Source of the DNA: Malaciobacter halophilus
GTDB taxonomy: Bacteria > Campylobacterota > Campylobacteria > Campylobacterales > Arcobacteraceae
Direction of reading: 5' to 3'
Assembly (NCBI RefSeq): GCF_002837275.1
Contig: NZ_NXIF01000041.1
Coordinates: 1 to 64,000, forward strand
DNA length: 64,000 nt
Part shown: piece by piece, positions 1 to 64,000 of the stretch
Numbering within the stretch: the first letter of the stretch is position 1
How the letters are laid out: the number at the start of each line of letters is the position of its first letter
Program-made: the position numbers and the translations under genes
The notes under the pieces: model-generated
Database searches by the model: none
Told to the model about the DNA's origin: nothing
What the model saw: the letters and a program-made list of their open reading frames with translations, nothing else

Positions 1-115
1 TTTTTCTCTTGTTATCATATATATTCAGTTTATAAAAGTTATCTCTTATAAACTTCTTTTGTTAAAGAACTCAAATCCTCTCTCTTGCTTCTCTTTTTAG
101 CCTCAGCGAATTTGG
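1..115 (-). promoter_or_regulatory. Leader of the leftward (rRNA) transcript with boxA-like site and hairpin
   Basis: Reading leftward, GTTCTTTAACAA (70 to 59) closely resembles the boxA antitermination motif of rRNA leaders. It is followed by a 9-bp perfect inverted repeat, AGTTTATAA at 27-35 and TTATAAACT at 46-54, with a 10-base loop. No open reading frame is present. The region looks like the untranslated leader between an rrn promoter and 16S rRNA, which would begin beyond position 1. Confidence 0.65.
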
Positions 116-121
116 ACGGGA

Positions 122-150
122 ATTATAGACAAATTTATTCCTCTTGTCAA
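122..150 (-). promoter_or_regulatory. Strong sigma70 promoter, probably of an rRNA operon
   Basis: On the minus strand a perfect TTGACA (145-150) is separated by exactly 17 bases from a perfect TATAAT (122-127). Transcription would start near 115 and run leftward out of the window. The consensus quality, the GC-richer start region and the boxA-like motif downstream fit a ribosomal RNA promoter. The rRNA genes themselves are not in the window, so the operon identity is inferred. Confidence 0.8.
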
Positions 151-369
151 CCCTTTACCCTTAACTACAGCTTAAATTTTTGAATTTTTGTGGTTTTTCC
201 CTTTTTTATTATTTTTTTATGCTTTTTATTATTTTATTGTTAATATTTCATTTACATTTATTATGTAATATAACATTAGTGTAATGTAAGAGTATGTTAT
301 TGAAGATAGTATTAAGCATAACATATTAGAATTGCATTACTATATAAGAATTAAGTAAAGGATTTAAAG

Positions 370-1065
370 ATGTATAATAGAGATTATTTAGAACAATCTC
401 AAAATCATACAGCTCAAGACTCATCAAGAGTTGAACTTATGAGCTTTTTAAAAGCTACATATCAATTATTTGCGGGATCACTTTTAGCAGCAACTGCAGG
501 TGCTTATATTGGACTTGATATTGCTTCAATTATTGCAGGTCCAGTTATGTGGATATTGTTTGCTGTTGAATTAGCATTGATATTCTTTGTTATTCCTAGA
601 GTAAAACATACTCCAGGTGTTAACTTAGCAGTATTATTTGCATTCACATTTATTACAGGGCTTACAATTGCTCCTCTTTTAGCAGCAATATTTGCAATGC
701 CTAGTGGTGCTTCTATTGTTGGTCAAGCATTTTTAATGACTGCAGTAGCTTTTGGTGGAATCTCTATGTTTGCTATGACAACAAAAAGAGATTTTTCGTC
801 TATGGGTAAATTTTTATTTATCGCATTAATTATTATGATTGTTGCAGGTATTTCAAATATCTTTATTCAATCATCAATGTTTCAATTAGTAATTGCAAGT
901 GCAGGTGCACTTCTTTTCTCAGCTTTTATTCTTTATGATACACAAAATATCATAAGAGGTGGATATGACTCACCAGTAGAAGCTGCGTTATCACTATATT
1001 TAGATTTCTTTAACCTATTTGTATCTTTATTACAAATCTTAGGTATCATGAATAGTGATGATTAA
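370..1065 (+). CDS. Bax inhibitor-1/YccA family membrane protein
   Basis: This 231-residue protein has about seven hydrophobic segments, starting near residue 28 (after a polar N-terminus) and ending near 227, with the charged pairs typical of the BI-1/YccA (UPF0005) family. The TM6-TM7 stretch with ILYDTQNII and the final LYLDFFNLFVSLLQILG are family hallmarks. Bacterial members sit in the inner membrane; some bind FtsH or leak calcium or protons, but which applies here is unknown. AAGGA about ten bases ahead of the ATG supports the start. A possible operator with arms TATGTTAT (293-300) and ATAACATA (318-325) lies upstream. The gene is probably monocistronic because a hairpin follows it. 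Confidence 0.9.
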   Translation: MYNRDYLEQSQNHTAQDSSRVELMSFLKATYQLFAGSLLAATAGAYIGLDIASIIAGPVMWILFAVELALIFFVIPRVKHTPGVNLAVLFAFTFITGLTIAPLLAAIFAMPSGASIVGQAFLMTAVAFGGISMFAMTTKRDFSSMGKFLFIALIIMIVAGISNIFIQSSMFQLVIASAGALLFSAFILYDTQNIIRGGYDSPVEAALSLYLDFFNLFVSLLQILGIMNSDD

Positions 1066-1070
1066 TTAGT

Positions 1071-1090
1071 AACTCCTCTTTTGAGGAGTT
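1071..1090 (+). terminator. Hairpin terminator after the Bax inhibitor-like gene
   Basis: AACTCCTC and GAGGAGTT form a perfect 8-bp stem with a TTTT loop six bases after the stop codon. The T tract afterwards is short (ATTT), so termination may be partial and some reading into the next gene is possible. Confidence 0.55.
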
Positions 1091-1108
1091 ATTTCACTAA
1101 CTACAAAT

Positions 1109-1513
1109 ATGAATAAAAATAACTTACGATTAATTGATGCCAATTTAAATAGACTAAGAGAAGGTATTAGAGTAATAGAAGATATCTTTAGATACATTTA
1201 CAATGATAAAAAGAATGCATCAAGACTCAAACAACTAAGACACAAAGCACGAATTGATTTAAATGATGACTTATTATCATCAAGAGATATTAGAAATGAT
1301 GTTTTAAAAAAATCCATTAGTAGTGAACAAAATAGAGAGGATTTATATTCAATACTAATAGCAAATTTTAAAAGAGCCCAAGAGAGTGCAAGAGTACTTG
1401 AAGAGTTTACAAAATTAATAAGTGTAAAAGATAGTGAAAACTTTAAATATATAAGGTATGAACTTTATGATTTAGAAATTGTTTTAACAAATATAACTTC
1501 AAACTCTAAATAG
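1109..1513 (+). CDS. ThiD2-domain (thiamine-phosphate pyrophosphorylase N-terminal type) protein
   Basis: The 134-residue protein matches the ThiD2 domain, recognisable from the opening DANLNRLREGIRVIEDIFRY and the later ANFKRAQESARVLEEFTKL. ThiD2 domains, often fused in front of ThiE, act in thiamine pyrimidine phosphorylation. Here the domain stands alone and no ThiE part follows, which is common in this phylum but leaves its exact reaction open. The ATG lacks a clear ribosome binding site; the GAGGAG in the upstream hairpin is too far away. The last 49 bases overlap the convergent methyltransferase gene. Confidence 0.75.
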   Translation: MNKNNLRLIDANLNRLREGIRVIEDIFRYIYNDKKNASRLKQLRHKARIDLNDDLLSSRDIRNDVLKKSISSEQNREDLYSILIANFKRAQESARVLEEFTKLISVKDSENFKYIRYELYDLEIVLTNITSNSK

Positions 1514-2157
1514 TTTAAATCATATTTTTGATATAGTTTCTTTGCATCTTTAAAAGACAAGGAGTTACCTCCACTTACTCCAGAGTTCTTAATATAATCA
1601 AACATCTCTTTTTTATTTTCAAACTCTAAATTATAAGTATATTTTTCAAATTCGCAATTAAAACTATTTAAAAAAGCTTTTTTTATAGACTCTTCATCTA
1701 AAATAGGTGATTTAGTATTTGTAATCTTTTGAATTGTTTTAAAAGTATTTGAAGTAAAAAGTACAGCATTGATATTATTTGTTACTTGCGATAGTTTTGA
1801 TACTAATTTAGATAAATCCTTTGACCATTGTAAAGCAGAAGAAGATATAACCATATCAAACTTTTTACTTTTTAAAAACTCAAAAAATGCCTCTGAATCA
1901 AAATCAAAACACTCTATGATTATTGTATCATTTCTTGGATGCAACTCACACATAGAAGAAGAGAAGTCTATTGCATAATAAGAGTTTAACTTCCAATTAA
2001 TATTTTTATAAACTTGTCCAGAGCCACAACCTAACTCTAAAATAGTTTTAGGAGGAGAACTAATATCTCTTACTAATGCTTTAGCAATTATTTGTTGTAT
2101 AATATTATTGTTATTATAATTTTTTGCGTGTTTTGTAAACTCATTTTGTATAGACAT
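1465..2157 (-). CDS. bioC: SAM-dependent methyltransferase, BioC-like (malonyl-ACP O-methyltransferase)
   Basis: The 230-residue class I methyltransferase has motif I ILELGCGSGQVY near residues 38-49, an acidic post-strand AIDFS, and SSSALQWSKDL near 105-115, which resembles the BioC signature after motif IV. The C-terminal KKEMFDYIKNSGVSGG also fits BioC. BioC methylates malonyl-ACP to start pimelate synthesis for biotin. No other bio gene is nearby, so the specific assignment rests on motifs alone; another small-molecule methyltransferase is possible. Its 3' end overlaps the ThiD2 gene tail to tail by 49 bases. Confidence 0.65.
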   Translation of the reverse strand: MSIQNEFTKHAKNYNNNNIIQQIIAKALVRDISSPPKTILELGCGSGQVYKNINWKLNSYYAIDFSSSMCELHPRNDTIIIECFDFDSEAFFEFLKSKKFDMVISSSALQWSKDLSKLVSKLSQVTNNINAVLFTSNTFKTIQKITNTKSPILDEESIKKAFLNSFNCEFEKYTYNLEFENKKEMFDYIKNSGVSGGNSLSFKDAKKLYQKYDLNYLEFEVIFVKTISKS

Positions 2158-2269
2158 GGAAAGCTTTATCTCTTTTTAAAGTTATCTTATTTTAGATTTT
2201 GGGCATTTTAGCTTTTTCTTAATAAGTTTTCGATAAAATAGACAGCATTTTTAAAAAAGGACAACAGAT

Positions 2270-2617
2270 ATGACCTCTACACTTTTAATAGTTCAATTTG
2301 TATTAGCTATTATATTAACAATAACAATTTTGCTTCAAAAAAGCTCTAGTATTGGACTAGGTGCATATAGTGGAAGTAATGATTCACTATTTGGTGCAAA
2401 AGGGCCAGGTAACTTTTTATCTAAAGCTACAATGGCAATAGGATTAATCTTTGTTATTAATACCTTAGTTCTTGGGTATATGTATAATGAACAAAGAAAT
2501 GAGAGTGCTATTGATAATGTAAAAATCAACACTTTAATTCCTAATAAACCAGAACAACAAAATCAACAGTCAGCACCAGCTGCACCAACTGCACCTAGTG
2601 TTCCGACAACTAAATAA
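2270..2617 (+). CDS. secG: Preprotein translocase subunit SecG
   Basis: The 115-residue protein has two membrane segments (about 3-22 and 53-71) joined by the SecG loop, with LLQKSSSIGLGAYSG and the FGAKGPGNFLSKAT stretch conserved in the family. It would join SecYE in the inner membrane and aid protein export. The Gln/Pro/Ala-rich tail after residue 90 is a typical disordered extension. A GATAAAAT -10-like element at about 2232 and AAGGACA before the ATG support initiation here. Confidence 0.93.
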   Translation: MTSTLLIVQFVLAIILTITILLQKSSSIGLGAYSGSNDSLFGAKGPGNFLSKATMAIGLIFVINTLVLGYMYNEQRNESAIDNVKINTLIPNKPEQQNQQSAPAAPTAPSVPTTK

Positions 2618-2634
2618 ATATAAGAAGTAGAAGT

Positions 2635-3579
2635 ATGAGATACCTACTACTTCTTATAATATCTTACTACTACTTAAGTGCTAATGCACATGTATTTGTT
2701 TATCACAGATTTGGTGATGATAAACATGCAAGTACAAATACAACACTTCAAGAATTAGAAAAAGAGTTTAAATATTTTAAAGATAATGGTTACAAAGTTG
2801 TAAAACTTTCGCAAATTATTGAAAAAGTAAAGAACAAAGAAGAAGTACCTGATAATTGGGTTGCTTTAACTATCGATGACTCTTATAAAAGTTTTTATGA
2901 AAATGGTTTACCTATCTTTAAAAAGTATAATTATCCTTTTTCTGTGTATGTTTATGTAGAAGCTACACAAAAAGGTTATGGTGATTTCATGACTTGGGAG
3001 CAACTAAAAGATGCTTCAAAATATGGAGAAATAGGATTGCATTCATATTCTCATGCACATCTTACAAAAATATCAACTAGCAAAGTATATAGCGATACAA
3101 AAAAAGCTATTGAGATTTTTAAACAAAAACTAGGATTTGAGCCTAAATCTTATGCCTATCCATATGGTGAATATAATCAAAAAGTAAAAGAGACAATAAA
3201 AAAGTTTAACTTTGAATACATACTAAATCAAGGCACTGGTACTGTAACTAAAAATTCAGATGTTTATGATATAAACAGAATTGCCCTTGTAGGAAAAGTA
3301 AACTTAAAACAGAAACTAAAATATAAAACATTAGATGCCACTTGGTTTGAACCTAAAAACTATCCTAAAGATGGTTTACTAAAAAGAGTTCATGCCAAAG
3401 TTGACCCAAAAATAAAAGATATTAAACTATACGTTACAGGCTTTGGATGGAGAAATATAAAAGTTAATAATGGTATAATTGATGAAAAGTTAGACCTAAA
3501 ACTTAAAAACTCTAGAACTAGAGTTATACTAAGTACTGATTACTTTACAGTTGCCAATAAAATCATAATTAAAAATTAA
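2635..3579 (+). CDS. Exported polysaccharide deacetylase family protein
   Basis: The 314-residue protein starts with a short signal peptide (about 1-18, ending SANA) and then a NodB-like deacetylase fold. Motif 1 is LTIDDSY (about 82-88), the metal-binding motif 2 is LHSYSHAHL (about 139-147), and SYAYPYGEY (about 178-186) is motif 3. Such enzymes remove acetyl or formyl groups from surface glycans or peptidoglycan in the periplasm. The C-terminal 80 residues, after the catalytic domain, look like a beta-rich add-on. The gene sits between secG and frr with gaps of about 20 bases, so it may be co-transcribed. The substrate cannot be read from the sequence. Confidence 0.85.
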
Positions 3580-3599
3580 TATACAATAAGGAGAAACAA

Positions 3600-4157
3600 A
3601 TGTTAGAAGAAATTTACAGTGAAACAAAAGAGCATATGGAAAAGTCGATTGAAGCTTTAAAAAGAGACTATAAAAGTTTAAGAACTGGAAAAGTTTCAAC
3701 TTCAATTTTAGATGGAATTAAAGTTGACTATTATGGAACACCAACAGAATTAAATCAAGTAGCTTCTGTGTTAGCACCAGATGCAACTACAATAGTTATT
3801 TCACCATGGGAAAAAAACCTAGTAGGTGATATTGAAAAAGCAATTAATGAAGCAAATATTGGAGTAAATCCAAATAATGACGGTGAAGCAGTAAAACTAT
3901 ACTTCCCTCCTATGACTGTTGAGCAAAGACAAGAAGCTGCAAAACAAGCTAAAGGGATGACAGATAATGCAAAAGTTGCAATAAGAAATGTTAGAAAACA
4001 CTCAAACGATAAAGTAAAAACTCTACATAAAGATAAAGAGATTACAGATGATGAAAATAAAAAAGCATTAGATGAGATTCAAAAAATTACTGACTCTTTT
4101 GTAGCAAAAGCTGATGATACTTTTAAAACAAAAGAACAAGAAATTTTAACGGTATAA
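3600..4157 (+). CDS. frr: Ribosome recycling factor
   Basis: The protein is 185 residues, the standard size for RRF. It shows the N-terminal [19 protein letters not shown] helix, the [13 protein letters not shown] segment and the C-terminal [17 protein letters not shown] helix. With EF-G it splits post-termination ribosomes. AAGGAGAAACA precedes the ATG. pyrE starts three bases after the stop, so the two are clearly translated from one message. Confidence 0.97.
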
Positions 4158-4160
4158 TTC

Positions 4161-4769
4161 ATGAACGTAGAACAAATATACAAAGACTCACAAGCTTTAT
4201 TAGAAGGTCATTTTAAACTAAGTAGTGGTAACCACTCTAAATACTATTTACAATCTGCTAAAGTTTTAGAAGATCCTAAAACTGCAAAAATTTTAGCAGA
4301 AGCTTTAGCTAAACAAATTAAAGATAGTGGAATAAAAGTTGATGCTATTTGTTCACCGGCTCTTGGTGGACTTGTAGCTGGATTTGCACTTGCAACTGCA
4401 CTTGATGTAAGATTTATATTTGCTGAACGTGTTGATAAAGAAATGACAATTAGAAGAGGGTTTGAAGTACAAGAAGGTGAAAACTATATTATTTGTGAAG
4501 ATATTATCACAACTGGTGGTTCTGCACTTGAAGCAGCAAAACAAGTAGAAAATAGTGGTGGAAATATCGTAGCTTATGCAGCACTTGCAAATAGAGGTTT
4601 TTGTTCAAGAGTTGGAAGTGATATAGAAGCAAAACAAAACTGTAAACTACCACTTGATAAACCACTTTTTGCTCTTGATGATTTTACATTTGAAATGTAC
4701 TCTCCTGAAAATTGTCCAATGTGTAAAGAAGGAAGCGTAGCTTACAAACCAGGAAGTAGAGGAAACTAA
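4161..4769 (+). CDS. pyrE: Orotate phosphoribosyltransferase
   Basis: The 202-residue protein shows the PRPP-binding motif [14 protein letters not shown] (about residues 112-125), the [15 protein letters not shown]-terminal motif, and a catalytic-loop segment [14 protein letters not shown]. It makes orotidine 5'-phosphate in pyrimidine synthesis. The C-terminus carries a short ENCPMCKEG Cys pair often seen in this family branch. It sits in an frr-pyrE-RDD-MFS run with tiny gaps. Confidence 0.95.
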
Positions 4770-4774
4770 CTATT

Positions 4775-5263
4775 ATGAGTAGATGGAGAGATGTAAAAGC
4801 AGGTAAAAATAAAAATACAACTGAAAAGAAACAATCTTCAACATTTGATAATAAAGAAATCTCTGCATCTATTCCAGCAAGAGTTAAAGCATTTATCGTA
4901 GATATGTTTATGATTATGATGCCTCTTGCTTATATAACTACATATGTTTTAATGGATGGAAAAGAAGATTTCCAAGCTAGTCAAGAAGCTAGATGGGCAA
5001 TCTCTTTAATATTTGGTGCAATTACTATAATTTTTTGGGTTGCAAAGGGTCAAACTCCTGGACAAAAAGCTTATGAAGTTAAACTTATTGACCAAAAGAC
5101 AAGAAAAAAAATCTCATTTTTAAAAGCGCTTGTTAGATATTTTATTTTTTTAATTAGTGCTGTAACAATTATTTTATCTTTTATTCCTTTTTTTAGAAAA
5201 GATAAAAAAACAGTACAAGATATACTCACAAATACAATAGTAGTTGACGAAAAAAATATTTAA
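4775..5263 (+). CDS. RDD family membrane protein
   Basis: The 162-residue protein has a polar, lysine-rich first 30 residues and then the RDD domain: PARVKAFIVDMFMIMMPLAYI holds the Arg and Asp of the name, followed by hydrophobic segments near 69-87 and 119-140. GQTPGQKAYEVKLID is the usual loop motif. RDD proteins are inner membrane proteins of poorly known role; some act as transporters or ion exchangers. The stop codon directly abuts the next ATG, so it is probably made together with the downstream MFS protein. Confidence 0.88.
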   Translation: MSRWRDVKAGKNKNTTEKKQSSTFDNKEISASIPARVKAFIVDMFMIMMPLAYITTYVLMDGKEDFQASQEARWAISLIFGAITIIFWVAKGQTPGQKAYEVKLIDQKTRKKISFLKALVRYFIFLISAVTIILSFIPFFRKDKKTVQDILTNTIVVDEKNI

Positions 5264-6343
5264 ATGCTTTTTTTCAATCTTTCAGCATTTTACTTTTTCT
5301 ATTTTGCTGCAGTTGGTATTTATGTAATCTTTCTACCAAAAGTTTTACATGATGTAGGATATACAGCTTTTGATATTGGTGTTATTTTAGCATTAGCTCC
5401 ACTAATGAGATTTGCTACTCCTTTTTTGTTTTTAAAACATATAAAATTAAATCAAATTGTATTCAAAACTGCTTTATTTGGTTCAATTTTTTGTGCTACC
5501 TTATTCTATTTTACTTTAAATAATTTTTATGCTTTTATGATAAACAATGCCATATTAGGAGCATGTCTAAGTCTTATCTTACCATATTTAGAAGTAATTG
5601 CAATTAAAGATTTAGGAAAAAGTAAATATGGAAAATCAAGACTTTATGGCTCAATTGGTTTTATGATTATCTCTCTTGTTTTAGCAAAATTTTTAACAAA
5701 ACCAGCAATTGCTTTGCATTTTTATTTAAGTGTAATATCTTTAATGGTTATGTTTGCACTACTATTACTTAGATTTGACACTTCCCATGAAGATATTAAA
5801 AATAAATCAAAGCAAGCTTTTTCTTTTGTAAAACATTGGACTTTTTGGGCATGTTTATTTCTAATGCAACTAAGTTTTGGAGGATTTTATAACTTTTTTA
5901 CTATTTATGAAACAGAAAATGGTATTAGTTTACAAATGACTTCATATCTTTGGTCATTTGGTGTTATTTGTGAAATATTAATGCTTTATTTTCAAGCTCC
6001 ATTACTTAAAAATAATCTATTAAATATCATAAGATTTTGTTTATTAATTACATCTTTTAGATGGTTACTTCTATATTTATATCCAGACTCTTTGATGATA
6101 ACTTTTATATCACAAAGTATTCATGCTTTCTCTTTTGGATTATTTCATAGTGCAGTTATCATATATCTTTACTCTTTATATGAAAATAAACAACTTGCTC
6201 AACAGTTTATGTATGGAGTAGCTTATGGTCTTGGTGGATTTTTAGGTGCATTAATTGCTGGTTGGCTATACGGACCAAATCTATTTTTATATAGTGCTAT
6301 ATTTTCAGCACTTGCATTCTTAATAATTATTAATAGAAAATAG
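5264..6343 (+). CDS. MFS transporter (MFS_1-like / nucleoside-H+ symporter-like group)
   Basis: The 359-residue protein is hydrophobic over its whole length with about 11-12 membrane spans. GVILALAPLMRFATPFLFL and YGKSRLYGSIGFMI resemble the LacY/NupG-like MFS_1_like group seen as a conserved gene in Campylobacterota. A substrate cannot be assigned. It begins immediately after the RDD gene and is the last gene of the rightward run; yaaA converges on it with only four bases between. Confidence 0.8.
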   Translation: MLFFNLSAFYFFYFAAVGIYVIFLPKVLHDVGYTAFDIGVILALAPLMRFATPFLFLKHIKLNQIVFKTALFGSIFCATLFYFTLNNFYAFMINNAILGACLSLILPYLEVIAIKDLGKSKYGKSRLYGSIGFMIISLVLAKFLTKPAIALHFYLSVISLMVMFALLLLRFDTSHEDIKNKSKQAFSFVKHWTFWACLFLMQLSFGGFYNFFTIYETENGISLQMTSYLWSFGVICEILMLYFQAPLLKNNLLNIIRFCLLITSFRWLLLYLYPDSLMITFISQSIHAFSFGLFHSAVIIYLYSLYENKQLAQQFMYGVAYGLGGFLGALIAGWLYGPNLFLYSAIFSALAFLIIINRK

Positions 6344-6347
6344 AGCT

Positions 6348-7085
6348 TTACTCTATTTTTAGAACTAATAGCTTAATATTCTTTTTCTCTTGTATTTCAA
6401 CAAGTTTTAAACCTTTTATATTAGAAGCTAAAAACTCAGCAATTGAGCTAATATTATTAACTGCTAAATGTTTTAATAATACACCTCTATAATGTTTTGC
6501 CCAGTGGCTTACTACTTTACCATCTTTTAAGAATTTAAAAGTTAATACATTTGCTTTTTTAGCTTTATAAAACTTCTCATAAAAGCCAGCTCGTAAGTCT
6601 ATTATCTCTTCACCTAAATAATCATCCAAAGCTTGAGAAAAATTCTCTAAATAAAATTTTTCTACATTAATATTAGGAAGTTTTGCACCTTGTTTATATT
6701 TATAATCAGGTATCAAATTATCAGCTTTAATTGGGCCAAAAAGATTTGAAAAAAGTACGACATTATTGTCTATATAAGCTTGTGCTTTTTTATCTAATTT
6801 CTCATACTCTATTGCATCAAAAGCTACTCCATTATATCTTTGAATGGCTTTCATTGTTGGTTTATTTTTTAAACTGTGTTTATATTTTTTAACTTCATCT
6901 AATTTCTTTAGACCAAACCACTTAGATAATTCATCTAGTTCTAAATTTTTTACATACTCTTCATAGTATTCAAATATCTCTTCTCTTTTATAAAATAACT
7001 CTTTTATAAAAAAATTCTCTTTACAAAATGGTTTTCCATAACCATCTGGATTTTTTGTCTCAGCAGGTGCTAAAAGTATTTTCAA
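6348..7085 (-). CDS. yaaA: YaaA family peroxide stress protein
   Basis: The 245-residue protein matches the YaaA/DUF328 family: the N-terminal ILLAPAETKN, QRYNGVAFDAIEYEKL (about 83-98), LFGPIKADNLIPDYK (about 115-129) and the RAGFYEKFY stretch are typical. In E. coli YaaA lowers free iron during hydrogen peroxide stress and binds DNA structures. It lies in the cytoplasm. ychJ is ten bases upstream on the same strand, suggesting co-transcription. Confidence 0.88.
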   Translation of the reverse strand: MKILLAPAETKNPDGYGKPFCKENFFIKELFYKREEIFEYYEEYVKNLELDELSKWFGLKKLDEVKKYKHSLKNKPTMKAIQRYNGVAFDAIEYEKLDKKAQAYIDNNVVLFSNLFGPIKADNLIPDYKYKQGAKLPNINVEKFYLENFSQALDDYLGEEIIDLRAGFYEKFYKAKKANVLTFKFLKDGKVVSHWAKHYRGVLLKHLAVNNISSIAEFLASNIKGLKLVEIQEKKNIKLLVLKIE

Positions 7086-7095
7086 TTATCTTCCT

Positions 7096-7506
7096 TTATA
7101 AAAATATTCCATCTACATAATACCAATTTCCATCTACTTTTAAAAATCTACTTTTTTCAGTAAAAGAAGCATCTAAATTATTTTGATATAAAGTTGCTTT
7201 AAAAGTAACAAAGCTCTCTTCTTGGCCATCTTCACTCTCTAAAATCTCTAAATTTTTAAAATCCGTATAAGAGCAAAAATTAAAAATATCATTTTGCCAT
7301 CTTTTCTTATTCAAAGTAAACTCTGGATTTTCATAATGAGTAGTTTTTATTATATAGTCAACTTTACATAAAGCAAATGCACTATATCTTGAACGCATAA
7401 GTTCTAATGCAGTTTTTGCAGGCTTTCCATCGTGGAGTTCTTTACAACACTTTTTGTATTTCTTGTCACTTCCACAAATACATTTAGAATTTATAGATAT
7501 TTTCAA
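7096..7506 (-). CDS. ychJ: YchJ family protein with SEC-C metal-binding motif
   Basis: The 136-residue protein begins with a SEC-C zinc motif (CICGSDKKYKKCC, about residues 9-21), followed by the YchJ middle domain with LMRSRYSAFALCKVDYIIKT (about 36-55) and an NTF2-like fold. The size suits a YchJ protein that has lost the second C-terminal SEC-C. Its function in the family is unknown. It is probably the first gene of a ychJ-yaaA unit. Confidence 0.88.
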   Translation of the reverse strand: MKISINSKCICGSDKKYKKCCKELHDGKPAKTALELMRSRYSAFALCKVDYIIKTTHYENPEFTLNKKRWQNDIFNFCSYTDFKNLEILESEDGQEESFVTFKATLYQNNLDASFTEKSRFLKVDGNWYYVDGIFL

Positions 7507-7560
7507 GTTTATCCTTATGATTAATTTATAAGAAATTCTATCACAAGTTTTTTAAATAAC

Positions 7561-7595
7561 AAAAATTTTACAAAAGCAAAATTGCTTTTGTAAAA
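7561..7595 (-). terminator. Rho-independent terminator of the ComEA-like gene
   Basis: The arms TTTTACAAAAGCAA (7566-7579) and TTGCTTTTGTAAAA (7582-7595) are perfect complements. On the minus strand the hairpin is followed by a TTTTTG run, and it starts about 13 bases after the ComEA-like stop codon. Confidence 0.85.
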
Positions 7596-7607
7596 TAAAA
7601 ATCTATT

Positions 7608-7844
7608 TTAAAGTTTTTGAGAATTTTTTATTTTTGACACAAGCTTATCTCCAAACCCTTTAATCTTTTTTAAATCATCAAGTTTTGTGATTTTATTTGA
7701 TTTTCTGTAATCAATAATTGCTTGTGCTTTTTTCTCCCCAATTCCTTTAATAGACATCAACTCCTCTTTTGTAGCACTATTAAAATCCATTGATGCAAAT
7801 ACCAAAACAAAAGAACACAACAAACCTAAAAGAATTTTTTTCAT
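7608..7844 (-). CDS. Exported helix-hairpin-helix protein, ComEA-like
   Basis: The 78-residue protein has a signal peptide (about 1-17) and a double helix-hairpin-helix domain: FNSATKEELMSIKGIGEKKA and then LKKIKGFGDKLVSKI. This is the DNA-binding part of ComEA, which pulls DNA into the periplasm during natural transformation. Short ComEA-like proteins without the long linker are usual in this phylum. GGGGAG precedes the ATG. A terminator follows directly, so it is a single-gene unit. Confidence 0.85.
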   Translation of the reverse strand: MKKILLGLLCSFVLVFASMDFNSATKEELMSIKGIGEKKAQAIIDYRKSNKITKLDDLKKIKGFGDKLVSKIKNSQKL

Positions 7845-7909
7845 AATCTCCCCTTTATAAAAAATAATCTTTCAAATTATATAATAAATAATTTTAAATA
7901 TTATTAAAG

Positions 7910-8050
7910 CTATAATTTTCTTTTATACTTATAATTTGTAGTTTTTCTTTTTGGTTTTTGATACAGTGTTTTTGAAAACACCAACTCTAAAGTATAATAT
8001 GTTACTGGTATAGTCATAACACTTATAAATATAATATATAGTAAATCTAT
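7910..8050 (-). CDS. Candidate small membrane protein, possibly with an AUA start
   Basis: In the 307-base gap between 7845 and 8151 the minus strand carries an open frame. From the ATG at 8017 it would make 35 residues (MTIPVTYYTLELVFSKTL and a basic tail). If translation starts at the ATA at 8050, behind AAAAGGATAAATA, it makes 46 residues with a complete membrane segment (IDLLYIIFISVMTIPVTYY). The better ribosome site is at the non-canonical codon. The hydrophobic-then-basic layout is protein-like, but conservation could not be tested. Confidence 0.35.
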   Translation of the reverse strand: MDLLYIIFISVMTIPVTYYTLELVFSKTLYQKPKRKTTNYKYKRKL

Positions 8051-8151
8051 TATTTATCCTTTTTTGAAGTTTAAAGTTTTAATTATACTTTATTCTTTTA
8101 TAATTTAGCCAAAATTAAGTATCATATTAATATAAATTTTAAGGAGAGTGT

Positions 8152-8547
8152 ATGAATGAAATAAAACTGCCCCTTGAGTTAATCTCTGCAGGACTTTCTA
8201 TAATAATAGTAATAGCTATATTTATAAAAGTTTTTAGGTATAAGCAAAGACTTGATGTATTAAAAGAACTAGATAGAAGAAAAGATATGTCAAAATTAAC
8301 ACAAGAAGATAAAAACTATATTCACTCAAACTTAAAAGAGTATAATCAGAAACTAGAGAAAGTAGAAAATTTAACAAGACTACTTTTTCCTATTTTTATC
8401 ACTATTGGTGCTATACTATTTCTTTTCTTTTCATTAGAACAGACTTTAATTCATCTAAATGTAATAATCGTAGCATATATCTATTTGCAAATTCATAGAA
8501 TTCATACAAGAAACTACTCTAAGTTTCTTGAAGATTTAGATAAGTAA
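8152..8547 (+). CDS. Small membrane protein of unknown function
   Basis: The 131-residue protein is not recognised. It has one membrane segment at about 10-27, a charged helical stretch with KELDRRKDMSKLTQEDKNYI and LKEYNQKLEKVENL (about 40-80), then two hydrophobic segments (about 82-115) and a basic tail. AAGGAGAG lies before the ATG, which is strong support for expression. Its end overlaps the convergent gene by 12 bases. Confidence 0.6.
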   Translation: MNEIKLPLELISAGLSIIIVIAIFIKVFRYKQRLDVLKELDRRKDMSKLTQEDKNYIHSNLKEYNQKLEKVENLTRLLFPIFITIGAILFLFFSLEQTLIHLNVIIVAYIYLQIHRIHTRNYSKFLEDLDK

Positions 8548-8949
8548 AAGCTTTTTATATGTTTTAAAATCATCATGATTGTATATCTCAAAATCAATAC
8601 TATATAAAGGATTTGATTTTAAATAAGATATACAATCATGAATACACTGCTTAGTATCATCACAATAAATATAAAATTTCATCTCTCCTTCAAATATATC
8701 TACTGCAACTAAAAGAAGTTTTTTCTCATTTTCCAACTGTTTTAAATGATTTTGCTCAAAACTTGCAAAAAATGCTAAACAAGATGCATCAGGGAACATA
8801 ATATCATCTGCTACATGAAATTTATGTATTATTACAACTAAATTTTTATTAGAGATTATTTGCATTGGTTCTAAATACTCTCTTACTCTTAACATTTGAT
8901 TTATATTTTTAGTCTCTTTCAACTTCCAATGTTCATCTAAATTTACCAT
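8536..8949 (-). CDS. DUF695-like cytoplasmic protein
   Basis: The 137-residue soluble protein has the pattern of DUF695: a central acidic turn, then LLLVAVDIFEGEMKFYIYCDD and a final segment FEIYNHDDFKTYKKLL. The match is by eye and moderate. It overlaps the ung start region by seven bases on the same strand (its ATG at 8949 lies inside the 3' end of ung), implying translational coupling with ung. No function is known. Confidence 0.5.
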   Translation of the reverse strand: MVNLDEHWKLKETKNINQMLRVREYLEPMQIISNKNLVVIIHKFHVADDIMFPDASCLAFFASFEQNHLKQLENEKKLLLVAVDIFEGEMKFYIYCDDTKQCIHDCISYLKSNPLYSIDFEIYNHDDFKTYKKLLLI

Positions 8950-9593
8950 TTTATAGGCTCTTTTCCTAGTTTTACTAATATTTCATTTGTTTTACTAAAA
9001 TGTTCACACCCAAAAAAGCCTCTATATGCAGATAAAGGACTTGGGTGTGGAGCAGTTAATATATAATGAATATCTTCATTGATTATTTTACTTTTTGAAA
9101 TAGCAGGTGCACCCCAAAGTAAAAAAACTATATTTTTACAATTTTTATTTATATATTTTATTATATTGTCTGTAAAAATCTCCCACCCTAACTTATGATG
9201 TGATTTTGGTTTTGACTCTTCTACTGTTAAAATTGTATTTAAAAGTAATACTCCTTGTTTTGCCCAAGAAGTTAAATCTCCATCTTCACATGTACTATTG
9301 TGTTTTAAATCTTGTTTTATCTCTTTTAGTATATTTACCATTGAAGGAGGATTTTTAATACTACTTGGAGTAGAAAAAGCCAAACCTTGTGCCTGATTTA
9401 AGCCATGATAAGGGTCTTGACCTAAAATCACTACTTTTAAATTATCAATATCTGTAAGCTCAAAGGCTCTAAAAATATTTTCATATTTAGGGAAAACTGT
9501 TGATGTTTTATACTTATGTTCAATAGTTTTCATGAGTTTTTTATAGTAATCTTTACTCTTTTGTTCATCAATTACTTGTTTCCAAGAGTTCAT
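8943..9593 (-). CDS. ung: Uracil-DNA glycosylase
   Basis: The family 1 glycosylase shows the water-activating motif GQDPYHG (about residue 58), the Pro/Ser loop, and the Leu-loop HPSPLSAYRGFFGCEHF near the C-terminus. It removes uracil from DNA. The start was placed at 9593 because AAGGAG lies four bases upstream; the longer frame begins at a TTG without a ribosome site. The resulting 216 residues fit the family. Confidence 0.95.
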   Translation of the reverse strand: MNSWKQVIDEQKSKDYYKKLMKTIEHKYKTSTVFPKYENIFRAFELTDIDNLKVVILGQDPYHGLNQAQGLAFSTPSSIKNPPSMVNILKEIKQDLKHNSTCEDGDLTSWAKQGVLLLNTILTVEESKPKSHHKLGWEIFTDNIIKYINKNCKNIVFLLWGAPAISKSKIINEDIHYILTAPHPSPLSAYRGFFGCEHFSKTNEILVKLGKEPIKW

Positions 9594-9676
9594 TTTGCTC
9601 CTTAGCAATAAATATTCATTTTTTATTAATAGTAATTTAAATATTATAACATGATAAAAAAAAACGAAGGTTTAAA

Positions 9677-10267
9677 ATGAAATCATTTTTTATAACAATT
9701 GGAGTAATTTTATTAGCTATTTTTATATTAATTGCAGTAAATATTAATAATATTCCAAAATTAGATGAGAATGTAAAGGCATCTTGGTCTCAAGTACAAA
9801 ATCAATATAAAAGAAGAGCAGATTTAATCCCTAACTTAGTATCAACTGTAAAAGCTTATGCAAGTCACGAAAAATCAACTTTACAAGAAGTTACAAAAGC
9901 AAGAGCAAGTGTAGGAAAACTTAATATTTCTGAAAATATGCTATCAAATCCACAACTATTTGAACAGTTTCAAAAAGCACAAAGTAATTTAAGTTCAGCT
10001 CTTTCAAGATTAATGTTAGTAGTAGAAAAATATCCTAATTTAAAAGCAAATAAAAACTTCTTAGCTCTTCAATCACAACTTGAAGGAACAGAAAATAGAA
10101 TTTCTGTGGCAAGAAGAGATTATATACAAACAGTAAAAGAGTACAATACAGAGCTTAGAACTTATCCAGGTAAATTTGTTGCTGCTATTTTATATCCAGA
10201 AGCAAAAATAAAACAAACATTTACAGCATCACCAAATGAGCAAGAAGTACCTAAAGTAGAATTCTAA
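9677..10267 (+). CDS. LemA family protein
   Basis: The 196-residue protein has an N-terminal membrane anchor (about 4-24) and the LemA helical domain: VKASWSQVQNQYKRRADLIP (about 33-52), then VKAYASHEKSTL, and the closing ARRDYIQTVKEYN with a YPGKFVAA stretch. LemA proteins are anchored with the helical part outside or inside the membrane; their role is not settled. It is followed within one base by two TPM-domain genes, a common LemA-TPM association. Confidence 0.92.
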   Translation: MKSFFITIGVILLAIFILIAVNINNIPKLDENVKASWSQVQNQYKRRADLIPNLVSTVKAYASHEKSTLQEVTKARASVGKLNISENMLSNPQLFEQFQKAQSNLSSALSRLMLVVEKYPNLKANKNFLALQSQLEGTENRISVARRDYIQTVKEYNTELRTYPGKFVAAILYPEAKIKQTFTASPNEQEVPKVEF

Positions 10268-10268
10268 A

Positions 10269-11141
10269 ATGAAAAAATTTTTCTACTATTTTATACTTAC
10301 TTGTTTTATTTTTTCTACTAATTTATTAGCACAAATTAATTTCCCCTCTCTTACAGGAAGAGTAGTTGATAATGCAAAAATATTAACTACTTCTCAATTA
10401 AAAAGTTTAACTGCAATTTTAAAAAAGCATGAAGAGCAAACATCAAATCAAATTGTAGTTTTAACTTTAAAAAATCTTGATGGTTATGAAATTGCAGATT
10501 ATGGTTATCAAATTGCTAGATATTGGAAACTTGGTCAAAAAGATAAGAATAACGGTGTTTTATTACTTATTTCTTTAGAAGATAGAAAATTAAGAATTGA
10601 AGTTGGATATGGACTTGAAGGAGTATTAACTGATAAAATTTCCCATGAAATAATTGAATATACAATTAAACCTGAATTTAAAAAAGGTGATTACTATCAA
10701 GGAGTATTAAAAGGTGTTAAGGCTATTATAAAAAGTATAAAAGGTGAATATAAAAAAAGCAATTCACCTCAAACTTATAAAGATGAATCTTTTATCTCAC
10801 ATCTCCCTTTTGAGTTTTTAGGCTTTATTACTCTGTTTATCTTTATTTTTTTACCCAAAATAATAAGATTAATAGGATTTTCTTTATTATTTGGTTTTTT
10901 AAGTGGTATTTTTGCACTATTAGCAACAAGTAGTGGTATTGTATTTTTTATAGTTTTTATACTTGTATCTAGTGTTTTATTTATGAATTTTAAAAATGCT
11001 TCTAATAAAAATAGCTCATCTTATAGTAGCTTTAATAACTCTTCAAGTTTTGGCAGTTCTTCAAGTTTTAGTAGTTCTTCAAGTAGTTTTAGTGGCGGTG
11101 GAGGAAGTTTTGGTGGCGGTGGAGCCAGTGGGAGTTGGTAA
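10269..11141 (+). CDS. TPM domain-containing membrane protein (YgcG-like)
   Basis: The 290-residue protein has a signal peptide (about 1-21), a TPM domain (about 28-155, with GRVVDNAKILT and RIEVGYGLEGVLTDKI), one or two membrane spans (about 177-240), and a low-complexity Ser/Gly tail ending in FSGGGGSFGGGGASGSW. This architecture is typical of YgcG/TPM partners of LemA. The tail is a repeat-rich stretch likely to be flexible. The next gene overlaps its stop as TAATG. Confidence 0.9.
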   Translation: MKKFFYYFILTCFIFSTNLLAQINFPSLTGRVVDNAKILTTSQLKSLTAILKKHEEQTSNQIVVLTLKNLDGYEIADYGYQIARYWKLGQKDKNNGVLLLISLEDRKLRIEVGYGLEGVLTDKISHEIIEYTIKPEFKKGDYYQGVLKGVKAIIKSIKGEYKKSNSPQTYKDESFISHLPFEFLGFITLFIFIFLPKIIRLIGFSLLFGFLSGIFALLATSSGIVFFIVFILVSSVLFMNFKNASNKNSSSYSSFNNSSSFGSSSSFSSSSSSFSGGGGSFGGGGASGSW

Positions 11142-11752
11142 TGTATTTAAATGAAAATGAAAAAAAGTTAATTTCTCAAGAGATTAAGAATCTTGAAAAA
11201 AAAAGTTCCGTAGAATTAGTAGCAGTTATTACTAAAAACTCATCAATATATAAATTTGAAAAAATATTAGTATCATTAGCAATTACAACAATAGTTTCAA
11301 TAATTGCACTATTTTTTGATATTAATACAATCATCTTTTTCCAATTGCAAATTGTAGTTTTTACTCTTATTTATAGTCTGTTTTATAATTTTGAAGATTT
11401 GATTTTATATTTTATTCCAAAAAAATATAAACATCAAAAAGCTTCATATAAAGCAAATAAAGAGTTTGAGAATCTTGGAATTAAAAATACAAAAACAAAA
11501 CAAGGTATAATGTTTTTTGTATCAATAGATGAAAGATATGTTGAGATAATAACAGATAAACACATAAGAGAAAAAATAGATAATAAATATTGGGAAGATA
11601 TTATAAATAAGTTTATAAAAGATGTTAAAAATAATGAACTATCAAAAGGCTACTTAAAAGCAATTAACTCATGTTCAAAAACTTTAATAAATAAATTTCC
11701 AATTGAAAAAAATGATATAAATGAACTTAGTAATGAGGTAAGAGAAATATGA
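11141..11752 (+). CDS. Second TPM domain protein
   Basis: The protein of about 203 residues opens with YLNENEKKLISQEIKNLEKKS, the start of a TPM_phosphatase domain, interrupted by two membrane segments (about 43-85), and then resumes with KQGIMFFVSIDERYVEIITD. Splitting of the TPM fold by a hairpin of membrane spans is a known variant. The start at 11141 uses GGGAG seven bases upstream and overlaps the previous stop. The end overlaps the phosphatase gene by four bases. Confidence 0.85.
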   Translation: MYLNENEKKLISQEIKNLEKKSSVELVAVITKNSSIYKFEKILVSLAITTIVSIIALFFDINTIIFFQLQIVVFTLIYSLFYNFEDLILYFIPKKYKHQKASYKANKEFENLGIKNTKTKQGIMFFVSIDERYVEIITDKHIREKIDNKYWEDIINKFIKDVKNNELSKGYLKAINSCSKTLINKFPIEKNDINELSNEVREI

Positions 11753-12399
11753 AAAAGAATAAAGCAATAATATTTGATTTAGATGGAACACTTATTGATT
11801 CTGTTTTAGATATTGCACTATGTATGAATGAAGTATTAGAAGAGTTAAATTTAAAAAGTTACGAAATAGAAGAGTATAACTACTTTTTAGGTGGAGGAGT
11901 TGATGTATTAGTAAATAATGTACTAAAAAATCCAAGCAAAGAGTTAAAACAATTAGTTACTAAAAGATTTCAAGAAGTTTATGAAACTACATTGCATAGT
12001 AATACTAAAGCTTACGAAGGAGTATATGAACTATTAAAACAGTTACAAAATAGAGGTTTTAATATTGCAGTATTATCAAATAAGCCTCATAAATTTACTA
12101 AAGGATATGTAGATAAGATTTTTAAACAATTTAATTTAAAAGAGGTTCATGGACAAAAAGATGCTATTCCTAAAAAACCAAATCCGCAAGCAGCTATAAA
12201 TATAGCTAAAAGCTTTAATATACCTTGTCAAGATATATATTTTGTAGGAGATACAAAAGTTGACATGCAAACTGCAAATAATGCAAATATGATAAGTATT
12301 GGTGTATTATGGGGTTTTAGAAATGAACAAGAACTAAAAGATTATGGTGCAAAATATATAGTAAAACATCCTTTAGAGATTTTAGATATTGTTAACTAA
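11749..12399 (+). CDS. gph: HAD-superfamily phosphatase, phosphoglycolate phosphatase-like
   Basis: The 216-residue protein has HAD motif I DLDGTLIDS (about 9-17), motif II VLSNKPHK, and motif III/IV GDTKVDMQTA. The cap domain length matches Gph, which clears 2-phosphoglycolate, but HAD substrate calls by motif are weak. The ATGA overlap with the TPM gene puts it at the end of the lemA-TPM-TPM-gph unit. Confidence 0.8.
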   Translation: MKKNKAIIFDLDGTLIDSVLDIALCMNEVLEELNLKSYEIEEYNYFLGGGVDVLVNNVLKNPSKELKQLVTKRFQEVYETTLHSNTKAYEGVYELLKQLQNRGFNIAVLSNKPHKFTKGYVDKIFKQFNLKEVHGQKDAIPKKPNPQAAINIAKSFNIPCQDIYFVGDTKVDMQTANNANMISIGVLWGFRNEQELKDYGAKYIVKHPLEILDIVN

Positions 12400-12437
12400 A
12401 ATAGTAATTAATAAAAAAGATTAACCTCTTTAAAAGG

Positions 12438-12464
12438 TTGCATATGCAATAGTTGCATATGCAA
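12438..12464. promoter_or_regulatory. Double palindromic operator for the MarR regulator
   Basis: The perfect 12-base palindrome TTGCATATGCAA occurs twice, at 12438-12449 and 12453-12464, three bases apart. It lies 20 bases before the MarR start codon, the usual place for autoregulation. The 15-base centre-to-centre distance would put two dimers on different faces of the helix. Binding by the adjacent MarR protein is inferred. Confidence 0.7.
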
Positions 12465-12483
12465 CATATTTAAAGGAGTTATT

Positions 12484-12921
12484 ATGTATGAAGATATACA
12501 TAGTTCAATTGGCTTTAAGATAAGCCAAACTGCAAATAGATTAAATTATGATTTTGTTCATGTTCTTTCACCATTTGATATTGCTCCAGAACAAAGAGCA
12601 ACTTTAGAACTTATAAGTAAAGATAATCAAGTAAATCAAACTAAAATTGCATCAATACTAGGAAAAAATAAAACAACTGTATGTAGGTCACTAAATGCTT
12701 TAGAAAAAAAAGAGTTAATCAAAAGAGATTGCCAAGAAAAAGATAAAAGAGTTAATATTATTAAATTAACACAAAAAGGCAAAGATGTTCTTCAAGCAAG
12801 TCAAGAAAGTGTTATTAAATTTAGAGAAAAATTAAGTTCAGATTTAACAAAAGAAGAGATTAATAAACTATTTGAACTTTTAAATAAAGTTTCAAATACA
12901 GTAAGTAAGGAGGATTTTTGA
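12484..12921 (+). CDS. MarR family transcriptional regulator
   Basis: The 145-residue winged helix protein shows NQTKIASILGKNKTTVCRSL as the recognition helix region (about 57-76) and DKRVNIIKLTQKGKDVL as the wing (about 86-102). It has two cysteines in this region (in TVCRS and RDCQEK), possible redox sensors. AAAGGAG precedes the ATG. Its stop overlaps the TTG start of the efflux gene, so it probably represses both through the palindromes just upstream. Confidence 0.92.
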   Translation: MYEDIHSSIGFKISQTANRLNYDFVHVLSPFDIAPEQRATLELISKDNQVNQTKIASILGKNKTTVCRSLNALEKKELIKRDCQEKDKRVNIIKLTQKGKDVLQASQESVIKFREKLSSDLTKEEINKLFELLNKVSNTVSKEDF

Positions 12922-14075
12922 GAAAATCAATAGGCCATATATATTTAATTATTTTATTAGCCTTTTTATCTTCAGTTGCGCCTATTGCAATAGATACATA
13001 TATTCCATCAATACCAACAATAGCAACTGACTTTAACGTAAGTATAGAAAAAATAGAATTAACATTATCGATATTTTTAATAGGTTTTTCAATAGGTCAA
13101 GTTTTTGGAGGAACTTTTTCTGATAGAATTGGAAGAAAAAAATCTTCAATAATAGGCCTTTTAGGCTTTAGTTTTTTTAGTTTTTTAATAATCTTAAGTT
13201 CATCAGTTTATGAATTATGGGTTTATAGATTCTTTGAGGCTTTTTTTGGTGGATTTGTAGTAGTAAATGCAAATGCAGTAGTAAGAGATTTATTCCATGG
13301 AAAAGAAGCAGCAAAAATATTTTCACTAATTGGAACAATAAGAAGTATAGCACCACTTGCAGCTCCTGCAATTGGTTCTTTTATTATTCATTTTTACTCA
13401 TGGAAAGCAGTATTTATGTTTTTATGTATATACTCTATTTTAATTGCTTTATGGGTATCTAAAGATTTAAAAGAGACATTTACGCATACTAATCAAAGTG
13501 TAATAGAGTCTTATAAAGCTGTTTTAAAAAACAAAATGGCAATGAAAGCAATGCTTACATTAGCCATATGTTTTTCAGGTTTTTTTATTTTAGTTGCAAA
13601 ATCATCTTTTATATATATTGAGTATTTTAATATTTCGACTGACTATTTCCCTTTTTTCTTTGGGATTAATTTTTTAGTAATAATGGTAATGATTAGAGTA
13701 AATATAAAACTACTTAAAACATTTACTCAATTAGAGCTAATAAAATATACAATTATAATACAGATTATTGCTGGTATTTTACTAATGAGTTTAGCTCAAG
13801 GTATTTCAATAATTACTACAATGATTCTAATAGCAACATATATGAGTATGATGGCTTTTATATTTGGTAATAGCACAGCTTTAGCAATGGAACATTTTAC
13901 AAAAAATGCAGGTGTTGCTTCTTCTGTTATTGGAGTATTACAGTTTGGCTTAGGAGCTTTAATATCTTCAATAGCACTAATGTTCCATAATCAAACATTT
14001 ATGCCAATTGGAGCTAGTATTGCAACTATTTCATTTGTTGCTTATTTAATTATTAGAACATATAAAGTAAAGTAA
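12918..14075 (+). CDS. Bcr/CflA family multidrug efflux MFS transporter
   Basis: The 385-residue protein has 12 membrane spans with the drug-H+ antiporter motifs IDTYIPSIPTIATDFNVS (about 25-42) and GQVFGGTFSDRIGRKKS (about 60-76), typical of Bcr/CflA. Translation begins at a TTG that overlaps the marR stop (TTGA), with AAGGAGG five bases upstream, a clear coupled start. It would pump drugs or metabolites out of the cell under MarR control. Confidence 0.9.
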   Translation: MRKSIGHIYLIILLAFLSSVAPIAIDTYIPSIPTIATDFNVSIEKIELTLSIFLIGFSIGQVFGGTFSDRIGRKKSSIIGLLGFSFFSFLIILSSSVYELWVYRFFEAFFGGFVVVNANAVVRDLFHGKEAAKIFSLIGTIRSIAPLAAPAIGSFIIHFYSWKAVFMFLCIYSILIALWVSKDLKETFTHTNQSVIESYKAVLKNKMAMKAMLTLAICFSGFFILVAKSSFIYIEYFNISTDYFPFFFGINFLVIMVMIRVNIKLLKTFTQLELIKYTIIIQIIAGILLMSLAQGISIITTMILIATYMSMMAFIFGNSTALAMEHFTKNAGVASSVIGVLQFGLGALISSIALMFHNQTFMPIGASIATISFVAYLIIRTYKVK

Positions 14076-14094
14076 AGAGTCTATTCTCTTTACT
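14071..14094. terminator. Bidirectional terminator between two convergent genes
   Basis: AGTAAAGAG (14071-14079) and CTCTTTACT (14086-14094) form a 9-bp stem with a six-base loop. On the plus strand TAATTTTT follows. It overlaps the MFS stop and lies just outside the convergent gene at 14101. Confidence 0.75.
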
Positions 14095-14100
14095 TAATTT

Positions 14101-14499
14101 TTATTCTACACCTATTTGAAAAAACTTTTCATCTACTTTTTCATATTTAGCAATTGAACAAGTAATTTTTAGTGCATTATCATAATCTTTAAACTCTTGA
14201 ATAAAAAAATCTTGTAATTTTTTTGCATCTGCAGTTCTAAAAATAAAATATCCAAGAATATCTGTTCCTCTAGAACCAGCTTTTTCTATACCAAAACTGT
14301 CAAATTTCCAATCAACACCTTTAGCAAAGAAAAATACCTCTTCTATTCTTCTTATTAATTCTTCTCTTACACTATTGTTATACTCTTTTAAATGTACATA
14401 AAAAGCAACATTTGTATTATATTGTTGTTGTACTAATTTTTGTTCACTTTGGGTTTTAGGTTCACTAGATATCATAAAATTCTCTTTTTCAATATTCAT
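14101..14499 (-). CDS. Conserved-looking cytoplasmic protein of unknown function
   Basis: The start at 14499 is chosen because AAGGGAG lies seven bases upstream; a longer frame to 14544 has no such site. The 132 residues contain no membrane segment. A folded alpha/beta region runs from about residue 32 (VAFYVHLKEYN) to 115 with YFIFRTADAKKLQDFFIQEF. I do not recognise the family. It is a single gene bounded by terminators on both sides. Confidence 0.55.
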   Translation of the reverse strand: MNIEKENFMISSEPKTQSEQKLVQQQYNTNVAFYVHLKEYNNSVREELIRRIEEVFFFAKGVDWKFDSFGIEKAGSRGTDILGYFIFRTADAKKLQDFFIQEFKDYDNALKITCSIAKYEKVDEKFFQIGVE

Positions 14500-14624
14500 T
14501 ATTTTCTCCCTTTTAACTACAAATAGATTTATAATTATATACAAGAAATATAAATCTAAAGAAAAGTCTATATTAAAATATTACAAATAACCTAAATGTG
14601 AGTTATAAATCTGATTAAAAAGCT

Positions 14625-14650
14625 AATACTTGGAAATAACTCCAAGTATT
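14625..14650 (-). terminator. Terminator of the DksA-like gene
   Basis: AATACTTGGA and TCCAAGTATT form a 10-bp stem with a six-base loop, followed on the minus strand by AGCTTTTTAA. The stem begins inside the DksA-like stop codon. Confidence 0.8.
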
Positions 14651-15026
14651 AATTGCCATTTTTTTCATTATCTATATAGCTTCTACAATCTATACAATAA
14701 ATAGCATGAGGTTTAACTCTTAATCTTTTTATGCTTATTTCACTATCACACATTTCACAAAGACCTGTGTACTCACCTTTTTCTATCTTTTTTAAAGCAT
14801 GGTCAATCAAATTAAGCTCTTTTAATTGCTGTTTTTTTATATGAATATCATTTGAATAATCTCTACTTGCAGCGGCAAAATCTCCATCATCATTTAAATC
14901 CATATCACTTAAAGACTCATGCTCAGTATCAATAGTTCTTAGAGTTGTTTCAATTTTTTGTTTATTTTGTAACAACAATACATGTATCTCTTCAATCTGC
15001 TTTTGATTTAAAGCCCTTTTTCCCAT
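14649..15026 (-). CDS. dksA: DksA/TraR family C4 zinc-finger protein
   Basis: The 125-residue protein has a coiled-coil N-terminal half and a C4 zinc finger near the end (CEMC and CIDC, about residues 90-116). The tip segment NDDGDFAAASRD carries the DxxDxA pattern needed by DksA to act in the RNA polymerase channel. At 125 residues it is shorter than E. coli DksA (151). A TATAAT box lies about 35 bases before the ATG with the dyad TTGCAAC/GTTGCAG (15062-15078) next to it, a possible operator. Confidence 0.85.
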   Translation of the reverse strand: MGKRALNQKQIEEIHVLLLQNKQKIETTLRTIDTEHESLSDMDLNDDGDFAAASRDYSNDIHIKKQQLKELNLIDHALKKIEKGEYTGLCEMCDSEISIKRLRVKPHAIYCIDCRSYIDNEKNGN

Positions 15027-15196
15027 AACCCATCCTAAAATTTTTGGCGAATTATACTTAATTGCAACTGTGTTGCAGCTAAATTTTATAACAAATTTAT
15101 ATTTTTTTTAGTTTTTAACAATAATAATATAATTTAAATTAATAATAAGCTTTATCCATTGTAATATTATTTTTATAATTATAATCTAGCTATAAG

Positions 15197-16489
15197 TTAA
15201 TTATGATAATTATTTTTAACAAAATAAACACTTTCTTTTATTTTTAGTGCACTGTTTTTATAATCAAAATTTGGTTCTTGCTCTTCTTTATTTAACCATT
15301 GTCTAACATAAAAATTACCATTATACTGTTTTGACTGTTTAATTACATCAAAAATTCTATATGATTTATCATTGCCTACAAAAGCCTGATAAGCAATATT
15401 TCCATAATTTGATGCAGGATTATAATCTATTAAATAACTTTCAAAAAAAGCTGCAACAATTCTAAAATCTATTCCTAAAGTTTTAATAAGATAGTTTGCT
15501 AGAAGTTGTCTATTTCTATTACTTAACCATCCTGTAGTTTTTAATTCAACAATACTTGCATCAATAATATCAACTTGTGTATTTGCCCTTAAAAAATTAT
15601 CTATTAATTCTTTATTTGTTTTAAACTTATACTCTTTTTCTTGTAAGCCTTTTTTTAAAAAAAGTCTATTTTTAGAAAGATACATCACTAAATAAAAAAA
15701 ATCTCTCCATAATAACTCAAAATATATCCAATATGAGGATTCACTTTTAAAACTTTTTTCTTCTTCTTTTTTTAATCTATAATAGATAGTTCTTGCACTA
15801 ATAGCACCTACACTTAAATATGCAGATAACTTTGTTGAATTATCAAAACCACACATTTCATTTCTAGTAGTTTTATAAGAGTGAATAAAATGCATATAAT
15901 ATTCCAATCGTTTTAATGCATTTTTTTCTCCACCTTTAAATTTTATAGCATATTTAGGCATTTTTATATTAATAGCTTCTATTTTTTTTGTTTCAAAATT
16001 AATAGTATTTACTCTATTTAAATCATCAAGTGGCTCTAAAATTCTTTGTTTTTCAGCTTTTTTCCTAAAATGACTAAAACTTTTAGTATAATCAAAAACA
16101 AAAGGCTCAATCATTGTTTGATTAAAAAAACTTTTATACTCATACTTTTTTAAAATATTTTCAAACTCTTTTTCATATACTCCAACTTCTTCATCAAAAT
16201 ATATTTTTATTTTATAGGCTTTATTTAATTTTCTTAAAGCTTCTTCAATATCATCAACAATTGATAAATTTATACCATATACTAATAGATTTTTTTGTAA
16301 ATCTATTAATGTTTCACTTATAAAATTTTCTCTATATATTTCACAAGCTTTGAAGTTATAATTTTTGCCTTTATTAATTTGTGTACTATATAATCCTAAA
16401 ACTACACTATTATATTTTGTTGCATTATATAAAGCATAATTGTCTTTTACTCTTAAATTATTTCTAAATATTACTATTGCTACTTCCAT
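15197..16489 (-). CDS. Cryptochrome/photolyase, Cry-DASH type
   Basis: The 430-residue protein has an N-terminal photolyase alpha/beta domain (from VAIVIFRNNLRVKDNYALY) and a C-terminal FAD domain. The segment WLSNRNRQLLANYLIK, then FFESYLIDYNPASNYGN, and the final RIFDVIKQSKQYN resemble Cry-DASH more than class I photolyase. Such enzymes use light to repair cyclobutane dimers, mostly in single-stranded DNA, or act as photosensors. The FAD-binding region is complete. Confidence 0.8.
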   Translation of the reverse strand: MEVAIVIFRNNLRVKDNYALYNATKYNSVVLGLYSTQINKGKNYNFKACEIYRENFISETLIDLQKNLLVYGINLSIVDDIEEALRKLNKAYKIKIYFDEEVGVYEKEFENILKKYEYKSFFNQTMIEPFVFDYTKSFSHFRKKAEKQRILEPLDDLNRVNTINFETKKIEAINIKMPKYAIKFKGGEKNALKRLEYYMHFIHSYKTTRNEMCGFDNSTKLSAYLSVGAISARTIYYRLKKEEEKSFKSESSYWIYFELLWRDFFYLVMYLSKNRLFLKKGLQEKEYKFKTNKELIDNFLRANTQVDIIDASIVELKTTGWLSNRNRQLLANYLIKTLGIDFRIVAAFFESYLIDYNPASNYGNIAYQAFVGNDKSYRIFDVIKQSKQYNGNFYVRQWLNKEEQEPNFDYKNSALKIKESVYFVKNNYHN

Positions 16490-16545
16490 AATAATAGTAT
16501 ATTTAAGAGTTTAATTTTTTAATATAGTTTTTTTGTAAGATAAAA

Positions 16546-17775
16546 TTACTGTTTTGCAAGGGATTTACCAGCTAAGTAACCACTTGCCCATGCAAAATGA
16601 AGATTAAAACCACCTCTATTTCCAACTATATCTAAAACTTCTCCAGCAAAATATAGATTTTTACAAAATTTACTCTCATAAGTTTTACTATCAACCTCAT
16701 CTGTTCTTACTCCTCCACCACTTGCCTCAGCATGCTTAAAACCTTGTGTATCTTCTATTTTAAATCTTAAGTTAGTTAAACTATTAACTATAGCTCTTAT
16801 ATGTTTTGCATTTATATCTTTAGATTTTAACTCTTTATTGATATTATTCATTTCAAGAATTACTAAAGCTAATTTTCTTGAGACAATACCACTTAAAGCT
16901 GTAAAAACATCACTATGTTTTAAAGTTTTAAATAGATTTTCTAAAATTCCTAATAACTCATTTTTTGTAAGATTTGGAAAAAGATTTATAGAAATAGCAA
17001 CATCTTGATATAAACTCAAAGGATATACTGCATATTGAGATATATCTAAAATAGCAAATCCTGAAACTCCATATTTTGTAAAAAGAACATCGCCTGTAAT
17101 CTCTTTTTGTTTTTGTTTATCTATATACAAACTTACAGTTGATTCTTTTTTTACACCTTGTAATTTACTTTTATATTCAAAATCAGTATGCAAACCAACT
17201 AATGATGGATATGTAAGATTAAAACTATGTTTAAAACTTGTAGCAATTGATATACCATCTTCTGTTGAGTTTAACTGTGGTGCTGCTTGTAAGCCACTGC
17301 TTATGAGAACTTTATCATAATTATTAAACTCTTTATTAAGAGATTGTAAAATAAACTTTTCATTCTCTTTTTTAATCTTTACTATTTTTGTTTCTAATAT
17401 CTGTTTTATACCTAAGTTTATTAACTCATTTTCAAATAAATTTACAACTGATTTTGCTTCATTTGATAAAGGATATACTTTACAACTACTTTTTATATCC
17501 AAAATTAAACCAATTGTTTTACAAAATTTTTCAAAAGCATTAAAATCAAACTGTTTTAATGCATCTATAACAAAAGCTGGATTTTCCCCAATATAGTTTT
17601 CAAAACTAATTTCTGTATTAGAGATATTACATCTTCCATTACCAGATGCAAGTATTTTTTTTCCAACTGCTTTATTTATATCAAATATATCAATATCTAT
17701 TTTATTATTTAATCTTTTTGCAGTAATTGCAGCCATTAACCCTGCTGCACCACCACCAATAATTGCTATTTTCAA
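16546..17775 (-). CDS. BaiN/HI0933 family FAD-dependent oxidoreductase
   Basis: The roughly 410-residue flavoprotein opens with KIAIIGGGAAGLMAAITAKR (dinucleotide fold) and has the family KKILASGNGRCNISNTE segment and the C-terminal AGEVLDIVGNRGGFNLHFA. The reaction is unknown for most family members. Start: an upstream ATG at 17805 overlaps the cupin gene; the TTG at 17775 lies just past that gene's stop with TAAGG nearby and gives the usual N-terminus, so it is preferred. Confidence 0.85.
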   Translation of the reverse strand: MKIAIIGGGAAGLMAAITAKRLNNKIDIDIFDINKAVGKKILASGNGRCNISNTEISFENYIGENPAFVIDALKQFDFNAFEKFCKTIGLILDIKSSCKVYPLSNEAKSVVNLFENELINLGIKQILETKIVKIKKENEKFILQSLNKEFNNYDKVLISSGLQAAPQLNSTEDGISIATSFKHSFNLTYPSLVGLHTDFEYKSKLQGVKKESTVSLYIDKQKQKEITGDVLFTKYGVSGFAILDISQYAVYPLSLYQDVAISINLFPNLTKNELLGILENLFKTLKHSDVFTALSGIVSRKLALVILEMNNINKELKSKDINAKHIRAIVNSLTNLRFKIEDTQGFKHAEASGGGVRTDEVDSKTYESKFCKNLYFAGEVLDIVGNRGGFNLHFAWASGYLAGKSLAKQ

Positions 17776-17783
17776 ATCAAACC

Positions 17784-18098
17784 TTAATAAAAAATTGCTA
17801 ACCAAATAGTTGGCTTATCTTCACTTGTATATTTTACCCTATGCTTTCTGTAAGACTCTATATTTATATAATCACCCTTATGTAATTCAACTGTTCTATT
17901 TTCAAACTCTAATATAGCATAACCATCTAATAGTAAGACAAACTCATTTTTTTCTTGTTCATACCAAAAGTCATCTAAGCTTTTTTGTCCATTTGATACA
18001 ATTTTTTCTATTTTTATATTTTTATTATCTACTAAAGAGATAAATTGCTCTATATTTTTATCAATTTTTATATCTTTAAATATATTTTTTACTTGCAT
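17784..18098 (-). CDS. Cupin domain protein
   Basis: The 104-residue protein is a single small beta-barrel cupin: the C-terminal half carries GYAILEFENRTVELHKGDYIN and a later KHRVKYTSEDKP, the two cupin motifs with partial metal ligands (Glu and His). Proteins of this type in this phylum are often cytoplasmic metal-binding sensors or isomerase-like. It is upstream of the flavoprotein by eight bases, so the pair may share a message. Confidence 0.8.
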   Translation of the reverse strand: MQVKNIFKDIKIDKNIEQFISLVDNKNIKIEKIVSNGQKSLDDFWYEQEKNEFVLLLDGYAILEFENRTVELHKGDYINIESYRKHRVKYTSEDKPTIWLAIFY

Positions 18099-18387
18099 TT
18101 TTATCCTTTATTGTTATATGATTATAACAAATTAAGCTAAATTCTCTCCTATTTTAATCCATACTAATTTAATCAACTTTAATTTTTTGACTTTTTTTTA
18201 AAATTTATAAAATTTAATTTTTTTATTTTATTACTATTTATGATTTTTATGTTAATCTTTTATGAAGTACTATTTTATGGTGTTTTATAAATGGTAATTA
18301 AAACTATATTTTAATTATTGACTAATTCTATCAAGTTTAAATCAATAGCTAAAATAGAGGGTTTTAAATCAAACCTTATCATTTTAC

Positions 18388-18416
18388 TTGACATTGTAAA
18401 AAAAATAGTATAGAAT
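18388..18416 (+). promoter_or_regulatory. Promoter of the sulfur assimilation block
   Basis: TTGACA (18388-18393) and TAGAAT (18411-18416) are 17 bases apart, about 30 bases before the metY start. The rest of the gap from 18117 is AT-rich with two TTTAAATCAA copies (near 18336 and 18364) that could be part of a regulator site. No SAM riboswitch fold or other gene was seen. Confidence 0.65.
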
Positions 18417-18446
18417 TTCAACATAAAAATCGAAGGGGAAGAAAAA

Positions 18447-19718
18447 ATGCAAAAAGAGACTATTGCAATACATGCAGGCTATGATAAGAAAGAGGGATAT
18501 GGATCAATGAGTGTTCCAATTGCTCAAACAACAGCATATGCTTTTAGAGACTCTGAGCATGCAGCAAATCTATTTGCCTTAAAAGAGTTAGGTCCTATAT
18601 ATAGTAGATTAACTAATCCTACATCGGATGTTTTAGAGCAAAGATTTGCAGCTTTAGAAGGTGGTGCTGCTGCTATTAGTACAGCAAGCGGTCAAGCAGC
18701 TATTTTCTATGCTATTACAAATGTAGCAGAAGCTGGTGATAATATTATTATCTCTGATAAACTTTATGGTGGTGCTGTTACTTTACTTACTCATACAATT
18801 AAGAGATTTGGAATTGAAGCAAGAGTATTTAAAAGTAAAGATGCAAGTAATTTAGAAGAACAAATTGATGATAAAACAAAAGCTATTTTCTTTGAATCAC
18901 TTTCAAATCCACAAATTGCAATAACTGATATTGAGAAAGTTGTAGAGATTGCAAAAAGACATGGAGTATTAACAGTTTGTGATAATACTGTTGCTACACC
19001 TGCACTATTTAATCCTATTGAGTGGGGCGTTGATGTTGTTGTTCATTCAACTTCAAAATATGTAAATGGTCAAGGTACAGCAATTGGAGGAATGGTTGTT
19101 GAAAGAGATAATCTTGCAGAATTTTTTAAACAAAATGATAAAAGATATTATCACTTTACAACACCAGATGAAAGTTATCATGGATTAGTTTATACAGATG
19201 TTCCATTACCAAACTTTTGTTTAAGAATTAGACTTGCACTATTAAGAGATATTGGAGCAACACAATCTCCACATAACTCATGGCTTTTAATTCAAACATT
19301 AGAAACTTTAGGTTTAAGAGTAGAAAAGCACTCAGATAATGCCCTTGAGGTTGCAAAATATTTAGAGTCGCATCCAAAAGTTAAAGCAGTAAATTATCCT
19401 GGTTTAAAATCAAATGAGCATTATGAAAAAGCTCAAAAATATTTTAAAAATGGAAAAGCATCTGGACTTATCTCTTTTGAAGCAGAAAGCTTTGAAGAGG
19501 CAAGAAAAATTATTGATAGTACAAAGCTATTTAGTGTTGTTGTTAATATTGGGGATAGTAAATCACTTATTACACACCCAGCAAGTACAACTCATTCACA
19601 AATGAGTGAACAAGAGTTAATTGAAGCAGGAATAAATCCAGCAACAGTTAGATTAAGTATTGGTTTAGAAAATACAGCTGATTTAATCGAAGATTTAGAA
19701 CAAGCGATAAGCAAATAG
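18447..19718 (+). CDS. metY: O-acetylhomoserine sulfhydrylase (aminocarboxypropyltransferase)
   Basis: The 423-residue PLP enzyme belongs to the Cys/Met metabolism family. It shows the N-terminal ETIAIHAGYDKKEGYGS, a PLP-lysine motif VVHSTSKYVNGQGTAIGG, and the closing RLSIGLENTADLIEDL. The length and the PLP-lysine region match MetY, which forms homocysteine from O-acetylhomoserine and sulfide. It leads the run metY-rrf2-cysK. Confidence 0.92.
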   Translation: MQKETIAIHAGYDKKEGYGSMSVPIAQTTAYAFRDSEHAANLFALKELGPIYSRLTNPTSDVLEQRFAALEGGAAAISTASGQAAIFYAITNVAEAGDNIIISDKLYGGAVTLLTHTIKRFGIEARVFKSKDASNLEEQIDDKTKAIFFESLSNPQIAITDIEKVVEIAKRHGVLTVCDNTVATPALFNPIEWGVDVVVHSTSKYVNGQGTAIGGMVVERDNLAEFFKQNDKRYYHFTTPDESYHGLVYTDVPLPNFCLRIRLALLRDIGATQSPHNSWLLIQTLETLGLRVEKHSDNALEVAKYLESHPKVKAVNYPGLKSNEHYEKAQKYFKNGKASGLISFEAESFEEARKIIDSTKLFSVVVNIGDSKSLITHPASTTHSQMSEQELIEAGINPATVRLSIGLENTADLIEDLEQAISK

Positions 19719-19726
19719 GAAGTTAA

Positions 19727-20140
19727 ATGCCATTAATTTCAAGTAAGGGAGTATATGGTCTTATGGCCATGCATGAGTTAAGTAAACATAAAAAGGATAC
19801 TCCCATGCAAATTAAAGAGATTTCAAAAAATGCACAAATTCCTCAAAACTACTTAGAACAACTTCTAAGTAAATTAAGAAGAGCAGGACTTGTTAAAAGT
19901 GTTAGAGGAGCAAAAGGTGGGTACATTTTAGCCCAAGAGCCTGAAAAGATTAATATAGGAGAAATATTGTCAGTTTTGGAAGATGATTTAAAAATTATCG
20001 ACCAAAGAACTCAAAACCCTATATTAAATCTTTTCTTTGATGATGCGAAAGCAAATATGAAAAACTATTTTAATATATCTCTTGCAAAATTAGATGAATA
20101 TCAAGAGAAATATAATGAATTTTTACACTATAGCATATAA
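19727..20140 (+). CDS. Rrf2 family regulator, CymR-like (no cysteines)
   Basis: The 137-residue winged helix regulator has the Rrf2 opening ISSKGVYGLMAMHELSKHK and the recognition region IPQNYLEQLLSKLRRAGLVK (about 43-62). The Fe-S cysteines of IscR/NsrR are absent; no cysteine occurs anywhere in the protein. That resembles CymR, which senses sulfur status through a complex with CysK. Here it lies between metY and cysK, which supports a sulfur-regulatory role. CymR identity is inferred, not shown. Confidence 0.85.
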   Translation: MPLISSKGVYGLMAMHELSKHKKDTPMQIKEISKNAQIPQNYLEQLLSKLRRAGLVKSVRGAKGGYILAQEPEKINIGEILSVLEDDLKIIDQRTQNPILNLFFDDAKANMKNYFNISLAKLDEYQEKYNEFLHYSI

Positions 20141-20158
20141 ATTTACAAGGAGCTTATT

Positions 20159-21091
20159 ATGAAATATGCAAAAAATGTTACAGAATTAATTGGAAATACA
20201 CCTTTAGTACAACTTCAAGGTGCTAGTAAAAGAAGTGGAGCAACTATTTTAGGTAAATGTGAATTTATGAATCCTACTCACTCTGTAAAAGATAGAATTG
20301 GAACAAACATGATTAAATCAGCACTTGAAAAAGGTTTAATCAATGAAAATACAACAGTTATTGAGCCTACAAGTGGAAATACAGGTATTGCTTTAGCATC
20401 AGTTTGTGCAGGTCTTGGAATAAAACTTATTCTTACAATGCCAAGTTCAATGAGTATTGAAAGAAGAAAATTATTAAAAGCTTTAGGTGCACAACTTGTA
20501 TTAACTGAACCAGAAAAAGGTATGAAAGGTGCTGTTGATAAGGCAAATGAACTAAGTAAAGACATAGATAACTCATTTGTTCCTCAACAATTTGCAAATG
20601 AAGCAAATCCAGAAATTCATAGACAAACAACAGCTAAAGAGATTTTGGATGCAACTGATGGAAAAGTAGATATTTTAGTTGCTGCAATTGGAACAGGTGG
20701 AACAATTACAGGTACAGGTGAAATTTTAAAACAGCATAATCCAAATATCCAAGTTATTGCAGTTGAACCTGAGGCATCTCCGGTATTAAGTGGAGGGAAA
20801 CCAGGACCTCATAAAATTCAAGGTATTGGTGCTGGATTTGTTCCTGATATTTTAAATACTAAAGTTTATGATGAGGTAATACAAGTTTCAAATGAAGATG
20901 CTATTGAAGCTTCAAGAGCATTAGCAAAAGAAGAAGGTTTATTAATTGGAGTATCTGCTGGTGCAAATGCAAAAATTGCTGAAGAAGTTGCTTCAAGACC
21001 AGAAAATAAAGGTAAAACAGTAGTAACAATCCTTTGCGACACAGGTGAAAGATACTTAAGTTCAGGATTATATGAATATGACGATGAGTAG
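20159..21091 (+). CDS. cysK: Cysteine synthase A (O-acetylserine sulfhydrylase)
   Basis: The 310-residue PLP enzyme shows ELIGNTPLVQLQG, the PLP lysine in NPTHSVKDRIG (about residue 40-46), the substrate loop EPTSGNTGIALA (about 65-76), and the phosphate loop GTGGTITGTGE (about 178-188). It makes cysteine from O-acetylserine and sulfide. AAGGAG precedes the ATG. The Rrf2 gene is immediately upstream. Confidence 0.96.
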   Translation: MKYAKNVTELIGNTPLVQLQGASKRSGATILGKCEFMNPTHSVKDRIGTNMIKSALEKGLINENTTVIEPTSGNTGIALASVCAGLGIKLILTMPSSMSIERRKLLKALGAQLVLTEPEKGMKGAVDKANELSKDIDNSFVPQQFANEANPEIHRQTTAKEILDATDGKVDILVAAIGTGGTITGTGEILKQHNPNIQVIAVEPEASPVLSGGKPGPHKIQGIGAGFVPDILNTKVYDEVIQVSNEDAIEASRALAKEEGLLIGVSAGANAKIAEEVASRPENKGKTVVTILCDTGERYLSSGLYEYDDE

Positions 21092-21137
21092 AAATACTCA
21101 TCCTCATATGTAAAATTTAAACGTATGAGGAATTAGT

Positions 21138-21368
21138 ATGCATGAAAAACCCTACAGATCAGTTGTAAAAACAGTTTCTTGGAGAACCCTTGGTACATTA
21201 GATACTATGATTATCTCTTACTTTATTACTGGTAATTTAGTAATGGCTGCATCTATTGGCTCAATCGAAGTAGTTACAAAAATGATTCTTTACTATTTTC
21301 ACGAAAGAGCATGGAATAAAATCCCATTAGGTAGAATTAAACCTACTCAAAATGATTATCAAATTTAG
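21138..21368 (+). CDS. DUF2061 membrane protein
   Basis: The 76-residue protein has the DUF2061 signature KTVSWRTLGTLDTMIISYFI and KMILYYFHERAWNKI, with two short membrane segments. Family members often occur within cysteine biosynthesis operons and are thought to affect sulfate or related transport, but no activity is proven. It sits between cysK and cysH, consistent with that trend. Confidence 0.88.
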   Translation: MHEKPYRSVVKTVSWRTLGTLDTMIISYFITGNLVMAASIGSIEVVTKMILYYFHERAWNKIPLGRIKPTQNDYQI

Positions 21369-21376
21369 GTGAATAA

Positions 21377-22075
21377 ATGAATATTATAGATGAATTAAAT
21401 GAGAAATTAAATGAGTCTTCAACAAAAAAGATTATTGAGTACTTTTTAGGTCAATATAAACATAAGATTGCCCTAGCCTCAAGTTTAGGAGCTGAAGATC
21501 AAGTTTTAACAGATATGATTTTTAAAGTTAATAAAGAATCAAAAGTATTTACTCTTGATACTGGAAGATTAAATCCTGAAACATATGAAGTAATGGATGC
21601 AACAAACTTAAAATATGGTGTAAAACTTGATGTTTACTTTCCAAATCTTAAAGATGTACAAGAGTTATATAAAACTCAAGGTGTAAATGGACACTATGAG
21701 AGTATTGAAAATAGAAAAAATTGTTGTGCTATTAGAAAAATCGAACCCTTAAAAAGAGCTTTAAAAGGACTTGATGTTTGGTTTACAGGGCTTAGACGTT
21801 CTCAAAGTATTACAAGAGAAGAGATGAAGTTAGTTGAATGGGATGAAGCTTTTAATTTAATCAAAGTTAATCCTTTAATAAATTGGACGCAAGAAGATGT
21901 GTGGGATTATATAAAAACAAATAGTGTTCCATATAATAAGCTTCATGACAAAGATTATCCAAGTATTGGGTGTGCACCCTGTACCAGAGCCGTTAAGGAC
22001 GGTGAAGATATAAGAGCTGGTAGATGGTGGTGGGAAAACCCTGAACACAAAGAGTGTGGTTTACATAAAAAATAG
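21377..22075 (+). CDS. cysH: Adenylylsulfate (APS/PAPS) reductase
   Basis: The 232-residue protein has the PAPS/APS reductase fold with ALASSLGAEDQVLTDMI and the FTLDTGRLNPETYEV loop. It carries the Fe-S cysteines CC (in NRKNCCAIRK) and GCAPCT, and ends ECGLHKK with the catalytic cysteine. The paired cysteines mark the [4Fe-4S] APS-reducing type. That fits the absence of an APS kinase (CysC) in the block. It reduces activated sulfate to sulfite. Confidence 0.93.
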   Translation: MNIIDELNEKLNESSTKKIIEYFLGQYKHKIALASSLGAEDQVLTDMIFKVNKESKVFTLDTGRLNPETYEVMDATNLKYGVKLDVYFPNLKDVQELYKTQGVNGHYESIENRKNCCAIRKIEPLKRALKGLDVWFTGLRRSQSITREEMKLVEWDEAFNLIKVNPLINWTQEDVWDYIKTNSVPYNKLHDKDYPSIGCAPCTRAVKDGEDIRAGRWWWENPEHKECGLHKK

Positions 22076-22081
22076 TTGGTG

Positions 22082-22111
22082 ATATATTCAAACTTTTAAT
22101 TTGAAATATAT
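22082..22111 (+). other. Hairpin between cysH and cysD
   Basis: TTCAAA (22087-22092) pairs with TTTGAA (22100-22105), extended by ATATA/TATAT around one bulged base. It has no T tract, so it may tune mRNA stability or processing rather than terminate transcription. Confidence 0.35.
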
Positions 22112-22139
22112 TAAATAGTTTTAATTTAATGGAGAGATT

Positions 22140-23051
22140 ATGTTAGATACAAAAAGATTAACTCACTTAAAGCAGTTAGAAGCTGAGTCAATACATATTA
22201 TTAGAGAAGTTGTAGCAGAGTTTAACAACCCAGCTATGCTTTATTCAATTGGTAAAGACTCTGCTGTTATGCTTCACTTAGCTGTAAAAGCCTTTGCACC
22301 AGCAAAGCTACCATTTCCTTTACTTCATGTTGATACAACATGGAAATTTAAAGAGATGATTGAGTTTAGAGATAAAAGAGCTAAAGAGTTAGGAGTTGAG
22401 TTACTTGTGCATGTAAATCAAGAAGGTGTTGAGCAAGGAATTGGTCCTTTTTCTCATGGAAGTGCAGTTCATACAGATGTAATGAAAACTCAAGGGTTAA
22501 AACAAGCACTAAATAAATATAGATTTGATGCTGTATTTGGTGGGGCTAGAAGAGATGAAGAAAAAAGTAGAGCAAAAGAGAGAATTTACTCATTTAGAGA
22601 TAAAAATCATAGATGGGACCCAAAAAATCAAAGGCCAGAACTTTGGAATATCTATAATGGAAAAGTACATAAAGATGAGTCAATTAGAGTATTTCCTCTT
22701 TCAAACTGGACAGAATTAGATATTTGGCAATATATATATTTAGAACAAATTCCAATTGTTCCACTATATTTTGCTAAAAAAAGACCTGTTGTAGTAAAAG
22801 ATGGAATAAAAATAATGGTTGATGATGACAGAATGCCAATTGAAGATGGTGAAGAAGTAAAAGAAGAGATTGTTAGATTTAGAACTTTAGGTTGTTATCC
22901 TTTAACAGGTGCAGTTGAAAGTACTGCAACAACTCTACCTGAAATTATTCAAGAGATGTTACTTACTAAAACAAGTGAAAGACAAGGAAGAGTTATTGAT
23001 AATGACCAAGCAGGTTCAATGGAGAAGAAGAAAATAGAGGGGTATTTTTAA
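22140..23051 (+). CDS. cysD: Sulfate adenylyltransferase subunit 2
   Basis: The 303-residue protein has the PP-loop [14 protein letters not shown] (about 36-49) and [19 protein letters not shown] (about 129-147). It forms APS from sulfate and ATP together with CysN. The start follows GGAGAG. The next gene, cysN, begins one base after its stop, so the subunits are co-translated. Confidence 0.96.
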
Positions 23052-23052
23052 A

Positions 23053-24462
23053 ATGGCACATCAATCAGATTTAATAGCATCAAATATAAAAGAGTATTTA
23101 AAAGAGCATGAAAATAAAGAGTTACTAAAATTTATTACTTGTGGAAGTGTTGATGATGGAAAATCAACTCTAATTGGAAGACTTTTACATGATTCAAAAA
23201 TGATTTTTGAAGACCAGTTAGCAGCAATAAAAAATGATTCTAAGAAAACAAATACAACAGATAAAGAGTTTGATTTAGCACTTTTAGTTGATGGGCTTCA
23301 AAGTGAAAGAGAACAAGGAATTACAATTGATGTTGCATATAGATATTTTAGTACAGATAAAAGAAAATTTATAATTGCAGACACTCCAGGGCATGAACAA
23401 TATACTAGAAATATGGCAACAGGTGCAAGTACAGCTGATTTGGCTATTATTTTAATAGATGCTAGATATGGAGTTCAAACTCAAACAAAAAGACACTCTT
23501 TTATTACGAAATTATTAGGGATTAAGCATATAGTAGTTGCAGTTAATAAAATGGACTTAGTTGATTTTAGTGAAGATAGATTTAATGAAATTAAAACACA
23601 ATACTTAAAGTTTGCAAAAAGTTTAGGAATCCAAGATGTTATTTTAATTCCAATTTCTGCACTAAATGGTGATAATGTTGTAAATAAAAGTGAGTTTTCT
23701 CCTTGGTATAAAGGTGATACTTTAATGCATACATTAGAAAACATTGAAATAGCAAAAGATAGAGATTTACAACATTTTAGGTTACCAGTTCAATATGTAA
23801 ATAGACCAAACCTTGACTTTAGAGGTTTTTGTGGAACAGTTGCTTCTGGAATTATTGAAGTAGGAGATGCAGTTACTGTACTTCCTTCTAAAAAAAGTTC
23901 TCATGTAAAACAAATCGTTACATATGAAGGAAACTTAGATTATGCATATGCAGAACAAGCAATTACAATTACTCTTGAAGATGAGATTGATATTAGCAGA
24001 GGAGATGTTATTGTAAAAAGTGATGAGCAACCAGATACTGCTAGTAATTTTGATGTTGATATTGTATGGATGAGTGATGACCCCTTAATAAAAGGAAAAA
24101 CTTATAATATAAAAAGAGCAACAACAACTACAACAGGAAGTATTGATAAATTCTATTATAAAACAGATGTTAATACTCTTGAAAAAGATGAAAGTACAAA
24201 TGTATTAAATTTAAATGAAATTGCCCATGCAAAATTAGATTTAGACCAAGAGATTACTTATGATGAATATACACATAATAAAACAATGGGTAGCTTTATA
24301 ATAATTGATAGAATAACAAACAATACAGTTGGTGCAGGTATGATAAAAGATAAGTCAAAAGAGCAAGGTAAAAAAAGTTCAGATTACTCACAGTTCGAAA
24401 TAGAGTTTAATGCTTTAGTTAGAAAACACTTTCCTCATTGGGATGCAAAAGTAATAAAGTAG
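23053..24462 (+). CDS. cysN: Sulfate adenylyltransferase subunit 1 (GTPase)
   Basis: The 469-residue GTPase shows G1 [20 protein letters not shown]2 near [16 protein letters not shown]3 [12 protein letters not shown] and G4 NKMDLVDF. It couples GTP hydrolysis to APS formation by CysD. It lacks the C-terminal APS kinase domain of NodQ/CysNC fusions, in line with direct APS reduction by CysH. Confidence 0.96.
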
Positions 24463-24470
24463 GTAATTAT

Positions 24471-25571
24471 ATGGTAAAACGTATAACTTCAGATGAAATT
24501 GAAAGAATAAAAAAAGAGAAAAGTGGCTTAGATGTCCTTGCGGACATCTATTTATATGCTGTTTTAGGTGAGCCTGTACAAGAAGATGATATTTTAAGGC
24601 TTAAATGGTATGGATTAACTTTGCAAAATGAAGATATTTCAAATGCAACATTTACCCTAAAAGTTAAGATTATAAATGCAAAACTAACATTAGAGCAATT
24701 AAAAATAGTTGCAACTATTTCTAAAGAGTTTGCAAATAATAGTATAAGATTTGTATCAAGACAAAATATTGAGTTTGATAATATAAAAATTTTTCATATT
24801 CCTGCTATATTTAATCTATTAGATAGTGTAGGATTAAACTCTATTTATGCAGGAGGACATGTACCAACAAACATCATGTCTTGTCCTATAAATGGTTATA
24901 ATCAAAATCAAGCAACAGATGTAAGTGAACTTGTAAAAGAGCTAAATGAAGCTTTTGAAGCAAATAAAAACTTTGTAAATCTACCAAATGAACTAAAAAT
25001 TTTAGTTGATGGTTGTGGTTGTGTTGAAGAAGATTGCAATAATAATGATCTATTTTTTAAAGCAATTAAGAGTTCTAATGGTAAAATTCAATTTAAAGTT
25101 GATGTAGGTGTTAATGAAAAAATTATAAATATAGGATATATTGCACCTTCACAAGTTGTTCCATTAGCTAAAGCTGTTGCTAAAATCTATAGAGATTATG
25201 GATATAGACAGAATGAAAAACAATCAAAGCTTGCTTATTTAGTAGAAGATTGGGGAGAAAGTAGATTTATTAGTGCTTTACAATCTGAACTTACATTTAG
25301 AATAAAAGAGTCTTATGACTTTATAGATACAAAAAAAGAGTTTGAAAACTATTATGGTGTATATGATAGTAATAAAAAAGGTTATAGTTTCGTTGGTTTT
25401 GAGTTGAAAAATAAAAATATCAACGCTAAAGGCTTAGAAGAATTGATTTCACTCTTAGAAGAGTATGAAGCAACAACAGTAAAAATTACTCCAAAAGAGA
25501 ATATTATTGTTTTAGATGTACCTACTAATAGAGCAAAAAAGCTTGAACAAAGATTAAAACAGAGTTTTTAG
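24471..25571 (+). CDS. Sulfite/nitrite reductase-like protein lacking the catalytic C-terminal half
   Basis: The start is placed at the ATG at 24471, just after cysN. The 366 residues follow the hemoprotein reductase layout for the first part only: ILRLKWYGL (42-50), RFVSRQNIEF (93-102), the IPAIFNLLDSVGLNSIYAG segment (110-128), LPNELKILVDGC (171-182) and a second half-domain ending QRLKQSF. The siroheme and [4Fe-4S] cysteines (Cys-x5-Cys then Cys-x3-Cys) that belong after this are absent; Cys 182, 184 and 189 (GCGCVEEDC) are different. Normal enzymes are about 550 residues. The next 50 bases and the next gene do not continue it. The role in sulfite reduction is therefore uncertain. Confidence 0.75.
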   Translation: MVKRITSDEIERIKKEKSGLDVLADIYLYAVLGEPVQEDDILRLKWYGLTLQNEDISNATFTLKVKIINAKLTLEQLKIVATISKEFANNSIRFVSRQNIEFDNIKIFHIPAIFNLLDSVGLNSIYAGGHVPTNIMSCPINGYNQNQATDVSELVKELNEAFEANKNFVNLPNELKILVDGCGCVEEDCNNNDLFFKAIKSSNGKIQFKVDVGVNEKIINIGYIAPSQVVPLAKAVAKIYRDYGYRQNEKQSKLAYLVEDWGESRFISALQSELTFRIKESYDFIDTKKEFENYYGVYDSNKKGYSFVGFELKNKNINAKGLEELISLLEEYEATTVKITPKENIIVLDVPTNRAKKLEQRLKQSF

Positions 25572-25620
25572 TTTTTTATTTAAATAGCTTTAGAATAAAA
25601 TTTTTATATAAAGTTGGATA

Positions 25621-26907
25621 ATGAGAAAAAATCTATTTCGAAAAATTATTGATAATAAAGATTTAAAAAAACATATTATAGGTCAACATAAAAATCTATA
25701 TTTTGATTATACAGCTTCAGGATTGGCTTTTGAGCCAATTGAAGCTCGTATAAATGAAGTTTTACAAACATATGCAAATACTCACTCAAAAGAAGCTTCT
25801 ATGGCAGATACGACAAGTAACTACTTTGAAGAAGCAAGAGAAAATCTAAAAAAAATGTTTGAATTAAATGAAGAGTTCACTATCTTACCAAATGGATGTG
25901 GTGCAACTGCTGCTATTAAACATTTTCAAGAATTAATGGGTATTTATATTCCTCCTGCTACAAAGCATAGATTTAATATTAGTGTTGATAAGTCTAAACT
26001 TCCTTTAGTAATAGTTGGGCCTTATGAACACCATTCAAATGATATAAGCTATAGAGAAGCTTTATGTGAAACAATTAGAATCAATCTTGATAATAAAGGT
26101 TTAGTTGATTTAAATCATTTAAAAGAGGTTTTAGAAAATAATAAAAATAGAGAGATTATTGGAAGTTTTTGTATAGCTTCAAATGTTACTGGTATTATAA
26201 GTGATTATAAAGCTATTTCAAATCTTTTAAAAAAGTATAAGGCTACTGTTTGTTTTGATGCAGCAGCTAGTTCACCTTATATGAATGTAGATTGTAAATA
26301 TTATGATGCACTATTTGTATCCCCTCATAAACTATTAGGTGGTCCTGGAAGTTGTGGACTTCTTATAATAAGAAAATCATTAATTAATAATGAAATAAGC
26401 CCTACTTTTGCAGGTGGTGGTACTGTTTTATATGTAAATAAAGATACTCAAGAGTATGATGAAAAAATAGAAAATAGAGAAAATGCAGGAACTCCAGGAA
26501 TTTTACAATTTATTAGAGCTTCTCTTGCATATCAACTTAGAAATGAAGTTGGATTTGAATATATAAAAAATAGAAAAAATGAACTTACTGATTACTTTAT
26601 AAATGAACTTAAAAAAATTGATGATATTATCATATATGGAAATTTAAAAGCTGAAAATATTGGTATTGTATCATTTAACATAAAAAATCTAAGTCCATAT
26701 GATTTATGTGCAAAACTATCTAATATTTTTGGGGTACAAACTAGAGCTGGATGTTCTTGTGCAGGCCCTTATGGTCATGATTTATTAGGGATAGAAAAAA
26801 TAGATTTAGAAAATAAACCTGGATGGGTTAGAGTATCAGTTCACTATACAATGGAAAAAGAGGATATTGATAACTTACTTCAAGCTATCAAAGATAGTAT
26901 CAAATGA
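25621..26907 (+). CDS. Class V aminotransferase, cysteine desulfurase-like (CsdA/SufS group)
   Basis: The 428-residue PLP enzyme has LYFDYTASGLAFEPIE near the N-terminus, a PLP-lysine motif ALFVSPHKLLGGPGSCG, and TRAGCSCAGPYGHDLL near the C-terminus. The last holds cysteine where desulfurases use their active-site cysteine. It may mobilise sulfur from cysteine for cluster building; other family V substrates are possible. It is the final gene of the sulfur block; the spacing to the reductase-like gene is 49 bases with no terminator. Confidence 0.8.
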   Translation: MRKNLFRKIIDNKDLKKHIIGQHKNLYFDYTASGLAFEPIEARINEVLQTYANTHSKEASMADTTSNYFEEARENLKKMFELNEEFTILPNGCGATAAIKHFQELMGIYIPPATKHRFNISVDKSKLPLVIVGPYEHHSNDISYREALCETIRINLDNKGLVDLNHLKEVLENNKNREIIGSFCIASNVTGIISDYKAISNLLKKYKATVCFDAAASSPYMNVDCKYYDALFVSPHKLLGGPGSCGLLIIRKSLINNEISPTFAGGGTVLYVNKDTQEYDEKIENRENAGTPGILQFIRASLAYQLRNEVGFEYIKNRKNELTDYFINELKKIDDIIIYGNLKAENIGIVSFNIKNLSPYDLCAKLSNIFGVQTRAGCSCAGPYGHDLLGIEKIDLENKPGWVRVSVHYTMEKEDIDNLLQAIKDSIK

Positions 26908-26916
26908 TACTATCTT
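26891..26916. terminator. Bidirectional hairpin between convergent genes
   Basis: AAGATAGTATC and GATACTATCTT make a perfect 11-bp stem around an AAAT loop. It overlaps the aminotransferase stop and the end of the chemoreceptor gene. T runs are short on both sides, so it acts as a modest terminator at best. Confidence 0.6.
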
Positions 26917-29456
26917 TATTCACAGTGTAACTCTTTAATTCTATCTAGTACTTCAAAAATCTTAGTTATATCATTTTCAACTTCTTGTGCTTTAGCTAAT
27001 ATTTCACTATTTTCTTTTCCTTGACCATAATAATCAACTGTTACTTGTACTTTTTCATGAATATCTTTATGTAGTTTTAATAACTCTTGCCACTCATTTG
27101 ATTTAGCATATGGTTCATTTTTATGTTCATCTATCCATTTACCAAGTTTACAATTATGATGATTTACTACTTGAAAATCTGCACCAAGTTTGCATTTACA
27201 GAAATTCTCATTTTTAAATACTATATGGTCTGATTTTAATCTATTTAGAGTAAAAATCATAGCTGGGTCGCAAATTCTTTTCTTTGATTTTTCATTATAT
27301 GTTGTACTACTAATAGCATTATCTAAGTTTTGTACTAAGTTTTGTGTATTTTGTGCCATTGAACTAATTTTTGTTGCAAGAGAAGCATTTTCTTGTGTTG
27401 CTTTATCTAGTGAGTTTACAGTATCATTAATTTGTGTTATAGCTGTTTGTTGTTCTTTTGACGCATTTGCAACTTCTGCTATTAATTCAATAGTTGTATT
27501 AATTGTTTCATCTAATTGGTTATAACCATTTAGCATTTTATCTGTAACTTCTTTACTTTGTTCTGCTTTTGTTGTAGCACTTTGTACTAACTCTTTAATC
27601 TCTTTTGCAGCTTCTGCACTTCTATTTGCTAAGTTTCTAACCTCTTGAGCAACAACTGCAAAACCTTTTCCAGCTTCTCCTGCTGTTGCTGCTTCAACTG
27701 CAGCATTTAAACTTAAGATATTTGTTTGAAATGCAATTTGGTCAATTACTGAGATTGCTTCATGAATTGATATAACCTCATTACTTAACTCTTCCATAGT
27801 ATCAACAGTTAAGTGTGCAAGTTTTTTACCTTCATCATTTGATTTTGTAACTTCATTTGCATGTTGACTCATTTTTTGAGCATTTTCACTACTTTTAAAA
27901 ATTGTTGATGTTATCTCTTCAATTGCAGCTGCTGTCTCTTCAAGACCTGCTGCTTGAATATTTGAAGATTCACTTAATCTACTTGAAGCTTGTGATAACT
28001 CATTTGAACTACTTGTTAACTTATAATTTGAATCGTCAATTAATGCCATTACTTCTGAGATAGTTGACTGAGTTACTTTTAATCCATCTAAAAGTGAAGC
28101 AATAAGACCTGTAACTCCATTTATTGATGGAACTTCAGTATCATATTTAGCATGAGAAAGTTCAACTAAGGTATCAGAAATAATGTTTAAATTTGTTCCT
28201 GTTTTTTCAATCATGTCATTTATAACATTAATAAGTAAAGCAACCTCTTTAGAGTTAGCCTCTTTTTTAATCTTATCATTAAAAAGACCAGCATTTACCT
28301 TTTCCATTACTACTCTTGCTTCATGAATAACTGCTTTATCTTTTAAAATACCCTCTTCTATTGAATCAAGATAAGAGTTAAAACTATTTACTACATCTCC
28401 AATTTCATCTTGATTTTTCACTTCTATATGTTTTGCATTTGAACTATTACTTCTAATATTATCAATTGCAGCTTTCAAGTTTTTAATTGGTACTATAATA
28501 TTTGTTTTCATATTTAATAAAGAAATAATAAATGTAAGAATTAAAGCCACAACTAAAATTATAAGAGCTATAAAAATAAGATTTGTTGCTTTTTGTATAG
28601 CTTGATGTACCACATCATATGGTTTTGCAGAAATAGCTATACCTACATTTTTATCATTAAAATCTTTTATATTTATATATGTATAAGTGTATTTTTCACT
28701 ACTAAGTAGTCTATTTTTCAATAATTTATCTAAATTAATAGTTTTTAAATCATTTAGAAAATCTTTTTTCATAAATTTTTGTGATATTAAAAACTTATTT
28801 CCTATAACTTTATTTTTATCTACATCAACAACTGCAAGTGACTTATTCATTAGAAGAATAAATCCTTCATTACTTTTATTAAAAGCTTTAGCAACTGAGT
28901 TAATACCTTGCATAAACTCTAAAGAACCAAGATGAGTACCTTCTTGTGAGAAAATTGGAACCACACTTCTTATACTTAATCCAGCCTTCCCTACTTCAAA
29001 AGTATTAACAGCTTTTTTAGTACTATTTACCTTAACTACACTTCTTCTAAAAGAGCTTAAATCATCACCAAATTTATTTGGTTTCCAACTTCTTAAAAAA
29101 GAGTGATTATTTTTTGTATGAATATGTACTTTTATATTTTTAAATGGTGTACTTGCCTTCATATTTGAAGATAATTTTTCAAGGGCTTTTATAGCTAAAT
29201 CTCTATTATTTGTTGCTAATGCTTCTTTTATCATACTGTCATTTGCAATAGAGATTGCATTAGAAATACCTACATCAAACTTTGCTTTAATCCTATCCTT
29301 TGTACTTTTTGAGAGTTCATTTTCTATACTATTATAAACATCGTCAATTAGGGCATTTTTATAATGATTCAAAGTTAGATAACCTATTAACATTGCTAAA
29401 AATGTAACTGTAAGTGAGACCAAAGTAAATTTCTTTGAAATAGAAAAACTTTTCAT
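26916..29456 (-). CDS. Methyl-accepting chemotaxis protein with dCache_3 and C-terminal CZB domain
   Basis: The 846-residue protein has membrane segment 1 (about 9-30) and a large periplasmic sensor (about 31-285). The sensor resembles double Cache type 3: VHIHTKNNHSFLRSWKPNKF and the GLSIRSVVPIFSQEG segment. Then come membrane segment 2 (about 288-312), HAMP, the signalling domain with QTNILSLNAAVEAATAGEAG, and a C-terminal CZB domain (from about 755) with HHNCKLGKW and conserved His around LHKDIHEKV. CZB domains bind zinc and can sense hypochlorite. The ligand of the Cache part is unknown. It is a single gene on the minus strand. Confidence 0.93.
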   Translation of the reverse strand: MKSFSISKKFTLVSLTVTFLAMLIGYLTLNHYKNALIDDVYNSIENELSKSTKDRIKAKFDVGISNAISIANDSMIKEALATNNRDLAIKALEKLSSNMKASTPFKNIKVHIHTKNNHSFLRSWKPNKFGDDLSSFRRSVVKVNSTKKAVNTFEVGKAGLSIRSVVPIFSQEGTHLGSLEFMQGINSVAKAFNKSNEGFILLMNKSLAVVDVDKNKVIGNKFLISQKFMKKDFLNDLKTINLDKLLKNRLLSSEKYTYTYINIKDFNDKNVGIAISAKPYDVVHQAIQKATNLIFIALIILVVALILTFIISLLNMKTNIIVPIKNLKAAIDNIRSNSSNAKHIEVKNQDEIGDVVNSFNSYLDSIEEGILKDKAVIHEARVVMEKVNAGLFNDKIKKEANSKEVALLINVINDMIEKTGTNLNIISDTLVELSHAKYDTEVPSINGVTGLIASLLDGLKVTQSTISEVMALIDDSNYKLTSSSNELSQASSRLSESSNIQAAGLEETAAAIEEITSTIFKSSENAQKMSQHANEVTKSNDEGKKLAHLTVDTMEELSNEVISIHEAISVIDQIAFQTNILSLNAAVEAATAGEAGKGFAVVAQEVRNLANRSAEAAKEIKELVQSATTKAEQSKEVTDKMLNGYNQLDETINTTIELIAEVANASKEQQTAITQINDTVNSLDKATQENASLATKISSMAQNTQNLVQNLDNAISSTTYNEKSKKRICDPAMIFTLNRLKSDHIVFKNENFCKCKLGADFQVVNHHNCKLGKWIDEHKNEPYAKSNEWQELLKLHKDIHEKVQVTVDYYGQGKENSEILAKAQEVENDITKIFEVLDRIKELHCE

Positions 29457-29608
29457 ATTATTTCCTTAAAAAAATTAGTTATTATTAGATAACAAACTTA
29501 TGTTATTAATTATTATAGCTTCAATTCTCTTATATTAAATTAACTTTATAAATTTATTGTAAATTTATTTTTAGCTAATCATTATATTATTTAATTATAA
29601 TAAATTTT

Positions 29609-30736
29609 ATGAGACTCTTTATTTTTGCAACAATTTTTATAGCAGTGTTTGGTTTGATGAGTTTATATATCTCAAAAAGATTTATAAAAAAACTACATTT
29701 TAAAAAAAGATATAAAAACTACTTAAATTACTTTTTAGTTCTTAATCTTTTTGGTGTAGTTGGATATATGCTTTTTAGAAGATACCCTGTTATACCTAAT
29801 GAGATATATTTTCTTCTTAGTGTTCCAATAGGAATAGTATTTTTACTCTTTTCAACAGCAGTTATATATGATATTTTTGCTTATTTAATTAATGTAAGTA
29901 CAAAAAATGAAAAGAGAAGAGATTTCTTTAAAAGAAGCCTAGATATTGGTTCTGTTGCAATTGCAGGAACTATTAATGCAAAAGCCATGTATAACGCAAA
30001 GCATATAGAACTTGAAGAGGTTGATGTAAAAATAGCTGGCTTAAAGAAATCATACAATATAGTACAAATAAGTGATGTTCATATTGGTGGTTTAGTTGAT
30101 AAAAAATTTATCTACTCTTTAGTTAAAAGAATAAATAGTCTAAATGCTGATATTGTTGTAATCACAGGAGATTTAGTTGACACAAATTTAAAGTATGCAA
30201 AAGAGGCATTAAATGAACTAAAAAAATTAAAGTCAACATATGGTAACTATTTTATTGTAGGTAACCATGAATATTTTCATAAAGTTGATAAAATAATCAA
30301 TTATGTAAACTCTTTAGGTATTAAAGTTTTAGAAAATGAAAATATCTATATTGGACAAAAAGGCTTTGGATTTAACCTTGTAGGGGTTTATGATATATTT
30401 GGTCATAGATATGGCTCATATGTACCTGATATAAATATAGCTTTAAATGGTATAAAAAATGCACCAACAGTCCTATTAGCACATCAACCTAAATATGTTG
30501 AAGAGTTAAAATCAACAGAAAAAATTGATTTGATTTTAAGTGGACATACCCATGGAGGACAAATAGTTCCATTTAATCTTTTAGTTAAATTACAACAACC
30601 ATATATTAAAGGTTTATACCAACATAATAAAACTACTCAAATTTATGTAAATAAAGGTACAGGATTTTGGGGACCACCTATGAGATTAGGTGCTAGTTCT
30701 GAAATAACTCTTTTAAAACTTAAGTCTATTGATTAA
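29609..30736 (+). CDS. Membrane-anchored metallophosphoesterase
   Basis: The 375-residue protein has about four N-terminal membrane spans (1-100) and a calcineurin-like domain from about 148. Metal motifs are ISDVHIGG (about 154), GDLVDT (about 188), GNHEYFH (about 215) and SGHTHGGQ (about 311). Related YkoQ/YaeI-type enzymes act on phospholipids or UDP-sugars; the substrate here is not known. A shorter paralog without the membrane part is at 39088. Confidence 0.88.
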   Translation: MRLFIFATIFIAVFGLMSLYISKRFIKKLHFKKRYKNYLNYFLVLNLFGVVGYMLFRRYPVIPNEIYFLLSVPIGIVFLLFSTAVIYDIFAYLINVSTKNEKRRDFFKRSLDIGSVAIAGTINAKAMYNAKHIELEEVDVKIAGLKKSYNIVQISDVHIGGLVDKKFIYSLVKRINSLNADIVVITGDLVDTNLKYAKEALNELKKLKSTYGNYFIVGNHEYFHKVDKIINYVNSLGIKVLENENIYIGQKGFGFNLVGVYDIFGHRYGSYVPDINIALNGIKNAPTVLLAHQPKYVEELKSTEKIDLILSGHTHGGQIVPFNLLVKLQQPYIKGLYQHNKTTQIYVNKGTGFWGPPMRLGASSEITLLKLKSID

Positions 30737-30795
30737 TATCATTGTTTTTAGTTTGTAATTTATATAAGCTTTTATAAATTATAAAAAGAGCTAAA

Positions 30796-31143
30796 ATGAC
30801 AACTGAAAAATTTGAATTAGAAATTAACACGCTAAAAGAGTTTTTTGAACTTTATTGTAAAAACAATCATAAAAATATGAAAAGTTATACAAAAAATCTA
30901 ACATATAAGAATAAAGAGTTTAAAATAGAACTAATATTGTGTGAAGAGTGTAAAGAAGATATTTTCTACTCTTTTGATAGATTACTTCAATGTCCCCATG
31001 AAATAAAACCAAGATGTAGGAAATGCCCAAAACCATGTTATGAAAAAAAACAATGGAAAAAAACTGCAAAGATTATGAAATATAGTGGAATACAATTGGG
31101 ATTAAAAGCTATTAAATCAAAATTTAAAAAAATACTCAAGTAA
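30796..31143 (+). CDS. ygbA: YgbA family (nitrous oxide-stimulated promoter) protein
   Basis: The 115-residue protein fits the YgbA family: EINTLKEFFELYCKNNHK at the start, the zinc-like CEECKED and CRKCPKPCYEKKQW cysteine clusters, and IMKYSGIQLGLKAIKS near the end. In gamma-proteobacteria ygbA belongs to the NsrR nitric-oxide response. The gene is monocistronic, 59 bases after the metallophosphoesterase. Confidence 0.85.
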   Translation: MTTEKFELEINTLKEFFELYCKNNHKNMKSYTKNLTYKNKEFKIELILCEECKEDIFYSFDRLLQCPHEIKPRCRKCPKPCYEKKQWKKTAKIMKYSGIQLGLKAIKSKFKKILK

Positions 31144-31162
31144 AGAAGAACTTTACTTGAGT
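31134..31162 (+). terminator. Hairpin at the end of the YgbA-like gene
   Basis: ACTCAAGTAAAG (31134-31145) and CTTTACTTGAGT (31151-31162) form a perfect 12-bp stem with a five-base loop, including the stop codon. The tail is not T rich on the plus strand (TACTCAAAA), so it is either a weak terminator or a stability element. Confidence 0.55.
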
Positions 31163-31194
31163 TACTCAAAAAATAGGCGCTATTATGTCATGTC

Positions 31195-31305
31195 TTATTT
31201 ATTTAAAATGTACAAAAGGGTTACGCCAAAAATTTTGGCGTATATACTTAAAAGTATTAAATAATCTTTTTTATTCTCTATAAATTTACTTTTTAAGTTA
31301 TTCAT
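31195..31305 (-). CDS. New small membrane protein downstream of hsp20
   Basis: The open frame reads 36 residues from an ATG at 31305 that is preceded by a perfect AAGGAGG six bases earlier. The first 13 residues are polar and basic (MNNLKSKFIENKK), followed by one membrane helix (YLILLSIYAKIFGVTLLYIL) and a lysine end. It starts eight bases after the hsp20 stop, so it should be on the same heat-shock message. Nothing in the family memory matches it; conservation was not tested. Confidence 0.65.
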   Translation of the reverse strand: MNNLKSKFIENKKDYLILLSIYAKIFGVTLLYILNK

Positions 31306-31313
31306 ACACCTCC

Positions 31314-31727
31314 TTATTTGATTTCAATTACTTTTTTATGTTTATCTTCTGCTAATTTTGGAACTACTACTTCTAGTACTCCATCATTATAATTAGCATC
31401 AATATTCTCTTTATCTGCATTTTCTGGTAGAGTAAAACTTCTTGTAAACTTACCAAAAGATGTTTCTACTTTATAATAATCTTCTTCTTTTACTTCTTCT
31501 TTTGTTTTTCTTTCACCTGAGATTGTCAATATATCTTTATTTATATCTACTTTTATATTCTCTTTTTTTACACCAGGTAAATCAACATCAATATGATAAG
31601 CGAACTCTCCTTCTCTTGTATTAACCATAGGAACAAATCCACTTACACCTTCATTTTGAATTGGTTTATAAAATCTTTTTTCAAATTCCGCTAAATCTTT
31701 AAATGGGTCAAATCTTGTAAGTAACAT
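31314..31727 (-). CDS. Small heat-shock protein, Hsp20/alpha-crystallin
   Basis: The 137-residue chaperone starts at 31727, where AAAGGAG precedes the ATG; a longer frame to 31811 runs back into the promoter and is rejected. It opens LLTRFDPFKDLAEFEKRFY and has the alpha-crystallin domain with DLPGVKKENIKVDI, FTRSFTLPENADKENI and the closing VVVPKLAEDKHKKVIEI. It binds unfolding proteins. Two CIRCE-like operators lie upstream, and a small gene follows it. Confidence 0.94.
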   Translation of the reverse strand: MLLTRFDPFKDLAEFEKRFYKPIQNEGVSGFVPMVNTREGEFAYHIDVDLPGVKKENIKVDINKDILTISGERKTKEEVKEEDYYKVETSFGKFTRSFTLPENADKENIDANYNDGVLEVVVPKLAEDKHKKVIEIK

Positions 31728-31781
31728 TTTAATCTCCTTTATAAAATGCTTTCTTGATAATATCCTTATCAAGTTATTGGA

Positions 31782-31811
31782 ATTATAACAAATATTTTTA
31801 GCACTTGTCAA
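31782..31811 (-). promoter_or_regulatory. Sigma70 promoter of hsp20
   Basis: On the minus strand TTGACA (31806-31811) and TATAAT (31782-31787) are 18 bases apart. The -35 box overlaps the left arm of the nearer CIRCE-like element, so repressor binding should block polymerase directly. Confidence 0.8.
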
Positions 31812-31824
31812 GTCTTTTTGCTAA
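31798..31824. promoter_or_regulatory. CIRCE-like operator, promoter-proximal and degenerate
   Basis: TTAGCACTT (31798-31806), nine bases, then TTTTGCTAA (31816-31824). The right arm keeps GCTAA but departs in its first bases. It covers the hsp20 -35 element. An HrcA repressor would bind here. Confidence 0.6.
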
Positions 31825-31838
31825 TTTTCTAATATTTT

Positions 31839-31865
31839 TTAGCACTTTTTATATCAAAGTGCTAA
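31839..31865. promoter_or_regulatory. CIRCE operator, complete
   Basis: TTAGCACTT (31839-31847), a nine-base spacer and AAGTGCTAA (31857-31865) form a perfect inverted repeat with the CIRCE layout. The arms match the consensus TTAGCACTC/GAGTGCTAA except for the last inner base pair. It sits upstream of the -35 box, 41 bases from the second copy. Confidence 0.9.
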
Positions 31866-31873
31866 TTTTAGGG

Positions 31874-31907
31874 TATAAAAAAAGGAAAGAGTTTATACTC
31901 TTTCCTT
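31874..31907 (-). terminator. Terminator of typA
   Basis: AAGGAAAGAGT (31882-31892) and ACTCTTTCCTT (31897-31907) make a perfect 11-bp stem with a four-base loop. On the minus strand a run of seven T follows. It separates typA from the heat-shock unit. Confidence 0.9.
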
Positions 31908-31930
31908 CAAACTTTTACTAATAATTGTAT

Positions 31931-33748
31931 TTATTCTGCAAATTTTGCTTTTTTTGCTGCTCTTTTTCTAGCTGTTGGGTCTAAATCTCTTTTTCTAATT
32001 CTAATAGAAACAGGAGTAACTTCAACAAGCTCATCATCTTCAATCCACTCTAAAGCACTCTCTAAAGTTAAATTTCTTGGTGGTACAAGTTTTATAGCAT
32101 CATCACTACCACTTGCTCTTACATTTGTTAAAGCCTTACCTTTAATTGGATTTACATCCAAATCGTTTGACTTTGCATGTTCACCAACTACCATACCAAT
32201 ATAAACTTTATCTTGAGGCTTAATATACATTACACCTCTATCTTGTAAATTGAAGATTGAGTAACCTAATGCTTCTCCATTTTCCATAGAAACTAATGCA
32301 CCATGTTTTCTAGATTCAACTACTCCAGAATGAGGTCTAAAATCTAAAAATGAGTGGTTCATAACACCCTCACCTTTTGTATCAGTTAAGAATTCAGTTC
32401 TAATACCAATAAGTCCACGTGCTGGAATTTCAAACTCTAATCTTGTAAATCCTGCACCCATTGGCACCATATTTGTCATATTAGCTTTTCTTTTTCCAAG
32501 TTTTTCTATAATTGTTCCAGAATAATCATCAGGAGTATCAATTACTAAGTGCTCAAATGGCTCTAATGTTACACCATTTTCTTCTTTAGTAATTACTTCA
32601 GGTCTTCCAATAGAGAATTCAAAACCTTCTCTTCTCATATTTTCAGCTAAAATTGTAATTTGAAGTTCACCTCTTCCGTTAACTTTAAATTTACCCTCAC
32701 CAATTTGCTCATAATTCATAGCAATATTAGTATTCATTTCAGCTTCTAGTCTTTCATCTATTTTATTTGAAGTTACATATTTACCTTCAGTTCCAGCTAA
32801 TGGAGAGTCATTAACTGCAAATGTAACTGAAAGTGTTGGCTCTTCAATATGCATAGGGTCAAGTGGCATTGGATTAGTTGGGTCACAAAGAGAATCACCA
32901 ACATCAATAGTTTCAAAACCTGCAACTGCAACAATATCACCAGCACCTGCTTGTTTTACTTCAATTCTATCAAGTCCTTTAAAACCAATAAGTTTTGTAA
33001 CTCTTCCTTTAACTTTTTCTCCATCTGCTTTACATAAAAGAACTGTTTCTCCTTGAGAAATTGTTCCATTAAATATTCTTGCAATACCAATCTTTCCAAT
33101 AAAGTTATCATAATCTAATGTAAATACTTGTAATTGAAGTCCATTTTCTTCACTACCATTTGGTTTTGGAACTTCATTTAATATAGTTTCAAATAGAGGT
33201 TTTAAATCTTTTTTCTCATCTTCTAATTCATGCATAGCATAACCATCTCTAGCTGCTGCATAAATTACAGGAAATTCAAGTTGTTCATCTGTTGCATCCA
33301 TTTGTGCAAAAAGGTCAAATACTTCATCTACAACTCTATCAGGCTCACCTGCTGGTTTATCAATTTTATTTACAACAACAATTGGTCTATGTCCTAATTG
33401 AAGAGTCTTTTTTACAACGAATTTAGTTTGAGGCATAACTCCTTCTTGTGCATCAACAAGAAGCAATACAGAGTCAACCATCTTTAAAACCCTCTCAACT
33501 TCTCCACCAAAATCAGCATGGCCTGGAGTATCAATAATATTAATTCTTACACCTTCATAATCAATAGCAGTGTTTTTAGAAAGAATTGTAATTCCTCTTT
33601 CTTTTTCAATATCATTGTTATCCATAACTCTTTCATCTACTTCTTGGTGTGCAGAAAAAGTTCCAGACTGTTTTAGTAATTCATCAACAAGGGTAGTTTT
33701 ACCATGGTCAACGTGCGCAATAACTGCAATGTTTCTAATATCTCTCAT
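31931..33748 (-). CDS. typA: Translational GTPase TypA/BipA
   Basis: The 605-residue GTPase has G1 [15 protein letters not shown] (about 11-25), G2 [11 protein letters not shown]3 [12 protein letters not shown] and G4 [11 protein letters not shown], followed by EF-G-like domains and the C-terminal BipA domain ending in [12 protein letters not shown]. It binds ribosomes at low temperature or stress and helps assembly. The start was chosen at the ATG next to GAGAG. Confidence 0.97.
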
Positions 33749-33838
33749 TTACTCTCTTTAAAGTTAATTTTCCGCGATTATACTAAAACTTTACTTAAAT
33801 TAAGTGCTTTTTCAAAAATTACTTTTATATGAATAAAA

Positions 33839-33866
33839 ATTCATTTTTAATTCATAAAGTGTTCAT
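33839..33866 (+). promoter_or_regulatory. Three ATTCAT-type direct repeats at 11-bp spacing before the ABC operon
   Basis: ATTCAT at 33839-33844, ATTCAT at 33850-33855 and GTTCAT at 33861-33866 are each exactly 11 bases apart, and GTTGAT at 33872 would continue the phase. The inverse ATGAAT lies at 33829. The same pair of repeats stands before the response regulator at 39848, so these are likely its binding boxes. The operator role is inferred. Confidence 0.6.
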
Positions 33867-33908
33867 TAAAAGTTGATAAATTTCATAAACAATTTAAAAA
33901 GGAAAAAA

Positions 33909-34988
33909 ATGCCACATGCAATTAAAGCCATAAAAGCAAATAGGCTAAAAACATCACTTATCATATTAAGTTTGGTTTTCTCTATTACTTCAATCTTTTT
34001 AATCACTTCAATTTCAAATGGGGTGATTTCTATGTATTCTTCAATGCTAAAAAGTGATGGAGACATAATCATTACTCAAAAAAATATCTCTGATACTTTT
34101 TTTTCAAATGTAGATATTAAACTAATTGAAAAAATAAAAACTTTAGATGAAGTTACAAAAGCTTCAGCTCTTATAGTAGCAGCTTCAATGGTCGAAGAAC
34201 TTCCTATTGTTGCTATTTACGGTGTTACAAAAAATAGATTTGAAAACTACAATTTAATAAAGGGTGCTTATCCAAAAGAGAATGAAGTTCTTCTAGGAAA
34301 ATCAATATATGAAAACCTAGATAAAAAAGATGAGATAAAACTTTCAAACAAAGTTTTTAAAGTAGCAGGTGTTTTTGAAAGCTCTATTGGTTTTGAAAAT
34401 GGAGGTGCTGTTTTAAATATAAATGATGCTAGTAAAATCTTTAATAAAAGTGCATCTATGATTATGGTTAACTGTAAAATAGATACAGATATTGAAAAAC
34501 TTGCACTAAAAATAAATCTTTTTGATAAAGAGATTGAAGCAAAGTCAACAAGGAATTTTGTTGATAATTACAACCAATTTAAGATAATCAAAACTTCATC
34601 AAATGTGATTTCATTTATATCTTTTTGTATGGAGCTTTTAACAATTACTTCAATTTTAAGTATCACTATAAATCAAAGAAAAAGCGAATTTGGTATTAAA
34701 AGAGCTATAGGAATTTCTATGAAGAAAATAATTTTTCAAATAGTTAATGAAGCTCTTATCTTAGGGGTTTTAGGTTTTTTTATGGCTTTAATACTTTCAA
34801 ACCTTGCACTATTTCTTATAAAAAACAACTCATTTTTACAAGGTTATGTTAATGGTGAGATTTCACTAGAGATAACTATTTTTATCTTCTTTACAACTCT
34901 TACAATCTCTATTTTAGGTTCTATTTTTCCTGCTTTAAATGCTTCAAAAACAGACCCAATTGTTTTAATCCAAGGAGATAAAATATGA
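33909..34988 (+). CDS. FtsX/MacB-like ABC transporter permease
   Basis: The start at 33909 follows AAAAAGGA; a longer frame to 33873 is less likely. The 359-residue protein has one N-terminal membrane helix (about 18-38), a large external MacB_PCD-like domain (about 39-230), and three C-terminal helices from about 237 with NQRKSEFGIKRAIGIS between them. This is the four-helix layout of LolCE/MacB permeases that act on lipoproteins or envelope processes, with no channel. The ATGA overlap with the next gene shows coupling to its ATPase. No periplasmic adaptor is encoded nearby. Confidence 0.88.
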   Translation: MPHAIKAIKANRLKTSLIILSLVFSITSIFLITSISNGVISMYSSMLKSDGDIIITQKNISDTFFSNVDIKLIEKIKTLDEVTKASALIVAASMVEELPIVAIYGVTKNRFENYNLIKGAYPKENEVLLGKSIYENLDKKDEIKLSNKVFKVAGVFESSIGFENGGAVLNINDASKIFNKSASMIMVNCKIDTDIEKLALKINLFDKEIEAKSTRNFVDNYNQFKIIKTSSNVISFISFCMELLTITSILSITINQRKSEFGIKRAIGISMKKIIFQIVNEALILGVLGFFMALILSNLALFLIKNNSFLQGYVNGEISLEITIFIFFTTLTISILGSIFPALNASKTDPIVLIQGDKI

Positions 34989-35605
34989 TTACTTTAAAAG
35001 ATGTTATCAAAAAGTATGATAGAGATTTTGCATTAAAAAATGTAAATCTAAATATCAAAAAAGGTTCTTTTGTAGCTATTACAGGGGAGAGTGGAAGTGG
35101 AAAAACTACTTTACTTTCTATTTTATCAACTCTTCTTAAACCAAACTCTGGAGAGATTGTTTTTGAAGATACAGAATATAAAGAGATTAAAGATATTGAT
35201 AAATTTAGACAAATGAACATTGGATTTGTTTTTCAGTTTCACTATTTAATAAACTATTTAAATGTAAAAGAAAATATTCTTCTTGCAAATGAAAAAGCAA
35301 GTGATAAAGAAATAGATGAACTTCTTACTATCTTAGAAATACAAAAACTAAAAAACTATTATCCAAATGAAATTTCAGGGGGACAAAGACAAAGAGTTGC
35401 TATTGCAAGGGCTTTAATAAACCGTCCAAAAGTGATTTTTGCCGATGAGCCAACTGGAAACTTAGATTCAAAAAACTCTTTAAATGTTTTTAATCTTTTT
35501 AAATCACTTTCAAATAATGGAGTAACAATAGTTGTTGCAACCCACGATAAAGAGTTAGCAAAACTTGCTGATATAACATTGGAGGTAAAAGATGGGCAAC
35601 TTTAA
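34985..35605 (+). CDS. LolD/MacB-like ABC transporter ATPase
   Basis: The 206-residue ATPase has Walker A GESGSGKTTLL (about 34-44), a Q-loop in GFVFQFHYL (about 80-88), the signature ISGGQRQRVAIARAL (about 130-144), Walker B KVIFADEPTGNLD and the H-loop ATHD. The size and the EPTGNLDSK motif are those of the LolD/MacB/FtsE group. It overlaps the permease by four bases and the next gene by 14. Confidence 0.92.
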   Translation: MITLKDVIKKYDRDFALKNVNLNIKKGSFVAITGESGSGKTTLLSILSTLLKPNSGEIVFEDTEYKEIKDIDKFRQMNIGFVFQFHYLINYLNVKENILLANEKASDKEIDELLTILEIQKLKNYYPNEISGGQRQRVAIARALINRPKVIFADEPTGNLDSKNSLNVFNLFKSLSNNGVTIVVATHDKELAKLADITLEVKDGQL

Positions 35606-37154
35606 TATTTTTATAGAAAAACAGTTTAGAATCTCTTTACTATTTTTCTTTTTAGGTCTGTTTTTTGGTATTTTATACTCTGTAAATTTACTTGGGGTAT
35701 TTATTGATTCAACAACATTAAACCCAGTAAATATAAGAAGTTTACATATTTCACTTATGCTTTATGGTTTTATTCCACTTATGCTTTCATATTTACCATT
35801 TTTACTTATAAATAAAGAAGTGGGTTCTTGTAAAGATGGACTTTTTTATTTAAATCTATATACTATCTTTTGGTATATCTTTTTAATCTTTATGATTTCT
35901 TCACTACTTTTTGGGAACACAAGAGGTTTAGCTTTTTATGATTTTCCATATGAATTAAACTTTATTTTAAGTCTTGCTGGAGTTTTTTATATCATAGCTT
36001 TATATAAATTTATCAAGCAGTACGGAGTAAAACCTTTATGGGTTAAAGTATCTTTATATATTGTTTTAACTGCTCCTTTTGCACTTTTAGTTCTTATGAA
36101 TCCTACAATTGGACAAGTTGAAAAAACAGTTACAGGTCCTCATGGTGATAATACACTTGGAATGAGTTTTGCATTAATTCCAATTTACTTTTTAATCATC
36201 AAACTTCTAAGCCAAAATGAGTTTAAAGCTAGATGGAATATCCTTTGGATTACTCCTTTATTTTTTTATATCATCTCAGTTCTTTATAGAAGTTTTATAG
36301 GAGAGCTAACTTATAACCAAGAGTGGTTTTTCCAATACCTTACTTTACTTTATGTGCCACTTTTATATAGATGGTATAAAGATGCAAAGATAGAGAAGTA
36401 TGCAAAACTTGCACTTCTTATCTCTATAGCTTCATTTCTTTTTGTGGATATTGAAGGGAATATTCTATTTATTCCAGAAATAAGATGGTTATTTCATAGA
36501 AATGATTTAATTGTAGCCCATGCTCATGTTGCTATGGGAATCTCTGTTTTCTTTATGGTTATTTCAATGTTTGTTTCACATATCAAAGAGCTTCAAACAC
36601 TAAAGTTTTATAGTTTTTATCTTTTTGGTCTTATAGGAATTTTCACTGTTTTATCTCTAAGTGGTTTTGTTCAAGCAGGAATTTTAAAAGCTTCTATTCA
36701 TAACTTTTGGATTGCAAGAACTATCTTTGGGATATTTGCTTTTCTTTCAGTTTTAGCCTTTGTAAATATAAAGTTCAAACTTACAAACTTACAAAAGTAT
36801 AACCTTTTTGGCTTTTTAAATGATGGTTTAGGAGGAGTGTTTTTAATCTTTCTTGCTAGTTTTATCTATCCAAGTTTAAACTTTAGTTTTGAAGGGAAAT
36901 ATGAATATATCGTTTTTGCTTTTGTAAGTATGACTGGACTTATTCACTTCTTAGCATTAAAGTATAAAGAGTATGAATCAATTCTTACAAAATTAACTGT
37001 TTTTATTAGAGTTTTTATAAGTTCATTATTTTTCTCACTTTATACAGCTGGAACTTTAGAAATTGTTGCACTATTTATATCAGCCTTTGATATTTCAATG
37101 GTGGTTTTTTACCTACTTTATTTTTATAAAAAGGAGCAGTTATGCAAAAATTAG
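35592..37154 (+). CDS. Heme-copper oxidase subunit I-like membrane protein, degenerate
   Basis: The 520-residue protein has about 14 membrane segments. His52 in RSLHISLMLYGF, His184 in GPHGDNTLGMSF and HAH (310-312) in FHRNDLIVAHAHVAMGISVF sit where CcoN/NorB-type subunits keep heme ligands and one copper ligand. The paired HH of the copper site is not present in the matching region (IGELTYNQEWFF), and the Tyr before His184 is missing. It may bind heme without reducing oxygen. It overlaps its neighbours by 14 and 13 bases. Confidence 0.6.
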   Translation: MGNFNIFIEKQFRISLLFFFLGLFFGILYSVNLLGVFIDSTTLNPVNIRSLHISLMLYGFIPLMLSYLPFLLINKEVGSCKDGLFYLNLYTIFWYIFLIFMISSLLFGNTRGLAFYDFPYELNFILSLAGVFYIIALYKFIKQYGVKPLWVKVSLYIVLTAPFALLVLMNPTIGQVEKTVTGPHGDNTLGMSFALIPIYFLIIKLLSQNEFKARWNILWITPLFFYIISVLYRSFIGELTYNQEWFFQYLTLLYVPLLYRWYKDAKIEKYAKLALLISIASFLFVDIEGNILFIPEIRWLFHRNDLIVAHAHVAMGISVFFMVISMFVSHIKELQTLKFYSFYLFGLIGIFTVLSLSGFVQAGILKASIHNFWIARTIFGIFAFLSVLAFVNIKFKLTNLQKYNLFGFLNDGLGGVFLIFLASFIYPSLNFSFEGKYEYIVFAFVSMTGLIHFLALKYKEYESILTKLTVFIRVFISSLFFSLYTAGTLEIVALFISAFDISMVVFYLLYFYKKEQLCKN

Positions 37155-38116
37155 CCCTAGTATTTTTTATTGCTTTTGAGTTATGTTACTACTTACTTAT
37201 AGCACAAACAGGTATTGTTGAGCATTTAGCCTCAAATATCTTTGTTATAGCCCCTCTTCCTATTGGAGGAGTTATTGGTTCAATATTAAGTTTTTATATT
37301 AAGACATCAAATAAAAATAAGATATTTTCATTTTTACTTCTACAATTAGCAGTTAGTTTTTTCTATCCAAATTTAAATGCCTTACTTCTATTTATACTTG
37401 GAATAAGTGTTGGGGCTTTAGCACCGTTATTAATAAATGAGCTAAAAAAAGCTTCAAATATACAATTGGGTTTTGCCCTAGCTATTTCATATGCTTTAGG
37501 AACTTTTCTTTTCACATATGAAGCTTCACAAAGAGGCTCAATTGCAATTGCTTTTACTATAATTGCTCTACTTTCATCACTATTTATAAATCAAAAAGAG
37601 CATAAAGATTTAATAAGTAATAACTACTCATACTCACTATTTGTGATGGTTTTATGGATTTTCCTTGACTCAACTTTATTTGAAACACTTTCAAGGGATT
37701 TAAGTACTTCTATTTGGAGAGATGGTTTTACTTTAGAGATAATTGTTTTTCATCTAATTGGAGTAGTAAGTGCATTTTATATCAAGATGGAAAAAACACA
37801 AAAAGAGCTTCTTATCTTAACTCTTTTTGCCCTTTCATATCTATTTTATTTCCTACATGAAGGTTTTATTTTATCACTTGTTTATCCTTTTGTAATCTCT
37901 CTTTACAACGTAGTAATACTTCAAACTATTGTAAAAAAAGATTTAAAAACACTAGGTATTTATATGGTATTTATTGGATGGGCTGCATCAGGAGCTGGAT
38001 TATTTGTAGCTTTAGAAAATCTAACATATTTTGTTCCAGTTATATTCTTAGTTTGCTTAATCAAAATTCTAACAACACAACAAACACAAAAAAAGGAGTT
38101 ACCATGGCTAAATTAG
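37142..38116 (+). CDS. Multi-pass membrane protein of unknown function (MFS-like)
   Basis: The 324-residue protein has about 10-11 membrane segments and no obvious domain match. Short polar loops and repeated Gly-containing helices such as LFILGISVGALAPLLI recall an MFS half or a related carrier. There are no conserved heme histidines. The overlaps with the genes on either side (13 bases each) tie it to the heme-copper-like protein and YceI. Confidence 0.55.
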   Translation: MQKLALVFFIAFELCYYLLIAQTGIVEHLASNIFVIAPLPIGGVIGSILSFYIKTSNKNKIFSFLLLQLAVSFFYPNLNALLLFILGISVGALAPLLINELKKASNIQLGFALAISYALGTFLFTYEASQRGSIAIAFTIIALLSSLFINQKEHKDLISNNYSYSLFVMVLWIFLDSTLFETLSRDLSTSIWRDGFTLEIIVFHLIGVVSAFYIKMEKTQKELLILTLFALSYLFYFLHEGFILSLVYPFVISLYNVVILQTIVKKDLKTLGIYMVFIGWAASGAGLFVALENLTYFVPVIFLVCLIKILTTQQTQKKELPWLN

Positions 38117-38637
38117 TATTTACATTAATATTTGCAGCACTTTTAAGTTCAGCAAATGCTCAAAATCTACAGTTTGTAGATGGAGAAATAAAAGCCCACA
38201 CGGAAGTTTTTGGAGATAGAAATATCAATCCATTTACAAAAGATATCTCTTCACATTTATCAATTGATAATAGTATTGATTCATTAAAAGGAACTATCTC
38301 TTTAACAACTTTTTCACTTCATAGTGACAATGAAAAAAGAGATTTACATATGTATGAAAGTTTACACTCAAAAGCTTTTCCTCAAATCTCTTTTAGATTA
38401 GATTCAATAGAAAAACTTGATAATAGTTTTTTAATCAAAGGTTTTCTTACTTTAAATGGTTTAGAAAAAGAGGTTAGTTCCCTTGCACAAATAGAAGATA
38501 AAAACAATCACTTAGTTTTAGATGGAAGTTTTTCTATTAAATTAACATCATTTAATCTTGAACCACCAAGAATGCTTTTCTTAACAGTTAGAGATCAAAT
38601 AGATATCTCTTATCATTTAGATTATATAAAAGGATAG
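38104..38637 (+). CDS. Periplasmic YceI family protein
   Basis: The start at 38104 has AAGGAG seven bases upstream; the longer frame from 37978 is a shadow. The 177-residue protein has a signal peptide (about 1-19, ending ANAQ) and a lipocalin-like YceI domain with SHLSIDNSIDSLKGTISL, KAFPQISFRLDSI and FTLNGLEKEV-like strands. YceI proteins bind isoprenoid lipids such as polyisoprene in the periplasm. It is the fifth gene of the ABC run. Confidence 0.88.
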   Translation: MAKLVFTLIFAALLSSANAQNLQFVDGEIKAHTEVFGDRNINPFTKDISSHLSIDNSIDSLKGTISLTTFSLHSDNEKRDLHMYESLHSKAFPQISFRLDSIEKLDNSFLIKGFLTLNGLEKEVSSLAQIEDKNNHLVLDGSFSIKLTSFNLEPPRMLFLTVRDQIDISYHLDYIKG

Positions 38638-38641
38638 ATTT

Positions 38642-39091
38642 ATGAAAAAAATTATTCTACTTCTTTCTTTAGTACTTTGTGCTTTTTCACAAGAACTACT
38701 TGTAAATGAAAAAATATCTAATTTCTCTTTGGCTAATCAATTTGATGAGAAGAAAACAATTGATGAAAAGGTACAAACAATAATTGTCTCTTTTGAAAAA
38801 GGAACAGGAAAAGAGGTAAATGAATTCTTAGAGGAAAAAAATCCAGATTTCCTTGAAAATCACAATGCTATTTTTATAGCAAATATTTCAGGAATGCCTA
38901 TGTTTATTACAAAGATGTTTGCTCTTCCTAAAATGAAGAACTATAAACATGAGATTCTTCTTATCTATGATGAAAAAGATAATAGGTTTAAAGCAAAAGA
39001 AGGAATGTCAACTTTATATGAACTTGAAGATGGTGTAATAAAAAGTATCAAGTTTATTTCAAAAGATGAGTTAGAAAAAGTTTTCCTATGA
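38642..39091 (+). CDS. Small exported protein, thioredoxin-like fold suspected
   Basis: The 149-residue protein has a signal peptide (about 1-16), then ISNFSLANQFDEKKTIDEK and VQTIIVSFEKGTGKEVN, the layout of a thioredoxin-like fold. No CxxC pair is present, so no redox activity is visible. FALPKMKNYKHEILLIYDEKD is a further ordered stretch. I do not know the family. It overlaps the metallophosphoesterase by four bases. Confidence 0.55.
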   Translation: MKKIILLLSLVLCAFSQELLVNEKISNFSLANQFDEKKTIDEKVQTIIVSFEKGTGKEVNEFLEEKNPDFLENHNAIFIANISGMPMFITKMFALPKMKNYKHEILLIYDEKDNRFKAKEGMSTLYELEDGVIKSIKFISKDELEKVFL

Positions 39092-39807
39092 AACTACCTA
39101 GATTAGAGATAAAAAACCTTAAAGTTGAAAGTGAGAATTTGTATGGTTTGCAAATTCTTCACTTAAGTGATTTACATATAAATAAAAAAACAAAAGTAGA
39201 AGATATAAATAATCTTGTATCTTTTTGTGATAAATTAAAATATGATTTCTTAGCACTTACAGGAGATATTATTGATTGTAAACCAAATAAAATAATACCT
39301 CAGCTTGAAGCCTTAAATCTTTTAAAAGGGGTATTTTATGTAAGTGGTAACCATGATTTGTTTTATGGAATAAAAAAGCTAAAAGCTCTTTTATCAAACT
39401 TTACTTTTTTAGATAATAAAACTACTTTTATAAGATACCAAAACAGAGATATCGCCCTAGCTGGAATAAGTGATAGATTCTCAAAGTTTTTTAAAATAAA
39501 AAGAGAAGAAAAAAAAGTCTTTGAGTTTTTAAAAAACAATAAAGACACAATCTTACTTGCTCACCAACCAAAAGATTACTCTTTAGCAGTAAATTCAAAT
39601 ACTAAACTTTTTTTATGTGGACATACTCACGGAGGTCAGGTTTTCCCTTTCCATTATTTTGTAAAGCTTTTCCAACCTTTTTTAGCAGGAGTTTTTTATA
39701 AAAAAGACACTTGTATTTACGTAAACAAAGGCTTAGGAACTTGGGGTATTGATTTTAGATATAAAGCAGACAGTGAAATAACTCTTTTAAAATTAATAAA
39801 TAATTAG
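39088..39807 (+). CDS. Soluble metallophosphoesterase
   Basis: The 239-residue protein has the calcineurin-like motifs LSDLHINK (about 27), GDIIDC (about 60), GNHDLF (about 89) and CGHTHGGQ (about 178), plus a closing GLGTWGIDFRYKADSEITLL that parallels the one in the gene at 29609. It has no membrane segment, unlike that paralog. It probably acts on a phosphoester in the cytoplasm or at the membrane face. It is the last enzyme before the two-component genes. Confidence 0.88.
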   Translation: MKLPRLEIKNLKVESENLYGLQILHLSDLHINKKTKVEDINNLVSFCDKLKYDFLALTGDIIDCKPNKIIPQLEALNLLKGVFYVSGNHDLFYGIKKLKALLSNFTFLDNKTTFIRYQNRDIALAGISDRFSKFFKIKREEKKVFEFLKNNKDTILLAHQPKDYSLAVNSNTKLFLCGHTHGGQVFPFHYFVKLFQPFLAGVFYKKDTCIYVNKGLGTWGIDFRYKADSEITLLKLINN

Positions 39808-39808
39808 T

Positions 39809-39841
39809 ATTCATATTATATTCATATTTTTGTACTATAAT
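39809..39841 (+). promoter_or_regulatory. Promoter and ATTCAT repeats before the response regulator
   Basis: ATTCAT at 39809-39814 and again at 39820-39825 are 11 bases apart, followed by TATAAT at 39836-39841. The ATG at 39848 would be at or next to the transcription start. No ribosome binding site is seen, so the regulator could be made from a leaderless message or by read-through coupling from the upstream gene. Confidence 0.6.
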
Positions 39842-39847
39842 TTATTT

Positions 39848-40516
39848 ATGAAAATTTTAATTATAGAAGATGATGAAAAAATCATAAACTTTTTAAAAAA
39901 AGGTCTTGAAGAAGAGTCTTATAGTGTAGATTACTCTTTAAATGGAGATGAGGGTATTTACTTAGCTAGTGTAAATGACTATGACTTAATACTTCTTGAT
40001 ATCATGCTTCCTATTAAAGATGGCATTAAAGTATGTAAAACTCTTAGGGCTGACGGTATTAATACTCCTATTATAATGCTTACAGCAAAAGACTCTATTG
40101 AAGATAAGATAAAAGGCTTAGATATTGGAGCAAATGATTATTTAGCTAAACCTTTTTCATTTAGTGAACTACTTGCTAGAATAAGAGTACAACTAAGAGC
40201 TACTAATCAAAATCAAACTACTCTTAAACTAGCTGATTTAGAATTAGATTTACTTACTAAAACAGCAAAAAGAGGTGAAGACACTATAAATCTTACTGCA
40301 AAAGAGTTTGCACTTTTAGAGTATCTAATAAAAAACCAAAACAAAGTTCTATCAGAAAGTGTTATTAGTTCTTCATTAAGTAATATGGATGATATGAACA
40401 TGAGTAATGTGGTAAATGTATATATCTATAGACTAAGAAATAAAATTGATAAACCATATGAAAAGAAACTTATCAAAACAATTAGAGGCTTAGGGTTTAA
40501 AATAAGTGATGACTAA
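39848..40516 (+). CDS. OmpR-family response regulator
   Basis: The 222-residue protein has a receiver domain with Asp51 in LILLDIMLPIKDG and the acidic pair EDD at 7-9, then a winged-helix DNA-binding domain (VVNVYIYRLRNKIDKPYEKK, KTIRGLGFKI). It most resembles CusR/QseB-type regulators. The kinase gene overlaps its stop. Direct repeats before this gene and before the ABC operon are probable targets. Confidence 0.92.
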   Translation: MKILIIEDDEKIINFLKKGLEEESYSVDYSLNGDEGIYLASVNDYDLILLDIMLPIKDGIKVCKTLRADGINTPIIMLTAKDSIEDKIKGLDIGANDYLAKPFSFSELLARIRVQLRATNQNQTTLKLADLELDLLTKTAKRGEDTINLTAKEFALLEYLIKNQNKVLSESVISSSLSNMDDMNMSNVVNVYIYRLRNKIDKPYEKKLIKTIRGLGFKISDD

Positions 40517-41885
40517 TCTATCTATTAAAAGAAAACTTCTTATTTATAATATCTTTATACAAGTATTAATCTTAATGCTTTTCTCTTTTTCTATTTATAA
40601 AACATTAGAAGTATCATCAAAGGATAAGTTAGAAGCTACTTTAAAAGTGATTTTACTTGATATTGCAGACGATATTATAGAGCATAAAAAAGAGCTTACT
40701 ACAAGAGAGTTTGATGAGGAAAAAGAGTATAAGTTTGAGCCTTTATATATTAGACTTTTAAAAGAAGAAAATAGATACAAAGAGATAAAGAATACAAACT
40801 TCCCAAATGATATAAAAACAGAAGATAACTATCTAAAAGCTCTTACTTTAAACTATATAGATTTTGAATACCAAGAGCACTATATAATTAGTAGACTAAA
40901 GATCCAAATGGATAAAAAAAATTATGTTCTTGAAGTTGCTACAAACTTCTCAACCATAAACTCAACTTTGGAAAACCTAATTTACATTTTATTGTTTATT
41001 GTTCCTGTTATTTTAGTTTTATCTATTATTGGTGGATACTTCTTAATATATAAATCTTTTTTACCTATTGAAAAACTACTTCAAAACCTAAAAAATATAA
41101 ATGCAAGTGATTTATCAAAAAGATTAGAATCAAAAAACAAAAATGATGAAATAGATTTACTTTCACAAGAGATAAACAATCTTTTACAAAGACTTGAAAT
41201 CTCTTTTGATAAGGTTTCACAGTTTAGTTCTGATGCTTCCCATGAACTTAAAACACCCCTTACTATTATTAGAGGCGAAATAGAGATAGCCCTTAGAAAA
41301 GATAGAAGTTCAAATGAATATAAAGATACTTTAACAAACTGCTTAGATGAACTTATTACTATACAGCAAACAATAGATGATTTACTATTTTTAGCTAAAA
41401 ATGAGCATGAAGTATTAGAACAAAATGAAGAAGAGATATACTTAGATGAGGTCTCACTTGAAGCTTATAAAGAGATGCAAACCTTTGCAAAACTAAAAAA
41501 TATCAAACTTGAATGTCAAATAAAAGAACCTCTACAAATCAAAGGTCACCATAAATTACTAAAAATAGCTATAAAAAATATTTTAAAAAATGCTATTACT
41601 TTTAGTCATGAAAACTCAACAGTTACTATTTCAAACTATCAAGATAAAGATAATCAAGTTATTTGTATAGAAGATAAAGGAATTGGTATTTCAAAAGAAG
41701 ACCAAGAAAAAATATTCGATAAATTTTATAGAACAGATAAAAGTAGAAATAAAGAGTCTGGGGGAACTGGACTTGGAATGTCTATTGTAGAAAAGATTGT
41801 GAAAACTCACAAAGGAGAAATAAAACTTCAAAGTGAAGAGAATCTTGGAACAAAAGTATATTTTATATTCAAATTTTTAAATTAA
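40509..41885 (+). CDS. Sensor histidine kinase, CusS-like
   Basis: The 458-residue kinase has membrane helix 1 (about 8-30), a periplasmic sensor of about 125 residues (30-155), helix 2 (about 157-181), HAMP, and the dimerisation box FSSDASHELKTPLTII with His245. ATP domain motifs are KNILKNAITFS, DKGIGISKE and GGTGLGMSIV. The sensor has no recognised motif; CusS likeness rests on the whole-chain layout. The ATG overlaps the regulator gene, so the two are coupled. Confidence 0.9.
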   Translation: MTNLSIKRKLLIYNIFIQVLILMLFSFSIYKTLEVSSKDKLEATLKVILLDIADDIIEHKKELTTREFDEEKEYKFEPLYIRLLKEENRYKEIKNTNFPNDIKTEDNYLKALTLNYIDFEYQEHYIISRLKIQMDKKNYVLEVATNFSTINSTLENLIYILLFIVPVILVLSIIGGYFLIYKSFLPIEKLLQNLKNINASDLSKRLESKNKNDEIDLLSQEINNLLQRLEISFDKVSQFSSDASHELKTPLTIIRGEIEIALRKDRSSNEYKDTLTNCLDELITIQQTIDDLLFLAKNEHEVLEQNEEEIYLDEVSLEAYKEMQTFAKLKNIKLECQIKEPLQIKGHHKLLKIAIKNILKNAITFSHENSTVTISNYQDKDNQVICIEDKGIGISKEDQEKIFDKFYRTDKSRNKESGGTGLGMSIVEKIVKTHKGEIKLQSEENLGTKVYFIFKFLN

Positions 41886-42081
41886 TTAAAATTATATTTA
41901 AAATATATACTTTATAAAAATTTAATATTTTAAAATAGAAAAATACAGTTCTATTATTATTCATAAAATAAGGTTTTATAAATTATTTTAAGACTTTTAA
42001 GTTATTTAATTTTATTATTTTTTCTTATAGTATTTTTATATTATTTTTAAAATTTTTCCTAAAAAAGGTGTTTTAAAACAT

Positions 42082-42111
42082 AAATGGTAAAAAATATTTT
42101 ACCATTTTTTA
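42082..42111 (+). terminator. Isolated terminator-like hairpin in the 404-base gap before yeeE
   Basis: AAATGGTAAAA (42082-42092) and TTTTACCATTT (42097-42107) form a perfect 11-bp stem and four-base loop, followed by TTT. It is about 200 bases past the kinase stop. The gap from 41886 to 42289 is otherwise AT-rich with no gene seen; two TTGACA boxes (42164 and 42172) may belong to the yeeE promoter. Confidence 0.65.
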
Positions 42112-42289
42112 ATATATATTAAAGTTATTTTTGCTAATATTTTAATCAGATTTGTGGTACAAATTGACATCTTGACAAAAACTTTCAAGTTCTGTCTTTA
42201 TCTTACATTTAAAAATAGTGTAAAGTAAAACTCTTCATTTTTTATTGCTATTTTTAAAATTACTTACTTTAAAACTCTTAGGAGTATAT

Positions 42290-43486
42290 ATGAACTTTTT
42301 AAAAAGTTTCAAAAAAGATTTTTTGGTTAAATTTTGGGCACCAATTCCAGCTGTAATTGCACTTGGTATTCTATCTGCTTATTATTTTGGAATAACAGGA
42401 ACTTATTGGGCTGTAACAGGAGAATTCACTAGATGGGGTGGACATATTCTTGAAGCCTTTGGTGTAGATTTATCTACATGGGGATATTACAAAATCATGA
42501 ATATGGATGGTAATATTTTTACAAGAATAGATGGTGTTATGATTATTGGTATGTTTGCAGGTTGTATAGCTGCTGCATTTTGGGGAAACAATGTAAAACT
42601 TAGAATGCCTGTAAGTAGTACAAGAGTTTATCAAGCTTTAATTGGTGGTATTATTGCAGGTTTTGGAGCAAGACTTGGTATGGGTTGTAACCTTGCTAGT
42701 TTCTTTACAGGAATTCCTCAATTTTCTTTTCATGCTTGGATGTTTACTCTTGCTATGATTTTAGGAGTATATTTAGGTGCTAAATTTTCACTACTTCCTT
42801 TTTTCCAATCTAAAATCAAATTAAAAAAAGTATCTTGTTCAAAAGAGCTTCATACTGATAAAAAAAGAGTAAATAATCTTTTTAAATTAGGAAGTATTGT
42901 ATTTATTGGTGTTATATTATGGGCAATTTATTTAATATTTGTACAAGGTAGTACAACATTAGGTATGGCTATGTTATTTGGTAGTGCCTTTGGTTTAACA
43001 ATTGCAAAAGCTCAAATCTGCTTTACATCTGCATTTAGAGATATTTTTACAACAGGTAGAAGCCAAATGGCAAAAGCTATTGTTATTGGTATGGCTGTTG
43101 CTACTATTGGAGTATTTACATATATTATGATGGGACAACCAGCAAAAATCATGTGGGCTGGACCAAATGCTATAATTGGTGGTATTTTATTTGGTTTTGG
43201 TATTGTACTTGCAGGTGGTTGTGAATGTGGTTGGATGTATAGAGCAGTTGAAGGACAAGTTCACTTTTGGATTGTAGGGATTGGAAATGTTATAGGTTCA
43301 ACACTATTAGCTTATGTTTGGGATGATTTATCTTTACAATTAGCTACAAGCTGGCCAAAAATTAATTTACTTGAATCATTTGGAAATTATGGTGGATTAT
43401 TCTTAAATTATGGTTTATTAATCCTTCTTTTCATACTTGTTTTAGTATTAGAAAAAAGATATTTAAATAAATCAATTAACAGATAA
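42290..43486 (+). CDS. YeeE/YedE family sulfur (thiosulfate) transporter
   Basis: The start at 42290 has AGGAG seven bases upstream; a frame extended to 42245 has no such site. The 398-residue protein has about nine to ten membrane spans with GARLGMGCNLASFFTG and the Cys-rich AGGCECGWMYRA, the conserved cysteines of the YeeE family that relay thiosulfate. The partner tusA-like gene follows ten bases later. YedE-like members can also serve selenium metabolism. Confidence 0.88.
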   Translation: MNFLKSFKKDFLVKFWAPIPAVIALGILSAYYFGITGTYWAVTGEFTRWGGHILEAFGVDLSTWGYYKIMNMDGNIFTRIDGVMIIGMFAGCIAAAFWGNNVKLRMPVSSTRVYQALIGGIIAGFGARLGMGCNLASFFTGIPQFSFHAWMFTLAMILGVYLGAKFSLLPFFQSKIKLKKVSCSKELHTDKKRVNNLFKLGSIVFIGVILWAIYLIFVQGSTTLGMAMLFGSAFGLTIAKAQICFTSAFRDIFTTGRSQMAKAIVIGMAVATIGVFTYIMMGQPAKIMWAGPNAIIGGILFGFGIVLAGGCECGWMYRAVEGQVHFWIVGIGNVIGSTLLAYVWDDLSLQLATSWPKINLLESFGNYGGLFLNYGLLILLFILVLVLEKRYLNKSINR

Positions 43487-43496
43487 GGAATTTAAA

Positions 43497-43736
43497 ATGA
43501 AAAAAGATGAAATTGTTCCAGATTATAGATTAGATATGCAAGGTGAACCTTGTCCATATCCTGCTGTAAATGCACTTGAGACAATGAAAGAGCTTAAAAA
43601 AGGCGAAATTTTAGAGATAATTAGTGATTGTCCTCAAAGTATAAATAATATTCCAGCAGATGCAAAAAATCATGGATATGAAGTTTTAGAAGTAGATAGT
43701 AGTGGACCTACTATTAGATACGTAATTAAAAAATAG
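43497..43736 (+). CDS. TusA/SirA/YedF family sulfur carrier protein
   Basis: The 79-residue protein has the family motif GEPCPYPAVNALETMKELKK near residue 17-36 with its active cysteine, and the closing HGYEVLEVDSSGPTIRYVIK. It would pass persulfide sulfur from the YeeE/YedE transporter inside the cell. AAGGAAT before the ATG and its position right after yeeE support a two-gene unit. Confidence 0.92.
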   Translation: MKKDEIVPDYRLDMQGEPCPYPAVNALETMKELKKGEILEIISDCPQSINNIPADAKNHGYEVLEVDSSGPTIRYVIKK

Positions 43737-43740
43737 TCTT

Positions 43741-43763
43741 TTTAGGGGTATAATACCTCTAAA
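43741..43763 (+). promoter_or_regulatory. Inverted repeat containing TATAAT before glsA
   Basis: TTTAGGGGTA and TACCTCTAAA form an imperfect stem with a TAA centre and hold TATAAT. The element may be a weak terminator of yeeE-tusA and at the same time the -10 region of glsA. Both roles are inferred. Confidence 0.4.
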
Positions 43764-43772
43764 GGACAAAAA

Positions 43773-44693
43773 ATGAACTATCAAACTATACTTGAAGAGA
43801 TTTATGAACAAATACAACCTGAACTACAAATAGGAAAAGTTGCTAATTATATTCCAGCACTTAAAGAAGTAAATGCAGATGATTTTGCAATGAGTATTCA
43901 TCTTTTAGATGGAACATCTTATAATATTGGCTCATATAATAAAAAATTTTCAATTCAAAGTATTTCAAAAGTTTTTACATTTAGTATGGCTTTAGAAATA
44001 TACTCTAAAAAACTATATAAAAGAGTTTGGCACGAACCATCAGGTAACCCTTTTAACTCTTTAGTACAATTGGAGTATGAAAAAGGTATTCCAAGAAATC
44101 CTTTTATAAATGCAGGAGCTATTGTAACAACTGATACTTTACTTTCACACTATAAAACAGAAGATAAAACATTTGAAGCTATAAATAATTTTATAAATAG
44201 ACTTTGTAAAGAAAAAATTGATTTTGATGAAAAAATATATAATTCTGAATTAAAACATGGTTTTAGAAATCAAGCTTTAGCTAGTTTGATGAAAAGTTTT
44301 AACAATATAAAAAATCCTATTAATAAAACACTAAATATCTATTTTAAACACTGCTCTTTAATGATGAGTTGTGAACAATTAGCAACATCAATGTTATATT
44401 TGGCAAATCATGGAATTGATCCTAAAACAAAAGAGATATATTTAAACTCTTCAAGAGCAAAACGTGTTAACTCTTTAATGTTAACTTGTGGTCATTATGA
44501 TGCATCAGGAGATTTTGCTTTTCATGTAGGACTTCCAGGCAAAAGTGGTGTAGGAGGAGGAATTGTAGCAATTGTTCCTAAAAAGATGGCAATTTGTGTT
44601 TATTCTCCAAGACTTAATTCAAAAGGTAATTCTCATGCAGGAACTAAGGCTTTAGAACTATTTACATCAAAAACAAAACTATCAATTTTTTAA
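43773..44693 (+). CDS. glsA: Glutaminase
   Basis: The 306-residue enzyme belongs to the serine-dependent beta-lactamase-like glutaminases: the catalytic Ser/Lys in SIQSISKVFTFSMALE, NAGAIVTTDTL, and GLPGKSGVGGGIVAIVPKK are family motifs. It makes glutamate and ammonia from glutamine. No link to the flanking redox operons is evident. Confidence 0.95.
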   Translation: MNYQTILEEIYEQIQPELQIGKVANYIPALKEVNADDFAMSIHLLDGTSYNIGSYNKKFSIQSISKVFTFSMALEIYSKKLYKRVWHEPSGNPFNSLVQLEYEKGIPRNPFINAGAIVTTDTLLSHYKTEDKTFEAINNFINRLCKEKIDFDEKIYNSELKHGFRNQALASLMKSFNNIKNPINKTLNIYFKHCSLMMSCEQLATSMLYLANHGIDPKTKEIYLNSSRAKRVNSLMLTCGHYDASGDFAFHVGLPGKSGVGGGIVAIVPKKMAICVYSPRLNSKGNSHAGTKALELFTSKTKLSIF

Positions 44694-44704
44694 GATAATT
44701 AAAT

Positions 44705-44726
44705 GTAAAGAAATTGTCAAGAAACT
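44705..44726 (+). promoter_or_regulatory. 11-bp direct repeats before the cytochrome operon
   Basis: GTAAAGAAATT (44705-44715) and GTCAAGAAACT (44716-44726) are adjacent and 8 of 11 positions agree. Tandem 11-bp boxes suit an OmpR-class regulator, and the operon encodes one at 47157. A different motif from the ATTCAT boxes, hence a different regulator is expected. Confidence 0.4.
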
Positions 44727-44791
44727 CTACATAACAAATTTAAACTATTCTTTTATACTTTCAAAATAATATGAAATATAAAGGAATTAAA

Positions 44792-45193
44792 ATGAAGAAG
44801 CTACTTCTAATATTTATCTTTGCTACTTTCTGTTTTAGTAATGAACTAAATACTTACTTAAATAGTTTAAAACAAGAAGCAAAAACAAAAAATTCAAACT
44901 TCAAAGAGTTTAGTGTTAAAAGAGGTGAAGAAATCTTTACTTCTAAACACATTGGAAAAAAAGGAAAAGAGATTGCTTGTACTTCTTGCCATGGCATAGA
45001 TTTAACAAAAAAAAATGAAAACTACTTTACTGCAAAAGAGATAGAACCTTTATCAAAAAAAGTTAATCCTACAAGATTAACTGATGTAAAAAAAGTAAAA
45101 AAATGGTTGAGAAGAAATTTCAAAGACGTATATAATAGAGTTGGTACAGCACAAGAAAAAGGTGATGTACTAGTTTATATTTTAAGTAAATAA
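44792..45193 (+). CDS. DUF1924 / SHP-like c-type cytochrome
   Basis: The start at 44792 follows AAGGAATTAAA. The 133-residue protein has a signal peptide (about 1-17) and one heme site CTSCH, followed by the DUF1924 block with VNPTRLTDVKKVKKWLRR and the final QEKGDVLVYILSK. Sphaeroides heme protein (SHP) relatives bind oxygen or NO and are encoded with a diheme cytochrome and a cytochrome b, as here. It faces the periplasm. Confidence 0.88.
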   Translation: MKKLLLIFIFATFCFSNELNTYLNSLKQEAKTKNSNFKEFSVKRGEEIFTSKHIGKKGKEIACTSCHGIDLTKKNENYFTAKEIEPLSKKVNPTRLTDVKKVKKWLRRNFKDVYNRVGTAQEKGDVLVYILSK

Positions 45194-45202
45194 GGATAAA
45201 AA

Positions 45203-45706
45203 ATGAGAACTTTACTTTTATTAATTTTTATAAACTTATTTTTATTTAGTAGTGATTTAAAAAAAGATGTTGCATTAGTTAAAAACAAAGTATATACAAA
45301 TGAATGTGGAGCTTGCCACTTCGCATATTTTCCTGGTTTATTACCTGAAAAATCTTGGAAAAAACTAATGTCTAATTTAGAAAACCACTTTGGAGATGAT
45401 GCAACAGTTGATAAACAAACATTTCAAACATTAGCAAAATTTTTAAATGAAAATAGTGCTGAAAAAAATATGAATTACAAAAGAAGTAGAAAAATAGTAA
45501 ATAGTATTCCTAAAGATGAAGTTTATATTACTATTTCAAAAACACCATACATTCATAAAAAGCATAAAAAAATTAAAAAACATTTAATAACTCAAAAAGA
45601 AGTAAAAGGTCTTTTTAACTGTACTGCTTGCCATAAAGGTGCAAAAAAAGCAATCTTTAATGACGATGATGTAGATATTCCTAATTATGGAAAATGGGAG
45701 GATTAA
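45203..45706 (+). CDS. Diheme cytochrome c (DHC family)
   Basis: The 167-residue protein has a signal peptide (about 1-17), a first heme site CGACH (about 32-36) and a second CTACH near residue 142-146. The middle part includes GLLPEKSWKKLMSNLENHFG, typical of DHC, which accepts electrons from a cytochrome b and passes them to SHP. The C-terminal part of the next, broken gene is its paralog. The start follows AAGGATAAAA. Confidence 0.88.
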   Translation: MRTLLLLIFINLFLFSSDLKKDVALVKNKVYTNECGACHFAYFPGLLPEKSWKKLMSNLENHFGDDATVDKQTFQTLAKFLNENSAEKNMNYKRSRKIVNSIPKDEVYITISKTPYIHKKHKKIKKHLITQKEVKGLFNCTACHKGAKKAIFNDDDVDIPNYGKWED

Positions 45707-45707
45707 A

Positions 45708-46475
45708 ATGAATAAATCATATATATGGTCACTTCCTACAAGAGCCTTTCACTGGCTTTTTGTAGTTGGAATAATAATAGCTTTTTTAACTGATGATGAC
45801 CATTTGTTAAATTATCATGCAATTGTTGGTTATGCTCTATTATTTCTTTTAGCTTTTAGAGTTTTATGGGGATTTTTTGGACCTAAATACTCAAAGTTTA
45901 AAGACTTTCCAACTAATGAGATTAAAGAATACTCTTCAAATGCTTTAAAAAAAGAGTCAAAATATATAGGTCATAATCCAGCAGCTTCTTATGTGATGAT
46001 TACTATGTTAATTTGTACTTTTCTTATCATTTTAACAGGAATATTAACTTATGGAATACAAGAAGCAAAAGGTATTTTAAGTTTTTTAAATGAATCTTAT
46101 TTTAAAGAAATGAAAAAAATTGATGACTTACATGAATTTTTTGCAAACTTTTTTATCTTTTTAATCGTTTTACATCTAATTGGTATTGTAATAGATAAAT
46201 TTTTGCATAAAGAGGTGGAAACTTTAAAATCAATATTTACTGGATACAAAAATACTAAAGAAGATAAAAGTATAAGAATAAATATTTTTCAAAAACTTTT
46301 TGCAGGTTTTATGTTTATACTATTAATTGCTTTTTTAGTATTTAATATAATAAATCCAAAAAATATTTTAGTAGCTTCATTTAATAAGCCAATTGATTAT
46401 AAAGTACAAAATGAAATTTTTGTAAAAGAGTGTGCATCATGTCATACTCTCTATCCCTCCTTTTTTATTGCCTAA
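45708..46475 (+). CDS. Cytochrome b561-type protein, 5' part of a frameshifted gene
   Basis: The start at 45708 is preceded by GGGAGGA. The 255 residues have about four to five membrane spans with histidines in SLPTRAFHWLF, LNYHAIVGYALL and DLHEFFANFFIFLIVLHLIG as heme b ligands, and a stalk. The chain ends ECASCHTLYPSFFIA, only just past a c-type heme site CASCH. The frame is closed early at 46473; the sequence resumes in the +1 frame as a diheme cytochrome domain (see the next feature). Confidence 0.85.
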   Translation: MNKSYIWSLPTRAFHWLFVVGIIIAFLTDDDHLLNYHAIVGYALLFLLAFRVLWGFFGPKYSKFKDFPTNEIKEYSSNALKKESKYIGHNPAASYVMITMLICTFLIILTGILTYGIQEAKGILSFLNESYFKEMKKIDDLHEFFANFFIFLIVLHLIGIVIDKFLHKEVETLKSIFTGYKNTKEDKSIRINIFQKLFAGFMFILLIAFLVFNIINPKNILVASFNKPIDYKVQNEIFVKECASCHTLYPSFFIA

Positions 46476-46827
46476 AAAATCTTGGAATATTTTGATGAGT
46501 GATTTAGAAAACCATTTTGGAGATGATGCTTATGTTGAAGAAGAAACACATAATATAATTTTAAAGTTTTTAGAACAAAATAGTGCAGAAACATCTACTA
46601 AAGAAGCTGCTTTTATGATTTTGGATTCTTTAAAAAATAAAGATATAATAGCTATAACTAAAAGTAATTATTGGAAAAAAACTCATAAAAATATTGATAA
46701 TAATATTTTTTCAAATAGTTTAGTTAAAAGTAAAGCAAACTGTAAAGCTTGCCATAACGATATTGAAAAAGGTTTAATAGAAGATGAAAATATTAAAAAT
46801 ATTAGTAGTTTTACTAGTTATATGTAA
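46432..46827 (+). pseudogene. Out-of-frame DHC-like C-terminal part of the cytochrome b gene
   Basis: In the +1 frame the DNA encodes PPFLLPKKSWNILMSDLENH and continues with CKACH as the second heme site, matching the upstream DHC protein. The shift is at CCC (46455-46457) after CTCTAT; losing one C would join the frames as CASCHTLYPPFLLPKKSW. So one base is extra, or a +1 ribosomal shift at CCC-T occurs. Alone, this frame has no good start. The final 44 bases overlap the CpxP-like gene. Confidence 0.8.
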
Positions 46828-47164
46828 TCTTACATTATTTGCAAAAGACACTAATCATATTTATAAAAATCTTGATTTTTTAAATCTTAATGAAAAGCAA
46901 CAAAAGAAATTAAAAAAGATTTTAATTTCCCATAAAAAAAGATATGAAAAGTTTTACATTTTCAAACAAAAAGAAGAAAAAAAACTTCAAGAACTAATAA
47001 AAGAAGATTATTTTGATGATGATAAATATGAAGATATTGCAGAAGAGATAGAAGAAGAAGCAGTTGAACTTGAAGTTAAAACATTAAAAAAAATACACAA
47101 AATATTAAGTAAAAAGCAAAGAGAAAAATTCTCTCAATATTTACAGGAGTGGAAAGTTGATTAA
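46784..47164 (+). CDS. CpxP/Spy-like exported protein
   Basis: The 126-residue protein has a signal peptide (about 1-20) and a highly charged helical region with LNEKQQKKLKKILISHKKRY and the closing ILSKKQREKFSQYLQEW, the layout of CpxP/Spy and metal-resistance accessory proteins. Such proteins are often feedback partners of a sensor kinase. It lies just before the regulator gene and overlaps it by eight bases. Confidence 0.75.
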   Translation: MKILKILVVLLVICNLTLFAKDTNHIYKNLDFLNLNEKQQKKLKKILISHKKRYEKFYIFKQKEEKKLQELIKEDYFDDDKYEDIAEEIEEEAVELEVKTLKKIHKILSKKQREKFSQYLQEWKVD

Positions 47165-47819
47165 AGATGTTTTGTTAATTGAAGATGATATACAAATGCA
47201 AAGTTTAATAGTTGAATATTTAAAAGATTATAATCTTAACTGTACTGCTATTACACACCCTAAAAAAGCACTAAAAATTTTAAAAGAAAAAAGTTTTGCT
47301 ATTATCATTCTTGATTTGATGCTTCCAGAAATGGATGGTTTTGATTTATTTAAGCAGATTAAAAAAATCTGTGATACTCCTATTATTATCTCATCTGCAA
47401 GAGCTGATATTGGAAATAAAATACATGGTTTTGAACTTGGAGCTGATGATTATTTAGCAAAACCTTATGAGCCAAGAGAACTTGTATTAAGAATAGATTA
47501 TATTTTAAAAAAAAGTTTAAAAAACAAAGAAAAAATCTCTGATTTTATTATTGATAAAGAGAATAAAGAAGTCTTTTTAGATGATTATTCTATTGATTTA
47601 ACAAAAATAGAGTACGAAATATTTATATTTTTGTGTGAAAATATAAATAAAGTCTCTTCAAGAGAACAAATAATTAATGCAACTTCTTTAAATATTGATA
47701 CAAAAAATAGAACCATTGATATGCATATTTCAAATATTAGACAAAAAATTGGTGATGATTCTAAACTTCCTAAATACATAAAATCTATTTGGGGTATTGG
47801 CTATAAATTTGTGAGTTAA
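47157..47819 (+). CDS. OmpR-family response regulator (ArsR-like of epsilon type)
   Basis: Translation begins at a TTG inside the end of the CpxP-like gene, with AGGAG seven bases upstream. The 220-residue protein has a receiver domain with Asp53 in IILDLMLPEMDGF and a winged helix with NRTIDMHISNIRQKIGDDS. Its kinase follows one base after the stop. It probably controls the cytochrome operon starting at 44792, where 11-bp repeats are found. Confidence 0.9.
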   Translation: MIKDVLLIEDDIQMQSLIVEYLKDYNLNCTAITHPKKALKILKEKSFAIIILDLMLPEMDGFDLFKQIKKICDTPIIISSARADIGNKIHGFELGADDYLAKPYEPRELVLRIDYILKKSLKNKEKISDFIIDKENKEVFLDDYSIDLTKIEYEIFIFLCENINKVSSREQIINATSLNIDTKNRTIDMHISNIRQKIGDDSKLPKYIKSIWGIGYKFVS

Positions 47820-47820
47820 A

Positions 47821-49008
47821 ATGTCTATATTTAAAAAAATTTCAATTCTATTTTCAATAAGCTTAGTATTAATGATAATTATTGGTATTTGGACTGATAA
47901 TATAAACTCTAAAAGAATAGATAATCTTATAAAACAAAAATATGTAAAAGTTGCAAATGAAATATTACAAAATTTTGAAAATAAAGAAAAAATTAAAAAA
48001 ATATTAAAAAAATATAATTTGAAACATCTAAAAGATAGAGTAAAAAATAGTAAAATTCTATTTTATAAAGAGTTTACTTTTGGTTATATCACAATTGAAA
48101 AAAGAAACTTTGAAGATGAATTTATTTTAGAAATTAACTACTTAGATGAAAACTATTTATTAAAAACAGAAGATGAAGAGAACCTAAAAGATAAAATGAT
48201 TTTAAATGCTTTAGTTTTTTTAGATATATTTGTTTTAATTTTGATTTTTCTTTTTTTAATTAAGTTATTAACTCCATTAAAACAAATAAGTTTAGAAATA
48301 ACAAAGTTTGCAAATGGAGATTTATCAAGAAGATTAAGTATAAAATCAAAAGATGAGATAGGTCAATTAAGTCAAGCTTTTAATAAGATGGCTTCATCTT
48401 TAGAGGAACTTATAAAAACAAGACAAGAGCTTTTAAAAGATATAGGACATGAGTTAAGAACTCCTATTGCTAAAGGAAAGTTTGCCATAGAAAGGATTGA
48501 TGATTTTTCCCAAAAAGAGCTTCTAAAAAAAATATTTAAAGATTTAGAAATTTTAACAAATGAACTAATAGAACTAGAAAAATTAAACTCTAAAGAACTA
48601 GATATTTCTACATTTGATGTTGAAACTTTAATTATTCAAGCATTAAATAGATTATATATAGAAGATGAAAATTTAATTAATATTAAAATAGAAGAGAATT
48701 TTAAAATAAATGGTGATTTACACTATCTATCTATGGCATTAAAAAACTTGATTGACAATGCATTAAAATATGCTATAACTTATCCAATTGAAATAAAAGC
48801 AACTAAAAATAATATATATATAAAAAATCAAGCAAATAAGTTAAATAAAAAAATCGAATACTATTTAAAACCTTTTACACAAGAGTTGTCACAAAGAGAT
48901 GGGTTCGGGTTAGGACTTAGTATTGTAAATAAAATATTAAAAAAACATAATTTTAGTTTAGTTTATGAATATAGAAATAAAAAGGTTATTTTTAAGATAA
49001 TATTATAG
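47821..49008 (+). CDS. Sensor histidine kinase, ArsS-like, with an atypical ATP lid
   Basis: The 395-residue kinase has membrane helices at about 8-26 and 128-150, a periplasmic sensor of about 100 residues, HAMP, and His210 in LKDIGHELRTPIAKGKF. The ATP domain has LKNLIDNALKYA and GFGLGLSIV, but the usual DxGxG box is replaced by IKNQANKLN. ArsS-type kinases of this phylum have similar lids and sense acid or redox state. Its ligand is not known. Confidence 0.85.
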   Translation: MSIFKKISILFSISLVLMIIIGIWTDNINSKRIDNLIKQKYVKVANEILQNFENKEKIKKILKKYNLKHLKDRVKNSKILFYKEFTFGYITIEKRNFEDEFILEINYLDENYLLKTEDEENLKDKMILNALVFLDIFVLILIFLFLIKLLTPLKQISLEITKFANGDLSRRLSIKSKDEIGQLSQAFNKMASSLEELIKTRQELLKDIGHELRTPIAKGKFAIERIDDFSQKELLKKIFKDLEILTNELIELEKLNSKELDISTFDVETLIIQALNRLYIEDENLINIKIEENFKINGDLHYLSMALKNLIDNALKYAITYPIEIKATKNNIYIKNQANKLNKKIEYYLKPFTQELSQRDGFGLGLSIVNKILKKHNFSLVYEYRNKKVIFKIIL

Positions 49009-49055
49009 TTAAGTGCATTTTATGTATAATTTATGTTAAAAAATCAAGGGTTAAA

Positions 49056-49661
49056 ATGAGTACATTGCAATTAGCTGACTATATAGGTATCATCTCCTTT
49101 GCACTTAGTGGTTTTTTAATTGCAGTTCACTATAAACTTGATATTTTAGGTGTATTCATCTCTTCTTTCTTAACTGCACTTGGTGGAGGGATGATAAGGG
49201 ATGTGGCTTCAAATAATATTCCATATATCTTCATTGATACAACTCCTATTATTCTTGTAATTGGTACTGTTTTTTTCTCTTTTGTATTTAAACTTCATAA
49301 AATTACAAACCTTGAAGGTAAGACTGTATTTATTGTCTCAGATGCAATAGGTTTAGCCTCTTTTGCTATTACAGGATCTTTAGTAGCAATTGAAAATGAG
49401 TTTAATTTTTTAGGTGTATTAATCTTAGCATTTTTAACTGCTGTTGGAGGAGGAACTACAAGAGATATTTTAATAAATAAAGTTCCATTTATACTTGTAT
49501 CAGAGTTTTATGCAACAGTTGCAATTATAATTGGATTGATTACATATATATTAAATCTTTTAAATCTTATGAATATTTTTACATTAACAATTGTTTTTAT
49601 TTTTGGAGTTAGTTTAAGATTACTTGCTTTTTATAAAAAATGGCATTTGCCAAAACTATAA
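49056..49661 (+). CDS. TRIC channel-like (YadS/UPF0126) membrane protein
   Basis: The 201-residue protein has seven membrane spans in a 3+3+1 repeat. The two halves show FLTALGGGMIRDVAS and FLTAVGGGTTRDILI, the paired Gly-rich and Arg signature of UPF0126. Bacterial TRIC proteins form homotrimeric cation channels; some UPF0126 members transport glycine. The ATG follows AAGGG. Confidence 0.9.
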   Translation: MSTLQLADYIGIISFALSGFLIAVHYKLDILGVFISSFLTALGGGMIRDVASNNIPYIFIDTTPIILVIGTVFFSFVFKLHKITNLEGKTVFIVSDAIGLASFAITGSLVAIENEFNFLGVLILAFLTAVGGGTTRDILINKVPFILVSEFYATVAIIIGLITYILNLLNLMNIFTLTIVFIFGVSLRLLAFYKKWHLPKL

Positions 49662-49663
49662 AT

Positions 49664-50902
49664 CTATAATAATCCTAGTTGACTCTCTCTGTGTTCAATT
49701 ACATCTTTTAAATCTTTAATTACTTTTGCTTGCTCACTAACTTGGTCATTTAATTTTATAAACTCTTTTCTTCTTAGATTTATTTCATTTTCAAGAGCTT
49801 CATTTTTATGTTTTAAATCTTCATTTATAACTTTAAACTTTTTCATTTTTGTTACTGCTTCTAATACTTTTTGATAACTTTCTACTTTTAAACTCTCCAT
49901 TTGTTCTGTTAAGTTTTTTAATTTTTCTTCATAATATAAAAGTTGTGAATGTTGTTTTGCACTCTTTTGTTTCTCATTTTCTAAGATTTCATTTTTAAAA
50001 ATTACTGCATTTTCTAAACTTTTAACTCTTTTTTCAAACTCTCTTATTTCACTTAGATATTGATTCTCTTTTTTTCTTGATTCTTTGATATTATTCAAAA
50101 TATTTTTTTTAAATTTTCTTTTTTCATTCTCTTCATCTGTTATTAAAAATCTAATTCCTATATATTCAATAATCTCTTTTTTTGAATTAAATCTTGGAAT
50201 TATTGTAGAGTTTACATAATATGCTTCTTTATTTTTTGCCCTATTTTTAACTTTTCCTTGCCATATTTTTCCATTTTTAATATCACTCCATAAGCCTTTA
50301 AAAATCTCACTTGGCATATCAGGATGTCTAATTATATTATGTGCTTGTCCTAATAGCTCTTCTTTTGTATATCCAGAAGTTTCACAAAATCTTTCATTTA
50401 CAAAAGTAATTATTCCTTTTGGATTAGTTCTAGAAATAATTGCAACCTTATCTATTACATCAATATATTGTTGTAACTCAATTTGTTGTAGCTCTACTAA
50501 TTTTGAATCTTGTGAAATTTTTGCTATTTCTTGAACTTTTAGTATCATATCTTCTACATCATAAGGTTTTAAAATATAAGCAGAAGTATTAAGTTTAATA
50601 GCTTCAAGTAAAAATTTTGACTCTGAATATGCAGTTGCAAATATTAAAGGAACATCAATTTTTAATTTTCTTATCTCTTTTAACATACCAATACCAGATA
50701 AGTTTGGCATATTAATATCACTAATAATTACATCAATATTCTCTTTATTTTCTAAAAATATATCAAGTCCATCTTTTCCATCACTTGCTAAATAGACATT
50801 TTTAAAAAATTTTTTAAAAATCTTACTTAGCTCTTCTTGAGTTGATAAATGGTCTTCAACATACAAAATATTAAGGGTTTTTAAAAAAGCTATATCAATC
50901 AT
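49664..50902 (-). CDS. Response regulator with PAS domain and coiled-coil tail
   Basis: The 412-residue protein has a receiver (about 1-125) with Asp62 in VIISDINMPNLSG, a PAS domain (about 145-265) with GIITFVNERFCETSGYT and IIRHPDMPSEIFKGLW, and a long coiled coil (about 275-405) in place of a catalytic output. That PAS block is the Aer-type seen often in chemotaxis proteins. It has no DNA-binding or diguanylate cyclase part, so it probably signals by protein contact. Confidence 0.85.
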   Translation of the reverse strand: MIDIAFLKTLNILYVEDHLSTQEELSKIFKKFFKNVYLASDGKDGLDIFLENKENIDVIISDINMPNLSGIGMLKEIRKLKIDVPLIFATAYSESKFLLEAIKLNTSAYILKPYDVEDMILKVQEIAKISQDSKLVELQQIELQQYIDVIDKVAIISRTNPKGIITFVNERFCETSGYTKEELLGQAHNIIRHPDMPSEIFKGLWSDIKNGKIWQGKVKNRAKNKEAYYVNSTIIPRFNSKKEIIEYIGIRFLITDEENEKRKFKKNILNNIKESRKKENQYLSEIREFEKRVKSLENAVIFKNEILENEKQKSAKQHSQLLYYEEKLKNLTEQMESLKVESYQKVLEAVTKMKKFKVINEDLKHKNEALENEINLRRKEFIKLNDQVSEQAKVIKDLKDVIEHRESQLGLL

Positions 50903-51079
50903 TACTTTTCCTAGTATCTAATAACTACATTTCAAAAATAATTAAAACATAAAAAATTATATTATTGTTTATATTTATTTTTAATTAACTTATAGCTTCG
51001 TATTTACGGGTATTGTGTCAATTTTATTGATAGAATTTTTATTATTTAATAAAAATTATTTTATAAGAGTAAATAAAAT

Positions 51080-51105
51080 AATAAGAGTTTTTCATAACTC
51101 TTATT
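51080..51105 (-). terminator. Terminator of purN
   Basis: AATAAGAGTT (51080-51089) and AACTCTTATT (51096-51105) form a 10-bp stem with a six-base loop, followed on the minus strand by ATTTTATTT. A second 10-bp hairpin lies at 51034-51057 in the same gap. Confidence 0.75.
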
Positions 51106-51671
51106 TAAATTATTTTTTGTAAACCCTCTATGATAGTCTCTTTTTCTAGGTCTTTTATTCTACTTTCTAGTGACACAATAGTTTCATTTTTATTTAGTAC
51201 TAAAGATTTTTGTAAGATAAACTCTCCTTCATCATAATCCTCAGTTACATAATGTAAAGTGACACCTGAAATTTTTTCATTTGCTTTTATTACTGCTTCA
51301 TGTACATTTCTTCCATACATTCCTTTTCCCCCAAATTTTGGTAATAAAGAAGGATGAGTATTTATAACTCTGTTTTTAAATGCACTTAATAATTTTTTTT
51401 CAATCTTTTTCATATAACCAGATAAAAATATATAATCACACTTGTACTCTTTTAGCAGTTTTGTAATAGCCTTATCAACATTTTCATATTTTTTTGTATT
51501 TACTATATAGTTTGGTATATTTTTACTATTTGCTTTTTGTAAAACCTTTGCATCACTATTATTTGAAATAACTACTACAACTTGTGCATTTAATATCTTA
51601 TTTTCACAAGCTTTTTGTATATAATCAAATCCACTTCCATTGTGAGATGATAATATTCCTATTCTTTTCAT
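51105..51671 (-). CDS. purN: Phosphoribosylglycinamide formyltransferase
   Basis: The 188-residue enzyme has the GAR transformylase motifs: ILSSHNGSGFDYI (phosphate loop), VINTHPSLLPKFGGKGMYG with the catalytic His, and HYVTEDYDEGEFI with Asp and Glu. It adds the formyl group to GAR in purine synthesis. Together with the ruvC gene upstream it runs leftward from the origin. Confidence 0.92.
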   Translation of the reverse strand: MKRIGILSSHNGSGFDYIQKACENKILNAQVVVVISNNSDAKVLQKANSKNIPNYIVNTKKYENVDKAITKLLKEYKCDYIFLSGYMKKIEKKLLSAFKNRVINTHPSLLPKFGGKGMYGRNVHEAVIKANEKISGVTLHYVTEDYDEGEFILQKSLVLNKNETIVSLESRIKDLEKETIIEGLQKII

Positions 51672-51755
51672 AACCTACCTTAAATAAAAGTCAAAATTAT
51701 AATAAAAAATTATTAAGAAGTAAACCACTGTTTTTTTTAATTTTAATATTTAAAA

Positions 51756-52223
51756 CTAATTTATTCTTTGTGCATGGGTAATAGCAATTGCAATAGCATC
51801 TGTAATATCCAATGGTTTTATCTCTTTTTTAATTCCAAGCAATCTTTTTACCATAAAAGCAACTTGTTCTTTTTGTGCCTTACCATTTCCTGTTACTGCT
51901 TGTTTTACTTGTAAAGGAGTATATTCTGCAAAATTTCCAAACTCTAAAAGTACTTTTAAAGATATTGCTCCTCTAAATTGTGCAAGTTTAATTACTGTTT
52001 TTGGGTTATATGCATAAAACATATCTTCAATTGCAACCTCATCAATATCAAACTTATTAAATATCATATCAAGACCTTCAGTCATCTCAACAATTTGCTC
52101 TTGTAATATTTTTGTTTTTATTTTTATTAAACCAGCTTCAATAAGCTTAATATTTCTTCCATTTTTTTCAATAATTGCATATCCGCAATTTCTTGTTCCA
52201 GGGTCTATTCCTAATATTTTCAC
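51756..52223 (-). CDS. ruvC: Holliday junction resolvase RuvC
   Basis: The 155-residue nuclease shows [18 protein letters not shown] with the first catalytic Asp, [14 protein letters not shown] with Glu, and the [13 protein letters not shown] acidic end. It resolves Holliday junctions with RuvAB. It starts with GTG at 52223; this codon itself forms part of a TTCAC sequence of the origin on the other strand. Confidence 0.96.
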
Positions 52224-52440
52224 TACTTATTCACCTTTTATTCATCACATAAAATTTTTCTTTTCAACTTTTCACTTATGTTTAATTCACTTTATTCACA
52301 TACTAAAAGTGTGGTATAATCGTTAATCTTTTATAAATATTCACTTAAATTACGTTTTTTTTCACACGAAATTTTAAATTTATTCACTATGTTGATAATT
52401 TTTTCATAATTATTTAGCTATAATATTTACCAATTATGAA
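52219..52440. other. oriC: Replication origin, upstream part (oriC1-like) with DnaA boxes and AT-rich unwinding region
   Basis: TTCAC cores, the conserved centre of Campylobacterota DnaA boxes, occur eight times on the plus strand: 52219, 52230, 52271, 52286, 52295, 52340, 52361 and 52383. A 50-base AT-rich stretch follows (about 52388-52440), a likely unwinding element, just before dnaA. The first box overlaps the ruvC start codon. Function is inferred from gene order and box content. Confidence 0.85.
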
Positions 52441-52457
52441 AAAAGAGTATATATTAT

Positions 52458-53774
52458 ATGACAAATAAAGAGTTTTTAGCAATTATAAAACAAGAATCAA
52501 CAGCATTAGATTATAATAGATATTTAAAACAGCTAGTTTATAAAAAAATTTCGTCTGATGAAAAAATAGCTGTATTTGAAGTATCAAATAAATATATTGC
52601 TTCATGGATAAAAAGTAAATATAAAAATCTTATACAACACTGCTTTGAAACTATTGATGGAACAAAACCAGAAATAGAGATAAAAGTTGCTGGAGAAAAA
52701 AAGACTAAAAAAGAGATTATTACTGAAAAACTAAAAAATGATACTGCTGAAAGTACAATATTAAACCCTTCATATACATTTGACTCTTTTGTAGTGGGTA
52801 GTTCAAACCAAATGGCTTATAATGCTTCACTTGCAGTATCAAAAAAACCAGGTATTCAATATAATCCTTTATTTATTTATGGTGGAACTGGTCTTGGAAA
52901 AACTCACTTGCTACAAGCAATAGGAAATGATGCAATTACTCAGGGTAAAACAGTTATTTACGTAACAATTGAGCAGTTTATGAATGATTTTACTTTTTCA
53001 ATTAAAAATAAAAATATGGAGCATTTTAGAAATAAATATAGAAAATGCGATGTATTATTAATTGATGATATTCAATTTTTAAGTGGAAAAGAACAAACAC
53101 AAGAAGAGTTTTTTCATACATTTAATGAACTTCATAATGCAAAAAAACAAATAGTTATGACAAGTGATAGACTCCCATCACAAATTGCTGGACTTGTTGA
53201 TAGATTAAAATCTAGATTTGAGTGGGGTTTAACAGCAGATATTCAAATACCTGGACTTGAAACAAAAATTGCAATTATTGAGAAAAAATCTGAATTAAAT
53301 GGTATTCATTTAAGCAGAGAAATAATTAACTTTATTGCAACAAATTTAGATAGTTCAATTAGGGAAATTGAGGGAGTTCTTATTAGAATTAATGCAAGTG
53401 CTTCTTTATTAAATCAAGAAATTAATTTAGAGTTAGTTCAAGGTTTATTAAAAGAACAAATTAAAGAGACTAAAGAGAATATTAAATTACCAGATATTAT
53501 AAATATAGTAGCTAGTGAGTTAAATATTAAACCTAGTGATATAAAATCTAAAAAAAGAACTGCAACAGTTGCAAATGCAAGAAGAGTAGTTATATATCTT
53601 GCAAGGGAGCTTACACATAACTCTATGCCAGATATTGCAAAGTTTTTAGGTATGAAAGACCATAGCTCTATTTCACATAATATTAAAAAAGCAAATGAGT
53701 TAATAGAAAAAGATGAAAACTTTAAATTAATCATAGAAAATTTAAAAAATAAACTAATAAATAAGGAGTGGTAA
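52458..53774 (+). CDS. dnaA: Chromosomal replication initiator DnaA
   Basis: The 438-residue AAA+ protein has the ATP loop YGGTGLGKTHLLQAIG, Walker B LLIDDIQFL, and the C-terminal DNA-binding domain with RVVIYLARELTHNSMPDIAK and DHSSISHNIKKANELI. It opens the origin by binding the TTCAC boxes on both sides. The ATG lies 17 bases after the AT-rich tract with a poor ribosome site. Confidence 0.98.
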   Translation: MTNKEFLAIIKQESTALDYNRYLKQLVYKKISSDEKIAVFEVSNKYIASWIKSKYKNLIQHCFETIDGTKPEIEIKVAGEKKTKKEIITEKLKNDTAESTILNPSYTFDSFVVGSSNQMAYNASLAVSKKPGIQYNPLFIYGGTGLGKTHLLQAIGNDAITQGKTVIYVTIEQFMNDFTFSIKNKNMEHFRNKYRKCDVLLIDDIQFLSGKEQTQEEFFHTFNELHNAKKQIVMTSDRLPSQIAGLVDRLKSRFEWGLTADIQIPGLETKIAIIEKKSELNGIHLSREIINFIATNLDSSIREIEGVLIRINASASLLNQEINLELVQGLLKEQIKETKENIKLPDIINIVASELNIKPSDIKSKKRTATVANARRVVIYLARELTHNSMPDIAKFLGMKDHSSISHNIKKANELIEKDENFKLIIENLKNKLINKEW

Positions 53775-53796
53775 AAAATAAGTTTTAGATGTTCGT

Positions 53797-53884
53797 GTGA
53801 AAAGGTGTGAATATAAACAAACTATTGTTCACTTTCATTTCGTACGATGAAATGGAAGTTACATAGATATTTTCATCTTTTCAC
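53797..53884. other. Replication origin, downstream part (oriC2-like) between dnaA and dnaN
   Basis: Two GTGAA (53797 and 53807) and two TTCAC (53828 and 53880) are found in the 159-base gap. Boxes in both orientations face each other around the dyad TTTCATTTCGTACGATGAAA near 53834-53853. Helicobacter pylori has a bipartite origin flanking dnaA in the same way. The role here is inferred. Confidence 0.6.
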
Positions 53885-53933
53885 ACACTCTACTGCTACC
53901 ACTAATTAAAAGAAATAATAAGAGGAGATCCAA

Positions 53934-55004
53934 GTGAGATTTATCATCACAAAAAATATCATTGAGAATATAGTTTCTTCAATGCAACCATTTTTAGAAA
54001 AAAAAGATGCAAGTGCTATTACTTCACATATATATTTAGAAGTTAACAATGATAAACTTATCATGAAAGCAACAGATTATGAGATAGGATTACAATCTCA
54101 AATCGATGAACTAAATGAAAGTGTAAATGGAAAAGCAACAGTTAATGGTTCTAACCTTTTAGGAATACTAAAAAGATTAAAAGATTTAGAAATTATTGTA
54201 GAAACTAATGACAATAATTTAATCATTAAACAAAATAAATCTACATTTAAATTACCAATGTATGATCCTGAAGAGTATCCAACTTTACCAAAACCTGATA
54301 ATATTAATAAACTTGATATGAGTATGTTAAATCTAATTAATTCTATTAGAAAAATTACTCCTGCAATAGATAATAATAATCCTAAATTTGAATTAAATGG
54401 AGCATTAGTAGATATTAAAAGTGATAAAATTAATTTTGTAGCAACTGATACAAGAAGATTAGCTGTATCACACTTACAAAATATTTCAAATGAACAAAAT
54501 CAATTTATTATTCCTAAAAAAGCTATTATAGAAATTCAAAAGCTATTCTTAGATGATGCAAATATTGCATATGATGATACAAACTTAATTATTTCAAATG
54601 ATAAAATGACATTTTTTACAAAATTAATTAATGGAAAGTTCCCAGATTATGATAGAATTATACCAAATAGTTTAAAATACAATTTCTCTTTACCAAAAGA
54701 TATGTTAATAGAATCTATTAAATTAGTTACATCACTATTTTCTAATATAAAAATTACTTTTAGTTCAAATAGCATAATATTTGAATCATTAGATGAAGAT
54801 AGTGAATCAAAAACACAATTAGATATAGATTTAAATATAGAAAATACATTTTATCTAGCAGTTAATGCAAAATATCTATTAGATTTTTTAAGTTTAACAA
54901 ACAATGAAAAAGTAACTATTGGTTTTAATGAATCAAATTTACCATTTTATTTAGAAGATGAAAAATTCTTTACAATTGTAATGCCAATAGTTTTAGAAAA
55001 ATAA
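53934..55004 (+). CDS. dnaN: DNA polymerase III beta clamp
   Basis: The 356-residue protein has the three-part clamp fold: IYLEVNNDKLIMKATDYEIG in domain 1, FVATDTRRLAVSH in the middle and a C-terminal MPIVLEK that ends like other clamps. It starts at GTG with GAGGAG seven bases upstream. The sliding clamp tethers the polymerase to DNA. Confidence 0.97.
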   Translation: MRFIITKNIIENIVSSMQPFLEKKDASAITSHIYLEVNNDKLIMKATDYEIGLQSQIDELNESVNGKATVNGSNLLGILKRLKDLEIIVETNDNNLIIKQNKSTFKLPMYDPEEYPTLPKPDNINKLDMSMLNLINSIRKITPAIDNNNPKFELNGALVDIKSDKINFVATDTRRLAVSHLQNISNEQNQFIIPKKAIIEIQKLFLDDANIAYDDTNLIISNDKMTFFTKLINGKFPDYDRIIPNSLKYNFSLPKDMLIESIKLVTSLFSNIKITFSSNSIIFESLDEDSESKTQLDIDLNIENTFYLAVNAKYLLDFLSLTNNEKVTIGFNESNLPFYLEDEKFFTIVMPIVLEK

Positions 55005-55033
55005 TATAGAAATATCAAGAAGGAAAAAGATAA

Positions 55034-57344
<2,311 letters not shown>

Positions 57345-57346
<2 letters not shown>

Positions 57347-57367
57347 AAAGAGGATTTTCCTCTTTTT
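57345..57367 (+). terminator. Terminator of gyrB
   Basis: AAAAAGAGG (57345-57353) pairs with CCTCTTTTT (57359-57367) around a five-base loop, giving a 9-bp stem that ends in a T run. It begins in the gyrB stop codon. Confidence 0.8.
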
Positions 57368-57408
57368 ACTCCTTTTATCTTTTTAATCTATATTTTTTTG
57401 GAGCTTAT

Positions 57409-57927
57409 ATGAGAAAAAAGAGTCTCTTATCTTATGAGGCTAAAGTAATTTTAATTATAGTTACTTTGCTATTACTTATTTTTTTACCTATTCCTATTTT
57501 TGACACATTAGTAAAAATAAAACAGTATGTAGTAGTAACTTATGAAAAGTTTATTGCACCATTTCCTATTTGGGTACAACTATTAGTAATAATTGTTCCT
57601 TTTATTATAGCTATAACTATTAAAATAATTCAAAAAAATAGATGTAAATATACTCAAGATATCTTTTATGGCATAAAATGGACATGGAGTTGGAATAAAC
57701 AAAGTGTAGTAAATTTGAAATGTTATTGTCCTACTTGTAATGAAGAACTTTATTATGATGATACAGTTTCATATGATAAGTTAACAGTTAGAAAATTTGA
57801 ATTTGTATGTGAAAAGTGTAATAAAGTTATTGGTTCAATACCAAATGAAAATAAGAATTTACACTCTTCAAAAATTATAAATAATGAAATAGAAAGGATA
57901 ATTAAAAGAAGAGTATCTCAAATGTAA
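57409..57927 (+). CDS. Membrane protein with C-terminal zinc ribbon, unknown function
   Basis: The 172-residue protein has two membrane spans (about 10-31 and 54-75) and a soluble C-terminal domain with a Cys4 ribbon: CPTC near residue 107 and CEKC near 139. Between them are short strands. I do not recognise the family. Its TAA is followed at once by a hairpin. The ATG follows TTGGAGCTTAT. Confidence 0.6.
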   Translation: MRKKSLLSYEAKVILIIVTLLLLIFLPIPIFDTLVKIKQYVVVTYEKFIAPFPIWVQLLVIIVPFIIAITIKIIQKNRCKYTQDIFYGIKWTWSWNKQSVVNLKCYCPTCNEELYYDDTVSYDKLTVRKFEFVCEKCNKVIGSIPNENKNLHSSKIINNEIERIIKRRVSQM

Positions 57928-57945
57928 GATGGCAAAAGCCATCTT
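57926..57945. terminator. Bidirectional hairpin between convergent units
   Basis: AAGATGGC and GCCATCTT form an 8-bp stem with AAAA loop. It lies between the zinc-ribbon membrane protein and the 3' end of the interrupted SnoaL-like gene. Confidence 0.65.
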
Positions 57946-58271
57946 TAAAATTTTGAATTACTATTTTGCCATTTCTCTTTTGGTAAAATTTTCTCTTTAA
58001 TTCTCCAAACTTTTTTTATTTTTTCATTCTGTATATAAAAAAGTTCATAAAGTGCATATTTAACTTGTGATTGCTCTATTTGTGTTACACTTAATACAAA
58101 TTGGCCTTGACCTAGTATCATGTGGTTTTTAATGTAGCTTCTATCTTTTATAACTTTGTTATGGATATAGTTTTTTATTAAATTTTTGTTTGTTTTTGTT
58201 AAATTTTTATTTAAAACCTCTGTTGGAAGAGAGTTTATTAAATCTTTGTTTTTTATAGTTTCAATATTATC
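57945..58271 (-). pseudogene. Read-through part of the interrupted SnoaL-like gene
   Basis: After the TGA at 58272-58274 the minus-strand frame stays open for 108 codons, to a TAA at 57945. It encodes DNIETIKNKDLINSLPTEVL and later ILGQGQFVLSVTQIEQSQ and VWRIKEKILPKEKW, the style of a second NTF2-like domain. A Trp (TGG) at the TGA site would give the usual EHWDNI that follows GLIV in this family. So one base change seems to have broken a 235-residue gene. A sequencing error is also possible. Confidence 0.75.
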
Positions 58272-58652
58272 TCAATGTTCAACAATTAAGCCATTTTCAA
58301 ATCTAAAAATATCAATTATATGCATATATGTATTATTTTCTTTTGATAAAGTTTGTGCAACAACATACTCTTTATCTTCAAATACTCTAATTACTTTTGT
58401 GTTCATATTTTTTGTTGATAAATAATCAAGATAAGATATTAATCCCTCTTTATTATCTTTTGCATATAAATTATGTTGGATATACTTTTTATCACTAACA
58501 TATTTTAATACAGTTCTATCCTGATTATTACTAAATGCCTTTTCTAAAAGCATAACTACTTTTTGAGAGTTTGATAACTCTTTTGCAAAACTATTTAAAA
58601 CAAAAACTATTGATAAAAAAGATATTGCAACTACTAATTTTTTTAATCTCAT
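58272..58652 (-). CDS. SnoaL/NTF2-like exported protein, ended by an in-frame TGA
   Basis: The 126-residue open frame has a signal peptide (about 1-23) and an NTF2-like fold with KVVMLLEKAFSNNQDRTVLK, YISYLDYL-like spacing and DIFRFENGLIVEH as the last words. In related proteins the next residue is Trp, which is TGA here. The protein is probably a truncated product. It lies behind the AraC-type gene on the same strand. Confidence 0.75.
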   Translation of the reverse strand: MRLKKLVVAISFLSIVFVLNSFAKELSNSQKVVMLLEKAFSNNQDRTVLKYVSDKKYIQHNLYAKDNKEGLISYLDYLSTKNMNTKVIRVFEDKEYVVAQTLSKENNTYMHIIDIFRFENGLIVEH

Positions 58653-58745
58653 ATTTACTCCTAATGGTAATTTTTTGGAATTATATTTATTTAAATACCA
58701 TTGGTAAAGGTTAAAATGATATGAAAAATGGTAAAAATCAAACCA

Positions 58746-59597
58746 TTATAGATTTTTTTCTTTAAATTTGCTTGGTGAGATGTTAGTATATTTTTTAAAA
58801 AATTTTATGAAATTTGTTGTTTCAATAAAACCTAGTTCATAAGATATTTGTTTAATGGGGTTATTATTACTTACTAATCTTCTTTTTGCTTCAAGTATTA
58901 TATAACTAGTTATTACCTGCTTTGCAGTTTGATTTGTAATTTGTTTGCAAATAGTATTTAAATGTTTTGAACTTATATTTAATAAATTACTATAATAAGT
59001 AACATTTCTATTTTTATAATAGTTTTCATGTAATATGCTTTTAAAATCATGAAATGTTTTTAAATACTTATCATTTATAGTATTTTTATTCTGTTTATTA
59101 AAATCTTCAGATGCTTTTAAAACAATATAATTAAAAAGAGTGCTATTAATCTTTTCTTTACAAATATATTGGCTTTTATAATCATCAAGTAATTGCTTGA
59201 AAATAGGTTTGTAATCTATTTTGCAATTATAAAGAATAGAGGGTTTAAGTAATATATTAAATATTGAGTTATTTAAATTAAGAATATTTCTTTTCAAAAA
59301 TTCATCAGTAAAAAGAATAATATAACCTTCATAATTTGCAGTTTTACTAAAACTATGAATTTGCTCTTTTGATAAAAAAATCATACAGTTATTTTCAATT
59401 TTATATTTTTTAAAATCAATAAAGTGATAATCTAAAGCTTTTGTAAAATATAAAATATGATAAAACTTAATTCTATGAGCTTTAGTCATAAAATGAGTAT
59501 TTAAATCTATATTTTTAAATAACTGCTTAAAAGTTAATATTTCAAAGCCATACTCTTTTAATTTATGTAAAAACTCTACTTCTAATAAATTTTTCAT
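58746..59597 (-). CDS. AraC family transcriptional regulator
   Basis: The 283-residue protein has an N-terminal cupin-like sensor (about 1-150) and a C-terminal double helix-turn-helix with NLLNISSKHLNTICKQITNQ and PIKQISYELGFIETTNFIKF. It probably controls its own region, the SnoaL-like gene or the divergent VOC gene. The sensor binds an unknown small molecule. Confidence 0.9.
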   Translation of the reverse strand: MKNLLEVEFLHKLKEYGFEILTFKQLFKNIDLNTHFMTKAHRIKFYHILYFTKALDYHFIDFKKYKIENNCMIFLSKEQIHSFSKTANYEGYIILFTDEFLKRNILNLNNSIFNILLKPSILYNCKIDYKPIFKQLLDDYKSQYICKEKINSTLFNYIVLKASEDFNKQNKNTINDKYLKTFHDFKSILHENYYKNRNVTYYSNLLNISSKHLNTICKQITNQTAKQVITSYIILEAKRRLVSNNNPIKQISYELGFIETTNFIKFFKKYTNISPSKFKEKNL

Positions 59598-59677
59598 AAA
59601 TAGATTATAAAGAATTAATCATAATAAAGCAAACTATATAATCTTATAGTAGAATATAAAAAATTTTAGGAATAGTT

Positions 59678-60064
59678 ATGATTATTGAAAACTTAGACCA
59701 TTTAGTACTAACAGTTAAAGATATTGATAAAACAATAAGATTTTATACTGATGTTTTAGGAATGAAAAAAGAGATATTTAAAAACTCAAGAGTTGCTTTA
59801 AAATATTCAAATCAAAAAATAAATCTTCATCAACTTGGAAGTGAATTTGAACCAAAAGCTACAAATGTAAAAGAAGGTAGTGCTGATTTATGTTTTATTG
59901 TAAAAGAGAATATAAATGAAATAGTTAAATTTTTGGAAAATAAAGATATAAAAATATTAAAAGGACCAGTTTATAGAACAGGTGCTTTAGGAAGTATTTA
60001 CTCTATATATATTAATGATCCAGATGGAAACTTAATAGAATTATCAAATTATATTAAAAACTAA
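59678..60064 (+). CDS. VOC family protein (glyoxalase/dioxygenase fold)
   Basis: The 128-residue protein starts IIENLDHLVLTVKDIDKTIR, with the metal His in LDHLVL, and ends SIYINDPDGNLIELSNY, holding the second metal-binding Glu. This is the one-domain VOC fold of glyoxalase I-like and fosfomycin-resistance type enzymes. The substrate is not determined. AAC upstream is divergent, so the AraC-type regulator may control it. Confidence 0.88.
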   Translation: MIIENLDHLVLTVKDIDKTIRFYTDVLGMKKEIFKNSRVALKYSNQKINLHQLGSEFEPKATNVKEGSADLCFIVKENINEIVKFLENKDIKILKGPVYRTGALGSIYSIYINDPDGNLIELSNYIKN

Positions 60065-60123
60065 TGACACTTTATTGTTATTAAAAGTAGCTTTTTATAG
60101 TGATTTTAATAATTAAAGTGTCA
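60065..60123. repeat. Large imperfect hairpin behind the VOC gene
   Basis: TGACACTTTA (60065-60074) pairs with TAAAGTGTCA (60114-60123), and TTATTAAAA (60078-60086) with TTTTAATAA (60104-60112), leaving a 17-base loop. That is 19 paired bases. No T run follows on either strand. It may be an RNA element, a recombination site or a remnant of a small mobile repeat; nothing in the sequence decides. Confidence 0.6.
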
Positions 60124-60238
60124 AAACTAAACAAAATTAGCAAAATAAATAATATGAGTTTACCTTTTTAATATAATTTTTATAAATTATGTTATTATTT
60201 TAAGTATATATTAAAATATAACTTAATAAAGGTGGATA

Positions 60239-60559
60239 ATGAGAGTTTCATCAATGAACTTAAAACAAAAGTTAGATATTGCTAAAACTAGTAAGAAGAT
60301 AGAAGAATTAGAAACTTTAGTTGAAAGTGAGTCGATGCTTGTAAGAAGAGCAATTGCAAGAAATGAAAATATTAATGAAAAAATTGCAAATCAATTAGCA
60401 TTTGACCCTGTTTTAAATGTAAGTTACATGGCATGTAAAAATTCAAATTGTACTCAAAAAAGAGATTTTTCTTCGTACTCTTTAATTGGTTGTGTAGTTT
60501 GTAAAAAAGATGAAAGAGAGATTGATTGTCAAACTTGTAAAAATAAGAAAGTTTATTAA
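60239..60559 (+). CDS. LRV-like repeat protein with C-terminal Cys cluster (first of two paralogs)
   Basis: The 106-residue protein has helical repeats of the leucine-rich-variant kind: SMLVRRAIARNENINEKIAN and LAFDPVLNVSYMACKNSNC. After these come Cys-x2-Cys pairs in GCVVCKKDEREIDCQTCKN. LRV proteins of other bacteria carry Fe-S cysteines, so a cluster or zinc site is possible. The ATG follows AAAGGTGG. The second paralog starts 64 bases after its stop. Confidence 0.7.
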   Translation: MRVSSMNLKQKLDIAKTSKKIEELETLVESESMLVRRAIARNENINEKIANQLAFDPVLNVSYMACKNSNCTQKRDFSSYSLIGCVVCKKDEREIDCQTCKNKKVY

Positions 60560-60623
60560 TACTAATACTATTTTATTACTTTTTCTTATTATACTTAGAA
60601 AAATAATTGGGAGTAATAAAATT

Positions 60624-60932
60624 ATGGAAGATTTAAGAAAATTACCTGTTGAAAAGTTATTAGATATGGCATATAAAAGTAGTTGCATACAAGAGTTAAA
60701 TAAATTATGTAATATTGAGTCTATGATTGTAAGACGAGTAGTTGCAAAAAATAGAAATATAAATAGTTATATAGCAAACAATCTAGCTACTGATCCAGTT
60801 TTAAATGTAAGTTATATAGCACTTAAAAATCCAAACTGTACAATTAAAAGAGATTTGCATGAAAATGAACTTGTAAAATGTGTAGTTTGTGATAAAGATG
60901 AAAGATATATGAATTGTACACTGTGTAACTAA
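60624..60932 (+). CDS. LRV-like repeat protein with C-terminal Cys cluster (second paralog)
   Basis: The start at 60624 has GGGAG in front; a longer frame to 60510 overlaps the first paralog and reads a spurious hydrophobic leader. The 102 residues repeat the layout of the upstream protein: SMIVRRVVAKNRNINSYIAN, LATDPVLNVSYIALKNPNC and KCVVCDKDERYMNCTLCN. About half the residues agree by eye. The pair is a tandem gene duplication. Confidence 0.72.
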   Translation: MEDLRKLPVEKLLDMAYKSSCIQELNKLCNIESMIVRRVVAKNRNINSYIANNLATDPVLNVSYIALKNPNCTIKRDLHENELVKCVVCDKDERYMNCTLCN

Positions 60933-61020
60933 TCAAAATATACTATTTTTCACCGCTATACTACACTTGTAAGTAAATTTTTGATAAAATTGGCAAAATT
61001 TAAATACAAAAGGTTATTTT

Positions 61021-61404
61021 ATGGAAATGAAATATGGTGAAAAAGAGATTGTTGAGTTTGATATTAACAATGAAGAACATTATTGGCCAAATAAAAATGA
61101 TAAAAACTATATTATAGATATTGAATTACCTGAATTTATGGCAAAATGTCCAAGAAGTGGATACCCTGATTTTGCAACAATTAAACTACAATATACACCA
61201 AATAAAAAAGTAATTGAATTAAAAGCTTTAAAAATCTATATCAATACTTTTATGTATAGAGAAGTTTCTCACGAAAACTCTGCAAATGAGATTTTTGATA
61301 CATTATATGAAAAATTACAACCTAAATGGATGAAAGTTGTTGCAGATTTTAAACCAAGAGGAAATGTACATACTGTTATTGAAATAGATAGCGCAAAAAT
61401 GTAA
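61021..61404 (+). CDS. queF: NADPH-dependent 7-cyano-7-deazaguanine reductase
   Basis: The 127-residue protein is the short YkvM type of QueF. The catalytic Cys sits in MAKCPRSGYPDF (about 38-49), and the QueF motif ELKALKIYINTFMYREVSHE follows. It makes preQ1 for queuosine in tRNA. The ATG follows AAGG with wide spacing. No preQ1 riboswitch was found upstream. Confidence 0.93.
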   Translation: MEMKYGEKEIVEFDINNEEHYWPNKNDKNYIIDIELPEFMAKCPRSGYPDFATIKLQYTPNKKVIELKALKIYINTFMYREVSHENSANEIFDTLYEKLQPKWMKVVADFKPRGNVHTVIEIDSAKM

Positions 61405-61413
61405 GGATAAGTC

Positions 61414-62028
61414 TTGGAGAGATTAGTTACTACTTCTCAAGCGGCTCAAATCCTTGGGCTCTCTCTTCAAGGTGTACACTATAGAATAAAAAATAATCAA
61501 TTAAAATCTATTAAAAAATCTGGGAAAACTTATGTTTATATAAGTGAACATGTAGAAGATAAATCAAAAAAAGATGAAAAACCTGTTGAAATTATCGAAA
61601 TTAAAGAGTTAATAAAAGTAAAAGATGAACAAATAGATTTATTAAAAAAAAATATGAAATGGATGAAAAAACAGTATACTTCAGAGATATTAAGACTTGA
61701 AAAAAATCAAAAAAAGATTATAGAAGTTTTTAATAGAGAAATAGATTTACTTCAAAGTGCTTTTAATGAAATGCGTGCAATTTATAAACCAAAAATTGAA
61801 AATAAAAACTATAATAAAGAAGAGCAAAATAAGCAAAACACACAAAAAGAGTTTAATTATATAACTTTACAACAGTTTACTAAAATGATGAAAGCTTATG
61901 GAAAATCTGATTTGGAGATTAAAACAATAATCTTAACAGGTGTTAAAAGTAAAGACCATAGATTTTTATATGACAAAAAAAGTAAAAAAGTAATAATAAA
62001 AGATAGTGATTTTAAAGATTTTTTATAA
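61414..62028 (+). CDS. Helix-turn-helix protein with coiled coil (excisionase-like N-terminus)
   Basis: The 204-residue protein starts at a TTG behind AAGGATAAG. The first 45 residues form a MerR/excisionase-type domain (VTTSQAAQILGLSLQGVHYR and KSGKTYVYIS). The middle (about 70-130) is a coiled coil, and the C-terminal part ends in KVIIKDSDFKDFL. It is not a phage Xis by context, because no integrase is near. It may be a chromosome-associated regulator linked to queF. Confidence 0.75.
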   Translation: MERLVTTSQAAQILGLSLQGVHYRIKNNQLKSIKKSGKTYVYISEHVEDKSKKDEKPVEIIEIKELIKVKDEQIDLLKKNMKWMKKQYTSEILRLEKNQKKIIEVFNREIDLLQSAFNEMRAIYKPKIENKNYNKEEQNKQNTQKEFNYITLQQFTKMMKAYGKSDLEIKTIILTGVKSKDHRFLYDKKSKKVIIKDSDFKDFL

Positions 62029-62045
62029 AGTAATAAATTTTAAGC

Positions 62046-62073
62046 AAAAAAAAGAGTGCTTTAAAGCACTCTT
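62046..62073 (-). terminator. Terminator of the SRP RNA gene
   Basis: AAGAGTGCT (62052-62060) and AGCACTCTT (62065-62073) form a perfect 9-bp stem with a TTAA loop. On the minus strand eight T follow. The hairpin overlaps the 3' end of the SRP RNA. Confidence 0.9.
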
Positions 62074-62170
62074 CTCCAGATACCCAAGCACACCATCAAG
62101 TAAGGTGCCTTGCTGTGTTCCCACCCTGGGGCGTTGTCTTAAATGATAATTGCAAGGGTCTAAAGAAGAG
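62069..62170 (-). ncRNA. ffs: Signal recognition particle RNA (4.5S type)
   Basis: On the minus strand the domain IV core is CCCAGG, GTG, tetraloop GGAA, CAC, AGCAAGG (62130 to 62108), the SRP Ffh-binding hairpin with its asymmetric loop. Flanking arms CTCTTCT (from 62170) and AGAAGAG (to 62069) close a rod of about 102 bases with UUAGACCC opposing GGGUAUCU. The exact ends are approximate. It binds Ffh and guides membrane proteins. Confidence 0.9.
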
Positions 62171-62216
62171 CACTCAAAATAGTTCAACTATTCTCAGTGC
62201 TTCTCTTTGAAAGCGT

Positions 62217-62222
62217 ATTATA
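62217..62222 (-). promoter_or_regulatory. -10 element of the SRP RNA gene
   Basis: TATAAT on the minus strand, about 47 bases before the SRP rod. The leader between them contains AATAGTTGAACTATT as a small hairpin and AAGCACT, so the primary RNA is probably trimmed. No clear -35 box is present, typical for this phylum. Confidence 0.55.
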
Positions 62223-62270
62223 TCTCAAAAAACTTAAAATATATTTTAAAAAAGACTCTTTTAAGGAAAT

Positions 62271-63230
62271 TTGGATATAAATTTACTCTTATCTTGGAAT
62301 AAAGAGTTTAAATTGGAGAAAAAATTTAGTTTAATAGGAGTGTTATCCTTAGTTTTTGCAATGTTTATATGGGCTAGTTCTTTTATTGGATTAAAAGCTG
62401 CGATGAATGATTATGGGGCTCATACTGTAATTTTTACTAGAATGATATTTGCTTCTATGTGTTTTTTAATTTTCATAAAAAGTTTTTTAAAATATGAATA
62501 TACTAAAAAAGATATTTTATATATATTACTATTAGCACTATTTGAGCCATGTTTATATTTTCTATTTGAGTCAAAAGCTTTACAATTAACAACTGCTTCT
62601 CAAGCTGGAATGATTACATCATTAATGCCTTTAATTACCTCTGTTGCAGCAGTTTTTATATTAAAAGAGTTAGTATCAAAACAGTTTATTATAGGCTCTT
62701 TTTTAGCAGTTTTTGGTGCAGTTTGGTTAAGCTTAGAAGCAACATCAAGTGCAACAGCACCAAATCCTATACTTGGAAATTTTTTAGAATTTTTAGCAAT
62801 GGCTTGCGCTGCAGGATATACAGTTGTAGCTAAACATTTAACATATAAATTCTCAGCACTTTTTTTAACAGCGATTCAAGCTTTTATTGGTGCAATCTTT
62901 TTTATGCCTCTTGCTTTTTATGAATTAAGTAATACTGAATTTATTTTTAAGCTTGATGGTTTTTTATGGATACTATATTTAGGTGTTGTTGTAACTTTAG
63001 GTGGTTATGGTTTATATAATTTTTCTTTAACAAAAATTGATGCTTCAAAAGCTTCTATTTTTATGAATTTAATACCTGTTTTTACTTTAGTATTGGCATA
63101 TTTGATTTTAAATGAAAGATTAAGTATTGTGGAGATTATTGCTTCAATAGTTATCTTAAGTGGAGTATTTATTTCTCAAATAAGAGTTGTAATACCAAGA
63201 AAACTTTTTAAATTTTTTAGTAAAGTATGA
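62271..63230 (+). CDS. DMT (EamA) family transporter
   Basis: The 319-residue protein has ten membrane helices in two EamA halves, from LSLVFAMFIWASSFIGLKAA to ILNERLSIVEIIASIVILSG. It may export amino acids or metabolites. The start is a TTG at 62271 with AAGGAAA just before; a later TTG is less well placed. It shares the intergenic region with the divergent SRP RNA promoter. The next gene overlaps it by four bases. Confidence 0.87.
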   Translation: MDINLLLSWNKEFKLEKKFSLIGVLSLVFAMFIWASSFIGLKAAMNDYGAHTVIFTRMIFASMCFLIFIKSFLKYEYTKKDILYILLLALFEPCLYFLFESKALQLTTASQAGMITSLMPLITSVAAVFILKELVSKQFIIGSFLAVFGAVWLSLEATSSATAPNPILGNFLEFLAMACAAGYTVVAKHLTYKFSALFLTAIQAFIGAIFFMPLAFYELSNTEFIFKLDGFLWILYLGVVVTLGGYGLYNFSLTKIDASKASIFMNLIPVFTLVLAYLILNERLSIVEIIASIVILSGVFISQIRVVIPRKLFKFFSKV

Positions 63231-63649
63231 TGGCATATATAACTCTATTTTTTGTATCTTTTATATCTGCTACTTTATTTCCATTAGGTAGTGAAGCATT
63301 ATTAGTATTAAATATAAATCAAAACTATAATATCTATTTACTTCTATTCTTTGCAACTATTGGTAATAGCTTAGGTTCATTAGTTAACTATTTTCTTGGA
63401 TATAAAGGTGAAAGTTATTTAGAAAATAGAAAGATTTTAGATAAAAAAAGAATTGATAAATATAAAAAATATTTTGATAAATATGGTGTATATTGTTTAC
63501 TCTTTTCTTGGGCTCCTATTGTAGGTGACCCTTTAACTTTTATTGCTGGAGTTTTAAAGTATGATTTAAAAAAATTTATTTTTTTAGTTCTTTTAGCAAA
63601 ATTTTTAAGATATTTATTTATAGTTTTTACAACACTAGCTATTATTTAA
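63227..63649 (+). CDS. YqaA/DedA-like small membrane protein
   Basis: The 140-residue protein has four membrane segments and the SNARE-associated (DedA-like) short form: LFPLGSEALLVL, FATIGNSLGSLVNYFLGYKG, and a loop FSWAPIVGDPLTFIAGVLKYD. YqaA proteins are small DedA relatives thought to aid lipid or cation homeostasis. The ATGATG start overlaps the DMT stop. The 3' end overlaps the convergent kinase by eight bases. Confidence 0.82.
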   Translation: MMAYITLFFVSFISATLFPLGSEALLVLNINQNYNIYLLLFFATIGNSLGSLVNYFLGYKGESYLENRKILDKKRIDKYKKYFDKYGVYCLLFSWAPIVGDPLTFIAGVLKYDLKKFIFLVLLAKFLRYLFIVFTTLAII

Positions 63650-64000
63650 CACTTATTGGTAAGCTTATAATAAATTTTGCACCTTTGTAAGTAAGATTTT
63701 GTTTTTTTAAAGTATAGTTTGTTACTTTTATATCTCCATTCATATTTTTAGAAATAATCTCTTTACTCATATAAAGCCCTATTCCTGTTCCATGTTGCTC
63801 TTTTTTTGTACTAAAATATGGTTCGAAAACTTTATTTATTATCTCTTGTGGTACACCACCTGCATTATCACTAATAACAAATTGTACTTTTTGTTCTATT
63901 TTTTTTACTTCAATTGTGATTAGTTTTAACTCTTGTTCTTTTTTTACAAGCTCATCTCTTGCATTATTTAAAATATTTATTAATACTTGAATTAGTTCAT
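63642..64000 (-). CDS. Sensor histidine kinase, 3' part (runs off the window)
   Basis: The last 119 codons of a gene on the minus strand read ELIQVLINILNNARDELVKK, then ISDNAGGVPQEII, FEPYFSTKKEQHGTGIGLYM and a final GAKFIISLPISVK. These are the N, G1 and G2 boxes of a HATPase domain. The type with GTGIGLYMSK is common in Campylobacterota PAS-type kinases. The N-terminus is outside the window. Confidence 0.9.
   Translation of the reverse strand, partial: ELIQVLINILNNARDELVKKEQELKLITIEVKKIEQKVQFVISDNAGGVPQEIINKVFEPYFSTKKEQHGTGIGLYMSKEIISKNMNGDIKVTNYTLKKQNLTYKGAKFIISLPISVK

Follow-up and report, generated by a model that had tools for sequence, protein, structure and literature searches.

The window, a 64,000-nucleotide stretch of Malaciobacter halophilus DNA, carries a sulfate assimilation operon in which the position after cysN is occupied by a sulfite reductase-like gene that lacks the region for the Fe4S4-siroheme cysteines. 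The locus raises the questions of which protein reduces the sulfite, and of what the short gene product, here called S, is.

Table 1. Features of S and of the surrounding operon, in window positions
Feature	Coordinates	Strand	Basis or remark
Rrf2-family regulator	19727..20140	+	Operon head; best NCBIfam model CymR, below its cut-off
cysK, cysteine synthase	20159..21091	+	
DUF2061 small membrane protein	21138..21368	+	
cysH, APS/PAPS reductase	21377..22075	+	
cysD, sulfate adenylyltransferase subunit	22140..23051	+	
cysN, sulfate adenylyltransferase subunit	23053..24462	+	Ends 8 bases upstream of S
S, catalytically degenerate truncated sulfite/nitrite reductase-like protein	24471..25571	+	366 aa; S1-R1-S2 without R2
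S1, first ferredoxin-like half domain	24645..24827	+	About residues 60-119 of S; Pfam NIR_SIR_ferr
R1, single NIR_SIR repeat	24861..25295	+	Residues 131-275 of S; substrate and siroheme site degenerate; Pfam NIR_SIR, residue tables
GCGCVEEDC, altered vestigial R1 cysteine loop	25011..25037	+	Residues 181-189 of S; many full-length relatives have GCxxxC
S2, second ferredoxin-like half domain	25374..25562	+	Protein stops just short of the R2 start
Class V aminotransferase / SufS-like cysteine desulfurase	25621..26907	+	Last gene in conserved block

A reductase-like protein without R2

We surveyed 104 genomes of the family (Arcobacteraceae) and distinguished short copies (class S), full-length copies at the same place in the operon (class F), and full-length copies encoded elsewhere (class C). 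The operon has a conserved order (Rrf2, cysK, DUF2061, cysH, cysD, cysN, S or F, aminotransferase), from which a few genomes deviate slightly. As the first-pass annotation had stated, cysD, cysN, and cysH are all intact; they lie collinear just upstream of S, together with cysK. The S gene starts with an ATG at 24471, and there is an alternative TTG start at 24438.

Pfam matches NIR_SIR_ferr twice and NIR_SIR once in S, giving an S1-R1-S2 arrangement rather than the complete S1-R1-S2-R2; the missing R2 is the domain with both Fe4S4-siroheme cysteine motifs. The first-pass annotation had recognized the first repeat and the second ferredoxin-like half, and both are present, but it counted the first half as absent, whereas S1 is also found by Pfam. 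It had also reported the cysteine motifs as missing with the C-terminal part, and this extends to the whole class, with neither C-x5-C nor GC-x3-C present after residue 330 in any of the 48 S copies, compared with 24/24 F and 49/49 C copies. S scores 188.7 and 133.4 bits against the NCBIfam sulfite/nitrite reductase models, whose curated cut-offs are much higher (594 and 523). S thus shares the S1-R1-S2 fold of the ferredoxin-type assimilatory sulfite/nitrite reductases (M. tuberculosis NirA, plant NiR/SiR, and E. coli CysI) and descends directly from F, but differs in these features and in its replaced substrate residues. CobG (precorrin-3B synthase) is in the same superfamily and gives a partial NCBIfam hit, but was rejected as an identity for S because the score (82 bits) is below the cut-off of 234.8. 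No R2 remnant was found downstream of S, and a frameshift or readthrough into R2 was also rejected, as the next gene is the class V aminotransferase, starting 49 bases past the S stop. Conservation of the short form across 48 genomes, together with the lack of any downstream R2 remnant, excludes an assembly or frame error as its cause.

Four basic residues are reported to be perfectly conserved across sulfite reductases (PMC10229431), and these substrate-binding positions are placed by alignment at residues 64, 133, 174, and 176 of S. They are Arg, Arg, Lys, and Lys in all 73 F and C copies, compared with K64, T133, E174, and K176 in S and its counterparts in 6/6 species of the host genus; other S copies depart at these positions too, chiefly at 64 and 176. 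Further positions that are invariant in F and C are lost in S (T95, Q101, H103, D130, R173, R249, R253, and others), and the S-specific replacements H130 and N173 are fixed (47/47). By alignment and family background, the lost positions probably include siroheme contacts. As judged from its residues, S is catalytically dead, with the substrate-binding residues lost and the siroheme-contacting ones probably lost as well. We also considered S as a siroheme carrier, which we think unlikely given the many F/C-invariant positions that are lost. Annotation may nonetheless label S a sulfite reductase, giving a key sulfate assimilation step to a protein incapable of it.

The full-length paralog and sulfite reduction

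A NIR_SIR search of the same genome matched only two genes, S and a full-length class C paralog of 527 aa on contig 44 (L008:7650-9233). The paralog has the complete domain architecture, both cysteine motifs (CTGKQYC and SGCGNAC), and the four basic residues expected of a siroheme-Fe4S4 reductase, and a siroheme synthase gene (CysG-like, CysG N-terminal) is present in the genome. Its closest PDB match is M. tuberculosis NirA, a sulfite reductase according to the title of reference 25 in PMC8092218. The first-pass annotation had suggested that another enzyme might reduce the sulfite and had named a second complete sulfite reductase as a finding that would count against its concern; C supports the former and supplies the latter.

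C may conceivably serve nitrite reduction alone, but it directly follows cysN in G038 (L035) and neighbors cysHDN in G020 (L090), and it is the sole siroheme reductase found in the host genus. This gene context supports sulfite, and not nitrite, as its putative physiological substrate. We note that Arcobacter butzleri, of the same family, is reported to grow in minimal medium with neither cysteine nor methionine added, its sulfite reductase proteins being given as CysI and CysJ (PMC2147049). C is very likely the working sulfite reductase in vivo, and it mostly answers the puzzle of the missing sulfite reducer.

The first-pass annotation had also raised a split enzyme, in which a separately encoded R2 half completes S, and had proposed searching the genome for a separate protein with both cysteine motifs. 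Beyond the general logic that cysDNH are intact, nothing favors this arrangement, which we regard as barely credible. The search recovers the complete paralog C but no free R2 half: the six host-genus genomes each have three NIR_SIR domains and no more, of which C accounts for two and S for one, with no free-standing domain at Pfam NIR_SIR sensitivity, and there is none downstream of S. In such an arrangement S would also need to contribute the substrate-binding residues, and these it has lost. A tblastn search with R2 matched nearly always inside R1, as expected of an internal repeat, and never downstream of S on its strand.

The same genome has a second cysD-cysN pair on contig 90 (L223:7300-11780), followed by a longer DUF2061-like gene and by APS kinase (CysC)-like and CysQ-like genes, in an apparent polysaccharide locus that farther along contains sulfotransferase-like genes; comparison identified only cysD, cysN, and the DUF2061 gene, and the remaining genes were read from the sequence. 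Second C copies in three other loci (L096, L105, and L128) directly follow genes for cbb3-type cytochrome oxidase subunit-like proteins, also as read from the sequences.

Distribution, origin, and constraint of S

S is present in 48 genomes of seven genera (g1, g3, g6, g11, g16, g17, and g18), in the slot after cysN, and its carriers include named Aliarcobacter and Poseidonibacter species. F is present in 24 genomes, 23 in the family and one (G058) outside it. All 48 S genomes carry C (only as a contig-end piece in G082 and G123), compared with 7 of the 24 F genomes, although this association is suggestive rather than significant by an independent-pairs test, because only one or two truncation events are involved. 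Four genomes (G008, G026, G019, and G115) have the operon without S or F but with C, such that the family presents a series of locus states: F only, F plus C, S plus C, and C alone. A class-level scan found S only in this family; elsewhere the matches are full length, save for one piece at a contig end, and Sulfurimonas, Sulfuricurvum, and Sulfurovum often carry F-type copies. The series of full-length copy, full-length copy with paralog, dead fragment with paralog, and deletion makes paralog displacement and the retention of a dead copy testable within one family.

Several individual loci merit mention. In G019, a 342-base AT-rich stretch with no assigned gene (L226:8661-9002) lies between cysN and the aminotransferase, the usual S/F place. 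In G115, of the same genus, a 570-aa open reading frame (L227:8456-10168) lies at the position of cysH and cysD, which are separate in G019, possibly reflecting a fusion or a sequencing error. The draft genomes G035 and G116 (genus g15) have cysN yet lack C, F, and S, and G035 is without any NIR_SIR match; sequence may be missing from these drafts.

In the phylogeny, a single clade arising within F holds 47 of the 48 S copies; on a subsample its support is 99/98. S derives from a full-length operon copy F and is no chance truncation, being old, widespread, and under selection. The first-pass annotation had allowed that full-length orthologs might reveal a simple truncation; the full-length ancestry is borne out, but the age, spread, and selection are not those of a simple loss. 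The one outlier (L022:1486-2667 in G021; 393 aa) ends at the first cysteine of C-x5-C (..SCTQ) and keeps most active-site residues. The tree suggests a second truncation here, perhaps a later one, and a single origin of all S copies, this one included, is not rejected (p-AU 0.085).

The 47 copies of the main clade, in six genera, are open frames of nearly constant length, mostly 359 to 381 aa. Within the host genus, dN/dS is 0.11 to 0.32 for S, compared with 0.09 to 0.22 for C and 0.05 to 0.18 for cysN; in another genus it is 0.07 to 0.21 for closer pairs of S and 0.34 to 0.53 for distant pairs. S is under purifying selection, though less constrained than its neighbors, and has neither the frame-breaking mutations nor the loss of constraint of a pseudogene. 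Its distances are about twice those of C; it outpaces both C and cysN in evolutionary rate and may thus be decaying to some extent. An AlphaFold model made with the S alignment (pLDDT 85.6, pTM 0.84) superimposes on residues 21 to 402 of NirA (1zj8) over 358 residues (Z 41.5, rmsd 2.6), and on this model S still folds.

Candidate roles for the retained copy

With a sulfite reductase candidate encoded elsewhere, the remaining question is the reason for which a dead copy is retained in the operon. We think it rather probable that S is a conserved pseudoenzyme derived from an ancestral F, displaced by C, and kept for a noncatalytic job in sulfur assimilation. An ancestor of several Arcobacteraceae genera would have carried F in the operon together with C as a second complete reductase, and the operon copy would then have lost R2 and the substrate-binding and siroheme-contacting residues. 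Sulfite from CysDN-CysH would now be reduced by C, and the S1-R1-S2 remainder would fold and be retained as a protein that partners either C or the CymR-like/CysK regulatory system with which the operon begins. That S acts as an accessory protein partner is a tentative part of this proposal. With similar caution, S may be a clade-wide pseudoenzyme that has newly acquired a regulatory or scaffolding function in the sulfur assimilation of Arcobacteraceae, reporting, say, to a CymR-like/CysK switch or partnering the reductase that displaced it. In the open-licence literature searched, we found no published description of such a sulfite reductase fragment, and if a regulatory or partner role is true, S would be a pseudoenzyme in a pathway for which that literature describes none.

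Alternatively, S could be functionless and slowly eroding after C took over, with the clean deletions in g4 and g15 as the end stage. The graded series of locus states, the doubled distances relative to C, and the lost catalytic residues all fit such decay. We nonetheless consider it unlikely in view of the nearly constant open frame, the low dN/dS in the host genus and in closer pairs elsewhere (though not in the distant pairs), the fixation of H130 and N173, and the confident predicted fold. Among specific functions, S might bind the CymR-like Rrf2 protein, or CysK, and report sulfite or cysteine status, much as CysK works with CymR in a CymR-CysK complex in Bacillus subtilis (PMC2869319). 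The operon does open with an Rrf2 gene, whose best model is CymR, followed by cysK. In a distance-tree comparison of correlation beyond shared ancestry, the partial r is 0.56 for S-Rrf2 (32 genomes) but 0.06 for F-Rrf2 (20 genomes). This correlation is, however, unstable when genera are taken singly (two S genera give 0.33 and 0.34, and an F genus 0.40), and the Rrf2 protein falls below the CymR cut-off, such that this exact form of regulation also seems improbable.

A pseudo-symmetric heteromer of S and C, by analogy with inactive DsrA and active DsrB, is somewhat doubtful, albeit a little less so; here S would stabilize C or hand over electrons or sulfite. The presence of C in every S genome, although representing few independent events, the retention of a complete S1-S2 unit with R1, and the precedent of DsrA as a structural subunit with an inactive site (PMC10229431) are consistent with it. 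However, the assimilatory enzymes are monomers (PMC10229431), four family genomes as well as G038 have C but lack S, and the S-C partial correlation over 32 genomes is weak (0.19; it was 0.63 in a discarded 14-genome run). Two genera keep the operon and C but have lost S/F, and C therefore needs no S in general.

The first-pass annotation had located GCGCVEEDC within the 366-residue protein, as we do, and had proposed it as a new cysteine site whose conservation should be checked in orthologs. Its C-x-C-x4-C form is kept in 6/6 host-genus species but is absent from the other S copies, which usually have one or two cysteines there, and many F and C copies have GC-x3-C in the corresponding R1 loop; a new site as a property of the family is thus not upheld. 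Within the host genus, the motif together with C138 could give R1 a new site for a metal or Fe-S cluster. C138, C182, C184, and C189 are the only cysteines of S and are kept in all six species, and internal repeat alignment matches the loop to the Fe4S4 C-x3-C loop of R2. Such a site is very unlikely, however, as the motif is missing from the other short copies, invariance is common in the host genus anyway (198 of 355 positions), and the loop has low model confidence.

For S as a conserved pseudoenzyme, DsrA, the inactive subunit of dissimilatory sulfite reductase DsrAB, offers a parallel, as a noncatalytic superfamily member kept beside an active one. S differs from DsrA in coming from an assimilatory four-domain enzyme, in the complete loss of R2, and in that its gene is not adjacent to that for C in its own genome, and the S model matches DsrAB chains more weakly than NirA, with Z of about 16 to 17.
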